Assembly: GCA_016933335.1 (NCBI GenBank)
Contig: JAFGBD010000023.1
Span: 1 to 64,000, forward strand
From: Bacteroidales bacterium
GTDB lineage: Bacteria > Bacteroidota > Bacteroidia > Bacteroidales > UBA10428
Direction: 5' to 3'
DNA: 64,000 nt
The number at the start of each line of letters is the position of its first letter. The first letter of the stretch is position 1. The position numbers and the translations under genes are program-made. This document shows, one piece after another, positions 1-64,000 of the stretch. Under the pieces are notes generated by a model. It had not been told where the DNA came from. It was given only the letters and a program-made list of their open reading frames with translations, and ran no database searches.

Positions 1-12
1 AAAAAAAAATGA

Positions 13-1260
13 TCAGAAGAAATAATAAGCTGCCAGCAGAATCCTGAGATTGTCAACCGTTTCGGTATTTTCTGGTATGGCATTGCTGTTTAATGTTCCA
101 TAAGCAGCGGATGTATATTCCAGCTCTGTTGTAAAACTGAATTTGCCTGAATTTACAATAAACCTGGGAGATATTCTGAATATTTCTGCAATGTTTGTTC
201 CGAGGCCATATACACCATTTACAGGATCAGTTATCTTATCTTTCGAACCGAGGTTTTTTGCATAACCGGCAAACAATCCTGCCTGAAATGTCTTACCATT
301 GGTATGGATATCAGTCCATGCAGATATTGCGCCAATAGGTGTATATTCGACCAGATCCCTGGTATGATCAGTTGTATCCTTAACAGCAAAACCACCTGGC
401 AGCAGGTAATCACATGCATTCTGGCCATATACTCCTTCAGCCTTTACCGTAATATCATCAAACTTCATTTTGAAAAATGCCAGTGCCGAGATTGCAGTAG
501 TCTTTTCACCGGTTTGATAACCGGCAGATGATTCGGTCTGTGGCATCAGTATCTTGAAGCCGCTGCCAATTCCGGCAATCAGATTTTGACCAGGTGCATA
601 ATGAACCTGGAGTTGCATATCAGGGATTCCGGCGTTTCTTAAATAACTTGATGTTTGTGTTGCGCTTCCGGCAAGACGGTTTGCGAAATCTCTTTGTGAC
701 TGTACCGCCATAATCAGCTTAAGCATACCGGCCTTACGGGTAAGTTTTATTTGAGGATTCCTGGAAAATGGCTGAAATGGTGCACCTGTATTGAAAGAAA
801 TAACTCCCGGAAAGCAGTCAGTAACAAACATGGGATGCCAGAACTGGCCAATCATCAGCTCTGTCTTTTCCCAGTTAAGCCTGACAAATGCATGTCTTAA
901 TCTGAAGCCGTTAACGTCGGAAAAAGCAGGATTCTCATTGCCGAAAAAGTCAGCTTCTATCAATCCGGATGTTTTGGCGCCGAATGCATCAGGTCCTGAG
1001 ATCTTTCCGAGTAACCTCGTTTGAATTGAAAGGATATTAAAACTCGATTTGTCATTGATATCCTTGTTTTCAGGATCCAGTTTCTCAGGTGAAGGCCACA
1101 GAAGGAAATGACCTTCACGTACAGAAACAGTCTGGCGGCTGTCCCAGAAAAGGTCTGTTTTCACATAACCCGAGAATTTAATTCCATAGGATTTTTCTTC
1201 TTCCTGAGCCATGATAAAAACGGAGGGCAGCATCATTATAAACAATATTAACTTTCTCAT
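13..1260 (-). CDS. Outer-membrane beta-barrel protein, porin-like
   Basis: The 415-residue product starts with a short signal peptide ending near the Ala-Gln at 18-19. The rest is alternating short hydrophobic and polar stretches, and the chain ends in Tyr-Tyr-Phe-Phe, as outer-membrane barrels do with a terminal aromatic. Gly-Tyr-Val-Lys-Thr-Asp near residue 31 and the arginine-rich run around residue 120 resemble general porins of the DcaP/OprP type in Bacteroidota, but I cannot name the family firmly. It probably sits in the outer membrane and passes small solutes; the substrate is unknown. It stands alone, reading leftward, with about 260 bases between it and mutY. A run of nine A on the + strand (T on the coding strand) lies just past the stop at the window edge and may belong to a terminator cut by the boundary. 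Confidence 0.6.
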   Translation of the reverse strand: MRKLILFIMMLPSVFIMAQEEEKSYGIKFSGYVKTDLFWDSRQTVSVREGHFLLWPSPEKLDPENKDINDKSSFNILSIQTRLLGKISGPDAFGAKTSGLIEADFFGNENPAFSDVNGFRLRHAFVRLNWEKTELMIGQFWHPMFVTDCFPGVISFNTGAPFQPFSRNPQIKLTRKAGMLKLIMAVQSQRDFANRLAGSATQTSSYLRNAGIPDMQLQVHYAPGQNLIAGIGSGFKILMPQTESSAGYQTGEKTTAISALAFFKMKFDDITVKAEGVYGQNACDYLLPGGFAVKDTTDHTRDLVEYTPIGAISAWTDIHTNGKTFQAGLFAGYAKNLGSKDKITDPVNGVYGLGTNIAEIFRISPRFIVNSGKFSFTTELEYTSAAYGTLNSNAIPENTETVDNLRILLAAYYFF

Positions 1261-1442
1261 AATAACTCTTTTTAGGTTTAAATACTGTCTGATTCCTCTG
1301 GCAGATCATTCACCATGCGGATGTTAAACAGATATTTGTTAAAATCTTGAATTCCAGTATGCCTGATTGTTTTGTCGTGCCGCAAAAATAGAAAAAAAAA
1401 TTGACTGGCAGTTTCTGGAATTCACTTTTATAATACAAAACT

Positions 1443-1479
1443 GAAGAGGGGTAAGGATTATTGATTTAAAAGCCTCTTC
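1443..1479 (-). terminator. Weak hairpin downstream of mutY
   Basis: GAAGAGG (1443-1449) pairs perfectly with CCTCTTC (1473-1479) across a 23-base loop. On the minus strand it is followed by AGTTTTG. It lies 40 bases past the mutY stop, where a terminator would be expected, but the long loop and short T run make this uncertain. Confidence 0.25.
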
Positions 1480-1521
1480 TGTTACCAGGTTTATTAAAAC
1501 ATTTAAGACGCCGTGTTTTTA

Positions 1522-2583
1522 TCAGTGAAGCATTGCGTAATCCTCCATGTACCTCTCAATCAGCTTTGGAACTGCATATTCTTTTAAAGATCTGATATCG
1601 ACAGGTATGCATTCTTCCGGAAATGAGAAATGGGATTTGTCAATTATTATTCTGAAAAAACGCACATATAATTTCTGATGTGTAAGTGTATGTTCGTAAA
1701 GTTTCGAAGTGTTTATGATTTTTGCAGAGGCAGTATTTTCAAGTATTTCTTTCCAGCCTGATGAATTTATGATTTCTGTTTCACTTTTCCGGACAGGGGT
1801 TTCAATTAAAGGAAATTCATAGAGCATTTTCCAGATATCCTTTTTTGTTCTTTTCCTGAGTATTATTTTATTCCCGCTGGTAATAACAAGATAGTTGAAA
1901 TACCTTTCTTTTAACCTGGCTTTTGTTTTTTTAACGGGTAATACTTTTATCTTGTTATTCAGCAAAGCATGGCAGGTGTTTCTTAACGGACAGCAACCGC
2001 AGTCAGGCTTCAGGGGAACACACTGGATAGCCCCGAATTCCATAATTGCCTGGTTATGCATACCGGGATTGTTGTGGTCAAGAATGCTGTTGGCCAGCTT
2101 TTCGAACTGCAATCTGCCTTCAGTGGAACTTACAGGCAAATCAAGGCCAAAAAACCTGGCAAGAACCCGGTAAACATTTCCGTCAATAACAGCCACCGGT
2201 TCATTGAAAGCAATTGAGGCGATGGCTGCGGCTGTATAAGGACCGACACCTTTCAGTTTTATCAGTTCTGAATAGTTTTCCGGGAATCTGCCACCGTATT
2301 CGTTTACTATTTTTCTTGCTGTTTCATGCAGGTGCCTCGCCCTGGAATAATAACCCAGACCCTGCCAGATATTAAGAATCTCATCAAGAGTAGCCTTTGA
2401 CAGATCAGACAATGACGGGTAATGGCGGAGGAATTTATGATAATACTCAATACCCTGATCAACACGTGTTTGCTGTAAGATTATTTCCGAAAGCCAGATT
2501 TTATAAGGAGAAGATGTATAACGCCACGGGAGATCTCTTTTGTTCTGCAAATACCATTTAGCAAGGACTGGAGAGAGATTCAT
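1522..2583 (-). CDS. mutY: A/G-specific adenine DNA glycosylase MutY
   Basis: This enzyme removes adenine mispaired with 8-oxoguanine, so it limits G:C to T:A mutation. The 353-residue length is typical. Visible features are the catalytic Glu33 in SEIILQQT, the helix-hairpin-helix LKGVGPYTAAAI at 110-121, the catalytic Asp134 in VIDGNV, and the iron-sulfur cluster cysteines C188, C195, C198 and C204 with the family spacing C-x6-C-x2-C-x5-C. The C-terminal third from about residue 225 is the NUDIX-like domain that recognises 8-oxoguanine. It is divergent from the HU gene, with 140 bases between the two starts. Confidence 0.96.
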   Translation of the reverse strand: MNLSPVLAKWYLQNKRDLPWRYTSSPYKIWLSEIILQQTRVDQGIEYYHKFLRHYPSLSDLSKATLDEILNIWQGLGYYSRARHLHETARKIVNEYGGRFPENYSELIKLKGVGPYTAAAIASIAFNEPVAVIDGNVYRVLARFFGLDLPVSSTEGRLQFEKLANSILDHNNPGMHNQAIMEFGAIQCVPLKPDCGCCPLRNTCHALLNNKIKVLPVKKTKARLKERYFNYLVITSGNKIILRKRTKKDIWKMLYEFPLIETPVRKSETEIINSSGWKEILENTASAKIINTSKLYEHTLTHQKLYVRFFRIIIDKSHFSFPEECIPVDIRSLKEYAVPKLIERYMEDYAMLH

Positions 2584-2662
2584 ATAAATTCAAAGAGGGA
2601 ATAAATTGATAATTAATGACAAAAATAATGTATTTGTATTTTATTTATCGACAGAAAGTATA

Positions 2663-2670
2663 TATATTTG
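2663..2670 (+). promoter_or_regulatory. Candidate -7 box for HU
   Basis: TATATTTG matches the Bacteroidota -7 consensus TAnnTTTG and lies 53 bases before the HU start. The nearest upstream TTTG is 26 bases away, longer than the usual 17-23, so only the -7 element is well supported. Confidence 0.45.
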
Positions 2671-2723
2671 CAATTCACAAGTTAAAACTATTGTAATATA
2701 TTGATAATTAAAGATTTTAAAAA

Positions 2724-3008
2724 ATGACGAAAGCAGATATTGTAAACGAAATCTCTAAGAACACAGGGATTGAGAAAATAACTGTGCAGAAGACAGTAGA
2801 AGCTTTTATGGAAGCTGTAAAAGATTCATTAGTTGGTAACAAGAACGTTTATCTGAGAGGCTTTGGAAGCTTTATCGTGAAGAAAAGGGCAAAGAAAACT
2901 GCCAGGAACATTTCCAAGAACACAACCATTGTCATTCCTGAGCACAAAATTCCTGCATTTAAACCAGCCAAATCTTTCATCAACAAGGTGAAAGCAAATG
3001 TAAAATAA
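2724..3008 (+). CDS. HU-family DNA-binding protein
   Basis: This 94-residue histone-like protein bends and compacts DNA as a dimer. It has the standard layout: the N-terminal helices (TKADIVNEISKNTG), the RGFGSF turn at about 49-54, and the basic beta-arm followed by the IPAFKPAKSF segment that closes the family. The length is that of a single-domain HU. A TAnnTTTG box precedes it. It is followed after 25 bases by a tiny basic ribosome-associated candidate and then RNase G, so the group looks like a nucleoid/RNA housekeeping cluster and may be cotranscribed. Confidence 0.95.
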   Translation: MTKADIVNEISKNTGIEKITVQKTVEAFMEAVKDSLVGNKNVYLRGFGSFIVKKRAKKTARNISKNTTIVIPEHKIPAFKPAKSFINKVKANVK

Positions 3009-3033
3009 GCTAATTTTTTCAACAGGATTTAAT

Positions 3034-3126
3034 ATGCCAAGCGGAAAGAAGCGTAAGAGACATAAAATGTCAACACACAAACGTAAAAAACGTTTGAGAA
3101 AGAACCGGCATAAGAAGAAGAAATAA
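3034..3126 (+). CDS. Tiny basic protein, AURKAIP1/COX24 (mS38-like) type
   Basis: This is a complete 30-codon reading frame starting MPSGKKRKRHKMSTHKRKKR and ending in a Lys/His/Arg-rich tail. It is almost entirely basic. The pattern fits the short Bacteroidota proteins annotated as AURKAIP1/COX24 domain proteins, whose mitochondrial relatives (mS38) are small-subunit ribosomal proteins. I recognise this from the sequence pattern, so the family call is recollection, not a search. The gene lies between HU and RNase G, all on the same strand with short gaps. A role bound to ribosomal RNA is the natural inference. It is easily missed because of its size. Confidence 0.8.
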   Translation: MPSGKKRKRHKMSTHKRKKRLRKNRHKKKK

Positions 3127-3250
3127 TCTTTTTTTGAAATAATCTCATTGTTATCAGGATAAACCTAAAGTGATAATGGCTTTAGGTTTATTCTATTTGA
3201 CAGTAGGGTATGAATTAGCTGATTACCATTACAAACAATATGGAGGAAAT

Positions 3251-4801
3251 GTGAGTAAGGAACTTATCATTGATGCGACTTCAGGTGATATCAGCATTGC
3301 ACTAATAGAAAACAAAAGACTCGTCGAGCTTAACAGGGAAAAAAGTAATTTCAGATTTGCGGTCGGTGATATTTACCTGGGGCGTGTAAAAAAGCTGATG
3401 CCCGGTTTAAATGCGGCTTTTATTGATGTTGGTTACGAAAAAGATGCATTTCTTCACTACCTCGATCTCGGTCCGCAATTCAAAACACTTCGCAAGTATC
3501 TCAATATTGCCATAAGACGTAAAGGCAAATTACTTTCGATACAGAAATTCAAAAGAGAGAAAGACATTGATAAGGATGGCAAGATTGCTGATGTTATGGA
3601 AGCAGGACAAAATGTTCTTGTACAGGTTTCAAAAGAACCCATTTCCACCAAAGGTCCAAGATTAACTTCAGAGATATCCCTGGCCGGCAGAAATATCGTA
3701 CTGTTGCCCTTCAGTGAAAAAGTATCGGTTTCACAAAAGATTGAATCCAGAGAAGAAAAAAACAGGCTCAAAACACTTTTAAAAAGCATCAAGCCTAATA
3801 ATTACGGGATCATTGTAAGAACAGTTGCCGAAGGGCGAAAGGTAAAAGACCTTGATGCTGAGCTCCGTATCCAGGTAAAAAAATGGGAATCAGCATTTGA
3901 AAACCTCAGGGGAATAAAACCACCACAGTTGTTTCTGGGCGAGATGAACAGAACATCAACCATTCTGCGTGATATTCTGAGTGTACAGTTCAACAATATT
4001 TATGTCAATGATGATAACATCTACAAAGAGATCAAGGATTACATTGTTACCATAGCACCCGAAAAAGAGAAAATTGTTAAGTTGTACAGGGGAACTGTAC
4101 CCATCTTTGAACATTTTGGTGTTGAGAAACAAATAAAAGCTTCTTTTGGCAAAACGGTATCATTTAAAAACGGAGCCTATCTTATCATTGAACATACCGA
4201 GGCACTTCATGTAATTGATGTCAACAGTGGCAACAGGGCAAAAACTGCAGGCGACCAGGAAACAAATGCCATCCAGGTGAATCTGGCTGCCGCCGACGAG
4301 ATCGCACGCCAGCTGAGGTTGCGTGACATGGGAGGTATTATTGTTATTGATTTTATTGATATGCAGTCAGGTGAGAACAAGCAAAAGGTCAATGACAAAA
4401 TGAAAGAAGCCATGTCAAACGACAGGGCAAAACATAGCATTCTTCCGCTCAGCAAGTTCGGTATCATGCAGATAACACGGCAGCGTGTCAGACCTGAGAT
4501 GCATATCAGCACCAATGAAAAGTGTCCGACATGCGGTGGTTCCGGCGAGATATCCCCAAGTATCCTTTACGTGGATAGAATTGAGAATCACATTTTGAGA
4601 TTTCTTGACACCCAAAAACATACCCGGCTGATACTCAAAATTCATCCTTACATCGCTTCCTACCTTTTAAAAGGAATTTTTTCCGTTAGATTCAGATGGT
4701 GGATGAAAACCAGATGCTGGATCAAAATCATTTCCATTTCATCTTATGACTTCCTTGAATACCACTTGTTCACAAATTATGGAGATGAAATACCCGAATA
4801 A
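3251..4801 (+). CDS. rng: Ribonuclease G (RNase E/G family)
   Basis: This single-strand endoribonuclease is involved in 16S rRNA 5'-end maturation and mRNA turnover. The 516-residue product has an N-terminal S1 RNA-binding domain (IYLGRVKKLMPGLNAAFIDVG), the DNase I-like catalytic core with the metal-binding aspartates in HVIDVNSG and IVIDFIDM, and the zinc-link CPTCGG that joins subunits. No RNase E-type C-terminal scaffold follows, which favours RNase G. I chose the GTG at 3251 because homologues begin (M)SKELIID and GGAGGAAAT lies directly upstream. An ATG at 3170 would add 27 residues without family support. Confidence 0.93.
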   Translation: MSKELIIDATSGDISIALIENKRLVELNREKSNFRFAVGDIYLGRVKKLMPGLNAAFIDVGYEKDAFLHYLDLGPQFKTLRKYLNIAIRRKGKLLSIQKFKREKDIDKDGKIADVMEAGQNVLVQVSKEPISTKGPRLTSEISLAGRNIVLLPFSEKVSVSQKIESREEKNRLKTLLKSIKPNNYGIIVRTVAEGRKVKDLDAELRIQVKKWESAFENLRGIKPPQLFLGEMNRTSTILRDILSVQFNNIYVNDDNIYKEIKDYIVTIAPEKEKIVKLYRGTVPIFEHFGVEKQIKASFGKTVSFKNGAYLIIEHTEALHVIDVNSGNRAKTAGDQETNAIQVNLAAADEIARQLRLRDMGGIIVIDFIDMQSGENKQKVNDKMKEAMSNDRAKHSILPLSKFGIMQITRQRVRPEMHISTNEKCPTCGGSGEISPSILYVDRIENHILRFLDTQKHTRLILKIHPYIASYLLKGIFSVRFRWWMKTRCWIKIISISSYDFLEYHLFTNYGDEIPE

Positions 4802-4892
4802 AATCTGATTTTGAACAATCCTTGAAAATACTGGTTTTTAACACATCTGAAAATATATGTATATGTGCATTTATTTGCTGTTATGTTTTTTG

Positions 4893-4900
4893 TAAATTTG
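4893..4900 (+). promoter_or_regulatory. Candidate -7 box for the DsbD-like gene
   Basis: TAAATTTG matches TAnnTTTG 22 bases before the start codon. A TTG lies 15 bases upstream, slightly closer than usual. Transcription would then start about 15 bases before the ATG. Confidence 0.45.
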
Positions 4901-4922
4901 TTAAAAAGGCAAATTCAGTGTA

Positions 4923-7043
4923 ATGAAAAAATCTTTTATTTTGTTTCTGGCAGTTATTTTATTAACGGGTCATTCTTATTCCCAGCCTTTAAATCCTATA
5001 ACATGGACTTATGATACCGAAATTGTCGGTGACGACGAAATCGATCTGATCTTTAAAGCTTTTATTGACAAAGGCTGGCATATGTACGGATTAAATATGC
5101 CCGAGGGCGGGCCATATCCTGTTTCCTTTAATTATTCCGATACGGCCGGCTTCGAGATTTCAGGCAAACCGGTCGCTGTGATCAAACCTCTGGTAAAGTT
5201 TGATGAGATCCTTGGTATGAAGCTCGAAACACTTGAGGGGGAAGGGCTTTTTAAACACCGGATAAGAAGACTGACCGGTAAGATACTTACGGTTTCAGGT
5301 TATGTGGAATACATGGCATGCAACGATAAAGCCTGCACACCTCCTCTTGAACAGGAATTTACCATTATCATCGAAGAAAAACCGGCAGGATCTGATAAAC
5401 AATCCGGTGACATGAAAACAAAAGAAAATCCTGCTGTCAATGTTACTTTTTCAGATTCCTCAACGGCATCAGCAACCTTTATAATGGATTCTGCGCAGAC
5501 AGAATACACGGAAAAGGATTCATCAGCCACAGTAATTCATTCAGCCGGGGATACCGGTAAGAAATCTCTATGGGTGACTATCCTTTTATCCATGCTTGCC
5601 GGTCTCGGGGCATTGCTTACGCCCTGCGTTTACCCGATGATACCACTGACCGTTTCATTCTTTATACGGGATAAGAAATCAAAGGCACAGGGTATCACCG
5701 AAGCATTTGTCTTCGGACTATCCATAACATTCATATATACCCTTCTTGGAGTTCTGGTAGCCATCTTCAAAGACCCGAATGCGGTCAATACCGTAAGCAT
5801 ACACTGGTTGCCCAATCTGATATTTTTCATTGTCTTTGTCCTTCTGGCTGCTTCATTTTTTGGAATGTTTGAAATCATGCTTCCCGGAAGCATTACAGGT
5901 AAAATTGACCGGCAGGCTGACAGGGGAGGGATCATCGGTGCATTTTTCATGGCTCTTGGAATGACAATTCTGTCATTTTCCTGTACAGGTCCCATTGTTG
6001 CATCCCTGTTAATAAAGGCATCAGAAGGTGAGGTTCTGGAACCTGTGATTGGCATGTTCGGATTCGGGGTGGTTTTTGCTGTTCCTTTTACACTGTTTGC
6101 CATCTTTCCTTCATGGCTGAAGGGGCTGCCAAAGTCCGGAAGCTGGCTGAATTCCGTGAAAGTGTTTATGGCTTTTATCATGCTTGCTTTCTCTCTTTAT
6201 TTCCTGAATAAAATTGACCAGGTTTATCATCTTAACCTGCTCACCCGTGAATTATACATCGGTTTCTGGATTGTTGTTTTTACTTTGCTTGGATTCTACC
6301 TGCTGGGTAAAATACGGTTTCCGCATGACAGTAAACAGGAGCACATAAGTGTTCCAAGGTTTTTACTTGTGGTTATCGTATTTACTTTTGTTCTGTATCT
6401 TGTGCCCGGGTTGTTCGGATCAGATTTGAAGGGGATTGCTCCGCTGCTTCCTGCAAAAGAAAACCAAGAATTTGACCTGACCGGGCCGACCGGAAACGTT
6501 GAATATGAAAAATCAGTTGCGCTTTGCGGTACTCCCAGATATTCAGATTTTCTTAGCCTGCCTCACGGCCTGCAAGGATACTTTGATTACAGCGAAGCCA
6601 TTGCGTGTGCATATGAAAAAAACAAACCGGTGTTACTTGATTTTGTTGGCCATACCTGTGCCAATTGCAAAAAGATGTATGAAAATGTCTGGTCTGATCC
6701 TGAAGTTCTTGAGATGTTGCGAAGTGATTTTATAATTGCTGCCCTTCATACGGATGACAAAACAAAACTTCCTGAAGATGAATGGTATACTTCAGAAGTT
6801 GACAACAAGGTAAAAAATACGATCGGCAGACAGAATGTCGATTTTCAGATAAGTAAATTTAATTCCAATGCGCTTCCGCTTTATGCAATTGTTAATGCAC
6901 AGGGAAAAATCCTGACAAAGGAACCTTTCTATGTTTATAATCCCGGTATTCAGAGTTTCCTTACTTTCCTTGAGGAAGGACTGGATAATTATAAATCTGA
7001 ATGGTCTTCTCAACCGGTTCATATTCATCCAGAAAAAGAATAA
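4923..7043 (+). CDS. DsbD-like thiol:disulfide interchange protein with thioredoxin domain
   Basis: This 706-residue inner-membrane protein carries reducing power from cytoplasmic thioredoxin to periplasmic targets such as cytochrome c maturation or scrambled disulfides. The order of parts is a signal peptide (1-20), a periplasmic DsbD-alpha-like domain with C133 and C138, a linker, and a membrane domain of about eight segments with the paired redox cysteines C235 (LTPCVYP) and C354 (SFSCTGP). The C-terminal thioredoxin-like domain has C579-A-N-C582. All three cysteine pairs of a working relay are present, so it should be active. It is called DsbD-like because the C-terminal domain follows the Bacteroidota 'thioredoxin family' form and not the E. 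coli one. Confidence 0.9.
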   Translation: MKKSFILFLAVILLTGHSYSQPLNPITWTYDTEIVGDDEIDLIFKAFIDKGWHMYGLNMPEGGPYPVSFNYSDTAGFEISGKPVAVIKPLVKFDEILGMKLETLEGEGLFKHRIRRLTGKILTVSGYVEYMACNDKACTPPLEQEFTIIIEEKPAGSDKQSGDMKTKENPAVNVTFSDSSTASATFIMDSAQTEYTEKDSSATVIHSAGDTGKKSLWVTILLSMLAGLGALLTPCVYPMIPLTVSFFIRDKKSKAQGITEAFVFGLSITFIYTLLGVLVAIFKDPNAVNTVSIHWLPNLIFFIVFVLLAASFFGMFEIMLPGSITGKIDRQADRGGIIGAFFMALGMTILSFSCTGPIVASLLIKASEGEVLEPVIGMFGFGVVFAVPFTLFAIFPSWLKGLPKSGSWLNSVKVFMAFIMLAFSLYFLNKIDQVYHLNLLTRELYIGFWIVVFTLLGFYLLGKIRFPHDSKQEHISVPRFLLVVIVFTFVLYLVPGLFGSDLKGIAPLLPAKENQEFDLTGPTGNVEYEKSVALCGTPRYSDFLSLPHGLQGYFDYSEAIACAYEKNKPVLLDFVGHTCANCKKMYENVWSDPEVLEMLRSDFIIAALHTDDKTKLPEDEWYTSEVDNKVKNTIGRQNVDFQISKFNSNALPLYAIVNAQGKILTKEPFYVYNPGIQSFLTFLEEGLDNYKSEWSSQPVHIHPEKE

Positions 7044-7140
7044 TTACTTGACTTAAGCTGAATAAATTCTTAACTTGTTTATAATAAAACAAATTTTGCT
7101 GCCAATATGGTAGTAAATATTAACTAATAAATATCATACT

Positions 7141-7758
7141 ATGGGAAAAAAAGGATTATTCAGAAAAATGAATATTCGTTTTATTCAAATGTTCTGTTTT
7201 TTGGCAATCATCTATTCAGGATGTGAGAAAGACAATGATCCGGAAGACTCAAATCTTGATCCGGTTACAGATGGTTATGATGCGGAATACTTAATCAGAC
7301 ATATTGCCGAAGGAGTAATAGATGCAGTACTTGACGATCTGTCTCATGGAACTTACAGCGGAACCATCGTAAATGGCATTTCAGGAAACGCATCGGTATC
7401 CGGTGATTATTATTACACTTCCGGCATTGACTGTGGTACCGATTGTGTACGAAGTGAAAAGGATATTGATCTTACCGTTGTTTTCAGTAATTATAAAGTA
7501 ATGAGTTGCGATAATTGTGAAGCTACCATTACAGGGACAGTCTATTATACGGATAATACATGGTCACGACAATCCGGATTGAGTTACAGCTCGGGAGGAA
7601 GAATAACTGTAGAAGGCGAAGATGTGGCATTCAAAGAAGTTTATGATGGCAGCTGGGGATACAGCGATGTGATCTCATTTTATGCTTCCAGGTCCCCCGG
7701 AGATTCATTTTCAGGATGGTGCATACCACAGGATGGTAATACTTATGATTTTGACTGA
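7141..7758 (+). CDS. Putative lipoprotein of unknown function
   Basis: I do not recognise this 205-residue protein. A hydrophobic leader ends in a lipobox-like IIYSGC, followed by Glu-Lys-Asp-Asn-Asp, an acidic stretch like the lipoprotein export signals of Bacteroidota, so surface exposure is possible. Inside are the close cysteines CGTDC and CDNC, and many Gly/Ser/Tyr/Thr residues in short beta-prone strands. A second ATG at 7168 (MNIRFIQM) could be the real start and would give a more normal leader. It is not clearly in an operon: the DsbD-like gene ends about 97 bases upstream, and the DUF4249 gene converges from the other side with a 6-base gap. Confidence 0.65.
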   Translation: MGKKGLFRKMNIRFIQMFCFLAIIYSGCEKDNDPEDSNLDPVTDGYDAEYLIRHIAEGVIDAVLDDLSHGTYSGTIVNGISGNASVSGDYYYTSGIDCGTDCVRSEKDIDLTVVFSNYKVMSCDNCEATITGTVYYTDNTWSRQSGLSYSSGGRITVEGEDVAFKEVYDGSWGYSDVISFYASRSPGDSFSGWCIPQDGNTYDFD

Positions 7759-7764
7759 ACATTA

Positions 7765-8619
7765 TCATCTGTTTGTTTGTTGTTTTATGATTGTGGTTTT
7801 TGCGGTTTTCCTGTCTGAAGCCCTGAAATAGCCCAGAGCTCCGTTATTTATATTGGAAACGGCATTAGCCGGCGGACCGTCCCACGGGCTTCCTTTCCAT
7901 ACCGTCTCAAGCATAAGTCCGAGCATGTAATCATAATATGCTTCTGATATGGAAAACATTTCGATTTCAATTTCCACCGTGTCTGAAAGCAGTTCTGATT
8001 CTTTGATGAAAAAAATCTCAAAGTCCTTGATATAACTGCCATCAACAAACTCGTCATCGGTAAAGACCTGCTCATGAATGGAATCAGAACGAAGTTCACC
8101 GTCAATATAAAGATTCCAGAGATAGCAATGCCCGGGACCTTCAGGTTCGGGACCATAGTAATTGATATAGTAACCGTCGGTCCTTTTTCCTGCATTATGG
8201 TCGAATCCTGGTCCCGGTATGGCAACAATCGAATCAATCTCCGGCAGTTTTACGATCTCTTCTGATGCTGAATAAACCGATCTGTTCTCAAGTGTAATAT
8301 TCAGGGTGTAGCTACTTCCAACCAAACCATATGCTATAGGTTCAGTCTGATAGATACCCGGTTCAACTTCAGTATATGTATAGGTCGTATACCCGTCGGA
8401 AACAGTGATTTCTGCCCCTGTTTCCATTATTTGTTCACCTTTTTCAAAAAAATCACGTGACCTGGATAATATGATGGTATGGGAAGTTGTATCAGTTGTG
8501 ATGGAACCTTCAACAACAAGTTTTGCTTCAGAATCGTTGTCAAACTTAACAGGGAGGAATTCTTCACATCCTGTCAGTATTATAACAAACGGTATGATTA
8601 AAATCCAAAAGAATTTCAT
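7765..8619 (-). CDS. DUF4249 family lipoprotein
   Basis: This 284-residue protein has a signal peptide with lipobox ILTGC followed by an acidic Glu-Glu. The body begins with a pattern typical of DUF4249 (LVVEGSITTDTTSHTIILSRS), continues with a 'GAEITVSDG' beta segment, and ends at a less conserved C-terminus. DUF4249 proteins are found next to TonB-dependent receptors in Bacteroidota. Here the gene starts 11 bases after the receptor stop, so the two are surely cotranscribed. By analogy with SusD it may be a surface-exposed lipoprotein that serves the receptor, but no substrate is known. Confidence 0.85.
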   Translation of the reverse strand: MKFFWILIIPFVIILTGCEEFLPVKFDNDSEAKLVVEGSITTDTTSHTIILSRSRDFFEKGEQIMETGAEITVSDGYTTYTYTEVEPGIYQTEPIAYGLVGSSYTLNITLENRSVYSASEEIVKLPEIDSIVAIPGPGFDHNAGKRTDGYYINYYGPEPEGPGHCYLWNLYIDGELRSDSIHEQVFTDDEFVDGSYIKDFEIFFIKESELLSDTVEIEIEMFSISEAYYDYMLGLMLETVWKGSPWDGPPANAVSNINNGALGYFRASDRKTAKTTIIKQQTNR

Positions 8620-8630
8620 GGCTGATACGT

Positions 8631-10982
8631 TTAAAATTTAATATTATAGGAAAAAGACGGCACAATAGGGAATAGATACAGTTTTATCACATCAACTCCG
8701 TCCGGTACATTCTGGTTACCTGAACCGTTAAAATTCCTTCTCAGGCTTCTGTCCCTGAAATAGACTGCAAATGCATTGTGATGGTTGTAAACATTATAAG
8801 CTGAGAAATTAAGATTGCTGGACAGGCCAAACACAGCGAAACTGAATGTTGCCGATACATCGAGACGGTGATAACTTGTTCCGGGGATTCTTACCCCGTT
8901 CCTTTCCGAATAATACGGGATCCATAAATTCCCGTAGTAATAACCTCCCTGGGGAACAGTTACCGGAATGGCTGAAGAATAAACCCAGTTGGCGGACAGA
9001 TTAATCTTTTGATTCAGTTCGTATGATATAACCACATTGATGTTATGTGGCTTGTCATAGGGGGCCGGATACTTTTTACCCTTATTAACTTCAGGCACAT
9101 CCCGGAAAATCCTTGACCAGGTATAGCTGATCCAGCCATTGAGCTTTCCAGAGGCTTTTCTGATCATTAATTCGAGACCGTAGGCTTCGGCTTCACCTAT
9201 CCTTAGCTCACCTTCCAGGTAAGGATTCGGGATCAGGAATGCATGGTCTTTATAATCAATGATGTCATCAAATTTTTTATAATATGCTTCCAGGGAAGTT
9301 TCAAAACTGTTGTTTTTAAAATTTCTGAAATAGCCCGTTGAAATCTGATCAACTTTTTGCGGTCTGACATTGGGACTGCTCATAAACCACATATCCAGCG
9401 GAAAAGTGGCTGTAGAATTTGAGGCCAGGTGCATATACTGGTACATATGGTTATATCCTGCTTTGATTGAACTGTTACTGTTCAGTTTGAACCTGATACC
9501 GATTCTTGGTTCAAATCCCGAGTAACTGTTGAATATTCTGCCTGATTTATAGTAGGTGGTGTCTTTGACATCATGATTCTCATCATAATTATATATTGTG
9601 GCTTTGCCGATATTGTGGAACATGGTAAATCTTAATCCTGCCTTTAATCCGATCCTGCTTCCTATTGTCTGTTCAATGCCTGCAAAAACTGAGTTTTCAA
9701 TTCCATATGCATCCGGATACTTCAGGCTGTTTATGTAACTGTCTTCAGCAGCTATGGAGACACCGGGTTTCAGGGTATGATAGATGGATTGTACTCCGAA
9801 GTTAAAGGTATTGTCCGGGTTCAGGTAATAAGTAAAATCAGCTTTCAGGCTGTAATCGATGATATGCGATATCCATTTGAATCCGTCGCTTCCCTGGGGC
9901 ACTCCAAGATCGTAGCTGAAATCGCTGTATAACAATGTCAGGTTTGAAAACATCCTGCCATTGTAAACATGGTTCCACCTGATCGTACCGGTGGCATTGC
10001 CATAGTCAATCTGAAACATATCTCCGAATTTGTTGACATCACGGCCAAAGTAACCTGACAGGTATAACCGGTCGTTTTCGCCGATTATCCAGTTGATTTT
10101 TGTATTCAGATCATAGAAATAAACAGTGCTTTTCCTTGCCATGCTATCTGTTGCTAGTGGCAGAAAAAGATCAAAATATGTTCTCCGTCCTGATACGATA
10201 TACGAAAGCTTATTTCTGACAACCGGGCCTTCCAGTGTCAGCCTGCTTGATATCAAGCCAATACCACCCTCACCGGAAAATTTCTGGTTATTTCCTTCCT
10301 TCATCCTTACATCAAGCACCGAAGAAAGTCTCCCGCCATATTTGGAAGGGATGCTGCTTTTATACAATTCCACATGTTTCAGTGCATCACCATTGAATAC
10401 AGAAAAGAATCCGAACAGGTGGGCAGGATTATAAACCGTTGCTTCGTCGAGCAGGACAAGATTCTGATCGGCATTGCCGCCACGGACATAGAATCCGCTC
10501 GATCCTTCAACGCTGGACTGGACACCAGGTAAAAGCTGGATGGCTTTAATGACATCCGTTTCGCCCATAAGCACCGGTATTTTCTTGATTGTTTTAGCCT
10601 GTATCTGCACGACACCCATTGCAGCGTCGTTAATATTCTGGTCAGGCTTCCTGGCAGTAACGGTGACTTCATCCAGCCGGGTTATCTCGGTGGTAAGGCT
10701 GATATTCAATCTTATGCTGTTGCCCAGCATTATGTCTTTTTTATGGACATTGTAACCAACTGAAGAAAAAACAATTTCATGCGGACCTTCCGGAAGGGTG
10801 AGCGAGTAAAAACCATATTCATTGGTCACTGTGCCGGCATCCTTAACAGAATTATATACATTGACCCCTATGAGAGATTCACCGTTTTCATCGGTAACGG
10901 TGCCGCTTATCGTATGTCTGGTTTGTGCTCCGGCAGAAAGAACTGTCAGAGTGACGAATACAATTGTAAAAAATGGTTTCAT
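8631..10982 (-). CDS. TonB-dependent receptor with carboxypeptidase-regulatory N-domain
   Basis: This 783-residue outer-membrane transporter uses TonB/ExbBD energy. After a signal peptide (to about residue 19) comes a CarboxypepD_reg-like domain (ISGTVTDENGESLIGVNVY, about 25-105). The plug follows (about 115-225), with the typical GGNADQNLVLLDEATVYNP segment, and then a 22-strand-type barrel ending in a terminal Phe. The length is short of SusC (about 1000-1100), and the DUF4249 partner replaces SusD. No STN signalling domain is visible, so it is unlikely to signal through an anti-sigma factor. The ligand cannot be deduced. Confidence 0.9.
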   Translation of the reverse strand: MKPFFTIVFVTLTVLSAGAQTRHTISGTVTDENGESLIGVNVYNSVKDAGTVTNEYGFYSLTLPEGPHEIVFSSVGYNVHKKDIMLGNSIRLNISLTTEITRLDEVTVTARKPDQNINDAAMGVVQIQAKTIKKIPVLMGETDVIKAIQLLPGVQSSVEGSSGFYVRGGNADQNLVLLDEATVYNPAHLFGFFSVFNGDALKHVELYKSSIPSKYGGRLSSVLDVRMKEGNNQKFSGEGGIGLISSRLTLEGPVVRNKLSYIVSGRRTYFDLFLPLATDSMARKSTVYFYDLNTKINWIIGENDRLYLSGYFGRDVNKFGDMFQIDYGNATGTIRWNHVYNGRMFSNLTLLYSDFSYDLGVPQGSDGFKWISHIIDYSLKADFTYYLNPDNTFNFGVQSIYHTLKPGVSIAAEDSYINSLKYPDAYGIENSVFAGIEQTIGSRIGLKAGLRFTMFHNIGKATIYNYDENHDVKDTTYYKSGRIFNSYSGFEPRIGIRFKLNSNSSIKAGYNHMYQYMHLASNSTATFPLDMWFMSSPNVRPQKVDQISTGYFRNFKNNSFETSLEAYYKKFDDIIDYKDHAFLIPNPYLEGELRIGEAEAYGLELMIRKASGKLNGWISYTWSRIFRDVPEVNKGKKYPAPYDKPHNINVVISYELNQKINLSANWVYSSAIPVTVPQGGYYYGNLWIPYYSERNGVRIPGTSYHRLDVSATFSFAVFGLSSNLNFSAYNVYNHHNAFAVYFRDRSLRRNFNGSGNQNVPDGVDVIKLYLFPIVPSFSYNIKF

Positions 10983-11120
10983 TTCAGAACCGGTTTTCCA
11001 GTCATTTGAATTAACATTTTATTAAAGATGATGGTTCAAAATTATTATCAATTTTTTTCCAATAAAAAGAAAAATCGGTGAAAGGAGGCAAGCAACCGGT
11101 TAAAGTGACCTGTTGGGATA

Positions 11121-11157
11121 TAAAAACTGGCCGCAGCAGAATTCTGTCAGCGGCCAG
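11121..11157 (-). terminator. Rho-independent terminator of the ECF-sigma operon
   Basis: CTGGCCGC (11127-11134) and GCGGCCAG (11150-11157) form a perfect 8-bp stem. The loop holds a further small palindrome, CAGAATTCTG. On the minus strand the stem is followed by TTTTTATA. It lies 35 bases past the stop at 11192 and closes the leftward operon. Confidence 0.88.
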
Positions 11158-11191
11158 TGGGGCTATATTGCTGAATAACTGAAGATCCGGC

Positions 11192-11830
11192 TTAAAACTT
11201 TCCGAATTTGAAGTTGACACCGTATGAGAATCCGTTCAGAACATCTTTGGAAACATTATCCATCAGGTCAATATTGGATGTATGTCTGTAATATGCGCCA
11301 ATTGAAAACCGGAAGAATCTGGTAATATTCAGTTCAATTTCCGCACCGGGCTCCACAACGAAAAAGGCTTCGGAATCTTCAACATACCAGCTTTCTTCCC
11401 ATCGTCTGTCAACAGAATTATATGCTATTCCGCCGGCACCGATCAATACAGGTATGGACAGGTGAACCGGGAATTTGGGTAAAATAATCGGTTCAAAGAA
11501 CAAACCTCCGTATCCCCCGGCAAGATTGGCATCCAGATTCAGAGCTTCATCGAAAAACAGGTCTGTCACAAACCCACATCCGCCAAAACCTATGGCAAAA
11601 CTATGTCCCATGATAGCCCCTCCGCGGGCCCCGAAAACAAATGCATCTTTGTTGTCAATCTGTGTGTAAAGCATTGATAACCCGCCATATCCGCCAACGG
11701 CATTGCTGCTTCCAAGGAGTGTCATTATTTCGTCGCTTTTCTTGGGTTTTACTTGTTCTGTTTCATCAACCTGGCCAAAACCTGCAGCCACTGTTGATGT
11801 TATAAATAGGAATAATATGATCTTTTTCAT
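11192..11830 (-). CDS. Small outer-membrane beta-barrel protein, unknown
   Basis: This 212-residue protein has a cleavable signal peptide (to about residue 19, AAGFGQ), many glycines, alternating strand-like segments (SIPVLIGAGGIAY, FFRFSIGAYYRHTS), and a last residue of Phe. These fit an 8- to 10-stranded outer-membrane barrel. I do not recognise a specific family. It is the last gene of the leftward operon that starts with an ECF sigma factor, 17 bases after the previous gene and just before a strong terminator. It is therefore likely part of the regulon of that sigma factor. Confidence 0.7.
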   Translation of the reverse strand: MKKIILFLFITSTVAAGFGQVDETEQVKPKKSDEIMTLLGSSNAVGGYGGLSMLYTQIDNKDAFVFGARGGAIMGHSFAIGFGGCGFVTDLFFDEALNLDANLAGGYGGLFFEPIILPKFPVHLSIPVLIGAGGIAYNSVDRRWEESWYVEDSEAFFVVEPGAEIELNITRFFRFSIGAYYRHTSNIDLMDNVSKDVLNGFSYGVNFKFGKF

Positions 11831-11847
11831 ATGATTATAATTAATGG

Positions 11848-12342
11848 TTAAAATTTATACTTTATGCTTATTGCTGTGTCATCTAAAAAAACATAAAAAA
11901 TCCTGTTTGTTGAGAATTCAAAAAAAGGTATGGCATTGATCCCGACTATCAGCGGATACTCCCTGATATTCAGCTCCAGGCTCAGATAGGCATCCAGTCC
12001 GATAACAGGGCCAATACGGCGGCTGTTCAGGTAATAGTTCCTTGTTAAAAATTTATAGCTGCTGTAAAAACTGATCCCTGCATGTGCGCCATAACCATAA
12101 GTAAACGTGATATTATCGGATAATTCCAGTAAGGCCGGCCTGGAAAATTGTTTAAGTACCCTGAGACGAATAGCATCTCTTCCAAAAACAGTCTGGGCTT
12201 CAATGGATTTTATCTCACTCAGGTACTGTCTGTAAGATATGCCCGGCAATGTTCCGATTCTTATTCCGGCATCCCTGGTGTAGTTTTGTGCCGTACATGC
12301 CAGGGTTATAGCTAAACATACAAGGGTAATCGCTGGTTTCAT
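11848..12342 (-). CDS. Putative outer-membrane protein, unknown
   Basis: This 164-residue protein begins with a signal peptide (MKPAITLVCLAITLACTAQ, cleavage near 19). Its short alternating segments include GISYRQYLSE, YGYGAHAGISFY and IGPVIGLDAYLSLEL, and the chain ends in Lys-Tyr-Lys-Phe. A small barrel is the most likely fold. The gene is 21 bases after the head-GIN gene and 17 bases before the next barrel gene, so it belongs to the same operon. No function can be assigned. Confidence 0.65.
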   Translation of the reverse strand: MKPAITLVCLAITLACTAQNYTRDAGIRIGTLPGISYRQYLSEIKSIEAQTVFGRDAIRLRVLKQFSRPALLELSDNITFTYGYGAHAGISFYSSYKFLTRNYYLNSRRIGPVIGLDAYLSLELNIREYPLIVGINAIPFFEFSTNRIFYVFLDDTAISIKYKF

Positions 12343-12363
12343 TTGAAGGGATGGCTTTTATAT

Positions 12364-13152
12364 TTATCTTTTTATTACACTGCCGGAACCAGTAATTTGT
12401 TTTACCACGTTTGCCGGATTACCGTAATAATAAACAATTCCGCTTCCGGTTAGTCTTACTTCCAGCAAATCTGTTGCATAAACTTCGATATTTCCGGAGC
12501 CTGTCAGATTCACATCGGTATTGTCGGTATAAAATTCTGAAGCAAGAATGCTGCCTGAGCCCGTCAGATCCAAATCAGCATGGTGTGCACTTCCGTTAAG
12601 TCTTATTATTCCGGAACCGTCAAGCAAGATATCAGCAGAATAAGTATCAACGGTTCCACGGATGGTTCCTGAACCGCTGAGTTCAATTTCCGCATCATTC
12701 GTATGGATATAATCCAGAAAGATGTTGCCTGAACCGCTCAGCTCAACCTGAAGCCCGGGAGTCTCAAAACGATCGCAGTATATCCTGCCGGATCCGCTCA
12801 GCACTAACTCTTCAATATCAGGAGTGGTGACATAAATGGTAATGTCGTTTTTTGAATTAAGACAACGGTTACGATGTGTTTCAACGACAAGGTTGTTGCC
12901 CCTGACCTGGGTTCTGATTTCATCTAGCAGGTTTTCATCGGCTTCAACAAGAAGACTGGTTTCATCGCTGGAGTCAACATAAACAATGAAACTGCCGTTT
13001 AACTCTACCCCGTTAAAATCAGAAACAACCCTGTTTTCGGTGGTCAGGTTTCCATTTCCTCGTATGCAGCAAATTCCCAGGTCTTCGCAGGAATTCATCA
13101 GTATGGCTGCAAGAACAATTAAAACTGATGCTATTATAGCTTGTGTTTTCAT
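12364..13152 (-). CDS. Head-GIN domain lipoprotein (DUF2807 type)
   Basis: The 262-residue product has a lipobox (LMNSC) and then a single right-handed beta-helix-like repeat region. In this region Gly-Ser-Gly recurs about nine times at roughly 17- to 21-residue steps (LSGSGRI, LSGSGNI, LSGSGTI, LTGSGSI and so on), the hallmark of the putative auto-transporter adhesin head-GIN family. I chose the ATG at 13152 because it gives a normal signal peptide directly; an ATG at 13188 would add 12 polar residues. It is likely anchored on the cell envelope and may bind a surface ligand. It is downstream of a related DUF4097-type gene and the sigma/anti-sigma pair. Confidence 0.85.
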   Translation of the reverse strand: MKTQAIIASVLIVLAAILMNSCEDLGICCIRGNGNLTTENRVVSDFNGVELNGSFIVYVDSSDETSLLVEADENLLDEIRTQVRGNNLVVETHRNRCLNSKNDITIYVTTPDIEELVLSGSGRIYCDRFETPGLQVELSGSGNIFLDYIHTNDAEIELSGSGTIRGTVDTYSADILLDGSGIIRLNGSAHHADLDLTGSGSILASEFYTDNTDVNLTGSGNIEVYATDLLEVRLTGSGIVYYYGNPANVVKQITGSGSVIKR

Positions 13153-13322
13153 ATCTTGTTTTTTATTCAATGACAATGTTTTTCTCAAATGGTTGCACCT
13201 GGATATTTTTTTGTCAATGTTTTTATCAGTCAGTATTTAAGGAACCAGTCAGGCCGTTAACATATACCGGATTTTAGAAGTCAGCAGGATGACAGGTAAT
13301 AATTTCAATCATCTGACAGCTG

Positions 13323-14417
13323 TTATTTATGAATGATATTAACGGTACATTTTTTCGGAGCAGTTATTTTAACTTTCGAAGCAGAGCTTCCTGAACCGAT
13401 TTTACCATAGGTGAGTTCCTGCCTGTCTTCCTCGTTGATCACTTTGGTCTGCAGACTGGCCAGTTGTCTGGGATAGTTTAAAATCATATCCTGGTGATGG
13501 GTGATATCAATAGCGTAGACCGATGTTCTTTCAAAAACAAGATCAATATCAGTGTATTCCGAAGTGATATTAATGAATGAAAATCCCTTACGAATGTTAT
13601 CAATTGATATATTGCCGCTATTTAAATTTAAGTTCAATTCATTACCGAGCTGATGGATGGTGAAATCCGACCAGTAACTTTCTCCGTACAGTTCATATAT
13701 TTCGGGCAGATTGATTTTATCCCTTCTTGATGAGAGTTTAAGGAAGTCTGCCTGCTCAATATTTATCCTTGAGGACCGGCTCTCAACAGACAGTTTATCT
13801 GCCTCTTTAATGGCAAAATCGGAATAGGAGACTATCAGTTTGCCTTCCCTTATCGAATTGACAATTCCGTCACCGGAACTCACACTTATTACCGCATTTC
13901 CATTCAGGTTATTGGCTTTGAGTTCTCCGTTTGACAGCGTTAAATTGATGTTCCCGTCAAAATCATCGATGTATACATCACCGAATTTGTTTTCCAGCTT
14001 CAGATTGAGATGTTTTGGCATTTTTACCAGATAATCGATGGTCACCTTGTTATCGCTTGACAGGATTGAACCGGCAATATCCGCCAGGTCACTGATAACC
14101 GAGTTCGTATTTCTGCCGATTCTGGTTTTTGCGATAACATAATATTCTGTGCCGGTGAAATCAAAATCAACATTGCTCTTCAGCTTATTAAGCTTTGATT
14201 CACTGCTGGCATTGATCTTCAGATCAATGTTAAAACTCACCGAATCTTTCTCCCATGTAACAATATATATTTTTCCGTATTTATTATATATATCTATGGT
14301 TGTGGAATTATTTACCTTATACTTTTTAACAATTCTCTTTGAATACTGCTGCGATGCAAGCGGCGCAGCAGTAATCAGAAAGACAATTGCCAGCCCCAGA
14401 ATTCTTCTACATATCAT
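13323..14417 (-). CDS. DUF4097-type beta-strand repeat protein (putative adhesin)
   Basis: The 364-residue protein has a signal peptide ending near LASQQ. A long run of short beta strands follows: NKFGDVYIDDFDGNINLTLSNGELKANNLNG is continued by similar strands, as in the DUF4097/GIN-like beta-helix families. I prefer the ATG at 14417 because it starts directly at the signal peptide; the ATG at 14444 is only nine residues upstream. The start overlaps the end of the anti-sigma gene by 11 bases, which points to translational coupling. In related loci such proteins follow ECF sigma/anti-sigma pairs and are thought to be envelope-stress or surface components. The function is not known. Confidence 0.75.
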   Translation of the reverse strand: MICRRILGLAIVFLITAAPLASQQYSKRIVKKYKVNNSTTIDIYNKYGKIYIVTWEKDSVSFNIDLKINASSESKLNKLKSNVDFDFTGTEYYVIAKTRIGRNTNSVISDLADIAGSILSSDNKVTIDYLVKMPKHLNLKLENKFGDVYIDDFDGNINLTLSNGELKANNLNGNAVISVSSGDGIVNSIREGKLIVSYSDFAIKEADKLSVESRSSRINIEQADFLKLSSRRDKINLPEIYELYGESYWSDFTIHQLGNELNLNLNSGNISIDNIRKGFSFINITSEYTDIDLVFERTSVYAIDITHHQDMILNYPRQLASLQTKVINEEDRQELTYGKIGSGSSASKVKITAPKKCTVNIIHK

Positions 14418-14964
14418 AGCTGTTGTATTTTGAATGATTGTCATTTTCTTCAGGTTTAAGCTGAGACAAAATATCTTCGAGGATATTCAGCCGCATACGG
14501 TAGTTCTGTATCATTGCCTCGATAACCTCCTGGTTGGCAATGTTATCTCTCAGGTCGTTTTTAAGTTCCCTGTAGATACTGTCAAGCTGATTCAGATCAT
14601 ACCTGATTTCCTTTTCAAGCATCGGATCTTCCGAAAACATTGGCTTGATTTCCTGAAGCTTTTCATTGATAAGTGTCGAATAGTAGATTTCAGCTTCTCT
14701 GAGCTCCGGAATAACAAGTTCTTTTTCTTTTTTTGTCCTGCTTCGTGCAATTTCCCTTTTTTTGCCATCAAGCAGGTCATGAACCATATAGGATGCAGCG
14801 AAAATCAATACAACTGCTGCGGCCCTCCAGATAATCGTGCGCCAGTTAACCGATCTTTTTGGCTGAATGTTCTTTTCAATTTTTTTCCAGACACCTTCAC
14901 CGGGCTCATGTATATCAAAAGCTTCCCTGTTTTCAATGATATATTTTTCAAGCTTGTCTTTCAT
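14407..14964 (-). CDS. Putative membrane anti-sigma factor
   Basis: This 185-residue protein has a cytoplasmic N-terminus of about 45 residues (DIHEPGEGVWKKIEKNI), a single membrane segment at about 46-62 (IIWRAAAVVLIFAASYMV), and a charged, helix-rich periplasmic part with a coiled-coil look up to the C-terminus. The layout, and the ATGA overlap with the sigma gene upstream, make an anti-sigma factor the most likely role. No zinc-binding HxxxCxxC motif is seen, so it would belong to a non-ZAS class. The family cannot be named. Confidence 0.75.
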   Translation of the reverse strand: MKDKLEKYIIENREAFDIHEPGEGVWKKIEKNIQPKRSVNWRTIIWRAAAVVLIFAASYMVHDLLDGKKREIARSRTKKEKELVIPELREAEIYYSTLINEKLQEIKPMFSEDPMLEKEIRYDLNQLDSIYRELKNDLRDNIANQEVIEAMIQNYRMRLNILEDILSQLKPEENDNHSKYNSYDM

Positions 14965-15512
14965 GACATTGAAGTTTTTAGAATTACTTTCAGTTTCTGT
15001 TTGGCCCTCGAAAACTGCGATTTCGAGGTAGACTCAGTTATTCCCATTATCTGGGCTATCTCGGTGTGATCGTATCCTTCCAGAAGGTACAACGAGAAGA
15101 TGATCCTGTAACCTTCGGGTAATTGTTCCATCGCGCTGATAATATCATTTACCCTGACCTTGTTTGCTTCAAAATCATCATCATTATTTTCAGGACTGTT
15201 GTCCGGTATGTTTTCAGTCAGTATCAATTCTGCTTTTCTCCTTTTTAATTCATTGATGCATTTGTTTATCACAATTCTTTTGAGCCAGGAACCAAAGGAA
15301 GATTCGTACCTGAAGGTTGACAGCTTCATAAATGCCTCGGTAAATGATTCCTGCAGCATATCCTCAGCTTCTTCCCGACTGTTCATCATTCTGTAGCATA
15401 TATTAAACATGGCTTTGGCATAAAGTTGATAAAGCTGTTGCTGTGCCCTGGAATTCCCGGCTTTACAAAGCTCGATGATCTCTTTGTGTATGTCCTGGTA
15501 AACAGTTGTCAA
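14961..15512 (-). CDS. RNA polymerase ECF sigma-70 factor
   Basis: The 183-residue product has sigma region 2 (LYAKAMFNICYRMMNSREEAEDMLQE, about 29-54, then FRYESSFGSWLKRIVINKCIN) and region 4 with the helix-turn-helix LEGYDHTEIAQIMGITESTSKS, separated by a short acidic linker. Region 1.1 and region 3 are absent, as in all ECF factors. It is the first gene of a six-gene leftward operon, and its stop overlaps the start of the presumed anti-sigma gene (ATGA). It presumably drives its own operon and other envelope genes when the anti-sigma factor releases it. Confidence 0.93.
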   Translation of the reverse strand: MTTVYQDIHKEIIELCKAGNSRAQQQLYQLYAKAMFNICYRMMNSREEAEDMLQESFTEAFMKLSTFRYESSFGSWLKRIVINKCINELKRRKAELILTENIPDNSPENNDDDFEANKVRVNDIISAMEQLPEGYRIIFSLYLLEGYDHTEIAQIMGITESTSKSQFSRAKQKLKVILKTSMS

Positions 15513-15946
15513 AATCGACTGATAATAGCCAGTTAGTAATGCCTAAATATCGCAATTCTTTATTATTTACCCTAATGACAAGATTAAAAAGACAGGGTTG
15601 CATACAAGATCAAAAAAATATGAAGGCAATGAATTGATATTGCAATTCGCCCCTTGTCTTTCATTAACAGGGTATTCAGCAAAAAGCCAATGTCGGTTTA
15701 CCAGACATTGGCCTGGTTTCAGATGAGGCTGTTTCAGGCTTCCTGTCTTCAGTAAGGGATAAACAGGAAAAGCAATAAAAGCATGATTATCATATTGTAT
15801 CCGGCTTTCTTCAGTGATTTTTATGCAATGTAAAAACTTTGCCGGCATTCACTGTTTAATCCTGGCAATCCGGAATATTGAAAAAGCATTAAAAATAATT
15901 AGAAATACCCATTTATTAAGTAATTTTAACAGATATACCATATTCA
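15513..15946. other. 434-base gap between divergent genes
   Basis: No convincing gene is seen. The gap holds one clear terminator-like hairpin (15686-15712) that faces left but has no gene feeding it. A 93-codon minus-strand open frame runs through it without family-like features. The start-proximal 60 bases before 15947 are AT-rich and likely contain the promoter of the BNR gene, but no TAnnTTTG box stands out. Confidence 0.5.
15681..15712 (-). terminator. Orphan leftward terminator-like hairpin
   Basis: GCCAATGTC (15686-15694) pairs perfectly with GACATTGGC (15704-15712) over a 9-base loop. On the minus strand the stem is followed directly by TTTTT. No annotated minus-strand gene ends here, so the upstream 100-200 bases may encode a small RNA, or the hairpin may be a remnant. 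Confidence 0.55.
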
Positions 15947-18900
15947 ATGAGGTCTTTTATAATGATACTGGTTTTGTCGTCCGGTCTGATGGTTCAATCC
16001 CAGCCCTGGATGTACGAGCTTTCCAGAAGAAAAACAACAAGTGATTTCAGTTTCTTTGAAATACAGGAGGCTTTTAATCAATACTGGGAAGGAAAAGAGA
16101 TTGAAAAGGGCAAAGGTTACAAGCAATTCAAACGCTGGGAATATTTCATGGAGCCGAGGGTCAATGCAGAAGGCCGGCTTCCTTATGACATCGTCAGTGC
16201 CGAATTGTTCAGGTTATTCAGCCGGGAGGAAACCAGCAGCAGCCTGGATGCCAGATGGAGTTTCATAGGTCCTGATAAGGTAACAAAAGAGATTAAAAGC
16301 AGCCATTCCGGAGGAGCCGGAAGGATCAACTGTATCGCATTCCATCCGTATGATTCAAATACCATATGGGTTGGGGCACCATCAGGTGGTTTATGGAAAA
16401 CATCGGATGGTGGAAATACATGGACCACAACTACTGATGCACTGGCTGCGATCGGTATCTCAGATATTGCCGTGAATCCCTTAAACCCCTCTGTTATATA
16501 CCTGGCAACAGGGGATGGTGACTTTGGTGTGGCAAAAACATACAGCATTGGTATTATCAAATCCACTGATGGCGGGAACAGCTGGCAGCCTACCGGCATC
16601 TCTCACCAGGTAGAAGATCAGGAAGCCTTCAGGAAGATATTGATCAATCCTGGTTTTCCGGACATCATGATAGCAACATCAAGTGACGGAATTTACAGAA
16701 CAGCTGACGGCTGGAACAGTTTTTCAAAGGTCAGGAGCGGTCATTTTAAGGACATTGAATACAAACCATCCGATCATAATGTCATCTATGCTACTTCCTA
16801 TGATTTTGCCGGCAATGCAAAAATATACAGGTCAACCAATGGCGGCCTGTCATTTTCGGAATCAATCAAAAACATGTCGGTTTCAGGTAAGGTAAACAGA
16901 ATAGAACTGGCCGTGACACCGGCAAATCCGAATGTAATTTATGCTTTATGCAGTGATGTTACCAACGGTGGATTCTATGCTCTTTATAAATCATCAAACT
17001 CCGGCATTTCCTGGACACTGATATATGATAACAGAAAAGTCAACCTGCTGGGCTGGCAACCATCAGGTCTGGATAAAGGAGGTCAGGGATCATATGATCT
17101 TTCGATTGCCGTATCACCAACCAACGAGAATGAAATATATACCGGTGGAGTGAATATCTGGAGATCTGTCAACGGAGGACTCAACTGGAAGATCCAGGGA
17201 TTCTGGTATCATACAGTTAATATTCCCTATGTACATGCTGATCATCATGTTTTATTGTTTAATCCGCATAACCAGGCTCTTTATTCCGGAAATGACGGCG
17301 GAATATATAAAACATATGATAAAGGAGAATCATGGACAGACCTCAGCAATGGGCTTGGTATTTTGCAGATATACCGTATGGCTCAAACTGAAATGGATCC
17401 GGGTATGATCATCGCGGGAAACCAGGACAACGGAACGGTGATGCTGAGATCGGGAGAATGGTATGAAATCATCGGCGGTGACGGCATGGAGTGTTTCATT
17501 GATTACGATGATGTTAGTATCATATACGGGACAGTATACCGCGGTCAGATCAGAAAATCAGTAAACGGTGGTGCCGGTTTTGATACGATAACACCCGATA
17601 ATTCCCTTAAAGGGGCATGGATAACCCCCATTGTAATGCATCCCAAATACCCGAATATTCTTTATGCCGGTTATCATAAGGTTTACAAGACCATTAACGG
17701 TGGCAAGAGCTGGAAGGTTCTTTCTGACTTTCAAACCGGGAATAACAACCTTCTGGCTATGGCCATTGCCCCTTCAAATGATAAAGTATTATATATAGCT
17801 ACCAGGTCTGAAGTGTACAGGACTTCAGATGACGGAGAATCATGGATAAGTATTACATCCGGCCTGCCATCATCATCCAGGACGGCAATAGCAGTCTCAG
17901 AAACCAATCATAACAAGCTATGGATCACTGTTTCGGGTTTTGAGGCATTTAAAAAAGTATACCAGTCTGATGACGGAGGACAAACATGGTACAATTATTC
18001 AGAAGGTTTGCCGAATCTGCCTGTGAATAACATTGTGTATCAGAAATCATCCAATAATGGATTATATATAGCAACAGATATTGGTGTGTATTACAGGAGC
18101 GGATCAATGGAAGTATGGGAAAAATATGGCAGCGGATTACCCAATGTCTCGGTGTATGATCTGGAAATACACTATTCGACCGATAAAATCAGGGCAGCTA
18201 CTCATGGCAGGGGAGTATGGGAAGCGGACCTTTTTCATGATGCATCAGATTATTACACTGACTTTGATATCAGTTCTTCGGATGTCTGCCTGAACGGCCC
18301 GGTGACATTCTTTAACCGGTCCTTTGGAAATTTTGACAGCCTGGTATGGAATTTCGGGGATGGGGCAGATCCTTCAACAGCAAGGGGAGAAGGGCCATTT
18401 GCTGTTGTTTATTCATCATTGGGCAGCAAATCTGTGAGTTTAACAGGTTACAGGGGATCTACGTCCTATCATAACATGAAATCGGATATTCTTACAGTCG
18501 ATACTGAAATTGATTTTCTGGTTGCTCCGGATAATCTCGAGTTCTGTAAGGGCAATACTGTTAATTTGTATGCAAGCGGCGGATATGATGTAACCTGGTA
18601 TCCTTCGGAAATACTGGATACTGCCACAGGAGAAAAAATTACCGTAAGTCCTCCTGAAAGTGTCTCATTCAACGTGGTGGCTAAGAACGGTACCTGTTCA
18701 GCGACAAAAATAATAGACCTGTCCATCGTATCAAATGATGCCGTTTGTGATGCCATTTTGCTGCATGAGGGACTGAACGGCCCGTTTACCAATTTTTGTG
18801 CCACACCGGAAGAAAATGAGCCGGTACCTCCGCCAGGCTCAACGGGTTTGTTCGGATGTGAGGCGCAGGATGGCTGGTGTGACGGTGAAGACCGGATTGA

Positions 18901-19498
18901 TAACAGCCTGTGGTTTAAATTTATCGCTCCTTCCGGTGGACTGGTTTCAATTGAAACCGATGGTTTTGACAGCCAGATTGCCGTATATGAAGCATCAACA
19001 TGTGAAGGCATACTGCTCAGGAACTGTGTTATGCTTGCAGCAAATGATGATTTTCCCGGTAAAGAGGATTATTCTGCCGTAATTCAGGAGATTTCAGGCC
19101 TTATACCCGGTGTTACTTACTGGTTACAGGTGGATGGTTCAATCGGAGGGGTTACAGGAAGATTCACCATCAAGCTCAATTATTTCAGGATGAGTCCGGA
19201 TAACGGTCCGTTTGAGGCAGATCAGGGAATTCACTGCAGGATATACCCCAATCCGAACAACGGATCTTTTACACTTCATTACCGGCTGACTGATCCTTCT
19301 GAAACAACCATTAATATATATGACATCGGAGGGTCATTATTCTATTCGGATATTTTCCATCCTGTTTCTGAAGCCGGCCAGCGTACCTTTGAACTAAATG
19401 ACCTGAAGTCAGGGTTTTATATATTTGAGCTTGTTAGTAACGGGAAGGCTCTGAAGCAGAAGTTTTATGTAAGTAAAGACATCTTATCGCACAGATAA
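15947..19498 (+). CDS. Secreted BNR/VPS10-like beta-propeller protein with T9SS type A sorting domain
   Basis: This 1183-residue exported protein has a signal peptide (to about Gln19). A large propeller region follows, with about ten Asp-box-like motifs such as TSDGGNTW, STDGGNSW, TINGGKSW, TSDDGESW and SDDGGQTW, as in sialidase/sortilin-type propellers. A PKD domain (about 775-850, VWNFGDG) follows, then a region like the bacterial pre-peptidase C-terminal domain (about 985-1085, NSLWFKFIAPSGG). At the end is a T9SS type A sorting domain (YPNPNNGSFTLHY through SGFYIFELVSNGKALKQKFYVS). It should be exported by Sec, moved across the outer membrane by T9SS and attached to the surface or released. 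No hydrolase active site is evident, so binding or adhesion is likelier than catalysis. Confidence 0.88.
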   Translation: MRSFIMILVLSSGLMVQSQPWMYELSRRKTTSDFSFFEIQEAFNQYWEGKEIEKGKGYKQFKRWEYFMEPRVNAEGRLPYDIVSAELFRLFSREETSSSLDARWSFIGPDKVTKEIKSSHSGGAGRINCIAFHPYDSNTIWVGAPSGGLWKTSDGGNTWTTTTDALAAIGISDIAVNPLNPSVIYLATGDGDFGVAKTYSIGIIKSTDGGNSWQPTGISHQVEDQEAFRKILINPGFPDIMIATSSDGIYRTADGWNSFSKVRSGHFKDIEYKPSDHNVIYATSYDFAGNAKIYRSTNGGLSFSESIKNMSVSGKVNRIELAVTPANPNVIYALCSDVTNGGFYALYKSSNSGISWTLIYDNRKVNLLGWQPSGLDKGGQGSYDLSIAVSPTNENEIYTGGVNIWRSVNGGLNWKIQGFWYHTVNIPYVHADHHVLLFNPHNQALYSGNDGGIYKTYDKGESWTDLSNGLGILQIYRMAQTEMDPGMIIAGNQDNGTVMLRSGEWYEIIGGDGMECFIDYDDVSIIYGTVYRGQIRKSVNGGAGFDTITPDNSLKGAWITPIVMHPKYPNILYAGYHKVYKTINGGKSWKVLSDFQTGNNNLLAMAIAPSNDKVLYIATRSEVYRTSDDGESWISITSGLPSSSRTAIAVSETNHNKLWITVSGFEAFKKVYQSDDGGQTWYNYSEGLPNLPVNNIVYQKSSNNGLYIATDIGVYYRSGSMEVWEKYGSGLPNVSVYDLEIHYSTDKIRAATHGRGVWEADLFHDASDYYTDFDISSSDVCLNGPVTFFNRSFGNFDSLVWNFGDGADPSTARGEGPFAVVYSSLGSKSVSLTGYRGSTSYHNMKSDILTVDTEIDFLVAPDNLEFCKGNTVNLYASGGYDVTWYPSEILDTATGEKITVSPPESVSFNVVAKNGTCSATKIIDLSIVSNDAVCDAILLHEGLNGPFTNFCATPEENEPVPPPGSTGLFGCEAQDGWCDGEDRIDNSLWFKFIAPSGGLVSIETDGFDSQIAVYEASTCEGILLRNCVMLAANDDFPGKEDYSAVIQEISGLIPGVTYWLQVDGSIGGVTGRFTIKLNYFRMSPDNGPFEADQGIHCRIYPNPNNGSFTLHYRLTDPSETTINIYDIGGSLFYSDIFHPVSEAGQRTFELNDLKSGFYIFELVSNGKALKQKFYVSKDILSHR

Positions 19499-19530
19499 CA
19501 AGTGGTTTTGCAGGCTTCATTGTTCACAGC

Positions 19531-21165
19531 TCAGGATAGTCCTATGGCTTTTCCGTCTGGCAGCACTTTGATTCTTGTTGCTGCAGGCTCCTTCGGCAAT
19601 CCCGGCATGGTCATGATGTTTCCGCAAATCACAACAACAAATCCTGCTCCTGCAGAAATCCTCAATTCGTTCACGGTAATCCTGAAGTTCCTGGGTCTGC
19701 CAGGAAGTTTCTCATTGTCTGATAACGATTTTGCGGTTTTCGCAATACAAACAGGAAGGTTATCAAACCCGTTTTTAACAATCAGGTTCAGATCATTTTC
19801 TGCCCTCATGTTGAATTCCGCATCATCAGCGCCATAGATTCTTTGAGCGATGACCCTGATTTTCTCCCTGATGGGCATATCAAGCGGGTACTGGAACTTC
19901 AGCTTCTGACCTTCGTTTAGTTTTATGGTTTCAAGAACCGCATCAGCCAGTTCCAGGGCACCCTTACCGCCATGCTTGTAATGACTGGCAACAACAGCCC
20001 TTGTACCACGATCTTTATAATACTGCACAATCTTGTTCAGCTCTTCATCAGTATCTTCATCAAACCTGTTAAGTGCAATGACCGGTTCAAGCCCGAAAAG
20101 ACGGATATTTTCAACATGTTTGTCCAGGTTTGCGAATCCGCCGTTTTCATTTTGCCAACCATGATGTTTCAGGGCTTTTACAGTTGCTACGATAACTGCT
20201 GCATCCGGATTCAATCCCGCTGTACGGCATTTGATATGGAAGAATTTCTCTGCACCCAGATCAGTGGCAAACCCGGCTTCTGTAACGACATAGTCGGCGA
20301 GCTTTAAGGCCATCCTGGTTGCAATAGCTGAATTGGTGCCCTGTGCAATGTTGGCAAATGGTCCCGCATGCACAAATGCCGGTGTGCCTTCAATGGTTTG
20401 TACAAGGTTCGGATGGATGGTGTCACGCAGCAATATCTGCATTGCTCCTTCAGCTTTAAGATCCCTGGTTCTGACAGGTTCTCCTTTGTATGTGAAAGCC
20501 ACAATGGTTCTGGCAAGCCTTTCCCCCATGTCCCTGAAGTTCTCGGCAAGGCACAGTATGGCCATCACCTCTGATGCAGGAGTGATATTGAACCCGTCCT
20601 GGCGGGGGATCCCATGTTTGACACCTCCCAGACCGACAAATATTTCACGTAGAGCTCTGTCGTTCAGATCAATAACCCTTTTCCAGATTATTCTTCGCGG
20701 ATCAATGTTCAGCTCATTACCATGCTGTAAATGATTGTCAATCATCGCAGCCAGCAGGTTGTTCGATTTGCTCACCGAGTACATGTCGCCGACAAAGTGA
20801 AGGTTGATATCTTCAGCCGGCATCACCTGTGCAAGCCCGGCTCCCGTTCCTCCTCCCTTTATGCCAAAATATGGCCCGAGCGAAGGTTCACGCAGGCATA
20901 TTGCTGCCCTTTTCCCTGACCTTTGCAGAGCATCCCCCAGTCCGATGGTGGTGGTGGTTTTTCCCTCACCCTGGGGAGTGGGAGTCATGGCAGTGACCAG
21001 TATAAGACGGCCGTCCTTCTTGTTTTTTCTATCTTCGAGCTGTCTGATAGGTACTTTGGCTATGAAGTGTCCGTGAGGTAAAATGGATTCAGGATCAAGA
21101 CCGAGCTCCGCGGCAATATCATAGATCTTTTTTATTTTGTATTCATTGTATTCAACGCTGTACAT
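19531..21165 (-). CDS. fhs: Formate-tetrahydrofolate ligase
   Basis: This cytoplasmic enzyme makes 10-formyltetrahydrofolate from formate, tetrahydrofolate and ATP, feeding purine and one-carbon metabolism. The 544-residue product has the nucleotide loop TPTPQGEGKTTTT at 61-73 and the family blocks EPSLGPYFGIKGGG, FANIAQGTNS and ADYVVTEAGFATDLGAEKF. The C-terminus includes PGRPRNFRI and ends near DGKAIGLS, as expected. I chose the ATG at 21165; the one at 21192 adds nine residues that homologues do not need. It converges on the BNR gene with a 32-base gap and no clear terminator hairpin. Confidence 0.96.
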   Translation of the reverse strand: MYSVEYNEYKIKKIYDIAAELGLDPESILPHGHFIAKVPIRQLEDRKNKKDGRLILVTAMTPTPQGEGKTTTTIGLGDALQRSGKRAAICLREPSLGPYFGIKGGGTGAGLAQVMPAEDINLHFVGDMYSVSKSNNLLAAMIDNHLQHGNELNIDPRRIIWKRVIDLNDRALREIFVGLGGVKHGIPRQDGFNITPASEVMAILCLAENFRDMGERLARTIVAFTYKGEPVRTRDLKAEGAMQILLRDTIHPNLVQTIEGTPAFVHAGPFANIAQGTNSAIATRMALKLADYVVTEAGFATDLGAEKFFHIKCRTAGLNPDAAVIVATVKALKHHGWQNENGGFANLDKHVENIRLFGLEPVIALNRFDEDTDEELNKIVQYYKDRGTRAVVASHYKHGGKGALELADAVLETIKLNEGQKLKFQYPLDMPIREKIRVIAQRIYGADDAEFNMRAENDLNLIVKNGFDNLPVCIAKTAKSLSDNEKLPGRPRNFRITVNELRISAGAGFVVVICGNIMTMPGLPKEPAATRIKVLPDGKAIGLS

Positions 21166-21265
21166 GGCAGTTATTATTTTAGAACCCTGCAATATACATA
21201 AACTTTGTGATTTTTTAAGGTTCTGTACAGCAGTTACAAATTTCAGATGGTCTGTAACAGACGGA

Positions 21266-22099
21266 TTACCACAGATGAGATTTTGACAGGAGCAGGCAAT
21301 TCAGGACCCTGATAAATTGTTCTTCCGAAAAATAACATTTATTGCATTCACCCGGACCAAATGACATGTAGTTGAAAACCGAGGGTGTATAATAATCATT
21401 GTTTTCATCCTGAACCATTGATTCATACTGGCAATCAGATGTCACTTTTCCGGTAAGATCAGGATCTGCAGGAGTATCACAGCAAAGATCTCCTGCTGTG
21501 CTGCAGTTTGAGCCATTGACAAGCTCTTCTGCAAAACCTGTCTCATGCGTATGATAAAGATTGAGAAAATGCCCGAATTGTTCTATGAGGAATTCTTCAG
21601 CCATACATTGTTTGCTGAGAATGATGAACTCTTTTTTTTCAGCCGGGTAATAGGTATATCCGCATACTTCCTGGCTGTTCCCGTCATATAAATGACTGAC
21701 AAGATACAGGTTGATGGTATTGGTAACAAAGTTCTGCGTTACCATGTCATACTCATTTCCGTCTTTTTTTAAGACATCAAAATGATAATTATCGATGTAA
21801 TTCAGTGACGAGATCCTGAAGTCAAGCTTTATTTTGTCAAATGCTTTGTTTAGTCCTGAAAATGCCGTATTGAATCCGGAAGTATCCACATTGATTTCTC
21901 CTTCTGAATCTTTAACGATGAACAAACTGACATGAAGTGTCCGGTTGATTTCGAATACCGAGGTCACGCTGTCGGTCAGGACCGCTTCAAATACTTTTTG
22001 ATTGTCAGTTAGTTCTGTCCCGCACCGTGAAAGTTGTGCTCCGGTGTTTGAACATAACATAAGAGAAATCACAAAAACCGGTGGTTTAATATGGTTCAT
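21266..22099 (-). CDS. M43 (pappalysin-like) metalloprotease homologue with a degenerate active site
   Basis: The 277-residue protein has a signal peptide (to about Gln22) and a pappalysin-like domain. Family marks are the CDTP block (207-210) and the Met-turn NYMSFGPGECNKC (243-255). The zinc motif, normally HExxHxxGxxH, reads E173-Q174-F-G-H177-F-L-N180-L-Y-H183. The first zinc histidine is Glu, the catalytic Glu is Gln and the Gly is Asn; the last two histidines remain. Peptidase activity is therefore unlikely. I chose the ATG at 22099, 22 bases after the OmpA-like gene stop, because it opens a signal peptide. Translation from 22279 would overlap that gene and add 60 polar residues. It is the last gene of the PorP/SprF - PorE-like operon. 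Confidence 0.82.
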   Translation of the reverse strand: MNHIKPPVFVISLMLCSNTGAQLSRCGTELTDNQKVFEAVLTDSVTSVFEINRTLHVSLFIVKDSEGEINVDTSGFNTAFSGLNKAFDKIKLDFRISSLNYIDNYHFDVLKKDGNEYDMVTQNFVTNTINLYLVSHLYDGNSQEVCGYTYYPAEKKEFIILSKQCMAEEFLIEQFGHFLNLYHTHETGFAEELVNGSNCSTAGDLCCDTPADPDLTGKVTSDCQYESMVQDENNDYYTPSVFNYMSFGPGECNKCYFSEEQFIRVLNCLLLSKSHLW

Positions 22100-22121
22100 A
22101 GTCAATGTTTTACAGGTATTG

Positions 22122-24239
22122 TCAATCATCTTCAAATTCTTCGTCTTCCTCCTCTTCCCCGATTGTACCGATAATTCTGAATTCCGTTCTCCTGTTTTGT
22201 TCCCTGCCTTCAGGATTATCTGTGCCATCGGGATTCTTATTGGGAGCAACCGGAAATTCAGATCCGTATCCTTTGGCAATCAGTCGTCCGGGAGAAATAC
22301 CCTTGCCAATCAGGTAATTGATAACACTGTTTGCCCTGTCCTGTGACAATTGCATGTTATATCCGGTGTCTCCAATGCTGTCTGTATGTGCACCGATTTC
22401 AACAATGAACTCCGGTGCTTCCTTCAGCATGACCAGCAGGGTGGTGTCCAGCACATCTCTGGCTGTGGTTGTTAATTCGGCACTGTTGAATTCATAATAG
22501 ATATTTTCAAGCACAACAGGTTTATCTGTCAGTACATTAACCCATATAGGAGGCATTTCAATGGTATCGGAAAAATTAAAGAACTCGGTCGAAAGATACA
22601 GCTCACTTTTAAAATACTGAAATCCTGTCATTTTAAACTGGTAGTTCTGTTCAGGAATAAGATTGAAATAAAACCTGCCGTCATCTGCTGTTTTAAAGCT
22701 TTCTACAAAAACATAATCATTTGTTTCCCTGTCTTGCATATACAGTCCGATAGTGGCATCTTTCAACGGTTTGATGGTATCCGGGGGATTCATAAAATCG
22801 AAATTGGAAAGATCTCTCGTTCGCCCGTATTTGTCCTTTTCAAAGGGATAAATGGTTGCCGTTACAACGATTCTGATGAATTCATTCCATCTGTAATAAT
22901 AGATATCATCGCAACATGTTTCATCACTGAACCTGTTACCTCCCGGTCTGTTTGATACAAAGAAACCATCTTCACCATCCCGGCTTACCGTAAAATACAA
23001 GTCATCATAGCTGGAATTCAGGGGATATCCAGCATTCCTGATATTTGTCCATTTTCTTCTTGTGCCGAAAGCACTGAAAATATCGAGACCTCCCATTCCC
23101 GGCAGCCCGGTTGAGCTGAAATACATTGTATGGGAAGGAATGTCATAGAATGGTGTCATTTCATCTCCGGCGGTGTTGATTCTGGTACCCAGGTTTCTCA
23201 CTTTACTGTATATGTTTTTGCTGTCATTCCAGATCGTATACCATATGTCGAGGCCGCCTTTTCCTTCGGGCCTGTCAGATACGAAATAGATGATTTCATA
23301 ATCTCTCTTTTCCGTTCTTCCCAGTGCAGGCTGTGTCGATGTATGGTTAGGATCATTGATACCGGGGGGAAGCTTTTCGGGTTTTTGCCATGTATTGTTT
23401 ATCTTATGGCTGACATAGATTCCGCAAATGATTTTTCCCTGCCAGTTCTTTGCGCATCTGGTGAAATAGAATCGTTTTCCGTCTCTGGATAATACGCCAT
23501 TTCCTGTTTCAACACCCGGGATATTAATCGCATTCTGCATCAGCTCTCCGCCAATCCAGTCATGTTCATGTTTCCGGGCAATGTAAAACTGCCTGACGGG
23601 AATGGCAGTATCTTCATTCTCAGTGGTAAAATAAACCAGCGAGTCAACACGAAGGGAAGCATAAATGAATGTCGAATCATTTAGCGGAATGGGAGAAAGC
23701 TCAATATGAGGTCCGTTTACAGAGGAATTGAGGTTTTCAATGGAAACATTCAGCGGATTCTGCATGATTTTTTTTGCCGAATCACAGCCTTCAATTTCAA
23801 TTCTGGCCATCCTGCTGTAGGTTCTTGCATCTTTTTTATCCCTGTAGTTTTTTCTGAAATCTGTAAATGCTTCAATGGCTTCATCATAGTTGCCTGTTGA
23901 TTTCAGCATCTGTGCATAATAAAACTGCGAGAGGGGATATTTTGAACCTGCCCTCTGATAAACCTGCCTGTAAAGTACTTTGGCTTTTTCGTAATTTCTT
24001 GCCGAACGGTGCAGATCAGCCAGTATGTAATTGACATCCTGGTTATTGTCTCTGATTTCGTGATACCTTTCATAGAAAAAAATAGCGGTATAGATATCGC
24101 CTGCCCTGGCGGCGCTTTTTCCGAATCTTTTGAGCTGACCAGGGCCCAGTTCATCCACATATTCCATTTGTGCCGAAGTCACTCCGGCAATAAGAACAAA
24201 TAATACGGCCAAAAGAAGCTTCCTGCTAAAATCTTTCAC
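22122..24239 (-). CDS. PorE-like protein: TPR, beta-propeller, regulatory domain and OmpA C-domain
   Basis: The 705-residue protein has a signal peptide (to about Ala22), TPR-like helices (about 35-150), a WD40/PD40-type propeller (about 165-450, with YFTRCAKN, YFVSDRPEGKGGLDIWY and FFVSNRPGG), a carboxypeptidase-regulatory-like domain (about 490-565), and an OmpA domain (about 580-695, with AHTDSIGD and NRRTEFRI). This order is that of T9SS component PorE, which is thought to tether the machinery to peptidoglycan. The sequence alone cannot tell PorE from the many paralogues of this layout. Its start overlaps the end of the PorP/SprF-like gene by 14 bases. Confidence 0.85.
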   Translation of the reverse strand: MKDFSRKLLLAVLFVLIAGVTSAQMEYVDELGPGQLKRFGKSAARAGDIYTAIFFYERYHEIRDNNQDVNYILADLHRSARNYEKAKVLYRQVYQRAGSKYPLSQFYYAQMLKSTGNYDEAIEAFTDFRKNYRDKKDARTYSRMARIEIEGCDSAKKIMQNPLNVSIENLNSSVNGPHIELSPIPLNDSTFIYASLRVDSLVYFTTENEDTAIPVRQFYIARKHEHDWIGGELMQNAINIPGVETGNGVLSRDGKRFYFTRCAKNWQGKIICGIYVSHKINNTWQKPEKLPPGINDPNHTSTQPALGRTEKRDYEIIYFVSDRPEGKGGLDIWYTIWNDSKNIYSKVRNLGTRINTAGDEMTPFYDIPSHTMYFSSTGLPGMGGLDIFSAFGTRRKWTNIRNAGYPLNSSYDDLYFTVSRDGEDGFFVSNRPGGNRFSDETCCDDIYYYRWNEFIRIVVTATIYPFEKDKYGRTRDLSNFDFMNPPDTIKPLKDATIGLYMQDRETNDYVFVESFKTADDGRFYFNLIPEQNYQFKMTGFQYFKSELYLSTEFFNFSDTIEMPPIWVNVLTDKPVVLENIYYEFNSAELTTTARDVLDTTLLVMLKEAPEFIVEIGAHTDSIGDTGYNMQLSQDRANSVINYLIGKGISPGRLIAKGYGSEFPVAPNKNPDGTDNPEGREQNRRTEFRIIGTIGEEEEDEEFEDD

Positions 24240-25254
24240 ACGGTATAGAATAACTGTTTAATACTGTACTGATGCTCCTGTAAGCAAATGATAGTTCAAA
24301 GGCACCCCTGTTGCCTGTTGCAGCCTTCAGGCCTGAAATGTTATAATCGTAACACAATAAAATGTCAATTCTCCCTATGGTCACGCCTCCCGCTATTGAA
24401 AGGGCATCTGTATTCTTGAAAAACTCATCGCGGAAATATAGTCCGGCTGCCAGCTCCTTTAATGCCGAACGTTTTTCAAAGAGTCTGAAACCGATATTTG
24501 TTCCCATTACCATCTCACTGGCGGCTTTACGGTTCATATAGATAAAGGCCGGATGAAAATATACTTTTTCCGAGAATCTTATGATGGTGCTGCCGTGAAA
24601 ATGATAACGGACAGGCAATCTTTCTCCGGCATCGAAAAATGATTCGCTGGGGAAATTAATATGAGATAATGATATTCCCACCTGGGGTTCAAAGATCTTT
24701 ACGGCGGATTTCCAGATAACACCGATGTTGATATCCGGATAACTTGATTTTTCTGAAGGATTTCCGTTATCGAATGTTCCGGTGTTGAAGTTCCAGTCTG
24801 ACGGATAAGTGACATCGCCGCCTCCGAATGAAAGAAATGCATAGCCTGCCTGCAATCCGAAACGGAACAGGTTTTTATTAAGTGATTTTTCATATGCCAG
24901 TGAAAGATAGAATTTATTTGCCGTAAGTCCGATTGCACCCGAGTTATCATTTATTATACAGATGCCTCCGTCAATCTTCTGGTTATAAATGTAAAAATGC
25001 ATATCAAAACCTACTGATGCCGTGGTAAACGGCTCAGATATTGCCCGCCACTGATCGCGGTAATTTCCTGTGATACGCCAGTTGCCGTCGAAGTTTCCGG
25101 TATTTGCAGGATTAATATACAGGGGTGAATTGTTGAAAAGGGTAAAATGAATATCCTGGGACAAACCTGCTGAGAAGGATATACTGAATAATATGAACAG
25201 GGAGTGAATCCTTAAAATACCTTTCAGATGATTATGTCCGTGTATTGAATTCAT
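24226..25254 (-). CDS. PorP/SprF family outer-membrane protein
   Basis: This 342-residue outer-membrane protein opens with a signal peptide and the family-typical segment SQDIHFTLFNNSPLYINPANTGNFDGNWRI-like block (about 32-62). A barrel follows, with IINDNSGAIGLTANKFYLSLAYEKSLN and a terminal part around 320-342. In T9SS, PorP/SprF proteins bind the C-terminal domain of type B cargo; SprF serves SprB. The gene is divergent from a 1455-residue protein with exactly such a domain, across 148 bases, so the two are likely partners. It is first in an operon with the PorE-like gene and the M43-like gene. Confidence 0.9.
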   Translation of the reverse strand: MNSIHGHNHLKGILRIHSLFILFSISFSAGLSQDIHFTLFNNSPLYINPANTGNFDGNWRITGNYRDQWRAISEPFTTASVGFDMHFYIYNQKIDGGICIINDNSGAIGLTANKFYLSLAYEKSLNKNLFRFGLQAGYAFLSFGGGDVTYPSDWNFNTGTFDNGNPSEKSSYPDINIGVIWKSAVKIFEPQVGISLSHINFPSESFFDAGERLPVRYHFHGSTIIRFSEKVYFHPAFIYMNRKAASEMVMGTNIGFRLFEKRSALKELAAGLYFRDEFFKNTDALSIAGGVTIGRIDILLCYDYNISGLKAATGNRGAFELSFAYRSISTVLNSYSIPCERF

Positions 25255-25402
25255 ATACGCTGGAACATTGTTCAGGCCTTAAAATAATTTATTTTTATAA
25301 TAATGTAAAAATGAGTTGTTGACAATAAATAAATTAATTTACATCATTTTTTCTTATAATTATATTGTAAAGTAATAAATTTAACGGATTATTGATCGCA
25401 CC

Positions 25403-28400
25403 ATGAAGGTATTCTGTGCATTTATTTCGTTAATAACTTTTTTGCTGCTACCCTTCAATGCTGCCAGACCGCAGGTAAATGCCGGCTTTACCATGAACAT
25501 ACAGGCAGGTTGTTCTCCCCTTAAAGTAAGTTTTATTAATCAGAGTACCGGACCTGACCCGCTGACCTACATGTGGTACCTGGGAGCCCAGCAGGGAACA
25601 TCAACACTAAAGGATCCGCAGGCAACCTATGTCAATCCGGGTGCATACAATGTTAAACTTGTTGTAACGCATGGTGCCGAGATCGATTCTGTTACAAAGA
25701 CCATAGTCGTTTTCAGGAATCCGGTTGCAAGGTTTACCTCTCCGAGACTGGGATGTGCTCCTTTTGAGGTCCATTTTACCGATCTCAGTATTGAAGGTGA
25801 CGGACAGATAGTAAGCTGGAACTGGGACTTCCGGACAGGAGAAACCGATACATCACAGAATCCGGTCAAGACATTTACCATGCCCGGGCAATATGATATT
25901 TTTCTTGAAGTTACTGATGTATTTGGTTGCAAAGGCAGCATCGATACCCTTAATTACATCGATGTGGTTAATCCTCCTGTGGCGGATTTTTCCATAACAC
26001 CTGCTTCTGCCTGTCAGGTTCCTGCAACATTCACATTCACTAATCAATCGACTGTACAGGGCAGTGTCAGCTATGACTGGGATTTTGGTGACGGATCACA
26101 GTCGCAGGAGGAGGATCCTGTTAAAACTTATACTGAATTCAACGATTACCAGGTTCAGCTGACGGTTACAAGTGACCACGGATGTTCGGACGATACCGTG
26201 AAAACTGCTTTTGTCAGTGAAGTCACAGCTTCGGGTATTCTCAGGCAAAATGGAAGAACACTTTCGGTTGATGATACCATCTGCACAGGAATGATTGATT
26301 TTTCAAATACATCAGCCGGGACCGACTTTGTCAGGTGGGATTTTGGTGACGGGGTGACCACTGCCAGTAAATTTGGTTTTCATCAATATCTTGCATCAGG
26401 CAGCTATGTTGTTACCCTTGTTGGATCACCCGGTACCGAATGTGCTGATACTTTCCGGTGGAACCTGTATGCCGAGGATATAAAGGCCGATTTTGACATG
26501 AGTACCGATTTTTCATGTATATCACCTGTAATGGTCAGTTTTACCGATAAATCGGTCAATGCTGTCAAATGGGAATGGACTTTCTATGATAACGGGAAAG
26601 CTTTTACACAAGATGCTTCCCATACTTTCTATCTTCCTCATGATACGGATGAATATTTAATCAACGGGGCAGTGCCTTTTGTAACATCGCTCGAGGTGGA
26701 AAGTCCCGGCGGCTGTAAAAGCACCATGCAGAAAACATTTACCATAAAAAAGCCCACTGCACTCTTCGGTGTTGATAAAGTTCAGGGCTGTATCCCTTTA
26801 GCAGTTAAATTCAGTGACCGGAGCCTGTCTGATTCCGCCATAACGAACTGGGAGTGGATTTTCAGTGATACGCAGAAGTCTTCCGGTTCGGTTGATTCAG
26901 CGGTTTTTACCTACGATACCCACGGATCATTTCCTTCAAAGCTGGTGATCACCAACAGTGCGGGTTGTACAGACACTTCTTTTATTATCATGATCAATGC
27001 AGGTAAAAAGCTTTTCCCTGATTTCACTTTAAGCCAGGATAATGTTTGCCAGAATGAAGAAATTACCCTGTCCGATAACACACCTGAATCGTGGTTGATA
27101 CAAAGCTGGCACTATCAGGCAGGGGGAATTGACGTCGGGTCTCTGCCCGGTGAGCCCGATCCCCGGTGGACCGTACATGCCGACACTGGTTATCTTGATG
27201 TGAAACTTGAGGTTTCTTACAATGGCTGTATTTCAGATACCGTAAAAAAAGATGCAATATACAATAAAGGCCCGTATGCTCTCTATAGTTATGCATTTGA
27301 TTGTGAGACACCCTATGATTATACTTTTACCAATCATTCGAAAGGTCTTGAGACCTTTCAGTGGAGTTTTGGAGATGACAGCATCAATACCACAACAGCC
27401 AGTCCTGAACATACATACTCAGCAGAGGGTAACTATACGGTTGTACTGGATGTTACAAAAGGGAGTTGCTCTGATAGCTACCGGCAGGTCCTGCCTGTCA
27501 GGATGCCGAAAGCCATCATCAATACCGATACCATGGCCTGTGCACAGAGCATACTGCAGCTTACAGGCAAAGAATCTTACAACCTGGTTGACTATTGTTA
27601 TGAAAAATACTTATGGGATTTCGGTGACGGCACACCGGGAAAAAGGACCAGTCTGGATACCATACAGCACATCTACCGGAACAGGGGCAGGTATCAGCTT
27701 AAGCTTACAACCCGGTTTGATAACGGTTGTACTGATTCAGCGGACATTAATGTGAACGTGTACCAGCCATATGCAGGATTTATGGCAGATACTTTACTGG
27801 GATGTTCTCCTTTCATCGTAAATTTCACTGATACATCCCGGTCGGATGTTCATCCGTTAGAGGAGTGGCACTGGACTTTCGAACCGGCTGAAGACAGTAT
27901 ATACAATTCAATGATTCCTGTGGTAAGTCACTGGTTTAACAATCCCGGAGTATATCAGGTGATCCTGCAAATCACCGATACACTGGGTTGCATTGGCGAA
28001 GCCTCCGCCACCATCTCTACCGCAAATCCCGATGCCGTATTTTTTGCCGAAGATCTCCGGATATGTGCCGGAGAGGCGGTTCGGTTGTATTATACACTCC
28101 AGAGCATTGACAGCCTGATATGGGACTTTGATGACGGTACTTTTTCCCGTGATGATTCGAGACCCGTATCACATATCTATCCTGACTCGGGAAGCTTCAA
28201 CCCGTCACTGACAATATACAGGTTTGGCTGCTCTGATTCATTCACGCTTCAGGATCCGGTTGAGGTGCAGCTCGCAAGTGCTTATTTTGCCGTATCTGAC
28301 AGTTTCTGGAACTGTTATCCCCATGAGATAACCTTTACCCATCAGGCAGAAGGACAGGACATTGTTGCAGGGGTCTGGAACTTTGGCTATGGCAATACCC

Positions 28401-29770
28401 CGCCATCGGAATATGCCGGAATTAAAAAATTCAATTACCCCAAACCGGGAATATACACTGCCGGTTTAAGCATACTGACTTCATTCGGATGCACCGACAC
28501 CTTTGAGCGTGACATTGAAATATCAGGACCGGTCGGTGATTTTACTGCCTCGAAATACGATGCCTGCCGCTTTGATGAGATCACCTATATCATTAGGGAT
28601 ACAAGTAATATATTTGATTTTGAATGGGATATGGGAGACGGTACTACCTTTCTCAAAGGTGATACGGTAACCCATATGTATCATGATGTGGGACCGTTTT
28701 ATCCCAAGCTTCTTTTATATGGTGATTCGGGTAATTGCAGACCACCGGCTGTGGTTGATACCATTTACATTTATGAGGTGATCGCGGACTTCGGGGTACC
28801 TGATACCGGGTTATGCAGTTTCTATGATATCCTGCTCGAAAACAGCTCTGAAGGCAATGATATAAACAGCTGGAATATCAATGATTCTATCTTCACCAGT
28901 GATATCAATCCTGTACTGAATTTGCAGCATGGCACCTACCTGGTTTCCTTGATGGTGATGAATGACATTGGTTGTTCGGATACAACGGAAAAAAGCATCA
29001 CCATTCATCCGTTGCCGGTCATTCAAATGATGGAAGATACCTTTATCTGTGAAGGTGATGAAATCATCATACTTGTAACCGGTGGCGATGAGATCACCTG
29101 GTCTCCTGCCACAGGTTTAAGCTCGGTAAATTCTTATTCACCTTCTGCGTCACCTGGTGTGACCACTACTTATACCGCTGTGGTAAGAGACACAGAAACC
29201 GGTTGCCTGAACAGTGATGACATAAAGATAGTGGTACAGCAGTACCCGGAGATCACTCTGCATCCGGCTGATACCACGATTCTTATTGGAGAAACAATAA
29301 ACGTGTCAGCTGATTCGCTGGGGGATTGTACATATTTCTGGACGTCGGTGCCAACAGATACATCACTGAGCTGTTTGAACTGCGCATCACCGGTTATAAG
29401 GCCTCTTGAAAACACATTATATACCCTCGAAGTTGCTGACACCAACCATTGCTTCAGTGAAAAGTATTACATCAATGTACAGGTAGATGAAAAGTATTCG
29501 CTTGATCTGCCGGCTGCTTTTACACCGACAGGTGATCCGGAAAATGCAGTTGTGTATGTGAAAGGATGGGGGATTATGCGCCTGGTAGAGTTCAGGATCT
29601 ATAACCGTTACGGCAATGAAGTATTTTATACCGATGATCTGAATCAGGGTTGGGACGGTACATACAAGGGCAAACTGCAGAATATAGATTCCTATGCTTA
29701 CACTGTAACTGCTGAGATGTGGAACGGACAGCTGATGACAAAGAAGGGAACGATTACTTTACTTAGATGA
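25403..29770 (+). CDS. Giant PKD-repeat surface protein with type B (gliding-motility-type) T9SS C-terminal domain
   Basis: The 1455-residue protein has a signal peptide (to about 24) and a long array of PKD/Ig-like domains, recognised by repeated W-x-F/W-G-D-G-x and tyr-asp-xx-G-x-Y-x-V-x-L motifs such as WDFGDGSQS, VRWDFGDGV, LWDFGDGTP and WDMGDGTTF. The last about 85 residues form a type B sorting domain (AAFTPTGDPENA, EFRIYNRYGNEVFYT, QGWDGTYKGK, and a terminal TLLR), the TIGR04131 pattern. It should be secreted by T9SS and displayed at the surface as an adhesin-like filament. It is divergent from a PorP/SprF-like gene. The promoter in the 148-base gap could not be pinned down. Confidence 0.9.
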   Translation: MKVFCAFISLITFLLLPFNAARPQVNAGFTMNIQAGCSPLKVSFINQSTGPDPLTYMWYLGAQQGTSTLKDPQATYVNPGAYNVKLVVTHGAEIDSVTKTIVVFRNPVARFTSPRLGCAPFEVHFTDLSIEGDGQIVSWNWDFRTGETDTSQNPVKTFTMPGQYDIFLEVTDVFGCKGSIDTLNYIDVVNPPVADFSITPASACQVPATFTFTNQSTVQGSVSYDWDFGDGSQSQEEDPVKTYTEFNDYQVQLTVTSDHGCSDDTVKTAFVSEVTASGILRQNGRTLSVDDTICTGMIDFSNTSAGTDFVRWDFGDGVTTASKFGFHQYLASGSYVVTLVGSPGTECADTFRWNLYAEDIKADFDMSTDFSCISPVMVSFTDKSVNAVKWEWTFYDNGKAFTQDASHTFYLPHDTDEYLINGAVPFVTSLEVESPGGCKSTMQKTFTIKKPTALFGVDKVQGCIPLAVKFSDRSLSDSAITNWEWIFSDTQKSSGSVDSAVFTYDTHGSFPSKLVITNSAGCTDTSFIIMINAGKKLFPDFTLSQDNVCQNEEITLSDNTPESWLIQSWHYQAGGIDVGSLPGEPDPRWTVHADTGYLDVKLEVSYNGCISDTVKKDAIYNKGPYALYSYAFDCETPYDYTFTNHSKGLETFQWSFGDDSINTTTASPEHTYSAEGNYTVVLDVTKGSCSDSYRQVLPVRMPKAIINTDTMACAQSILQLTGKESYNLVDYCYEKYLWDFGDGTPGKRTSLDTIQHIYRNRGRYQLKLTTRFDNGCTDSADINVNVYQPYAGFMADTLLGCSPFIVNFTDTSRSDVHPLEEWHWTFEPAEDSIYNSMIPVVSHWFNNPGVYQVILQITDTLGCIGEASATISTANPDAVFFAEDLRICAGEAVRLYYTLQSIDSLIWDFDDGTFSRDDSRPVSHIYPDSGSFNPSLTIYRFGCSDSFTLQDPVEVQLASAYFAVSDSFWNCYPHEITFTHQAEGQDIVAGVWNFGYGNTPPSEYAGIKKFNYPKPGIYTAGLSILTSFGCTDTFERDIEISGPVGDFTASKYDACRFDEITYIIRDTSNIFDFEWDMGDGTTFLKGDTVTHMYHDVGPFYPKLLLYGDSGNCRPPAVVDTIYIYEVIADFGVPDTGLCSFYDILLENSSEGNDINSWNINDSIFTSDINPVLNLQHGTYLVSLMVMNDIGCSDTTEKSITIHPLPVIQMMEDTFICEGDEIIILVTGGDEITWSPATGLSSVNSYSPSASPGVTTTYTAVVRDTETGCLNSDDIKIVVQQYPEITLHPADTTILIGETINVSADSLGDCTYFWTSVPTDTSLSCLNCASPVIRPLENTLYTLEVADTNHCFSEKYYINVQVDEKYSLDLPAAFTPTGDPENAVVYVKGWGIMRLVEFRIYNRYGNEVFYTDDLNQGWDGTYKGKLQNIDSYAYTVTAEMWNGQLMTKKGTITLLR

Positions 29771-29912
29771 TTTGACGTTGTTCACATCATTCAGTCAGGG
29801 CGATGATGGCAACACCATGAAGGCGGCAGTTTTTTTAAGATTCAAAATCCGGCATTAAGACGAATATCATAACCGGTGAACAGCCTCTGGCGATTTATGA
29901 ATTCCTCCTGAT

Positions 29913-30635
29913 TTAATCTTTGACTGTTGCACTTTTTCTGATCCTGATAAACAGAAGGATAATTCCTGCTATGATAATGAATTCCCCAATCCAGAACAGC
30001 AGCCAGTTGAATGAATGAGGGACATATTGCAGTCCCAGCTCATAAAGGGGCTTGCTGTCAGGCATGCGCCAGATTTCACCCGGCGAGTACCTGTTTAATA
30101 TAAACTTTGAATAATCCCAGATAAAGGCCAGGATAAGGATGTGTGCCCCGATTATAAACAGGATCCATTCCGTTAAAGAAATGTGGATATTTTTTTTGCT
30201 GCTGTTAGAGATAATGATCATTGCAAGGAGTATCATTGTTATTGAAACAATGACCGGCGTGATGACCGGTCCCACCCATGTGGCAGGGATAAGGAAAAGA
30301 ATGTCCCATGTCATCAGCGATTCGGGCCAGCTGATCAGAGCTTTCAGGAAAACATAATAAAAGATATCCCATATGGCAAAGCAGTATATAAACCATGCAA
30401 ATCTTTCGGAGAAGGTCCTCCCGGCAATGATACCTGCACCGGCCAGCATAATAAGGGTGGCGGCTTCACGGATGATCTCGGTTACAGCAAGGTGTGTATC
30501 AAATGCTGAGAGTGGAAAGGCAAAGCCTTCAGGATACATGATTGCCCTCAGATAAACAACCACTGCGCTTTCAAGATATCCCATGGCAATGCTGAAAATA
30601 GTAAGCCATGCAAGGGTTTTAAATATTCGTGTCAT
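29913..30635 (-). CDS. Multi-spanning membrane protein of unknown function
   Basis: The 240-residue product has about six to seven hydrophobic segments, among them WLTIFSIAMGYLESAVVVYL, AATLIMLAGAGIIAG, FAWFIYCFAIWDIFYYVFL, TPVIVSITMILLAMIII, WILFIIGAHILILAFIW and WLLFWIGEFIIIAGIILLFI. I do not recognise a family, and no catalytic motif is visible. I chose the ATG at 30635; starting at 30704 would add 23 residues that are not membrane-like. It is the last gene in a leftward group with the outer-membrane protein at 30764, separated from it by about 130 bases. Confidence 0.7.
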   Translation of the reverse strand: MTRIFKTLAWLTIFSIAMGYLESAVVVYLRAIMYPEGFAFPLSAFDTHLAVTEIIREAATLIMLAGAGIIAGRTFSERFAWFIYCFAIWDIFYYVFLKALISWPESLMTWDILFLIPATWVGPVITPVIVSITMILLAMIIISNSSKKNIHISLTEWILFIIGAHILILAFIWDYSKFILNRYSPGEIWRMPDSKPLYELGLQYVPHSFNWLLFWIGEFIIIAGIILLFIRIRKSATVKD

Positions 30636-30763
30636 ATCCGGTTGTTCACAACAGATGAAATTACTAAAATTAGTAACGTTATACAAAAAATATGCGGTTT
30701 TCAAAACCGGGCATTCCTGTTTTCAGGATGGTGAGAAAGGAGGTCTGGTCTGGTGAATTGCCA

Positions 30764-31429
30764 TTATAAGGCTATCCCGATCCTGAATCCGGCAAGCGGA
30801 ACAGTTCCCGTATAACCGAACTGGAACGGGTCGCCGTCAAAATTCCGGGGGAATAATGATGATGTATTGATGAAGCTGTAACGTATTCCTCCTCCGCAGA
30901 AAAAATCCACAAAAATGCGGTCCAGAACCTGTTTCTGGTAACCGATGATAATATTGGGTCCCATCTTGTCTATGACGGTATTGTGCTCAAAAAGGCCATA
31001 GGTATAAGCTTCCAAATCCATGTAATCGATTTCTCCCCAGCTGTAATCTTCGTATGTGATGTCGAAATGGCCGTATTGCAGTCCGTAAGCCAGGTAAATA
31101 CCATCCGGAGTATAATTATTGGCAATATAAACCCTGTGCTGAAGCTCCAGTCCATAACCCTCCAGTCTCTTGTAAGCGATGGATGAACTGTAATCGTCGT
31201 AATCATCATAATGGATACCTGCATGTCTTTTAGCAAGGTAATACTGGGGGGCAAATATCAGCCAGCTTTTTGACTTTCCAAGATGCACGTCGATGTCAGC
31301 CCGGAGTCCTCTGATCGCCATTAACTGAGGATACCAGGCAATTGCCAGCGGGGAACTTTCTTCCTGGTTAAAAACCATGGTTATGTGCAGCAGCGCGATT
31401 AATAAAGTCGGGATAATTTTTTTTCGCAT
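30764..31429 (-). CDS. Putative outer-membrane beta-barrel protein
   Basis: The 221-residue product has a signal peptide (about 20 residues), aromatic-rich alternating segments (LIFAPQYYLAKRHAGIHYDDYDDY, YLAYGLQYGHFDITYEDY, NIIIGYQKQVLDRIFVDFFCGGGIRYSF), and a C-terminus that ends in a short strand. This resembles small barrels often annotated as DUF3575-like, but that is only an impression. It follows the LVIVD-type gene by 20 bases and is probably cotranscribed with it. The substrate is unknown. Confidence 0.6.
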   Translation of the reverse strand: MRKKIIPTLLIALLHITMVFNQEESSPLAIAWYPQLMAIRGLRADIDVHLGKSKSWLIFAPQYYLAKRHAGIHYDDYDDYSSSIAYKRLEGYGLELQHRVYIANNYTPDGIYLAYGLQYGHFDITYEDYSWGEIDYMDLEAYTYGLFEHNTVIDKMGPNIIIGYQKQVLDRIFVDFFCGGGIRYSFINTSSLFPRNFDGDPFQFGYTGTVPLAGFRIGIAL

Positions 31430-31449
31430 CAGATTTGTATTATCAGGGT

Positions 31450-32202
31450 TTATTCGTTTTCAACAGGTATTTTACTCAGCAGTGAAAGCTCATTCCCGTC
31501 ATAGTGGTATTGGTACAATCCGTCATCGCCAATAACGAGCAGGATATTGCCATTGGGAATAACATCGGTGGCTTTGATATCAAAATGCTGAAGGGGTATA
31601 ATATAATATTTGTCAGTAATATCAAACACTCTTAATCCGTTATCACAGACAAAAAGAAGGTTTCCCTGAACTCCGAGACCTTCCGGACCCTCCATGGGAT
31701 AATCAGATATCCTGGATGGATTCCTGAGGTCGGATATATCGATGATATCAAGCCTGTTTACATTGTTTCCGCACCGGTCATTGTTTGAATTAAGCGTGAC
31801 ATAGGCGTAATTATCCTGTACAACGACAGGATCGCAGCTTCTAATGTGCCGGTAATCCGAAAGCTCATAAGGGGATGACGGAACATCAATATTATAAATC
31901 TTCATACCGTCCCTGGTTCCGATAAACAGGTTGTCGCCGTATGGAAAAATGGTTTCTATACCAGTCCCGAGATAGATACCATCGGTATAGGTAGGCTGGG
32001 AAGGATTACTCAGGTCAAAAAGTTTCAGATTTTCCGGGGTGACGACGTACAGGTTTTCATGTGTCACGGCAAACCTGGCCAGGGATCCTCCTTTCCCGGA
32101 AGCATCACTCCATGTTTCACCACCGTCAGTAAAGCTGGTATCACAGGTTACAACCAGCGCAACAATCATGTAAATCCATAATATTTTAATCGGTGCTTTC
32201 AT
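31450..32202 (-). CDS. LVIVD-repeat lipoprotein
   Basis: The 250-residue protein has a lipobox-like ALVVTC followed by Asp-Thr. The body contains repeats of about 40 residues of the LVIVD type: LKLFDLSNPSQPTYTD, MKIYNIDVPSSPYELSD, RLDIIDISDLRNPSRISD and LRVFDITDKYY. These repeats build propeller-like folds in envelope lipoproteins of Bacteroidota with unknown ligands. I chose the ATG at 32202, 11 bases after the stop of the preceding related gene; the upstream ATG at 32229 would overlap it. Confidence 0.8.
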   Translation of the reverse strand: MKAPIKILWIYMIVALVVTCDTSFTDGGETWSDASGKGGSLARFAVTHENLYVVTPENLKLFDLSNPSQPTYTDGIYLGTGIETIFPYGDNLFIGTRDGMKIYNIDVPSSPYELSDYRHIRSCDPVVVQDNYAYVTLNSNNDRCGNNVNRLDIIDISDLRNPSRISDYPMEGPEGLGVQGNLLFVCDNGLRVFDITDKYYIIPLQHFDIKATDVIPNGNILLVIGDDGLYQYHYDGNELSLLSKIPVENE

Positions 32203-32213
32203 AAACTTATGAA

Positions 32214-32708
32214 TTAGTTTTCTTCCCATTCAACAATAATTGTATTTTCCAGCCTGTTTTCAGGTCTGTAATTCCAGGGTATCTCGACGTATCCGGGAGG
32301 GATATGCTCCGGAAAAACGGCTTTTATTCTATTTGTTACATTGATGTTATTCAGATCGGAAAGATCAACTGCAACCAGGTCAACTGCATTATCGGCATAC
32401 AGGATATTATCTTTCATCGCGATATCGATGCACCCGGGGATTCTCAGGAATCCTTCTTTTACAGGATTGGAAGGATCAGTATTATTTACGATATGAATAC
32501 CCCGGTATTTCTCATTTATAAAAATGTAATTGTCTTTGATGTATATTTTCCCCGGTCTGGCAAGTTTAGCGGGTTCCAGCATTGCTACAGAACTTTCAAG
32601 CGCCTCACGCTTCATAACGATCGGCCTGTAAGGAAAAGGTTCAGAGGGAACGGGTTCGACACTGCAGAATAACAGTATGACCGCGGTGGCTAAGATCAGT
32701 TTTTTCAT
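32214..32708 (-). CDS. Short LVIVD-type exported protein
   Basis: This 164-residue protein starts with a signal peptide (MKKLILATAVILLFCSVEP), possibly a lipoprotein with Cys15. It has two LVIVD-like repeats, GIHIVNNTDPSNPVKEGF and LVAVDLSDLNNINVTNR. It is about half as long as the next gene, so it looks like a reduced paralogue. I chose the ATG at 32708 because it opens a signal peptide; the longer frame from 32909 overlaps the mtaB end and adds 67 residues without features. Confidence 0.7.
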   Translation of the reverse strand: MKKLILATAVILLFCSVEPVPSEPFPYRPIVMKREALESSVAMLEPAKLARPGKIYIKDNYIFINEKYRGIHIVNNTDPSNPVKEGFLRIPGCIDIAMKDNILYADNAVDLVAVDLSDLNNINVTNRIKAVFPEHIPPGYVEIPWNYRPENRLENTIIVEWEEN

Positions 32709-32877
32709 GGTACGTATTTTAAGATGCAACACAGCAAAGTTAAAATATTGATGCAAAATACTGCTATTTGGTTGCATAAGTTCAATCAAAATCTGTATCC
32801 GACTGCTCCTCCCAGCAGAATTCTGAGCATCTTGATAACTTAACCTCAATGAGAATAAAAACCGGTCGATGATTGCG

Positions 32878-34152
32878 TTACGATGATATAAGAACAGGAT
32901 CTGTTCCATCAGATATTCCTGTAATCTTTACAGTCCGGAAAGCATTCTTTTCTGAATTGTATTTGAACTCAACAGGCACATAATGTTCACCGTAACCTCC
33001 GGCAATACCGTTACGTATTTTTTCAACAAGAACGGTCTGCTCCTTACCAATCAGCGTTTTTCTGTATCTGATTTTGTTGGTTTCACTGATTTCCCTGATG
33101 ATTTCGCTGCGCCGGTGCCTGATGCTTTCCGGTATCTGTTCAGACATTTTTGCTGCCCTTGTTCCCTGGCGGACTGAATACTTGAATGTATGTATATGAC
33201 TGAAACCGATATCTTCAACGACTTTGCAGGTCTGCATGAAATCTTCATCTGTTTCACCCGGAAATCCGGTAATGATATCGGTTGTGAAGTTGAAACCGGG
33301 ATAATGTTTCCTGAAACCATTAATCATTGAATAAAACTGCCTTAGGTTATACTGACGCCTCATCTGCAAAAGTATTTTGTCTGATCCGCTCTGAAGGCAA
33401 AGGTGAAGATGGGGGCACATTTTGGGATGGGAAAACAAATCAATGAGTTTTTCTGCGAATCCCTCAGGTTCGATGGATGAAATACGCAGCCTGAAATTGC
33501 CATCCAGCTGAAGGATTTTTTCGATAAGATCTTCAAAGCAGATGCCTTCATCGCAGTAACGGCTGATATTAATACCGGTAAGGACCACCTCTTTAAATCC
33601 TGCATCAACTACCTGCCTGATATTATGGAGAACGGCATTCATTGGTCTGCTGGTAGCCCGTCCTCTTACATGCGGGACAATGCAAAATGAACAGAAATTA
33701 TTACAGCCATCCTGTATTTTAATAAAACTGCGGGTATGAAATCCTTTTTCCGTCACTGAAAAACCAAACAGATCCGGCTTCAGGTCTTCAGGATGCAGCA
33801 TTTCTCCCCTGAAATGGGCATCAACCAGTGAAAGAACAGAACTCTTCCTGTTGTTTTCAACGACATAGCTGATTCCCTCCCTTTCTTCCAGCCATTCTTT
33901 CCTGCTGTTTGCCATGCAACCTGTGACCACAACCAGTGATCCCGGATTTCTTCTGACAGCCTGGTTGATGGTATTCTTCGATTTATGATCGCTTGCATTT
34001 GTTACCGTGCAGGTGTTTACAATATATACATCGGCCTGATCCGTAAAAGGAACGATCTCGTAACCGGTTTTATAAAAATCGGTAACCATTGCATCGGTTT
34101 CGAAGAGGTTTAACCGGCAGCCCAGTGTTTTAAATGCTGCTTTCCTTTTCAT
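32878..34152 (-). CDS. mtaB: tRNA t6A37 methylthiotransferase MtaB
   Basis: This radical SAM enzyme converts t6A to ms2t6A at position 37 of ANN-decoding tRNAs, using two iron-sulfur clusters. The 424-residue product has the N-terminal MTTase domain with C12, C48 (NTCTVTNASDHKSK) and C79, and the radical SAM triad C150-x3-C154-x2-C157 followed by PHVRGRATSRP. A C-terminal TRAM-like region closes it (from about 365). The VTNASDHKS segment favours MtaB over MiaB or RimO. The gene begins directly after the MiaB-like stop (1-base gap). Confidence 0.92.
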   Translation of the reverse strand: MKRKAAFKTLGCRLNLFETDAMVTDFYKTGYEIVPFTDQADVYIVNTCTVTNASDHKSKNTINQAVRRNPGSLVVVTGCMANSRKEWLEEREGISYVVENNRKSSVLSLVDAHFRGEMLHPEDLKPDLFGFSVTEKGFHTRSFIKIQDGCNNFCSFCIVPHVRGRATSRPMNAVLHNIRQVVDAGFKEVVLTGINISRYCDEGICFEDLIEKILQLDGNFRLRISSIEPEGFAEKLIDLFSHPKMCPHLHLCLQSGSDKILLQMRRQYNLRQFYSMINGFRKHYPGFNFTTDIITGFPGETDEDFMQTCKVVEDIGFSHIHTFKYSVRQGTRAAKMSEQIPESIRHRRSEIIREISETNKIRYRKTLIGKEQTVLVEKIRNGIAGGYGEHYVPVEFKYNSEKNAFRTVKITGISDGTDPVLISS

Positions 34153-34153
34153 A

Positions 34154-35605
34154 TCAGGTTTCTTCTGTAATCAGTTCTTTATTAAATTTTGCTTCCAGTG
34201 CATACTCAGCAGCTGATTCAACAATAACTTCGACGAATCTGCCTGTAAGCGACTCTTCATCTGACCTGAATCTGAGTACGATTTTACCCTCTGTCAGTGC
34301 CGACAGGTATCCTTCTTTCCGGTCTTTACCTGTAACAAGCACTCTGAGCTTTTTACCTGTTAAACCTGTATTATACCCGATGGTGTGTCTGGTCAGTTCA
34401 CCGGTGAGGATATGCAGCCGTTTTGTTTTTATTTCACCGGGGACATCATCGGCCCATCGGGAACTGGCAGCGCCGGGCCGGGGCGAATATCTGGCAATAT
34501 AGGCCATGTTGAATCTGAATTCCTCCATGGCACGTCTGCTGTTTTCAAACTGTTCATCAGTTTCACCTGCGAATCCGACAATGATATCTGTAAAGATGGT
34601 AGCTTCAGGCAACAGTTTCCTGATTAAATGAATGATCTTTCTGTAATCACCTGTGGTATATCTGCGGTTCATTTTTTTCAGCACTTCGTCATCGCCCGAC
34701 TGCAAGGGCAGGTGAATCTGTTTTGCCAGGCAGTCGTATTGTGAGATAACTTCGATGACATCCCGGGTCATATCCCGCGGATGAGGTGATGTGAAATAAA
34801 TCCAGAAGTCTTTTCCTGAGGTTTTTCCGTATTCGCCGATTTTTCTTAAAAGTACAGGAAATGTAATTTCATGACCGTTTTTATCCAGTCCGTAAGAGTT
34901 AACATTCTGTCCCAGCAGGGTAATGGATTTATATCCGTGACTGACAAGTTCTTTCAGCTCATCCATGATTTCACCGGATGGCCTTGAAATCTCTCTCCCC
35001 CTGGTATATGGTACTGCACAAAAGCTGCAGAATTTATCGCATCCGTTTTGTATGGGAATGAATGCTTCAAAGGAAGAATGACAGGTTGGTTTTATCTGCC
35101 AGAAATCTTTGATTTTTTCCTCGGGTCGCGTGATAAGCTTATTAATGCCTTTATTGGCGGTTTCCTCAATCGGAAATGCCAGGGTATTCAAGCCGGTTTT
35201 TTCTTTCTGTTGCCTGTCGGTTTCAACAGTGGCCGGCAGGCCGGAACGATAACTAACGGGCGTCACAATACCGTACTGTGAAAGCATATAAGAAAACTGA
35301 GGCAATTCGCTTATTTCAAAGACCAGATCAAATTGTTTCAGCAACTTTTCCCTGTCAGCCGGCAGGATGCATCCGGATAAGAATGTTATAAGGTTACGGT
35401 GGTTTTTCCAGCTGTTCCATTTATGAATCCGTGAAAACACCTTGTCAATGGACTTCTGGCGCACTGAGCATGCAAGTATCCCCAGCAGGTTTGCCTCCTG
35501 CTCGTCACCGGTCCATTCATAACCCATTGCCTCCACAACGGTTCTGACCCGCTCGCTGTCGGATTTGTTCATCTGACATCCCAATGTTACCAGGTGGTAT
35601 TTCAT
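34154..35605 (-). CDS. MiaB-like radical SAM methylthiotransferase, divergent form
   Basis: The 483-residue protein is most like MiaB, which adds a methylthio group to i6A37 in UNN-decoding tRNAs. Three N-terminal cluster cysteines are present (C10 in LGCQMN, C46, C79), as are the radical SAM triad C189-x3-C193-x2-C197-like motif (CDKFCSFC, C189/C193/C196) with PYTRGREISRPSGEI, and a C-terminal TRAM domain (about 415-475). Differences from usual MiaB are that the NTCSxR motif reads LACSVRQ and that a segment of roughly 40 residues (about 125-172) is inserted before the radical SAM core. I leave the symbol empty because of this. It pairs with mtaB in an operon. The leader carries a promoter and two hairpins. 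Confidence 0.85.
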   Translation of the reverse strand: MKYHLVTLGCQMNKSDSERVRTVVEAMGYEWTGDEQEANLLGILACSVRQKSIDKVFSRIHKWNSWKNHRNLITFLSGCILPADREKLLKQFDLVFEISELPQFSYMLSQYGIVTPVSYRSGLPATVETDRQQKEKTGLNTLAFPIEETANKGINKLITRPEEKIKDFWQIKPTCHSSFEAFIPIQNGCDKFCSFCAVPYTRGREISRPSGEIMDELKELVSHGYKSITLLGQNVNSYGLDKNGHEITFPVLLRKIGEYGKTSGKDFWIYFTSPHPRDMTRDVIEVISQYDCLAKQIHLPLQSGDDEVLKKMNRRYTTGDYRKIIHLIRKLLPEATIFTDIIVGFAGETDEQFENSRRAMEEFRFNMAYIARYSPRPGAASSRWADDVPGEIKTKRLHILTGELTRHTIGYNTGLTGKKLRVLVTGKDRKEGYLSALTEGKIVLRFRSDEESLTGRFVEVIVESAAEYALEAKFNKELITEET

Positions 35606-35621
35606 GCTTTGGCTGATTGAC

Positions 35622-35637
35622 TCCCGGCTTACCGGGA
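35622..35637 (-). promoter_or_regulatory. Leader hairpin before the miaB-like start
   Basis: TCCCGG and CCGGGA form a perfect 6-bp stem with a 4-base loop, 16 bases before the start codon. It would sit in the mRNA where ribosomes enter and could reduce initiation. Function is inferred only. Confidence 0.4.
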
Positions 35638-35704
35638 TTTATGGTTTATATATACTTCCGTTTTTACCTGATACGCCGGAAGGTGCTGTACCATAAGTAT
35701 ATCG

Positions 35705-35723
35705 TATACCTTACAAAGGTATA
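35705..35723 (-). promoter_or_regulatory. Palindrome in the miaB-like leader
   Basis: TATACCTT-ACA-AAGGTATA is a perfect 8-bp inverted repeat, about 5-25 bases downstream of the presumed transcription start. It could be an operator or an RNA hairpin. It also contains TACCTTTG, which matches TAnnTTTG. Confidence 0.45.
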
Positions 35724-35735
35724 TTGCAATTGCCG

Positions 35736-35763
35736 CAAAGATAAAAAATAGTTCCGGAACCAA
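35736..35763 (-). promoter_or_regulatory. Promoter of the miaB-like gene
   Basis: On the minus strand a TTG (35763-35761) is followed after 17 bases by TATCTTTG (35743-35736). This matches the Bacteroidota promoter consensus TTG-N17-23-TAnnTTTG. It implies a leader of about 120 bases. Confidence 0.6.
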
Positions 35764-35930
35764 CCTGATAATTTCTGATATAATCGGTTGTTATAAGCTG
35801 AATATGTTCATTATAGTCGCAACTGGTACAAATAATATGCCTGTCTGAAAGAAAATAGTGGAATTCAAAACTATTTTCACCAAATCTTTCCTGTTATTAT
35901 ATTTTGATATATAAAAAATGGATTTCATTC

Positions 35931-35970
35931 AAAAAAAAAAGTGACAGAATTACATAATCCTGTCACTTCT
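35931..35970 (-). terminator. Rho-independent terminator of the sigma-FecR-susCD locus
   Basis: GTGACAG (35941-35947) and CTGTCAC (35960-35966) form a stem that extends to AAGTGACAG/CTGTCACTT with flanking A/T pairs. On the minus strand it is followed by ten T. It lies about 70 bases past the susD stop. Confidence 0.9.
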
Positions 35971-36038
35971 AAAAAATCCTGTCAATATACTACTAATCCT
36001 AAAATAAAACTAAATCATTATGTGTTAATGATCAAAAC

Positions 36039-37556
36039 CTATTCATATCCCAGGTTCTGTTCATAGAGACCTTTTTTCACATCAATTTGTTCCTGTGGTA
36101 AGGGATATATGATGTTATAAGCCTGAATCGGATAGTTTTCCCGCAACATTTCTCTGATGTCCTCAACAGGGATCCATGCATTAATCATGTCCAGTACTTT
36201 TCCGCTTCTTACCAGATCATGCCAGCGTAATCCTTCACCAAAGAACTCTTTTCTTCGTTCTGCCATTAAATCATCCAGTGTGATGTCACCTGGCAAAGGA
36301 TTCAGCCCGGCTCTGTCTCTCACATCATTTACAATCTGATTTACTTCACCCTGTGTGCCAGATGCTCCGTTAAGAATGCATTCAGCTTTCATCATCAGCA
36401 CATCGGTATACCTCAGGACTATAAAGTTGATCGGGAAATCAAACCGGTCAACTCCCCAGTATTGTGGATCGCTGGAGCAATATTTTATACAGGTTGGATC
36501 ATAGATGGTATCTCCTGATGCAAGATCAGGAATATCCAACTGTATATTAACATCAAAGCGTTTATCAATGGTATCATAAGAATTGATCATATCTTCAGAT
36601 ACATCTTTGGTCTCCAGGGCAATATCCCAGGGGATTGCTACCGAGTTCCACCATGCCCTGCCTGCAAATTCACCCGGAAAGTCGGTTCCTGTTCCACCCT
36701 GGTTACTTTCAAACTGGATGTCAAAAATTACTTCTTCATTGTTTTCATTGGCATCGGAAAAAATATCGGCATAATTCTCCAGCTTATCATAATGCTTGCT
36801 GGCAATGATATCATTAAGCAAGCTCAGGGCCAGTCCGTATTCGTTTGCACCTAAACCGGGACCTTCAATGCCGTAGTCTGGTCCTGAACGTGCCAGGTAA
36901 ACGCGGGCAAGTATTCCACGTGCGGCATTTTTTGTGGCTCTACCCATGTTAGAGTTTCCTTTGGGATAATAATCATCTAAGTTCTCAATAGCAAATTGCA
37001 GGTCAGATATGATCAGGTTATAGATATCTGTCACGGGACTTCTGGGAATATCCAGTGCTTCTGTCGGAGTAACAAGATGATCGATTAAAGGAACTTTTCC
37101 AAACCATTTTACCAGTTCAAAGTAGAAAAATCCACGTAGAAATTTTGCCTCGGCTTCGAAGCGGTTCCTCAGGTCATCGTCAGGGACAGCATCGGTACTC
37201 AGGTTCTCAATCAATGTGTTGGCCCTCATGATACCTTCAAAATTAGCGCTCCAGGCTTCATCCATATAAATGCTGGTAGCCAGTGTTTTTGCAAAGGCTG
37301 TAACCGGATCCCATTCCCTTACACCCATGGAAGAATAAGCATAAAAGTTGTCTGATCGTATATCTGATAAGTTCATCCATCTTGAAGGAACTCCTCTCAA
37401 TGAATGATAAACGCCATTCACAGCCTGTTCAAAATCAGATTCATTGCGAAAAAACCCTGCCACACTTAAATCAGAAATCGGTGCCTGGTCCAGCTGATCT
37501 TCACAGGCAGCTAATCCGAATGTTATTACGGAAAATATAATTAGTATTTTTTTCAT
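36039..37556 (-). CDS. RagB/SusD family nutrient-binding lipoprotein
   Basis: This 505-residue surface lipoprotein caps the SusC barrel and presents the ligand. It has a signal peptide with lipobox GLAACED, SusD-like TPR helices (AVNGVYHSLRGV, ANTLIENL, EAKFLRGFFYFELVKWFGKVPL), and the C-terminal block RDRAGLNPLPGDITLDDLMAERRKEFFGEGLRWHDLVRSGK, as in the family. The gene follows susC after 23 bases and is closed by a strong terminator. No glycosidase, polysaccharide lyase or protease follows, so a carbohydrate substrate cannot be assumed. Confidence 0.95.
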   Translation of the reverse strand: MKKILIIFSVITFGLAACEDQLDQAPISDLSVAGFFRNESDFEQAVNGVYHSLRGVPSRWMNLSDIRSDNFYAYSSMGVREWDPVTAFAKTLATSIYMDEAWSANFEGIMRANTLIENLSTDAVPDDDLRNRFEAEAKFLRGFFYFELVKWFGKVPLIDHLVTPTEALDIPRSPVTDIYNLIISDLQFAIENLDDYYPKGNSNMGRATKNAARGILARVYLARSGPDYGIEGPGLGANEYGLALSLLNDIIASKHYDKLENYADIFSDANENNEEVIFDIQFESNQGGTGTDFPGEFAGRAWWNSVAIPWDIALETKDVSEDMINSYDTIDKRFDVNIQLDIPDLASGDTIYDPTCIKYCSSDPQYWGVDRFDFPINFIVLRYTDVLMMKAECILNGASGTQGEVNQIVNDVRDRAGLNPLPGDITLDDLMAERRKEFFGEGLRWHDLVRSGKVLDMINAWIPVEDIREMLRENYPIQAYNIIYPLPQEQIDVKKGLYEQNLGYE

Positions 37557-37579
37557 TGCTTTACAGTTTTAGTGGTTCT

Positions 37580-40500
37580 TTAAAATGTCAGGTTAATACC
37601 AAAAATCACAGACCTGGGCAGTGGAGCAGCACCATAGTCATCTCCATTGGTATTTACTGCTTCAGGATTGAATCCACCTGTATACTTATCTTTTCCAAAC
37701 CAGTTTTCAGCAGTAGCATAAATCCTGACGTTACTTATAATCTTGGTTTTGACTAACTGGCCTAAGTCATATCCGAGCGTAATATTTCTGATTCTCCAGT
37801 AATCACTCGGATAAAGCCAGTCAGTGTTTTTAATCCGCCCGAATGAAGACCATGATTTACCTTTTAGTCCGGCTCCGGGATCTTCAGGTGACCTCCACCG
37901 GTCACGCCACGCACCGATGGCATTGTCTATCCATCCCTGACCGGTCCTGTCCACTGCACGGCCAAAAATCGAGTAGATTTTTCCTCCCCATTGTCCCTGA
38001 ACCAGGATGCTTAAGTCAAACCCCCTGTAATTGAATGTATTGGTGATACCCCAGATATAGTCGGGATTGGGATGGCCTGAAAGTACACGGTCATCAGGAG
38101 ATATTATCCCGTCTTTTGCGTCAGGAACTCCATCTCCGTCAGTATCAACCGTAATCTGATCTACATATTTCGGGTCACCCTCAACCTGGCTTCCGTATAA
38201 TGCTGCTCCTGCATCAATATCTGCCTGGGTAAGAATTCCATCCTGTTGTACTATATACAGACTGTACATCGGTTCACCAACCATCAGAATGTTGTGCTGG
38301 ATATCAAAAGCCCCGCCCAGAATCGGTGCATTATCCGGTCCAAGTTCTTTCACTTCATTGGTATTATGACTAAGATTAATGGCGGTATTCCATTTGAACT
38401 GACCGGTCAGATTACGTGTATTCAATTCAATTTCCCAACCTTTATTTAAGACAACACCAATGTTGGTAACTACTTCACCCATATTGGTGGCAGGATTTGT
38501 AAATCCTGCAGCTGACGGCACGGGAATGATCAATAGCAGATCACTGTTTCTTTTGGTATAATAGTCAAAGGAACCGTAAATCCTGTTATCCATCAGTCCA
38601 AAATCAAGTCCGATGTCAAATGTCTGGGATTCTTCCCAGCTAAGATCTTTATTGGGAAAATTATCCGGAGAAAAACCAATGGCTTTGTTTCCGCCAAATG
38701 AATAATTAGTCGGACGAAGTAACGCAATATGTTCATAATCACCACCAACGGCTTCATTCCCGGAAATCCCCCAGCTAACGCGGGCTTTAAGGTTATTGAT
38801 AACGGTCAGATCCTGCATAAAGGTTTCTTCTGACAATCTCCATCCGGCACTTACAGAGGGAAACAAGCCCCATTTTGTATTCTTTCCAAACCGTGACGAT
38901 CCGTCACGCCGGATAACTGCTGATAAAAGATACCTGTTATTAAAGATATAATTCAGCCTTCCGAAATAGGACAACAAAACATTTTCGGTTTCTCTTGTAT
39001 ATGTAGCAGTATTACTGGTATTGATACCGTTGGCATCATTCAGGGTGGTGACATAATCGGTACCAAATCCGTCTCCACTGGCAGTTATTCTGAAATCATT
39101 GAATTTGTTGACACTGTAAGAAACACCTGCTACTACTGATATGTTATGATTATTGCCAATGGTTTTATCAAAAGTTAAAGTATTTTCATTCACAAAAGTC
39201 TGCCGTTTATACCCGCTGAATCTTCCGCCGGCTGTTCTTGCCCCCGGGCCACTGCCACTAACCCATGCCGGTTTGTAATATTTGTAATTCTGATCAGCAT
39301 TGTCAAGGTTAAATGTTGTCTTAATGGCCAGTCCACTGATAATTTCATATTCAGCAAACACGGTAGCCAGCGTCCTGAAGATTCTGGTTTCTCCGATGGT
39401 GTTCTGTGCAACCCTTATCGGACTGTTTCTTGAGCTTCCCCAAATATAACGGGGATTATCACCAGTATTAAAATCAAGTCCCACGGTATCTTCTGAGACC
39501 GGGGGGACCGAAGCAACCAGGTGCATTTGCTGATCTTTTGATTCAAGGCCGGGATCATTTGCTATGGAATAAGAGGGAGATATATTCACTCCGGCAGTTA
39601 CTTTATCGCTTGCTTTGATTTCCACGTTTGCCCGGGCTGAATATCTTTCATACCAGTTACCCTGCATGAAACCATCCTGGTTTAAATAATCACCTGAAAT
39701 ATAATATTTTACATATTCATTTCCACCGGTTGCAGAAAGTTGGTAATTCTGAATGGCTCCTTTCCTGAACATTTCATCCTGCATATCGTAATATGTAAGT
39801 CCCGGATGACCAGGCATGGTCCATCTCGGATCAGGTACCTGATTGGTATTGAAACTACCGATATTTGCCACACGGGTATCATAATCATCTGTTGCCTGGC
39901 GGTTCTGATCACCCGGGTCATTTGCAATATAGGTGTGATTGATCATCTCAAGTGCCCTGTCGACCCACTCCTCCGAACTTAGCATATCAAGTTTTCTGGA
40001 TCTTTCATTCCAGCCTCCGTAAGCATTAAAACTGATCCTGGCTTTTCCTGTTTTACCGGATTTGGTCTTGATAATAACCACACCGTTGGAGCCTCTTGAA
40101 CCATATATGGCAGCTGCAGAAGCATCCTTCAATACCTGGATTGATTCGATGTCATTGGGATTGATATTATCAAGCGGATTACCCTTGACAAAATTGCCGC
40201 TTGCATCCTGTGAGGAGACTTCAAGGGGAAAACCGTCAATTACATAAAGGGGTTCGTTATTGGCTGAAATAGATCCGGTACCTCTGATCTGTATACTTAA
40301 TCCCTTGCCTGCAACACCACTGGTTTGTTTGATGCGGACACCTGCCATCTGGCCGACAAGAGCCTGATCTATCCTGTTAACCGGTCTTTCATTCAGATCT
40401 TCGGTGTTAATCTGTGCAACAGCACCGGTAATATCACCTCTTTTTTGCGTACCGTAACCAATAACCACAACTTCCTCAAGTGATGCAATATCCTCAACCA

Positions 40501-41101
40501 TAGATATATCTATTGTTGTTTGTCCGTTAACCGCCACTTCCTCAGGCACATACCCGACATAAGAAAACACAAGGACAACATCTTCACCTGAAACCTCAAT
40601 TGAATATCTTCCGTTAAGATCGGTGACAGCTCCGACCAGTGTGCCTTTTTCAACAATATTTACACCTGGTAGTGGTTCATTTGTTGAGGCAGAAACCACC
40701 ACTCCTGTAATCATTTTTTGCTGTTTCACTTTGACATTGCCCGGAGTAATAACCACCAGGTTATTCTCAAGCACTGTGTAATTATTGCCGGTTTCCGCAA
40801 AGAGCTCGTTAAGTATGTCTTCAACTGTTTCGTTGCTTATATTAAGGCTGAGCATCTCTTCACCATTAATCAGTGCATCGTGATATAAAAACTTGAAATC
40901 ACTTTGTTTTTCAATGGCTTCAAAAACATCTTCAATTGAAGCGTTTTTCAGATTTAATGTTAGCCTTGTAGATTGTGAATAAGCAGTAGCAAAAATTTGC
41001 AGCGTAGAAATAAAAAATAAAATTAAGGCAAATTTCATGGTTAGTAAGGTTTTAGTTAGATCTTTCCTAAACAAAAAGATCAGGTTTTTCTTTTTTTTCA
41101 T
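37580..41101 (-). CDS. SusC/RagA TonB-dependent transporter with STN signalling domain
   Basis: The 1173-residue outer-membrane transporter has a signal peptide (to about Gln43), an STN domain (about 45-120, LTLNLKNASIEDVFEAIEKQSDFKF), a CarboxypepD_reg-like domain (about 132-205, GVVVSASTNEPLPGVNI), the plug (about 215-345, with GTGSISANNEPLYVIDGFPL and LKDASAAAIYGSRGSNGVVIIKTK) and a 22-strand barrel to a terminal Phe. The STN domain is what FecA-type receptors use to contact a FecR-like anti-sigma factor, and such a gene lies directly upstream. Import is thus likely autoregulated by its substrate. A 185-base leader with a hairpin separates it from fecR. Confidence 0.96.
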   Translation of the reverse strand: MKKKKNLIFLFRKDLTKTLLTMKFALILFFISTLQIFATAYSQSTRLTLNLKNASIEDVFEAIEKQSDFKFLYHDALINGEEMLSLNISNETVEDILNELFAETGNNYTVLENNLVVITPGNVKVKQQKMITGVVVSASTNEPLPGVNIVEKGTLVGAVTDLNGRYSIEVSGEDVVLVFSYVGYVPEEVAVNGQTTIDISMVEDIASLEEVVVIGYGTQKRGDITGAVAQINTEDLNERPVNRIDQALVGQMAGVRIKQTSGVAGKGLSIQIRGTGSISANNEPLYVIDGFPLEVSSQDASGNFVKGNPLDNINPNDIESIQVLKDASAAAIYGSRGSNGVVIIKTKSGKTGKARISFNAYGGWNERSRKLDMLSSEEWVDRALEMINHTYIANDPGDQNRQATDDYDTRVANIGSFNTNQVPDPRWTMPGHPGLTYYDMQDEMFRKGAIQNYQLSATGGNEYVKYYISGDYLNQDGFMQGNWYERYSARANVEIKASDKVTAGVNISPSYSIANDPGLESKDQQMHLVASVPPVSEDTVGLDFNTGDNPRYIWGSSRNSPIRVAQNTIGETRIFRTLATVFAEYEIISGLAIKTTFNLDNADQNYKYYKPAWVSGSGPGARTAGGRFSGYKRQTFVNENTLTFDKTIGNNHNISVVAGVSYSVNKFNDFRITASGDGFGTDYVTTLNDANGINTSNTATYTRETENVLLSYFGRLNYIFNNRYLLSAVIRRDGSSRFGKNTKWGLFPSVSAGWRLSEETFMQDLTVINNLKARVSWGISGNEAVGGDYEHIALLRPTNYSFGGNKAIGFSPDNFPNKDLSWEESQTFDIGLDFGLMDNRIYGSFDYYTKRNSDLLLIIPVPSAAGFTNPATNMGEVVTNIGVVLNKGWEIELNTRNLTGQFKWNTAINLSHNTNEVKELGPDNAPILGGAFDIQHNILMVGEPMYSLYIVQQDGILTQADIDAGAALYGSQVEGDPKYVDQITVDTDGDGVPDAKDGIISPDDRVLSGHPNPDYIWGITNTFNYRGFDLSILVQGQWGGKIYSIFGRAVDRTGQGWIDNAIGAWRDRWRSPEDPGAGLKGKSWSSFGRIKNTDWLYPSDYWRIRNITLGYDLGQLVKTKIISNVRIYATAENWFGKDKYTGGFNPEAVNTNGDDYGAAPLPRSVIFGINLTF

Positions 41102-41137
41102 AGTTTTACATTGGTTTAATTAGACAATAAAATTATG

Positions 41138-41160
41138 TTAACCGACTTGTCATCGGTTAA
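41138..41160 (-). promoter_or_regulatory. Hairpin in the fecR-susC spacer
   Basis: TTAACCGA (41138-41145) and TCGGTTAA (41153-41160) are a perfect 8-bp inverted repeat with a 7-base loop, 37 bases before the susC start. An AT-rich run follows on the minus strand. It could be an operator, an attenuator or part of a promoter region for susC. Confidence 0.45.
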
Positions 41161-41287
41161 TGACTTTGAAGCCGGGGGATGTTAGTGCATCTTCCGGTTT
41201 CTTTTCAGAAAATGTTCAGGGGAAATTCATAGGCATTAGGGTTTTAAGGTTAATAATAGGGATTATCAGAGTAACTTATGGTATTTT

Positions 41288-42409
41288 TTACTCTTTGTAA
41301 ATAGTTACTTTATTCAGGTCAATGCTGTATTTGAAAGGTAATGATAAACTCAGTGCCTTAAGTGCCTGCTCAACCGTTTCTTTTTCAAACCTGCCGGTAT
41401 ATTTTGAGTTTTTAAGCTCCTGGCTTTTTATTTCAATATGTACATTATACCAGCGTTCCATCCGGCAGGCCAGATCTTCAAATTTTTCACTTTTAAAGAC
41501 CAGTTGACCGTCTTTCCATGAAGTGTATAATTTCGTATTCTCCAGATCACTTAGAATCAGTTCAGTCTTATTGTCCTGAATTCCTTTTAGATCATTGCCT
41601 GTTTTGATGGCGTATTCTGTTTCTTCATTTTTAACCGATGGCAGATCAGAAATATAAATGTTATTTGTTTTCTTTATATAAGTTGCACGTTGATTAGGTT
41701 TCAGAATAAACACACGCGATTTTAAATCTTTCTTCACTTCCGGTGTAATTAAGACCGTGCCTTTCTCAAGTGTTGTTTCAACTGTTCTTTCATTGGCATA
41801 TGACTTAACATTAAATGACGTTCCAAGGACCGTGATCTTAATATTTGATGCATTGACAATGAGTTTTCTCCCTTGATTTTTAGCAACATTGAAATATGCT
41901 TCTCCTTCCAGATAGATGTTAACTTTTCTTTTTGTAATATCAGTTGGATATTTTAAAGTTGTTTCCGAGTTAAGCCAGATTTTTGTTCCGTCTGAAAGGA
42001 CCAGGCTGGTTTTTTCACCTCGTTTGGTGGATAAAAGATTGTATTCAGTCTTTTTATTTCTGATGATATAAAATGCTGTACCTCCTATACTGTATATTAT
42101 AAGCAAAATTGCTGCTATTCTTAACAGGAGATATAAAGGTCTCCATCCTGGTTTCTCAGTACTTCTTATTTTAAGCACCCTTTTTCCGGGTCTCTCTTCC
42201 TGGTCTATTTTAACGGTAAGCAACTCAAATTCATGAGCTAAATCAATGTCTTCAATATTACCGGATAATCCTGCTTTTGTCCAGGAATTCCTGATTCTTG
42301 CAAAAAACTTTTTGTTAGTTTCGCTGGCACGCACCCATTCAAGCAGCTTTGCCGTCTGCTGTTCATCAAGTTCACCTGATAAATACTTGTAAATTAAATT
42401 AAAATCCAT
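41288..42409 (-). CDS. FecR family anti-sigma factor
   Basis: The 373-residue protein has a cytoplasmic N-terminal sigma-binding part (LIYKYLSGELDEQQTAKLLEWV, about 5-26), one membrane segment at about 95-117 (LLLRIAAILLIIYSIGGTAF), the periplasmic FecR domain (about 130-235, with LSDGTKIWLNSETTLKYP and GEAYFNV), and a C-terminal DUF4974-like domain (about 300-373, with FEDLACRMERWYNVHIEI). In the family it holds the cognate ECF factor until the STN domain of the substrate-loaded receptor signals across the envelope. It lies between the sigma gene and susC, the usual order. Confidence 0.95.
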   Translation of the reverse strand: MDFNLIYKYLSGELDEQQTAKLLEWVRASETNKKFFARIRNSWTKAGLSGNIEDIDLAHEFELLTVKIDQEERPGKRVLKIRSTEKPGWRPLYLLLRIAAILLIIYSIGGTAFYIIRNKKTEYNLLSTKRGEKTSLVLSDGTKIWLNSETTLKYPTDITKRKVNIYLEGEAYFNVAKNQGRKLIVNASNIKITVLGTSFNVKSYANERTVETTLEKGTVLITPEVKKDLKSRVFILKPNQRATYIKKTNNIYISDLPSVKNEETEYAIKTGNDLKGIQDNKTELILSDLENTKLYTSWKDGQLVFKSEKFEDLACRMERWYNVHIEIKSQELKNSKYTGRFEKETVEQALKALSLSLPFKYSIDLNKVTIYKE

Positions 42410-42479
42410 TTTGTTTCTTTATTATATATATAACAACTTAATCATGTTTTACCCCTATAATGCCAATTGATTATTGTTA

Positions 42480-43046
42480 TTACCAGATACAATCATCAAT
42501 TCTTTGGCGGATTCGTTTTAACGCTTCTGAAATCTGATTTTCAACGGTTTTGTATGATATACCTAACTTATCTGCTATTTCCTTATATTTCATCCCGTTA
42601 TAACGGCTCATAATAAATATTTCCCTGCACTTTGGCGGGAGTTCAGCTATGGCATCATCTATCACTTTTTGAAGTTCCTCCAATTGCAATACTTCTGAAG
42701 TACTGTCCTTTAATGCCAAATAATTTAATTGAAGTTCATAAACAACTTTTTGCGCGAACTCGGTGTATCGTTTTTGAGCTGCAATTCGTTTAAGGTAATT
42801 CAGGCAATCGTTACGGAGGATAGTAAATAATAATGCTTCAAGGTTTGTATGATCGTTGAGGTTTTTCCTTATTTCCCAAAGTTTAAGAAATGCTTCCTGC
42901 ACAAATTCCCTGGCAATTTCCAAATCACAAACATATTCCTTTGCGTAAAATAACAGTTTCCTGTAATATGCATTGAATACACTTTCAAAGGCCTTCTGAT
43001 CTCCTTTTTTAATTTGAATTGCCATTTCAGTTTTTGAACAATCCAT
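42480..43046 (-). CDS. ECF sigma-70 factor of the FecI/Bacteroides expansion type
   Basis: The 188-residue product has region 2 (AFESVFNAYYRKLLFYAKEYV, then REFVQEAFLKLWE, about 18-60) and region 4 (LPPKCREIFIMSRYNGMKYKEIADKLGISYKTVENQI, about 136-172). The length and the NGMKYKEIADKLGISYKTVENQ helix-turn-helix are those of the Bacteroides expansion family that works with FecR. It starts the four-gene leftward locus sigma-FecR-SusC-SusD and presumably transcribes susC and susD when released. Confidence 0.95.
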   Translation of the reverse strand: MDCSKTEMAIQIKKGDQKAFESVFNAYYRKLLFYAKEYVCDLEIAREFVQEAFLKLWEIRKNLNDHTNLEALLFTILRNDCLNYLKRIAAQKRYTEFAQKVVYELQLNYLALKDSTSEVLQLEELQKVIDDAIAELPPKCREIFIMSRYNGMKYKEIADKLGISYKTVENQISEALKRIRQRIDDCIW

Positions 43047-43581
43047 TTGCAGATACAGGTTTTAAAGTTTAAAAGTATAAAGAATCAACATTCAAAACTA
43101 CTATATTTCACCATTTTGCTGTTTATAAAAGTATCTCTTATGAAACATTCATGATATTGTTACCTTATAACCACAGAAGGTAATGAACCGAAACCTGGTT
43201 TACCGGATAAGCTTACCAAATGCAAAATACGATTATGGTGAGTTTAGTTTCGCTTAGCTCCCTGTAAATCGTGACAGGTTCTCGGGGAATTATAAAACCA
43301 AAAAGATTAAAATAAACAAATTTGAATAATTGTTAGAAAGATTTGGTCACATAATTATTCCGGTTTTATATTTTTTTAAAAAAACTCAGAAGTTATCTTT
43401 GTTGAAGAATCGATGGATTGTTTAAGTTTTTTTGAGATGTTGTGTGCAGGAATTACATGCTTATTAAAAGCCAAAATAAATTCCTTAGAGGATAAAACCT
43501 TATCTTTCTTGTTATTTCTTTCTATTTGAACAGTCTTCCGGATTCCGTGTGATTTAATTAATTCATAAAGAAGTCATATAT
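43047..43581. other. 535-base gap between divergent sigma and tex genes
   Basis: It is AT-rich and must hold the promoters of both genes, but no complete TTG/TAnnTTTG pair stands out. On the minus strand a stretch of 65 codons (43376-43573) stays open without any ATG and could be a gene remnant. I see no RNA gene or repeat. Confidence 0.4.
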
Positions 43582-45720
43582 ATGGAAACCAGGCATATCG
43601 AAATCATATCAAAATCATTTTCACTTGCTCCCTGGCAGGTTGAGAATTCTCTAAGGTTGCTGCAGGATGGAGCAACCATCCCCTTTATCAGCCGCTACAG
43701 GAAAGAAGCCACCGGCAGCCTTGACGAAACCCAGGTTTCGGATATACGTGATCAGTATGTAAAACTGGTCGAGATGGATAAAAGAAGAGGAACCATCCTG
43801 AAAACCATTGAAGAACAGGGAAAACTTACGGATGAGTTGAAGCAAAAGATCATGGAAGCGAATTCCATGACAGAGCTGGAAGACCTTTATCTGCCCTACA
43901 GGCCGAAAAAGAAAACCCGTGCTTCCGTGGCATGCGAAAAAGGACTGGAACCCCTGGCTGAGATCCTCATGAAACAGAAGGAGATGGATATCATGGCCAG
44001 GGCAGGTGAATTCATCAATGATCAGGTGAAATCTGCAGAAGATGCGCTGCAGGGTGCAAGAGATATCATCGCAGAGTGGGTGAATGAAAATAAAAAAGCC
44101 AGGGATGGTGTCAGAAATCTCTTTAACAGTGAAGCTGTCATCTGTTCCAGGATCATAAAGGGAAAAGAGCAGGAGGGGATCAAATACAAGGATTATTTTG
44201 ATTTCAGTGAACCTCTTGCCAGGTGTCCTTCTCACCGGCTGCTGGCAGTTTACAGGGGAGAAGAGGAAGGATTTTTAAAAGTGACTGTTGAACCGGATGA
44301 AGAACATGCGATTGAAATACTTGACAGGTTATTTGTCAAAGGTGATCTTGATGTCAGCCGGCAGGTCAGAACGGCTGTAAAAGACAGTTACAAGAGGCTG
44401 CTGGCACCATCCATTGAAACCGAATTTCGTCAGTTGGCCAAGGAGAAAGCTGATGAAGAGGCGATCAGGGTCTTTGCCGGTAACCTGAGGCAGTTGCTGA
44501 TGGCCCCTCCGCTCGGACAAAAGAGGGTTCTTGCAATTGATCCGGGATACCGTACAGGATGTAAAGTTGTATGCATTGATGAACAGGGCAACCTGCTTCA
44601 TAATGAGACCATATATCCCCATCCTCCGCAGAATGAGACGGGGAAGTCTGCAAAAAAAGTCGATACACTGGTCAGCCAGTATAAGATTGAGGCTATTGCA
44701 ATTGGTAATGGTACAGCCAGCCGTGAAACAGAAAAATTCATTAAGTTCTTAAGATTTGACAGGGATCTTCAGGTTTTTATCGTCAACGAAGCCGGTGCAT
44801 CGGTATATTCTGCTTCCAAAGTGGCCCGTGAGGAGTTCCCGCAGTACGATGTAACTGTAAGGGGGGCAGTGTCAATCGGACGCCGGCTGATGGATCCGCT
44901 GGCAGAACTGGTGAAGATTGATCCAAAATCCATCGGGGTAGGCCAGTATCAGCATGATGTAGATCAGCACAAGCTGAAAGAGGGGCTTGACCAGGTGGTG
45001 GAAAGCTGTGTGAATGCTGTCGGTGTTGAAGTGAATACGGCCAGCAGGCATCTGCTGACCTATGTTTCAGGACTGGGTCCCCAGCTGGCACAGAACATCA
45101 TCGATTACAGGAAGGAGAACGGGCCTTTCAGTTCACGGGAGGAACTGAAAAAGGTTCCGCGTATGGGAGCAAAAGCATTTGAACAATCGGCCGGATTTCT
45201 GAGGATCAGGGATGGGATGAATCCTTTGGATAACAGTGCTGTTCACCCGGAGAGTTATTATATTGTGGAAAAGATGGCAAAAAACCAGAATGCTTCCGTA
45301 AATGATCTGCTCAGCAGGGAGGAGTTAAGAAGAGGTATCAATATCAGACAATATGTGGAAGGGAATATCGGCATACCGACCCTCCAGGATATCATGGAAG
45401 AGCTTGCGAAGCCGGGACGTGATCCGCGCAGCGGTATCAAGGTTTTTGAGTTTGCTGAAGACATCCATTCCATAGAAGATGTCAGGCCCGGAATGGTATT
45501 GCCCGGTATTGTCACCAATATTACAAATTTCGGTGCCTTTGTGGATATCGGTGTCAAGCAGGACGGGCTGGTACATATTTCACAACTGGCTGACAGGTTT
45601 GTTAAAAATCCCCTGGAAGTGGTTAAACTGCACCAGCATGTTAAAGTTAAGGTACTTGAAGTTGATACGGAACGGCGAAGGATCCAGCTTTCCATGAAGG
45701 GATTGCAGGATAAAAAATGA
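43582..45720 (+). CDS. tex: Tex family S1 RNA-binding transcription accessory protein
   Basis: The 712-residue cytoplasmic protein has the Tex order: an N-terminal helical domain (about 1-190, with PFISRYRKEATGSLDE), a YqgF-like nuclease fold without evident activity (about 310-440, RVLAIDPGYRTGCKV and VRGAVSIGRRLMDPLAELVKIDPKSIGVGQYQHDV), a tandem helix-hairpin-helix (about 475-545), and a C-terminal S1 domain (about 635-710, GIVTNITNFGAFVDIGVKQDGLVHISQL). Tex homologues bind nucleic acid and affect transcription. It stands alone and converges on the PorP/SprF-like gene with a 6-base gap. Confidence 0.95.
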   Translation: METRHIEIISKSFSLAPWQVENSLRLLQDGATIPFISRYRKEATGSLDETQVSDIRDQYVKLVEMDKRRGTILKTIEEQGKLTDELKQKIMEANSMTELEDLYLPYRPKKKTRASVACEKGLEPLAEILMKQKEMDIMARAGEFINDQVKSAEDALQGARDIIAEWVNENKKARDGVRNLFNSEAVICSRIIKGKEQEGIKYKDYFDFSEPLARCPSHRLLAVYRGEEEGFLKVTVEPDEEHAIEILDRLFVKGDLDVSRQVRTAVKDSYKRLLAPSIETEFRQLAKEKADEEAIRVFAGNLRQLLMAPPLGQKRVLAIDPGYRTGCKVVCIDEQGNLLHNETIYPHPPQNETGKSAKKVDTLVSQYKIEAIAIGNGTASRETEKFIKFLRFDRDLQVFIVNEAGASVYSASKVAREEFPQYDVTVRGAVSIGRRLMDPLAELVKIDPKSIGVGQYQHDVDQHKLKEGLDQVVESCVNAVGVEVNTASRHLLTYVSGLGPQLAQNIIDYRKENGPFSSREELKKVPRMGAKAFEQSAGFLRIRDGMNPLDNSAVHPESYYIVEKMAKNQNASVNDLLSREELRRGINIRQYVEGNIGIPTLQDIMEELAKPGRDPRSGIKVFEFAEDIHSIEDVRPGMVLPGIVTNITNFGAFVDIGVKQDGLVHISQLADRFVKNPLEVVKLHQHVKVKVLEVDTERRRIQLSMKGLQDKK

Positions 45721-45726
45721 TTTGAG

Positions 45727-46716
45727 TCATCGCTTTTTTTTGTCATATACGGGACAGGGCAGTGCATGCATCTCTTTGCGGCATAACCGCCAGGAAAGCA
45801 TCAGTTCATGTGAGCCGTAACTTTGAAAGGTAAGGGGATTGAAACCTGACAGGAAAGCATAACTTGCCTGGAAATTGCCATGGCGATATCCTGCAAAGGG
45901 AATAAGTGACAGAGACCTGCCCGGGAACCTGTCAAGGTTATGGCGGTACGACAGGCCAAACCAGAACTTTTGCCTGTAGGAGATATTGATACCGATATCA
46001 ATCTGTTTGTGCAGCGATTCATTCATCTTGATGACCATTGAAGGCTCGAATATAAATACGTCCGAACGGCTGTTTATTTTTTGTCCCGCAGTTAAGAAGT
46101 AATGCCTTCCTTTATAAACCGGTTCTGCTGATGTCACATTTGCCAGTGGCGGCAACAGATCAGCCACCGTGATTCCGGCATAAAATCCGGGATGATAGAG
46201 GGCAATGCCCAGGTTGAAAGCAGGACTTACGGCGTTTATCCTGTTTCCGCCGATAACAGGATCATAATCAATGTTTCCAAAACCGGTTTGATCCAGAATA
46301 TATTGTCTGGCCATGGCTTCTATACCCATTGAAAGAGCTGTTTTACCTTTGCCGGGCAGCCTTACATGAAAAGCGTAAGTGCCGCCCAGGTTCATATGCT
46401 GATAGGCTCCGTTCACGTCACGGCAGAGCCGGATACCCAGTCCGTGCCATGTATCAGTGCTTCCGTGCGGCAGGTAGAATCTCCCGTATGCATTTAGTAC
46501 CTGTGTGTTGGGGGCATCTTTGATACCCAGCCATTGGTGATGGTCTGCCAGGCTGATGACACGGCAGTTCTCACGGCCGCGAAAAGCCGGGTTAAGCAGG
46601 GTGTTGTCGTGTAGGTACAGGTCGAATACCGGCAGCTCCTGGGCAGCAAGCCTGGCAATAAATACTCCCATGACTGAAATCAACAGCCATATCCTGCTAC
46701 CTGACAACTGACACAT
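45727..46716 (-). CDS. PorP/SprF family outer-membrane protein
   Basis: This 329-residue product starts with a signal peptide (MCQLSGSRIWLLISVMGVFIARLAAQ) and the family block DLYLHDNTLLNPAFRGRENCRVISLADHHQW (about 31-60). Alternating barrel strands follow (YAGITVADLLPPLANV, WFGLSYRHNLDRFPG). I chose the ATG at 46716, which overlaps the end of the upstream cargo gene by 20 bases. The frame opens further to 46824, but those residues are not signal-like. As partner of the type B cargo just upstream, it would help display or anchor it, in parallel to SprF and SprB. Confidence 0.85.
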   Translation of the reverse strand: MCQLSGSRIWLLISVMGVFIARLAAQELPVFDLYLHDNTLLNPAFRGRENCRVISLADHHQWLGIKDAPNTQVLNAYGRFYLPHGSTDTWHGLGIRLCRDVNGAYQHMNLGGTYAFHVRLPGKGKTALSMGIEAMARQYILDQTGFGNIDYDPVIGGNRINAVSPAFNLGIALYHPGFYAGITVADLLPPLANVTSAEPVYKGRHYFLTAGQKINSRSDVFIFEPSMVIKMNESLHKQIDIGINISYRQKFWFGLSYRHNLDRFPGRSLSLIPFAGYRHGNFQASYAFLSGFNPLTFQSYGSHELMLSWRLCRKEMHALPCPVYDKKKR

Positions 46717-48418
46717 ATCCTGTAATTGGTTTGGAATTGTCTTCAAAGGTGATGATATACCAGTATGAATCGGCCTTAACCGGTTTGCCCAGATAAGTTC
46801 CATCCCATCCTGATTCTTCGCCACGGTATGATATTATTTTCTTGCCGTTCCGGTCGTAAATGGTGATAACGGCTCCGGGATGGATCCTGAAGTATGGTAT
46901 CTCCCAGCGATCATTAAATCCATCGCCGTTGGGTGTAATAAACCTGGGAATGTCAAGCGAAATCTCTATGTTAATTTGAGCTGATGCTTTGCATCCGTTA
47001 GTATCTGTCACTTCAACCAGGTATGTTCCGGGTTCCGTCACAGTTATTTCTTCGTCGTTTGCACCGGTAGACCAGGCATAATTTCTGAAGCCGTAACCGG
47101 GACTCAGGATTAAAGATGCTCCAGGCACCAGACTGGTATCATTTCCCAGGCTGATAACAGGATTGTTAAATACAACCACATCTTTACAGACCGTTTGCTG
47201 TGTTGGCAGGCCCTCATCGATTGCCAGCGATACATTGTAAATTCCGGGTATGTCATATGTTACTTTAGGGGGATCTCTTTCTGTTGAATATGGCAGCGAA
47301 GCATTGCTGCAGGGTTGAAAAAAGAGTCTTGTCAGCGTATTGTTGATATTGCCTGTAAGCATGTAAAGCCTGTCATTTTCCCTGAAGATATTTGATATCC
47401 CGTGTGGCTGATAAAGATCTCCTACATTTCCAAGCGATTCAAATACAGGCATACCGGTAATGCCATCTGTGAATTCAAACCTTACCAGCTCGTTGGAATA
47501 ATGATTGGCGACAAATCCGTAAATCTGTTCGCAGTCACGGATGATGGTCAGATCAAAAGGCGAATACAGATCTCCTGAGCCACCCAGATTGATGCCGACG
47601 GGAGTATTCAGCAGTGATCCTGAAAAATCAAGTCTTGAAAGGGTATTCGATCCGAAATTGGTTATAAATACATACCAGTTGCCGTTATCGAAAACAGGCT
47701 GTATGCCGCATGGTTTGTTAAGGTTACCGATATTTCCCAGGTTTTCGGCAACCGGAGGGTTTGCCAGTCCGCCCGAAAACACAAAACGCGTGATGGTGCT
47801 TGTGGTGTAATTGACAGTCAGTCCTGTCCAGACTGTCCCTTCAGGGTACATGTACAGATCAATGGGATAAGATAATTCCCCCAGGTTTCCCAGGTTTGTT
47901 GTTGCAGGCAGGTTACCCGGTGATGTACCAAAATCCAGCCTGATGATGGATGAGCTGCTGCCAATTCCTCCGACCATGAATCCGTACCAGCTGCCTGAGT
48001 GCTCTATTACCTGTATTCCCTCCAAATGGTCGATACCGGATACAGAGCCCAGGTTAACCGTAACCGGAGGATCATTCAGCGTACCTGCAAAATAATTACG
48101 CGTAAGGGTTCCGTCCACATGGTTGGTAATAAAGGCATAATATCCTTCGCCGGTACGGACAACCGAGATGAATGCGGGTCCGTTGACCTGGCCTGTTGCA
48201 TCCATGTTTTCACCCAAAGGCATGTAATCCAGACTGGCCGAGCAAAAATTCCAGAACCAGGTCCGGGCAGTCGGGGAAAGATTCACAACCTGCATGGAGT
48301 CGCGGATACAAACGGTGTCAGGCACAGAGAAAGCAGCCTGGGAATAAGCGTCTGCGGTTATAAAAAGAAATCCGGTAGTATATATAACTACATGCTTAAT
48401 TTGGTTCCGCGTGATCAT
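46697..48418 (-). CDS. Secreted beta-propeller protein with type B T9SS C-terminal domain
   Basis: The 573-residue protein has a signal peptide (to about Gln27), a short PKD-like stretch, and a run of repeats of about 47 residues around NLGxxGxLxxPxxxxxxxxxGxxYxFVxNxxxNxLxRxxF that looks like a propeller (about 75-390). An Ig-like segment (NPVISLGNDTSLVPG, VEVTDTNGC) follows. The last about 90 residues are a type B sorting domain (PRFITPNGDGFNDRWEIPYF, ITIYDRNGKKIISY, GWDGTYLGKPVKADSYWYI, ending VSVVR). The start ATG overlaps the stop of the interrupted upstream frame as ATGA. The PorP/SprF-like gene follows with an overlap. Confidence 0.87.
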   Translation of the reverse strand: MITRNQIKHVVIYTTGFLFITADAYSQAAFSVPDTVCIRDSMQVVNLSPTARTWFWNFCSASLDYMPLGENMDATGQVNGPAFISVVRTGEGYYAFITNHVDGTLTRNYFAGTLNDPPVTVNLGSVSGIDHLEGIQVIEHSGSWYGFMVGGIGSSSSIIRLDFGTSPGNLPATTNLGNLGELSYPIDLYMYPEGTVWTGLTVNYTTSTITRFVFSGGLANPPVAENLGNIGNLNKPCGIQPVFDNGNWYVFITNFGSNTLSRLDFSGSLLNTPVGINLGGSGDLYSPFDLTIIRDCEQIYGFVANHYSNELVRFEFTDGITGMPVFESLGNVGDLYQPHGISNIFRENDRLYMLTGNINNTLTRLFFQPCSNASLPYSTERDPPKVTYDIPGIYNVSLAIDEGLPTQQTVCKDVVVFNNPVISLGNDTSLVPGASLILSPGYGFRNYAWSTGANDEEITVTEPGTYLVEVTDTNGCKASAQINIEISLDIPRFITPNGDGFNDRWEIPYFRIHPGAVITIYDRNGKKIISYRGEESGWDGTYLGKPVKADSYWYIITFEDNSKPITGYVSVVR

Positions 48419-48516
48419 TGTTGAATGATAACTCTTTTTACACTGCTTATATTGCCTTTCATATCTTTTGTTTCCATTATCAGTATATAACAACTATTCT
48501 CACGTCTGTTTGTATA
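48415..48516 (-). pseudogene. In-frame tail of the giant protein's sorting domain behind the amber codon
   Basis: Directly after the TAG at 48517-48519 the same frame stays open for 33 codons. It contains NSCYILIMETKDMKG and ends SSVKRVIIQQ, which matches the end of a type A sorting domain (GxYxYxIxxxxxxxxxKxVxxQ). The frame ends in TGA (48415-48417), overlapping the next gene's ATG (48416-48418). A TGG to TAG change (Trp to stop) is the simplest explanation. A sequencing error or readthrough cannot be excluded. Confidence 0.8.
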
Positions 48517-51500
48517 CTATTCAACAGCATGCACTCCCTCGGAATGCGGAACACTGGTGATCCGGTTGATTTCACAGCCGTTCATCCCGAAGATCCTGAA
48601 CTGCACCTCGTTTGCAGTTTCGTCAAGTATATAGCGGATGACCAGGTGATCGCGGAACGGATTCGGATAAGCTGTGAGCAACCCGGTATGATCCATGTTA
48701 TCTTCGAGTGTACTGATACCCTGTCCGCCTTCAAATTCAAGGCTGTTATTCAATTCAAATACTTCCCTGAGGTCATCCCCGTCATCAATAATGGCAACGA
48801 ACCTGGTTATTTCGGCATTTGGCAGGATATAGTCCGCATGAAGTATAACCTCCTGATCTGTTGCAAAGGAGTCGATTTCCATCTCGGCAAGTGGCAGCTC
48901 GGCAATGCCTTGACCGACCACCGGATATACTCTTAAAAATATTTTTTTCGCAGGAATTCCCCTGTTTACAGCTGTGACCTCTATCCTGGCAGTATTGCCG
49001 TCAATTTCCGAAACAGCTGCATAAAGCTGGAAATCGGGTATGGAAAGCATTACTTTTTCTTCATCTGAATAACTGTATGATGCGGTTATCGAAGTTCCTT
49101 CATAGGCAACATCGGATGATGCAATCAGGTTCATCAGTCCGGATTTTTCATTGATATCGTGCAGCCTGAAAGGCAGGTAAACCGGTTTTGATTCACCCGG
49201 AACAACGGCTCCCAGTGACACAAGAATGGCATTATTGTATACTGTTGCCCCTGCTGGCAGGCTGTCTTCCATGATTTCATAGAAATCTCCCGGATATACG
49301 GTAACAACTGTATTGGAAGAAATATCATTTCCTGTGTTGGTAACCGTCAGACGTGTCAGTATATAGACGTCCTGATCCGGCTCAAACATCAGGGTATCTT
49401 CAATACGGTAACCGTTTACTTTATAGATCCGGTTCGACAGCGTGATCCTGGGTCCGACAGGAAAGACATACAGCGGACCGCCCAAAAATTCAAGATCCTC
49501 CCCGAATGCTGACTGGTAACCCAGTAACTCATTGTTGACGATTCTCATCTGTTCTCCGGCATTATAGCTGTTCACAGCCACCCTTTCAAGCAGGTACAGG
49601 AATACCGAATCGGGATGCGGAAAATCTGAAAAACGCGAAAGATCAATGATTTCTGCACCACCTTCGTTTGTAGCCGGCAGTATGCTGGTGATTGATTCAA
49701 AATCATCAGGTATAATTTCTTCAGCCGACCATTTAACTTCACCGGTAAATGACAATCCTGTGGTGCCTTGTATGCTGAGCGATTCCAATTGTGACTGTCC
49801 GATTACAAAATTCACCAGACCGGATACTGCCCCGTTTTCATCTTTATCAACGATGCTGAACTGTGCTTCAGGCACATCACACGAATAGGTCCCGTGATCT
49901 TCGCCGGTGTAATAGACCCGGCTGGTCTGCATGTCGAAGTCCATCTTGTATATTCCACGGGAGAGCGATTCATCAAGGCTTAAAAGAAAGATAAAATAAG
50001 CCCGTCTTGATGGCTGCAATAATGGTAACACGTTGCCGTGCTTTATCAGCACTTCCCCTTCGGGCTGGTTAAAACGCCATCCGGCCCCGAATGTGCCGAT
50101 GTCGTCACCGGGAACAAGCGGGCGGGGATATGCAACATAGCTCATGGCAACCGATGTGTTTCCAAGTTCAGGTGAAATCACGGGTGTAAGCGTTGTATTG
50201 ATCCATCTGTCGTCGGTACCGTTCATCACTTCGATCTTCACTTCAAGAAAAGTGCCGCTGATGGTTTTCGGATAGGCTGAAAGCCCGGGTATCGACGGAT
50301 CAGGATCAGGAATAAGCGTAATGGTTATATGATCATAATCCGGATCGATGAGGGTGGTCATATCCGGATTGGGGAGTATCAGGCTGCAGGGGTCTTTTCC
50401 GCCTGCAAATGTTGTGACCGATGCTTCGCCAAATCCATGCGACAGGTGATAAGGATCGTACCGGGAGTCGAAGCGGTGAGGCTCGTTCTCATCGGTGATG
50501 ACATGCCGCAGATAAACCGTATCATTACCATATTTTACACTGGAAGGTATCACTTCGGAGCTGACTGAAATGTCATCTCCAATGGAGTTAGCTGATAACA
50601 CATGCGAAAAGATCACCCATGGCGAGCCGCCAAAGATCTCTTCCACAACCAGTACTCCCCCCTTGCTGATATCAAGGGAACCTTCCCGCCCTCTGCCTTC
50701 GTAACTGGCATGTATCCGGATATGTGTTTTCCCTGGTTTTTCAAAGAAATCATCCCCGTAGGTATTATCTGTACCATCTGACCAGCCCGATTTAACCATC
50801 CCGTAAATATCATCCTGAAACGGAACGGCAGGTTCATCCGGATATTCTTCACCATCTCCCGGCATGAAAGCATCGTGCAGAAAACCTGTTGACGAGCTGA
50901 AGCGGTCGCCCCGGTCATCAATCCAGTCATCGGTATCGTCAGAATTATCATCATCAAGTGACGGGGGGATCAATAACTGGGGAATGTAAACATGGTATTC
51001 GAAAGGATCTTCCCAGATCTCTATGGCATTCGCCGTGTTCGGATTGTCAATCCACCGGCTGAAAGGCATGCCGTCAATCTCCACGATCGAATCGAGGTTG
51101 TAACTTCCGTCACTGTATCGGGGCAGGGTGATGGAGTATCCTCCCATACCCTTGGGGATATCATAGATGAAGTAACCGAACACACCGTCGCCGTATGGAT
51201 CAATCCCGTCAATGGCTTCTGACGGATCATTGAAGTCGACATCGTACCCGACATTTCTGATCCAGTAATATGAGTATTCGGTTGTGGCGTCAATATCAAA
51301 GGTCAGCAACGCTTTATCGTGCGAAGGTAAATAATCGAGTTTATTGCCCAGTGTATCCTGTATCAGGAAGTTGTTTGACAGGTATTCGAACTGGAGCGGA
51401 TTGGGCAGGGGAGCGTAATAGGTATACGTGGTGCGGATGGGTGTTATACGGTCTTCCTCAAAGATGGTCTCATAGCAAATGTCTGAATACATCGATTGTG

Positions 51501-53895
51501 AAGGAACCGGATTGTACATATCGATTTCCTCACCGCCCAGCGATACCACTGCGATGAATTCATTGTGTGGTTGCGGCACTGTCCCGGCGCAGCTGTCAGT
51601 GGGCAAAAGATGATAACCGGTTGCTGCCGTGTCAATAAAGGTATAACCTTCGTAATTGCCTATGCGCTGGTAGATGAACTGTTTCCAGATGACCTCTCCG
51701 TTTTCATCGCGCTCCATCCAGTGTGTCCAGCTTGTATCGGCAAGATCCGGACTTTCGACGTCGGGGGAATACGGATAGAACATACCCGGGATCGGACCGG
51801 GAACCGAATCACAGGCATATCCCACACCGGCTGCCATTTTTACCAGGTCAGGCGGATCGATCCATAATTCATAAGAGCAGTATGGGTCGAAGTACTGGTA
51901 TCCTTTTACTTCGCCGATGTTCCATGTTACCTTCCATACCCTGATTTCATCTCCCGGCTCTTCGATGTCGATGGTCCCGTCGCCATCTGTATCCTGGGCC
52001 CTGGTGCCGTCATGATCGATATCTTCATATACTATCTCATCAAATCCTGCTGAAAGGTGCGTCCATGGATTTGCCCAGTAAACCTCTTCTTCTGTGATGG
52101 TATATCCTTTCGGATAGATGGAAGAGGTATCGAGCCATGCATCAGGCTTGCCGTCACTGTCCATGTCAAATTCGGGCGCAGATTCCAGGTTGCTGCCCCG
52201 AAGCACGTCGATATATTTGCCGCCAGGAGTCTTCAGGATGGGAATGTTAAGTGACCGGTCGCTCCAGTAAAACGGGACATCTTTGGGAATATACTGGGTA
52301 TAAACCACATTTTCGGCAGGTGTTCTCTGCTTGTTCTCCATGATCATGAACACCTTGAAAGGCTGGTATTCAAGTCCGAGGAAGTTTTTCCAGTTGACAT
52401 CGGTATCTGCAAAAATCCGTGCGCTGAACAACGGTTCCGTATAACATCGATACATTGAAAATTTACCTGTTGTTGTTTCCGGTGAAGGATAGGAGACGAC
52501 AGAAACCGAAGCCGGCAGGTATTTATTGTTAACGAGGTAGCCGTCAACCTGTTCATGCACCGGATCATCCGGATCGGGACTGGCCAGCCGGTAGATGATT
52601 CCGACTTCGGAAAAGGGCTGGACGGAAATGCCGTAAATGGTGAGTGCATGATCATCTAAGCTGGTTGTACCGGGTGATGTAACCACTCCGGCAAATTGAT
52701 AATAATCACTGATATTCTCTGTGACGGTGATGTTTTCGATGACAGATCCGGTAAGATTCCTGACAGCTATCCTGACATCAAAGGTATCTTTCCTGTCAAA
52801 AGAAACGGCATTTTTACCGGCAACTATCTGCGGCGGAAGCACATTCTCCAGTGATCTGCTCACATCGACACGGTCTGACATGGCATACATCAGCATGTTT
52901 AATGTCCATTGCAGCTGCCGCTTACCTGTTCCTTCAGCAAATCCGCCGGCAGTGGGCAGGCCGAGATTGCAGATGATTTGTCCCCCGCCCGGCAGGGCCA
53001 TTTCAAAAATAACCGGACGGTCATCGGCAGCAGCACGGGCAATCATATGGATACCACCGGCATTGACCATTGGTACGGTACCGGAATACAGTTTATTTCC
53101 TGCATCTGCCGAGTTGAATGCAAGGGGACTGGTGTCGTCGTCAAGGGCAATATCTATCAGGCTTTCTGTGCCGCTGTTAACGGAATTGCCGAAATCTACC
53201 GAAGAGGAAGCCAGGTATCCGAGTTTTTCCAGCAGGTATACTGCATTTCCTTCGGCATATATTGTCGATCCTTTGTTTAAAAATTCATCCAGACGGCTTT
53301 TAAGAAAGGGAGCCTGCGCGGCTACCTGATCGATGTAATATGCCCCGTCTTCTCCGTTAAAGGCAAATGAAGGGATGATCAGTATCCTGACCGAATCGGA
53401 TATGCCTTTGTCATTCAGATCATCTTCATTGAGAGTCAGAAGGATATCGGAGTAGAGAAAGGTTTCAAACAACTGCCTGAAATACATTGTTTCCCAGGTG
53501 ACCGTGTAATCGCTGACTTTGACATTGCTGCAGAAAACCGCGATTCTGCCGGCTTGCCGGTTGAAGTGGACGGCACGGTGCGAAACAGACTTCCAGTCAT
53601 AACCGGGAGCAGCGGTAACAGTAAGTCCGGCAAAGGATGAAGGCAGCCCGGCAGGCAGCACAAAGCTTCCTTTTGATGTTCCGCCAGTTATCCAGTAGGA
53701 TGAGTGTTCCCCGTATTCCTTAAAAAGGGTAGAGGATGACTGTTCATGAAATCCATCATCGGAAACTGCAAGCACAGCCTTGTATGCTTTCAGAAAATCT
53801 GTTTGACCGGAGTTGACCTGCAGAACAACAGGATCCTGAGTGAAGGCAGACTGTATAAGAACAGCAGCTGCCATAAAGGTAGTCAGTAGTTTCAT
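48517..53895 (-). CDS. Giant T9SS surface protein, sorting domain cut by an amber stop
   Basis: The 1792-residue protein has a signal peptide (MKLLTTFMAAAVLIQSAFTQ) and an N-terminal part with a GATase-like segment (VRILIIPSFAFNGEDGAYYIDQ, about 195-250). Long Ig-like/DUF11-type domains follow, with acidic calcium-binding-like runs (DTDGDGTIDIEEPGDE, MDSDGKPDAW). Near the end are the first two thirds of a T9SS type A sorting domain (AYPNPFRDHLVIRYILDE, RIFGMNGCEINRI). The frame stops at TAG (48517-48519) after HSEGVHAVE, where homologous domains have a Trp. The missing end follows in frame (see 48415-48516). I chose the ATG at 53895, which starts a signal peptide; 53970 adds 25 residues. The function is unknown; adhesion or matrix is likely. 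Confidence 0.82.
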   Translation of the reverse strand: MKLLTTFMAAAVLIQSAFTQDPVVLQVNSGQTDFLKAYKAVLAVSDDGFHEQSSSTLFKEYGEHSSYWITGGTSKGSFVLPAGLPSSFAGLTVTAAPGYDWKSVSHRAVHFNRQAGRIAVFCSNVKVSDYTVTWETMYFRQLFETFLYSDILLTLNEDDLNDKGISDSVRILIIPSFAFNGEDGAYYIDQVAAQAPFLKSRLDEFLNKGSTIYAEGNAVYLLEKLGYLASSSVDFGNSVNSGTESLIDIALDDDTSPLAFNSADAGNKLYSGTVPMVNAGGIHMIARAAADDRPVIFEMALPGGGQIICNLGLPTAGGFAEGTGKRQLQWTLNMLMYAMSDRVDVSRSLENVLPPQIVAGKNAVSFDRKDTFDVRIAVRNLTGSVIENITVTENISDYYQFAGVVTSPGTTSLDDHALTIYGISVQPFSEVGIIYRLASPDPDDPVHEQVDGYLVNNKYLPASVSVVSYPSPETTTGKFSMYRCYTEPLFSARIFADTDVNWKNFLGLEYQPFKVFMIMENKQRTPAENVVYTQYIPKDVPFYWSDRSLNIPILKTPGGKYIDVLRGSNLESAPEFDMDSDGKPDAWLDTSSIYPKGYTITEEEVYWANPWTHLSAGFDEIVYEDIDHDGTRAQDTDGDGTIDIEEPGDEIRVWKVTWNIGEVKGYQYFDPYCSYELWIDPPDLVKMAAGVGYACDSVPGPIPGMFYPYSPDVESPDLADTSWTHWMERDENGEVIWKQFIYQRIGNYEGYTFIDTAATGYHLLPTDSCAGTVPQPHNEFIAVVSLGGEEIDMYNPVPSQSMYSDICYETIFEEDRITPIRTTYTYYAPLPNPLQFEYLSNNFLIQDTLGNKLDYLPSHDKALLTFDIDATTEYSYYWIRNVGYDVDFNDPSEAIDGIDPYGDGVFGYFIYDIPKGMGGYSITLPRYSDGSYNLDSIVEIDGMPFSRWIDNPNTANAIEIWEDPFEYHVYIPQLLIPPSLDDDNSDDTDDWIDDRGDRFSSSTGFLHDAFMPGDGEEYPDEPAVPFQDDIYGMVKSGWSDGTDNTYGDDFFEKPGKTHIRIHASYEGRGREGSLDISKGGVLVVEEIFGGSPWVIFSHVLSANSIGDDISVSSEVIPSSVKYGNDTVYLRHVITDENEPHRFDSRYDPYHLSHGFGEASVTTFAGGKDPCSLILPNPDMTTLIDPDYDHITITLIPDPDPSIPGLSAYPKTISGTFLEVKIEVMNGTDDRWINTTLTPVISPELGNTSVAMSYVAYPRPLVPGDDIGTFGAGWRFNQPEGEVLIKHGNVLPLLQPSRRAYFIFLLSLDESLSRGIYKMDFDMQTSRVYYTGEDHGTYSCDVPEAQFSIVDKDENGAVSGLVNFVIGQSQLESLSIQGTTGLSFTGEVKWSAEEIIPDDFESITSILPATNEGGAEIIDLSRFSDFPHPDSVFLYLLERVAVNSYNAGEQMRIVNNELLGYQSAFGEDLEFLGGPLYVFPVGPRITLSNRIYKVNGYRIEDTLMFEPDQDVYILTRLTVTNTGNDISSNTVVTVYPGDFYEIMEDSLPAGATVYNNAILVSLGAVVPGESKPVYLPFRLHDINEKSGLMNLIASSDVAYEGTSITASYSYSDEEKVMLSIPDFQLYAAVSEIDGNTARIEVTAVNRGIPAKKIFLRVYPVVGQGIAELPLAEMEIDSFATDQEVILHADYILPNAEITRFVAIIDDGDDLREVFELNNSLEFEGGQGISTLEDNMDHTGLLTAYPNPFRDHLVIRYILDETANEVQFRIFGMNGCEINRITSVPHSEGVHAVE

Positions 53896-54279
53896 GAGAT
53901 GTATTTTTTGGTAAGACCTGATGTATATAACGTTTTTGCCCGACTTAATTGTACTTAATATACCTGCCAAATGTTACAATCCACCGATTAAAATTAGTAA
54001 AATCTTTAGTTTTATATACTGAACAAAACTGCATACTTTAATTATATTCTTTTCATTGTTTGCAATAAAAGAAGAGAGGCAAAAAATACGATCAGTATTG
54101 ATTGATATAATGATATCAATTTTATCAGTATTTTAGATTCATATTTTTATTAAGAAATAAACAACAATCTTTCAATGATTTATCTATTCCAGAAGCTAAA
54201 TTGCACATTTATTCAATGACTTTCAATATTAATAAACACTCTTCCATAAAACAAAATAATAATTAAAAGAACAACAGAC
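53896..54279. other. 384-base AT-rich gap between divergent genes
   Basis: It must contain the promoters for the T9SS operon (left) and the VOC gene (right). The only structure I see is a palindrome with flanking direct repeats at 54091-54132. On the minus strand TAACATTTG near the operon start is close to TAnnTTTG but one base too long. Confidence 0.5.
54091..54132. promoter_or_regulatory. Palindrome flanked by direct repeats, candidate operator
   Basis: ATTGATAT-AATG-ATATCAAT (54101-54120) is a perfect 8-bp inverted repeat. ATCAGTATT occurs on both sides in direct orientation (54091-54099 and 54124-54132), 33 bases apart, about three helical turns. This could be a binding site for a dimeric regulator of either flanking gene. 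Confidence 0.4.
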
Positions 54280-54756
54280 ATGAAATACATTTGCCCGCTG
54301 ATTACGGTTTCGGATATAGGTCGGTCGCGCGATTTTTATGAAAGGATCCTAGGACAAAAAGTAAAATATGATTATGGAGAAAATGTAACATTTGAGGGTG
54401 ATTTTGCCATTCATCTCAGATCACATTTTAAGGAACTTATTAATAACAAAAAGATTAAGTCTTGCAGCAACAATTTTGAATTGTATTTCGAACATGATGA
54501 TCCGGATAAACTGGTTGAAAAATTAAAGGATCATGGCGTGACATTTATTCATGAAATGAGGGAACAACCCTGGAGACAAAGGGTTGTAAGATTTTATGAC
54601 CCTGATAACAATATCATTGAGGTTGGGGAATCGCTGGAGCATTTGTCTTACAGACTCAACCATGAGGGAATGACTGCCGGGGAGATATCAGGTATCATCA
54701 GTATGCCTGAAATTTTTGTGAAAAAATCAATAGAAAAGTATGAAGCTTTCAAATAG
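54280..54756 (+). CDS. VOC (glyoxalase/bleomycin-resistance fold) family protein
   Basis: The 158-residue protein begins with the VOC pattern PLITVSDIGRSRDFYERILGQKV and has the second half-motif VVRFYDPDNNIIEVGESLE near 107-125. Glu118-type residues at the end of this strand are metal ligands in the superfamily. The C-terminal 30 residues (MTAGEISGIISMPEIFVKKSIEKY) go beyond the minimal domain and look like a helix-turn-helix-type helical tail. The substrate cannot be predicted; VOC enzymes range from glyoxalases to dioxygenases and antibiotic-binding proteins. Confidence 0.85.
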   Translation: MKYICPLITVSDIGRSRDFYERILGQKVKYDYGENVTFEGDFAIHLRSHFKELINNKKIKSCSNNFELYFEHDDPDKLVEKLKDHGVTFIHEMREQPWRQRVVRFYDPDNNIIEVGESLEHLSYRLNHEGMTAGEISGIISMPEIFVKKSIEKYEAFK

Positions 54757-54810
54757 ATATATTATTCTTATTGAAATTTAATCAGGTCGAACATAGGACA
54801 GGCTTTAAGC

Positions 54811-55135
54811 ATGAGAAATATGGAAGGCTGATTTAAATCCTGCCAAAGGCAGTGAAGAGGGAGGATTCAGGCCTGTCGTGATCCTGAGCGGTAACCTGCT
54901 GAACCGGTATTTACCAATTGTTATTGCCGCTCCGCTGACAACAAAAATTAAAAAATACAAAGGAAATCCGCTTATAAAGCCTTCCGGGTCCAACGGATTA
55001 GATCGTGAATCGGAATTGTTGGTGTTTCATATCAGGTCAATTTCAATAGATCGGCTGGTAAAAAAAATGGGAAGTATCAATCTTTCAGAACTTAACCTGG
55101 CCATTAAAATCCTGAACGATATTATAAAATATTAG
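54811..55135 (+). pseudogene. Remnant of a MazF/PemK-type toxin
   Basis: From 54815 the frame reads EIWKADLNPAKGSEEGGF, continues RPVVILSGNLLNRYLPIVI and APLTTKIKKYKGNP, and ends ILNDIIKY. This is a nearly full MazF/PemK mRNA-interferase sequence. The start is broken: ATG lies at 54811-54813, but one extra A (54814) puts it out of frame, and the in-frame codon before GAA is TGA. Removing that base gives M-E-I-W, a normal MazF start. A GTG at 54878 could still start an 85-residue product lacking the first strand. No antitoxin gene is found on either side, so the locus is likely dead. Confidence 0.75.
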
Positions 55136-55146
55136 GAATTATTAGC

Positions 55147-55266
55147 GGTCAGACCAAAATATCGTATTGATCCATGGCAATACTGAAAAACACACCGCTA
55201 AGGCTCAAAAAAAGCCATATTTTCTGATTTGATAATTGAAATGCAGCACTTTATTTTGGTCCGACC
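55147..55266. repeat. 120-bp segment bounded by 15-bp inverted repeats
   Basis: GGTCAGACCAAAATA (55147-55161) and TATTTTGGTCCGACC (55252-55266) are inverted copies with one mismatch. The interior has no coding capacity. Each end also contains a near-palindrome GGTC-N-GACC. It could be a tiny nonautonomous element or one end pair of a decayed insertion. No target duplication is evident. Confidence 0.35.
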
Positions 55267-55570
55267 CCGCCAGGAGTCGTATTCCGCCTCTAATCTCTCG
55301 AGCGTCTCTTTGTCCTTGATGATCGCCTTGAGGGCCCTGATTGTTGTTGAGTGGGCTGGCTGCTCTGCTTTCGGGATTTGCGGGAATTACGACGGGGACA
55401 TGTGTGCCAAAGGGTTTGCGTCGTGCGTGACGCTTGGCAGCGTTGGTTGCAACGGCTGTTACGCTGACTGCATGTTCTCTTGTAGCACTTCTTTGTATGA
55501 GATTTGTAGTAATGGTTTGGATGATGATTCTGACGGGGCTGTTGATTGTTTTAATGGCAAATGTATTTAA
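55229..55570 (+). other. Cysteine-rich foreign-looking open frame fragment
   Basis: A 113-codon frame runs through this region. From about codon 45 it is rich in cysteine (CAKGFASC, GCNGCYADCMFSC) and ends EICSNGLDDDSDGAVDCFNGKC. This last motif is like the metal-binding MopE-type repeats of secreted proteins in other phyla. The first part overlaps the inverted repeat, and the real protein start is not visible, so this is probably the tail of a longer gene. G+C and T-rich codon usage differ from the neighbours. It may be an insertion from another genome or an assembly join. The opposite strand also has an open frame here. Confidence 0.35.
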
Positions 55571-55608
55571 TAAATTTTTGTAAGAACTCAGGCAATTATG
55601 GTATGATT

Positions 55609-56391
55609 TCACCTGGCCAGCATCGACGGGGTAAAGGCGGTTTCAGGCATTGATGAGCTGCTTTGCAGCCCGTCAATGATCATAACCGACTCCCTGCCAT
55701 TCTGTACATTCTCTTTTTCCATGTAATAAGCAAAGTATTTTCCGTTCGGCTGCTTTTTATAATTTTTAAATAACTGTTGCTTATGGAGTTCACCATTGAA
55801 ATCATAGAACTCAATTTTTTGAACCAGGTACGTATTCTTTTCTATCCATGAGATCTTCCTTGAATAGCCGTATTCATCCTCAATATCTTCGTTCCTGCAA
55901 ATGGTTTCGATTTTCCAGCATTCCCTGCCATCGAGCATTTCGGTTGAGAGCAGCCTGTATTCGAAATCACTGATATTCGGCTTGCTCATATCCGCGTTCG
56001 TAAATTCCGATCCCATAAAGCTTTTGCCCTTTTCGCTGCTGACAATCCGGCGGGTTTTGCGCAGTGCCGGTAAATAGATCCACATATCGTCAGCTTTGTC
56101 CGCATAATCGTAAATAAGCATGGCTGTGCCCTTCACATCAGCAGGGGCAGTAAACCTGACAATGGTTTTAATGCTTCCGTTGAACTCCTGAGTGGCGGTG
56201 ACCAGTTTCCGGATCCGCTCGCGGCCTTTATTATCCATTATTTTCAGGGTGGTAGACATTTCAATGGATTCCATATCAATGGCATCCGATGCTTTTTCAG
56301 TGATTTCCCTGGCTGTCTGGGAGAATACGCCTGCATTTGTTACAACAGTCATAACAGCCAGTGCCAGAATAATTTTACAAATGGTTTTCAT
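55609..56391 (-). CDS. LolA-like outer-membrane lipoprotein-sorting protein
   Basis: This 260-residue exported protein has a signal peptide (to about Gln25) and a LolA/LppX-like half-barrel (about 26-250), as seen in TTLKIMDNKGRERIRKLVTATQEF, FTAPADVKGTAMLIYDY, DDMWIYLPALRKTRRI and GSEFTNADM. The family carries lipids or lipoproteins through the periplasm. The gene starts 12 bases after the RND transporter stop, so it should work with it, taking a hydrophobic cargo onward to the outer membrane. Confidence 0.88.
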   Translation of the reverse strand: MKTICKIILALAVMTVVTNAGVFSQTAREITEKASDAIDMESIEMSTTLKIMDNKGRERIRKLVTATQEFNGSIKTIVRFTAPADVKGTAMLIYDYADKADDMWIYLPALRKTRRIVSSEKGKSFMGSEFTNADMSKPNISDFEYRLLSTEMLDGRECWKIETICRNEDIEDEYGYSRKISWIEKNTYLVQKIEFYDFNGELHKQQLFKNYKKQPNGKYFAYYMEKENVQNGRESVMIIDGLQSSSSMPETAFTPSMLAR

Positions 56392-56403
56392 TTTCTTATA
56401 TCA

Positions 56404-58674
56404 TTAAGTTTTTAATATGGGTACTTTTAAAAATTTTGGTTCGATGAGCATGCATATTGCAGGGATCAATATCAGCGCACCAGTCAGGCACAGGAATATT
56501 GACAGTGTTATCAGAAAGGCGAATGCATGAATAAAAGGAAATGCCGAAAGAAACAAGACAGAGAAGCCAATGATGACTGAAAGAGCGTTGATGGTAATTC
56601 CTCTTCCGATGGTCTTAAGGCTTTCTGTAATTGCCCCGGCATATGATCTCCCGTTTTTCAGTTCTGTTTTTAATCTCCAGAACAGATGGATGGAATAGTC
56701 CACTCCAAGGCCGATTGAAATGGAAGAAAGCAGGGCTGTGACAATATCCAGCTCAATTCCAAGCCAGCCCATCATTCCGAATATTGAAAATACGGTAAAA
56801 AACAGGGGGATACTGCCCAGCAGGCCGGCTGAAAGGCTTCTGAAAATAATAATTAACAATATCATTATTGCCAGAAAGGCAAACAGAAGGGAATATACCT
56901 GGCCTTTTGCTATGGACTGGCTTAGCTCCTTTTCAATAAGGCTGAATCCACCAATTACCGAAACATTCCGGTCATTCTTTGTCAGTGAATTGATTTTTTC
57001 CTCCACTTCTTTGAGGGTCTTCATATCATTTGCACGGTACTGGACTGTCATCAGTGCTTTGGTGTAATCAAAATCAACCAGGTCCTCAAAATCTTCAGGA
57101 TCACCGCTCATTGAGTATAATTCAAGGTATTGTGCCACTGCTTCACGGCTTCCGGGTATTTTACCGTAAAGCTCATCAGCAGGGTCGTTGATCGCCCTGC
57201 TCATGATCCGGATTACTTTTGCTATTGAGTTCACATTCCCAACCTGGGGCATCTTTTCAAGCTCATGCCCGTAATAATCCATCCTTTTAAGAATGGACGG
57301 ATCTTTGATATCCCCCTCAAACATGATGTTGATTGTTTTGGCACCTCCAAAATGCTTGTCGATTGCATGCAGGGCTTGAATATAGGGATGCCTGCCGGGG
57401 AAAAGATTGTTATAATCGGCTGCCACCCTGAATCTGCTTAATCCGAATACTGCCACTATTAAAAATGCTGCGAAGATGTAAATAACCTGTCGGGGATTCC
57501 GGGTGGCAAACCAGGCAATACCGTTTAATATCCTGTTGAAAAATGTATTTTCACTGCCTGTTGCACTTTTTACGACCCTGCCTTTTTTCAGCAGCACCAT
57601 GATTGCAGGTATAAGTGTGAGACTTAGTAACAATGCACAACCTACACCGATAACAGATGCTACTCCCATTTGTTTGGCCGGGAGCATGATGTGGGTTATC
57701 AGGCCGCTGACACCCACCATGGTTGTCAGTCCGGTTAAAACAACAGGTTTTTTCAGGTAGGTGGTAACATCCGTAACAATATGTTTCATCGACATCCGGG
57801 GATGCCTGGCATTCAGTTCCTGGAATCTTGTAATAAAGTGCACACCGTAGTTATTGGCTATTGCAATCATCATGATCGGAACCAGGATCCCGATAATGCT
57901 CATCTGCCAGCCCAATAACGGGATTACGGCCATGGCAATGACAATGGAGAATACAACCACCATAAAGGGTAAAACAGCACCGCGTTTCTGCCTGAAAGAA
58001 AACATCAGGAAGACAATCATCACCAGTAATCCGACAGGCAGGAGCAGCATTGCGTCATTCGCAATTTTTGTATTTGCTTCATTGCGCAGGTAAGGCTGAC
58101 CAAACATGGTAACCTCCTCGCTGCCGGGATTATTCTCAAGGGTTGTGTTGATCGTTGCCATCAGCTCCCTGTCGGACTTATCGGTTACCGAGTTTAAAAT
58201 GACGGCGGTATAGCGGAAATCTTCCGAGACAACCAGTCCGTATGCCAGCTCATTGCTCATGATCTGTTCGCGCAGTCTTTCCCTGCGACTTTCCGATCCG
58301 GGAATACGCTTCACAACCGGATCAACAATCATGGCCCCGCTTTCTCCTTTAATGCTTTTGGCATCAAAAAGCGACATGACCATATCGAAGTCCTTCATCC
58401 GGTTAAACTCCCTGCTAAGTGACCTGATCCGTCTGAGAGTTGCTTCATTGAGCACATCATCAGATTCAAAGAGTATGATTAGCAGCTCATCTTTCCCGAA
58501 TACTTCCTCGATTTTCGCATTGCTGATGTTTGAAGGCATCGATTCCGGCAGATAGGATTTCAGATCAGAATTGGTTTTCGTTTGCATTAAAGGGAATACT
58601 GCACCGGCAACAATGGCAAGAGCCAGGATAATGATCAGCCACCTGTGTTTAATTACGAATATTTCTTTACTCAT
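56404..58674 (-). CDS. RND/MMPL family transporter
   Basis: The 756-residue inner-membrane protein has twelve membrane segments in two repeats. The first segment is at about 12-30, then a periplasmic domain (30-205), then five segments (205-365). The second half repeats this with a segment near 395-415, a periplasmic domain to about 590, and five more segments to about 745. Charged segments GVHFITRF and GVDYSIHLFWRL fall in the family proton-path region. MMPL-type proteins in this context move lipids, hopanoids or other hydrophobic compounds. With the LolA-like and barrel partners it likely spans the envelope. Confidence 0.92.
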   Translation of the reverse strand: MSKEIFVIKHRWLIIILALAIVAGAVFPLMQTKTNSDLKSYLPESMPSNISNAKIEEVFGKDELLIILFESDDVLNEATLRRIRSLSREFNRMKDFDMVMSLFDAKSIKGESGAMIVDPVVKRIPGSESRRERLREQIMSNELAYGLVVSEDFRYTAVILNSVTDKSDRELMATINTTLENNPGSEEVTMFGQPYLRNEANTKIANDAMLLLPVGLLVMIVFLMFSFRQKRGAVLPFMVVVFSIVIAMAVIPLLGWQMSIIGILVPIMMIAIANNYGVHFITRFQELNARHPRMSMKHIVTDVTTYLKKPVVLTGLTTMVGVSGLITHIMLPAKQMGVASVIGVGCALLLSLTLIPAIMVLLKKGRVVKSATGSENTFFNRILNGIAWFATRNPRQVIYIFAAFLIVAVFGLSRFRVAADYNNLFPGRHPYIQALHAIDKHFGGAKTINIMFEGDIKDPSILKRMDYYGHELEKMPQVGNVNSIAKVIRIMSRAINDPADELYGKIPGSREAVAQYLELYSMSGDPEDFEDLVDFDYTKALMTVQYRANDMKTLKEVEEKINSLTKNDRNVSVIGGFSLIEKELSQSIAKGQVYSLLFAFLAIMILLIIIFRSLSAGLLGSIPLFFTVFSIFGMMGWLGIELDIVTALLSSISIGLGVDYSIHLFWRLKTELKNGRSYAGAITESLKTIGRGITINALSVIIGFSVLFLSAFPFIHAFAFLITLSIFLCLTGALILIPAICMLIEPKFLKVPILKT

Positions 58675-58694
58675 CTGGCTTTGTACAATTTTTC

Positions 58695-60044
58695 TCAGAA
58701 ACTAACTTTTAACTCCAGGAACCCTCCGTTCAATACCGGTTCTGAATAACCGAAAACAGATTCACCGGGCCCGGCCATGTAAACATATCCTGCGCCTGCC
58801 GAAAGGGCACCGGTTATTCTCCAGCTGACTTTTGGCCGCAGCATGTATTCTTCAGATGTTATATTATAGTAGGCAGAGAGCTCGGTATTCCATGTTTCGT
58901 AAGCGAAAGACCTGCTGATGGCCAATGAGAGTGCATGGTTTAATTCCTCCTGCTGGTAGAAGATCTTACGATTAAACACGGCGGATTCAAAATAGATCAG
59001 TTCATTTGCATATTGCAGCTGCGACAAAGGATTTTCAGGATCGGTCAGAACAGGGGTAACAAGCTCAGAGAAGTCAGGTGTGTACTTTCCGACATACTGA
59101 ATGATCGTGTTGAAACCGCAGAAGTCTTTTTCCAGGCCGGCAACATACTGCAAATCAGGATCCGGCACATACATCTTCTGCTCATAGTCTTCTGTGATGT
59201 TGCAGGCAAATTCCCCCCTGACAACCCATGATCCGGCAGGTATTGCAAAATCTGCGCCAATGGTATTCTTCAGGTATGGGGTTGCCGAGTACGAAATTTC
59301 AGGCAGGCCGTCCGGCCAGTTAATGCTTTTAACATTAAATCCGTGAAACGGGTCGTATCCCCTGAAAAAGGAGAGAGAGAAGCCAATGCTGCTCAGCTCA
59401 AAATTAAGCCTCGCAGCAACCGAACCATTTTTAAATGATCTGTCAGGCCGCGAGGATCCGGTAAAGGTCGCATATTCCCCCAGGTCGAAAAGATCGTAAC
59501 GATAGACAGATGGCTTATAAACCGGAATGGCAACAAAATCAAGATCAATCTTTGGATTTATCCTGTACCTGATTCTAAGCATCAGGTTAGACAATTTCTG
59601 ATCATCCGGTTCTGATGTCAGGAAGAAGTAATCGTCCGGAGTTATGTTGTTGGTCGGATTAAAGCCGTCAGTCCTGCCCCAGATGACTATCTGGTTACCC
59701 AGTAGTACATCCAGCTGCTCACCACTATATCCGGCATAAGCCTCTTTAAGCTCAACCTGGTTTAGTTCGTTGTCGAATTGAATACCGCTTCTCACCCGTA
59801 TATCTGTGTATAACAAGGTGTTGTTGCTTAAAAGTTTTACCCGGAGGCATGATTCGCCAAAAGCTGTTGAATAGTCATAATTTTTGCTTCCTCCATATAC
59901 AGAACCCCTTGCATATCCTGAAAATTCAATGCCCCTGTTATTTTTCTGTTCTGTTTCTTCAGTCAATGACCTTTCAAACAGTCCCTGCGCATAAATTACT
60001 GATCCATAAAGAAATAGAATACCGATAATTGCCTGTTTCATCAT
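58695..60044 (-). CDS. Outer-membrane barrel, DUF1302-like
   Basis: This 449-residue protein has a signal peptide (to about Ala19) and strand-rich sequence. The segment VIWGRTDGFNPTNNITPDDYFF (about 121-142) resembles the start of DUF1302-type barrels found with RND/LolA-like pairs. The C-terminus ends GGFLELKVSF with a terminal aromatic. It is the first gene of the three-gene export group, 20 bases before the RND gene. It would be the outer-membrane exit or acceptor; the name is by context and pattern only. Confidence 0.75.
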   Translation of the reverse strand: MMKQAIIGILFLYGSVIYAQGLFERSLTEETEQKNNRGIEFSGYARGSVYGGSKNYDYSTAFGESCLRVKLLSNNTLLYTDIRVRSGIQFDNELNQVELKEAYAGYSGEQLDVLLGNQIVIWGRTDGFNPTNNITPDDYFFLTSEPDDQKLSNLMLRIRYRINPKIDLDFVAIPVYKPSVYRYDLFDLGEYATFTGSSRPDRSFKNGSVAARLNFELSSIGFSLSFFRGYDPFHGFNVKSINWPDGLPEISYSATPYLKNTIGADFAIPAGSWVVRGEFACNITEDYEQKMYVPDPDLQYVAGLEKDFCGFNTIIQYVGKYTPDFSELVTPVLTDPENPLSQLQYANELIYFESAVFNRKIFYQQEELNHALSLAISRSFAYETWNTELSAYYNITSEEYMLRPKVSWRITGALSAGAGYVYMAGPGESVFGYSEPVLNGGFLELKVSF

Positions 60045-60122
60045 TCACTTGTTTTCTGATGCGGGATACAGGCATAAAATTATATCACCGTAGCTCAGGA
60101 AAGGTTTTTCTTTTAAAAGTTT

Positions 60123-60162
60123 AACCGGAACTACCGGTTCAACATTTGAAAGTTGAACTTTC
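60123..60162 (-). promoter_or_regulatory. Nested inverted repeats between regulator and export operon
   Basis: Three overlapping inverted repeats occupy 40 bases: AACCGG/CCGGTT (60123-60139), GTTCAAC/GTTGAAC (60137-60158) and GAAAGT/ACTTTC (60148-60162). They lie between the AraC-type gene stop and the barrel start. They could form an operator for that regulator or alternative RNA hairpins. Confidence 0.45.
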
Positions 60163-60178
60163 GGATGGCATGCATAAA

Positions 60179-61255
60179 TCAGCTGTGATTGGATTTTTTA
60201 TACTGGAGGGGAGTTTGCCCTGTGATTTTTTTAAATGTGGTGAAAAAGGATGATTTGGTACTGAAGCCACAATCGTATCCGATGGCTTCAATGGAATACA
60301 GGTCGGATTTGGCCTTGAGCCTGTTCTTAACGGCTTCGACCCGGTACTTGTTCACGAACATAAAAAAGTTATTCTGAAGTTCAGTGTTCAGCACTTCGGT
60401 CAGGTAATGCTTTGGTATTTTGAGCCTGTCCGACAGCTTGTCCATGTTGAAGTCACAATCGAGGTAAGGCTTTTCTTTGTCGAAAAAGCGGACAATGTGC
60501 TTCTTGATCTCCTCTTTTTTTGAAGGTGACAATATCGAATGTTTGTATTTTTCTTTCACCTCTGCCTGTTCCGATTCAGAAAAAACCCTTCTCTGCCTTA
60601 AGCCATAAAATCCAAAGATATAAACCATCGCCAGGAGTGCTGCAAAATTAACGCGATGGATCAGGATCAGCTTTGTGCCGGTAAAAAAAGAATAAATACC
60701 GAGTATAATCATTAAACAGCAAAGAACGATATAGAAACACAGGACAAAGAGTATCCATCCGAGTGAAGTATCGGATTCAATGTTGGACAGCTCATTTTTC
60801 AGGTTTTTCCGGTACCGGTCCACCAGTATAATACTTAAGGTTAAATAGACTGTCCACGACAAGAATGAAGTTACAACAAAGAAAACACTGAATATTCTTT
60901 CATCAGAGCTGGTCAGGATGGAATCGAAAGTTAAAGGAACATTTAAAACCAGGACTGTTGTTTCAAAAGCAATAAACGGAACAAGGTGAAGCAGCTGGCT
61001 CCATTGCAGTTTAAAACTCTTTTTAATAAGTGATTTAATATATAAATAGAATGCAGGGTTAAAGAGGAGGAATGAGTTTGACAGCAAAGGATATCCAAAA
61101 AATTTAATTGCGATCCCGCCTGAAATGAAGGATACTGCAAGCAGAAACAACCATGAGGATAAAAGCTTGTCGGAAACGGTATTGTCCCTCTTTGCAGCAA
61201 TAAGTAATGCTGCAAAGAGACTTTGTGATAATCCTATCCATAAAATGGTCTCCAT
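60179..61255 (-). CDS. Membrane-bound AraC family regulator
   Basis: The 358-residue protein has about six or seven membrane segments (residues 1-225, for example SWLFLLAVSFISGGIAI, FVVTSFLSWTVYLTLSIILV, WILFVLCFYIVLCCLMIIL). A C-terminal AraC-type double helix-turn-helix follows (about 255-358, DKLSDRLKIPKHYLTEVLN and SIEAIGYDCGFSTKSSFFTTFKKITGQTPLQYKK). Such proteins sense signals in or across the membrane and act on nearby promoters. It lies just upstream of the barrel-RND-LolA operon on the same strand, with 134 bases and several inverted repeats between, so this operon is its likely target. Confidence 0.9.
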   Translation of the reverse strand: METILWIGLSQSLFAALLIAAKRDNTVSDKLLSSWLFLLAVSFISGGIAIKFFGYPLLSNSFLLFNPAFYLYIKSLIKKSFKLQWSQLLHLVPFIAFETTVLVLNVPLTFDSILTSSDERIFSVFFVVTSFLSWTVYLTLSIILVDRYRKNLKNELSNIESDTSLGWILFVLCFYIVLCCLMIILGIYSFFTGTKLILIHRVNFAALLAMVYIFGFYGLRQRRVFSESEQAEVKEKYKHSILSPSKKEEIKKHIVRFFDKEKPYLDCDFNMDKLSDRLKIPKHYLTEVLNTELQNNFFMFVNKYRVEAVKNRLKAKSDLYSIEAIGYDCGFSTKSSFFTTFKKITGQTPLQYKKSNHS

Positions 61256-61369
61256 ATGGCAAAATTACAGATTAGCCGGTTAATAACTGCATATCCGCCA
61301 TTAAAATAATAAAGCATCTGTTGAAAACCCGTCAGGAATCTGTTAACCGGCGGTACATCTTCTTTTTAT

Positions 61370-62245
61370 TCAGATACCGATCTCTTTTGACAGCTTCTCA
61401 AATATCTCCACTGCGGCACGCGATTTATTCAGGGTATAGAAATGAAGTCCGGGTGCACCGTTGGCAAGAAGCTCACGGCATTGATTGATGCTGAATTCCA
61501 AACCGATATGATAGATGGCATCGGCATCGTTTTTATAATGCTCAAGTTTCTGGACCAGGCTTGCGGGGATTTCTGCACCTGACATCTTTGTAAATCTTTC
61601 AATCTGCCTGTAAGAGGTGATTGGAATAATACCTGGTATGATCCTGCAATGGATGCCTGCTTTCCCGGCCAGGTCTATGAAACGAAAGTAATTTTTATTT
61701 TCAAAGAACAGCTGTGTAATCAAAAAATCAGCCCCTGCATCTGTTTTCTTTTTCAGATGTCTGATATCCTCTTCAAGGGTTGGGGCTTCAGGATGCTTGT
61801 CCACATAACATGCACCCGACTTACAGAAATTGAATTTTTCATGGGCATAGGCCATCAGCTCGCTTGCATAATGAAACCCGTTTTCAGGGGCAATAAACAG
61901 TTCCTGTCCTTCCGGTGGATCACCCCTCAGCAGCATCAGGTTTTCGATACCCAGGTTCACAAGATGGGTCAGATCTTCTTCAACTCTTTTCCTGGTGGCA
62001 TTGACACAGGTATAATGGGCCATACAGGTAAGGCCTATTTTGTTCTGAAGATAATCAACAAGCGCAAATGTACGTTCCTGTGTCGAGCCACCGGCTCCGT
62101 ATGTCACAGTTACAAAGGAGGGATTCAGCTTCATCAGCTGACCGACATTAATTCCAAAATCCACTGCAGAAATCTCATCCCTGGGCGGAAAGAATTCAAA
62201 AGAAAAGGTTGTCTGCTGTTTCCTGAATAGATCTGATATTTTCAT
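61370..62245 (-). CDS. metF: Methylenetetrahydrofolate reductase
   Basis: This FAD enzyme reduces 5,10-methylene- to 5-methyltetrahydrofolate, which MetH uses. The 291-residue product has the catalytic Glu17 in FSFEFFPP, the VTYGAGGST segment (47-54), and Asp109 in LLRGDPP, which contacts FAD. The length is that of the bacterial single-domain enzyme. It lies 158 bases downstream of metH on the same strand, and the two likely form a methionine/folate unit. No riboswitch is visible in that gap. Confidence 0.96.
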   Translation of the reverse strand: MKISDLFRKQQTTFSFEFFPPRDEISAVDFGINVGQLMKLNPSFVTVTYGAGGSTQERTFALVDYLQNKIGLTCMAHYTCVNATRKRVEEDLTHLVNLGIENLMLLRGDPPEGQELFIAPENGFHYASELMAYAHEKFNFCKSGACYVDKHPEAPTLEEDIRHLKKKTDAGADFLITQLFFENKNYFRFIDLAGKAGIHCRIIPGIIPITSYRQIERFTKMSGAEIPASLVQKLEHYKNDADAIYHIGLEFSINQCRELLANGAPGLHFYTLNKSRAAVEIFEKLSKEIGI

Positions 62246-62403
62246 AAAAGTATGTTCAGAGTATTGATTCCGGTGTTCCGGATCTCGCAGTTTTATTCAG
62301 TCACCTGCAACTGCCGTATGCTCATTGTTCTGCATATTTTTATCATATGTCCCGGATCGCCGGATACTTTATATTTATGATTTCTTTTTCCCATGCATCT
62401 TCA

Positions 62404-64000
62404 TTACGTATAGTTAAGATTTGAAGCCAGCCATTTCTCAATTGTTTCCGGAGCAACTCCCTTTCTCCGGGCATAGTCTTCAACCTGGTCACGTGAGATT
62501 TTACCCACGAAGAAATATTTTGATCCGGGATGTGCAAACATCAGTCCGCTTACCGATGCTGCAGGAATCATCGAATAACTTTCTGTCAGGGTAATACCTG
62601 CATTCCGGGAAGCATCCAGAAGCCTGAACAGGGTTTCCTTTTCAGAATGATCGGGACAGGCCGGATATCCGTGAGCCGGTCTGATTCCCTGGTATTTTTC
62701 ATAAAAAAGAGATTCCATATCCAGGCTTTCATTGCCTGCATAGCCCCACCACTCTTTGCGCACCTTTTCGTGTATCAGTTCGGTAAATGCCTCTGCCAGT
62801 CTGTCTGCCAGCGCTTTGATCATGATGGATGAATAATCGTCCTGCCGGCTTTCAAATTCCCTTAAGGCAGTATCAATGCCAATACCTGTTGTTACTGCAA
62901 AAGCACCGATGTAATCGGCGATACCTGTTTCTCTGGGAGCAATGAAGTCAGACAGGCACAGGTTTGGTGTTCCGTCGTCTTTCTGTACCTGGTTTCTGAG
63001 GTTGACGAACCTGGCTATTGTATTCTTCCTGGTTTCATCAGCATATACTTCTATATCATCACCCACAGAATTGGCCGGGAAAAATCCGATTACCCCGTTT
63101 GCTTTAAGTAATTTTTCTTTTTCGATCCTGTCCAGTAAAATGTTGGCGTCTTTATATAGTTTACGTGCTTCCTCACCCTGGCCGGGATCATCCAGAATAT
63201 CCGGAAATTTCCCGCGAAGCTGCCAGACAATAAAAAAGAAAATCCAGTTAATGTATTCCCTGATCTCCGAAACCGGATAATCCTCAAGGACTTTGATACC
63301 GGTAGAACCGGGCTTATAAACAGGGGCTTTGGACCAGTCAGTCCTTAGCCTGTTGCTCCTTGCCTTTTCAAGCGGCAGGTATTTTATTCTGGAAGCAGAA
63401 CCGGTGTATGAGCTTCGAAGCTCTTCGTACTCCAGTCGAACTGTTTTGATAAATGTATCTTTAAGGTCTCCGGATACAAGAGAATTCACCACGCCAACGC
63501 TCCTGGAGGCATCCTTCACATGAATGACAGGCCCTCTGTACCTGGGTTCTATCCTGACCGCGGTGTGAATCTTTGAAGTAGTGGCACCACCTATCAGCAA
63601 AGGTATCTTCATGTTTTTTTTGTCAAGCTCTGAGGCAAGATCAGCCATTACTTCAAGCGACGGAGTTATGAGCCCGCTCACACCGACGATATCAGGCTGA
63701 TTTGTTTCCAGCGCCTCAATAATCCTGTCATTGGGAACCATGACTCCCAGGTCAATTACCTCGTAGTTGTTGCAGGACAATACAATCCCGACGATATTTT
63801 TACCAATGTCGTGCACGTCGCCCTTGACCGTTGCCAGGATAACTTTCCCCGATGATGAGATTTGATTGTCTCCGGCAGTGTCCTTTTCAGCCTCAATGAA
63901 AGGCATCAGAACCGAAACGGCTTTTTTCATCACCCGGGCGCTTTTTACAACCTGAGGAAGAAACATCTTGCCTGAACCAAAGAGATCGCCAACGATATTC
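62404..64000 (-). CDS. metH: Cobalamin-dependent methionine synthase, C-terminal part (partial)
   Basis: The gene runs in from beyond the right edge, so the homocysteine and folate domains are not seen. The frame continues past the first internal Met at 63966 (residues [12 protein letters not shown]). Visible parts are the cobalamin-binding domain with the DxHxxG motif in [12 protein letters not shown] and GVSGLITPS, followed by the AdoMet-dependent reactivation domain (from about 230 residues in). That domain has the [15 protein letters not shown] block and the final SNLNYT. This MetH uses vitamin B12, so the organism needs B12 or makes it. metF lies directly downstream. Confidence 0.95.

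What the first reader, a model, noticed from the sequence alone, without database searches (positions are those of the whole stretch)
48415..48540. Amber codon inside a T9SS sorting domain, with the frame intact behind it and coupled to the next gene
The sequence shows a TAG in frame (48517-48519) after HSEGVHAVE. The same frame then stays open for 33 codons, gives YILIMETKDMKG and SSVKRVIIQQ as a type A sorting-domain end would, and stops in TGA overlapping the next ATG (ATGA at 48415-48418). Such an arrangement is very unlikely by chance. In related domains a Trp often follows at this place, so TGG to TAG is the simplest change. Either the giant protein has lost surface sorting (a phase- or strain-variable loss), the stop is read through to make a small anchored fraction, or the base call is wrong.
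Basis: partly seen in the sequence, partly recalled or inferred. Interest (0 to 1): 0.78.

Follow-up and report, generated by a model that had tools for sequence, protein, structure and literature searches.

The report
Nonsense codon truncating a secretion tag
A single stop codon cuts off the last third of the export tag of a very large predicted cell-surface protein in an uncultured Bacteroidales bacterium; relatives have an intact tag, so this is most likely a recent loss-of-function change, which is ordinary in bacterial genomes.

Summary
On the minus strand a TAG (48517-48519) ends the 1,792-residue protein inside its type A T9SS sorting domain. The same frame then runs 33 codons to a TGA that overlaps the next ATG. 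Of 21 ortholog tails aligned, 15 have Trp there and none a stop. Read through, the domain is predicted as a seven-strand beta-sandwich (pLDDT about 95); the stop lies in strand 5 and removes strands 6-7, the part reported to carry the T9SS signal. TAG is an ordinary stop here: other window genes use it, RF1 is present, no CUA-anticodon tRNA was found, and no structure or repeat surrounds it. The tail still shows codon-level constraint, so the stop is young, although an invariant Gly has become Ser and profile scores are low. Best reading: a recent nonsense substitution, fixed or polymorphic, that leaves the protein unsorted, probably periplasmic. A wrong or minority base in the short-read assembly cannot be excluded without reads. 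Programmed readthrough is unsupported. Low novelty.

The parts
48520..53895 (-). body of the giant protein: signal peptide, about 1,700-residue body, first strands of the type A sorting domain (likely start ATG at 53895)
48517..48519 (-). in-frame TAG; the column is Trp in 15 of 21 orthologs and TGG in the three nearest
48418..48516 (-). 33 codons behind the stop that match the end of the sorting domain (strands 6 and 7 in the read-through model)
48415..48417 (-). TGA that ends the original frame, overlapping the ATG of the next gene (48418-48416)
46697..48418 (-). next gene: 573-residue protein with an intact type B sorting domain (TIGR04131, CHU_C); conserved neighbour in relatives
45727..46824 (-). 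PorP/SprF-family outer-membrane protein, likely partner of the type B protein (ORF start probably too early)

Best explanation
A recent nonsense substitution (Trp codon to TAG), fixed or polymorphic in this population, has truncated the type A T9SS sorting domain of a giant Sec-exported protein. Shown: the stop, the homologous tail, intact relatives, an intact-looking T9SS in the genome. Inferred: the protein is made without its last two domain strands, is therefore not recognised by the translocon, and stays in the periplasm or is degraded; the downstream type B protein and its PorP/SprF partner are unaffected as proteins.
For: Same-genus ortholog and others read Trp at the column and continue in frame. 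The read-through domain is predicted as a seven-strand sandwich, with the stop at residue 68 in strand 5; the structure comparison includes solved T9SS sorting domains (PorU 6za2, mirolase 8qb1, NucA 8glk), though tied with generic Ig/FN3 folds. The genome holds SprA, PorU and about 110 type A sorting domains over the cut-off, so the missing tail is particular to this gene. The body shows no acceleration (184 changes unique to the window against 180 in the sister), and codon positions 1+2 of the tail (21/66 differing) fit constraint over most of the branch (P = 0.005 for a neutral tail along the whole branch): a young stop. Signs of early decay: Ser at the Gly invariant in 21 of 21 orthologs, 4 against 0 unique changes, 15.3 bits against 31.0 and about 24 for TIGR04183. 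Published: loss of two C-terminal residues keeps RgpB in the periplasm, and the last 22 residues of HBP35 (last two strands) carry the signal (PMC11285876, PMC4804311).
Against: No reads or second strain, so the base itself is not verified. The decay signs are weak: 4 against 0 is P = 0.06 one-sided, and one other sorting domain of this genome also has Ser at that Gly (L053). Apart from the stop the tail looks nearly normal.
Confidence: 0.68

Rival explanations
1. The base is wrong or is a minority strain variant picked by the assembler; most of the population encodes an intact sorting domain.
For: Body and tail look constrained; the genome is an 88-contig draft, from its contig overlaps a short-read metagenome assembly; no reads available.
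Against: Contig ends overlap by exactly 87 bases, so it is a short-read de Bruijn assembly, in which single wrong bases inside a 189-kb contig are uncommon (general knowledge); the two downstream genes are intact; the Gly to Ser change and low tail score point to some real relaxation.
Confidence: 0.17
2. The truncated protein is still useful: it works in the periplasm, or half a sorting domain is enough.
For: The 1,792-residue body has no other stop and evolves at the sister's rate.
Against: A recent stop gives the same pattern; published truncations of far fewer residues abolish secretion; no ortholog is built this way.
Confidence: 0.1
3. The stop is read through at some rate to make a small sorted fraction.
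For: The frame behind it is intact and homologous.
Against: No CUA tRNA among 42 tRNAs, RF1 present across a contig break, TAG ends five other window genes, no structure behind the stop (z = -0.5), no conservation of the stop.
Confidence: 0.05

Closest known systems
T9SS type A sorting domain (TIGR04183 / PF18962)
   Same: Position at the C-terminus, AYPNPF start motif, seven-strand sandwich in the read-through model; orthologs score at or above the cut-off
   Different: The open frame stops in strand 5; even read through with X at the stop it scores 15.3 bits (cut-off 23) and 20.6 (cut-off 27)
Laboratory C-terminal truncations of RgpB and PPAD sorting domains in P. gingivalis (PMC11285876, PMC4804311)
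   Same: Loss of the C-terminal part of a T9SS cargo's sorting domain
   Different: Here natural, larger (34 residues), in an uncultured bacterium; export was not tested
Ordinary nonsense-truncated gene (young pseudogene)
   Same: One stop, homologous sequence intact behind it, intact copies in relatives
   Different: Nothing distinguishing beyond the part of the protein that is lost

Membership tests
T9SS type A cargo | N-terminal Sec signal peptide | tested here: met
   MKLLTTFMAAAVLIQSAFTQ by inspection; no predictor was run
T9SS type A cargo | Complete C-terminal sorting domain above the curated score | tested here: not met
   As coded: 14.1 bits TIGR04183, 18.8 PF18962, matching only the first half; read through: 15.3 and 20.6. 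Orthologs L003 (31.0), L023 and L024 (about 24) pass TIGR04183
T9SS type A cargo | T9SS machinery in the genome | tested here: met
   SprA 2606 bits, PorU 1313 bits, about 110 TIGR04183 matches over the cut-off
T9SS type A cargo | Export and surface anchoring | not testable with these tools
   needs proteomics or a reporter
Stop codon readthrough / recoded TAG | Suppressor tRNA or loss of RF1 | tested here: not met
   42 tRNAs, none with anticodon CUA; RF1 present in two pieces at contig ends; genome 93% complete, so a missed tRNA is possible but unlikely
Stop codon readthrough / recoded TAG | Conserved stop or stimulatory element | tested here: not met
   no ortholog of 21 has a stop there; no structure
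Nonsense-truncated gene | Homologous coding sequence continues in frame behind the stop, intact in relatives | tested here: met
Nonsense-truncated gene | Base confirmed by independent reads or strains | not testable with these tools
   one genome per species held, no reads
Nonsense-truncated gene | Relaxed constraint behind the stop | tested here: inconclusive
   4 against 0 unique changes and loss of an invariant Gly, but codon positions still constrained

The most novel reading that the evidence does not exclude
The stop is a regulated or polymorphic switch that splits one giant protein into a major periplasmic form and a minor surface form, by readthrough or by a maintained strain mixture.
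Probability: 0.05. Interest if true: 0.55.

Novelty: new member of a known kind. Interest (0 to 1): 0.17.

Why it matters
If confirmed, it is a natural C-terminal truncation of a type A sorting domain in its fifth strand, in line with laboratory truncations, and a reminder that a profile search on the coded frame misses this protein as a T9SS cargo. It does not open a new question.

Tried and rejected
Reassigned TAG: rejected by stop usage, RF1 and tRNAs. RNA element for readthrough: z = -0.5. Phase-variation repeats or inversions: none of 14 bases or more around the site. A second, intact copy in the same genome: only one match. Two compensating frameshifts in the tail: considered because the tail looked short, dropped because it aligns without gaps to L003. 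Age of the stop from absence of further stops: no power (33-82% chance of none). PDB sequence search with the domain profile gave no convincing hit; Foldseek gave nothing below E = 0.001 and the structural ranking is tied among Ig-like folds. One alignment with the genome's own sorting domains had the window row in the wrong frame; only its other rows are used.

Full report
What is there. The minus strand carries a 1,792-residue frame that ends in TAG at 48517-48519, followed by 33 codons in the same frame and a TGA that overlaps the ATG of the next gene. The coordinates and peptides in the finding are exact. The frame's ORF start (53970) is an early TTG; ATG at 53895 begins a normal-looking signal peptide.

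Is it more than chance. The window lies in a 4.05-Mb, 88-contig genome. Full or partial orthologs were found in relatives of the same genus, family and order and in MAGs named as Ignavibacteria and Chlorobiota. I aligned 21 ortholog C-termini. The same-genus ortholog (L003/L020) has TGG at the column of the stop and a tail of exactly 33 residues; L023 and L024 also have TGG. Overall the column is Trp in 15, Gln, Leu, Phe or Tyr in the other 6, and a stop in none. So the 33 codons are the real end of a sorting domain.

What is lost. AlphaFold2 on the domain read through (9-sequence alignment) gives seven strands with pLDDT about 95: 15-18, 25-32, 36-45, 50-54, 62-69, 76-86, 91-100. The stop is residue 68, in strand 5, so strands 6 and 7 are lost. 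Structural alignment lists T9SS sorting domains (PorU, mirolase, NucA) at Z 9.3-10.1, but generic Ig and FN3 domains score the same, so the filing rests on sequence homology, not on the fold. Published work places the export signal in this part: removing two C-terminal residues holds RgpB in the periplasm, and the last 22 residues of HBP35, its last two strands, direct secretion (PMC11285876, PMC4804311). Loss of export is therefore expected, but was not tested.

The genome's secretion system. SprA and PorU are complete and about 110 TIGR04183 matches exceed the cut-off. Only one of those listed has a stop inside (C2:1974-2168, TAA), and it is a relic without an open gene in front of it. The loss is particular to single genes, not to the system.

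Is TAG a stop here. Five other window genes end in TAG, among them the next gene and a SusD-like gene. RF1 is present in two pieces at the ends of C87 and C62. ARAGORN on all 42 tRNA matches finds no CUA anticodon. The RNA behind the stop folds no better than shuffles. Readthrough is not needed and not supported.

How old is the stop. Between window and sister, the body differs at 28/19/58% of codon positions 1/2/3, the tail at 36/27/58%, the domain before the stop at 35/28/63%. If the tail had been free since the two lineages split, 21 or fewer differences of 66 at positions 1+2 would have P = 0.005; for half the branch 0.08, for a quarter 0.24 (a rough model). Unique changes in the body are 184 against 180. 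So the stop is young. Small signs of decay exist: Ser at the Gly that is invariant in 21 of 21 orthologs, 4 against 0 unique changes, weak profile scores. They are not decisive; one intact sorting domain of the same genome (L053) has Ser there too.

Could it be an error. Three pairs of contig ends overlap by exactly 87 bases, the mark of a k = 87 de Bruijn assembly of short reads. The sister contigs carry 'k87' names and appear to come from an Illumina/MegaHit project (PMC9040765). A random base error in such an assembly is unlikely; a minority strain allele is possible. Only reads can tell.

Surroundings. The next gene encodes a protein with an intact type B sorting domain and is followed by a PorP/SprF-family protein. 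Both follow the ortholog in L020 and L024, and the type B gene follows it in many others; it was not found beside the more distant homologs. Type B proteins are reported to bind PorP-like proteins for anchorage (PMC9143113). With the stop, translation ends about 100 bases before the next start; whether that lowers its translation is unknown.

Verdict. A correctly observed, homology-confirmed premature stop in a T9SS sorting domain, most likely a recent ordinary loss of function, with assembly or strain-mixture artefact as the main rival.

Noticed in passing
window 22122-29770: An OmpA/PorE-like protein (22122-24239), an outer-membrane-like gene in PorP/SprF position (24226-25254, not tested by profile) and a divergent 1,455-residue PKD-rich protein with a type B sorting domain (25403-29770) look like a PorE-PorP-type B cargo cassette.
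   Followed up: partly
L091 (G000:C2:1974-2168): Relic type A sorting domain with an internal TAA and no open reading frame in front of it.
   Followed up: partly
L020:13494-13660: Extra sequence between the sister's giant gene and the signal peptide of its next gene, containing AAAGAGGCTGTCTTAAAAG; a similar AAAGAGGCTGTGTAAA follows the ortholog in L007. May be remains of a small mobile repeat.
   Followed up: no
L112: The ortholog in G073 carries a longer C-terminus (about 300 extra residues) with a different sorting-domain end.
   Followed up: no
G000:C87 end and G000:C62 end: prfA is split across a contig break, so automated annotation of this genome may report RF1 as fragmentary.
   Followed up: partly
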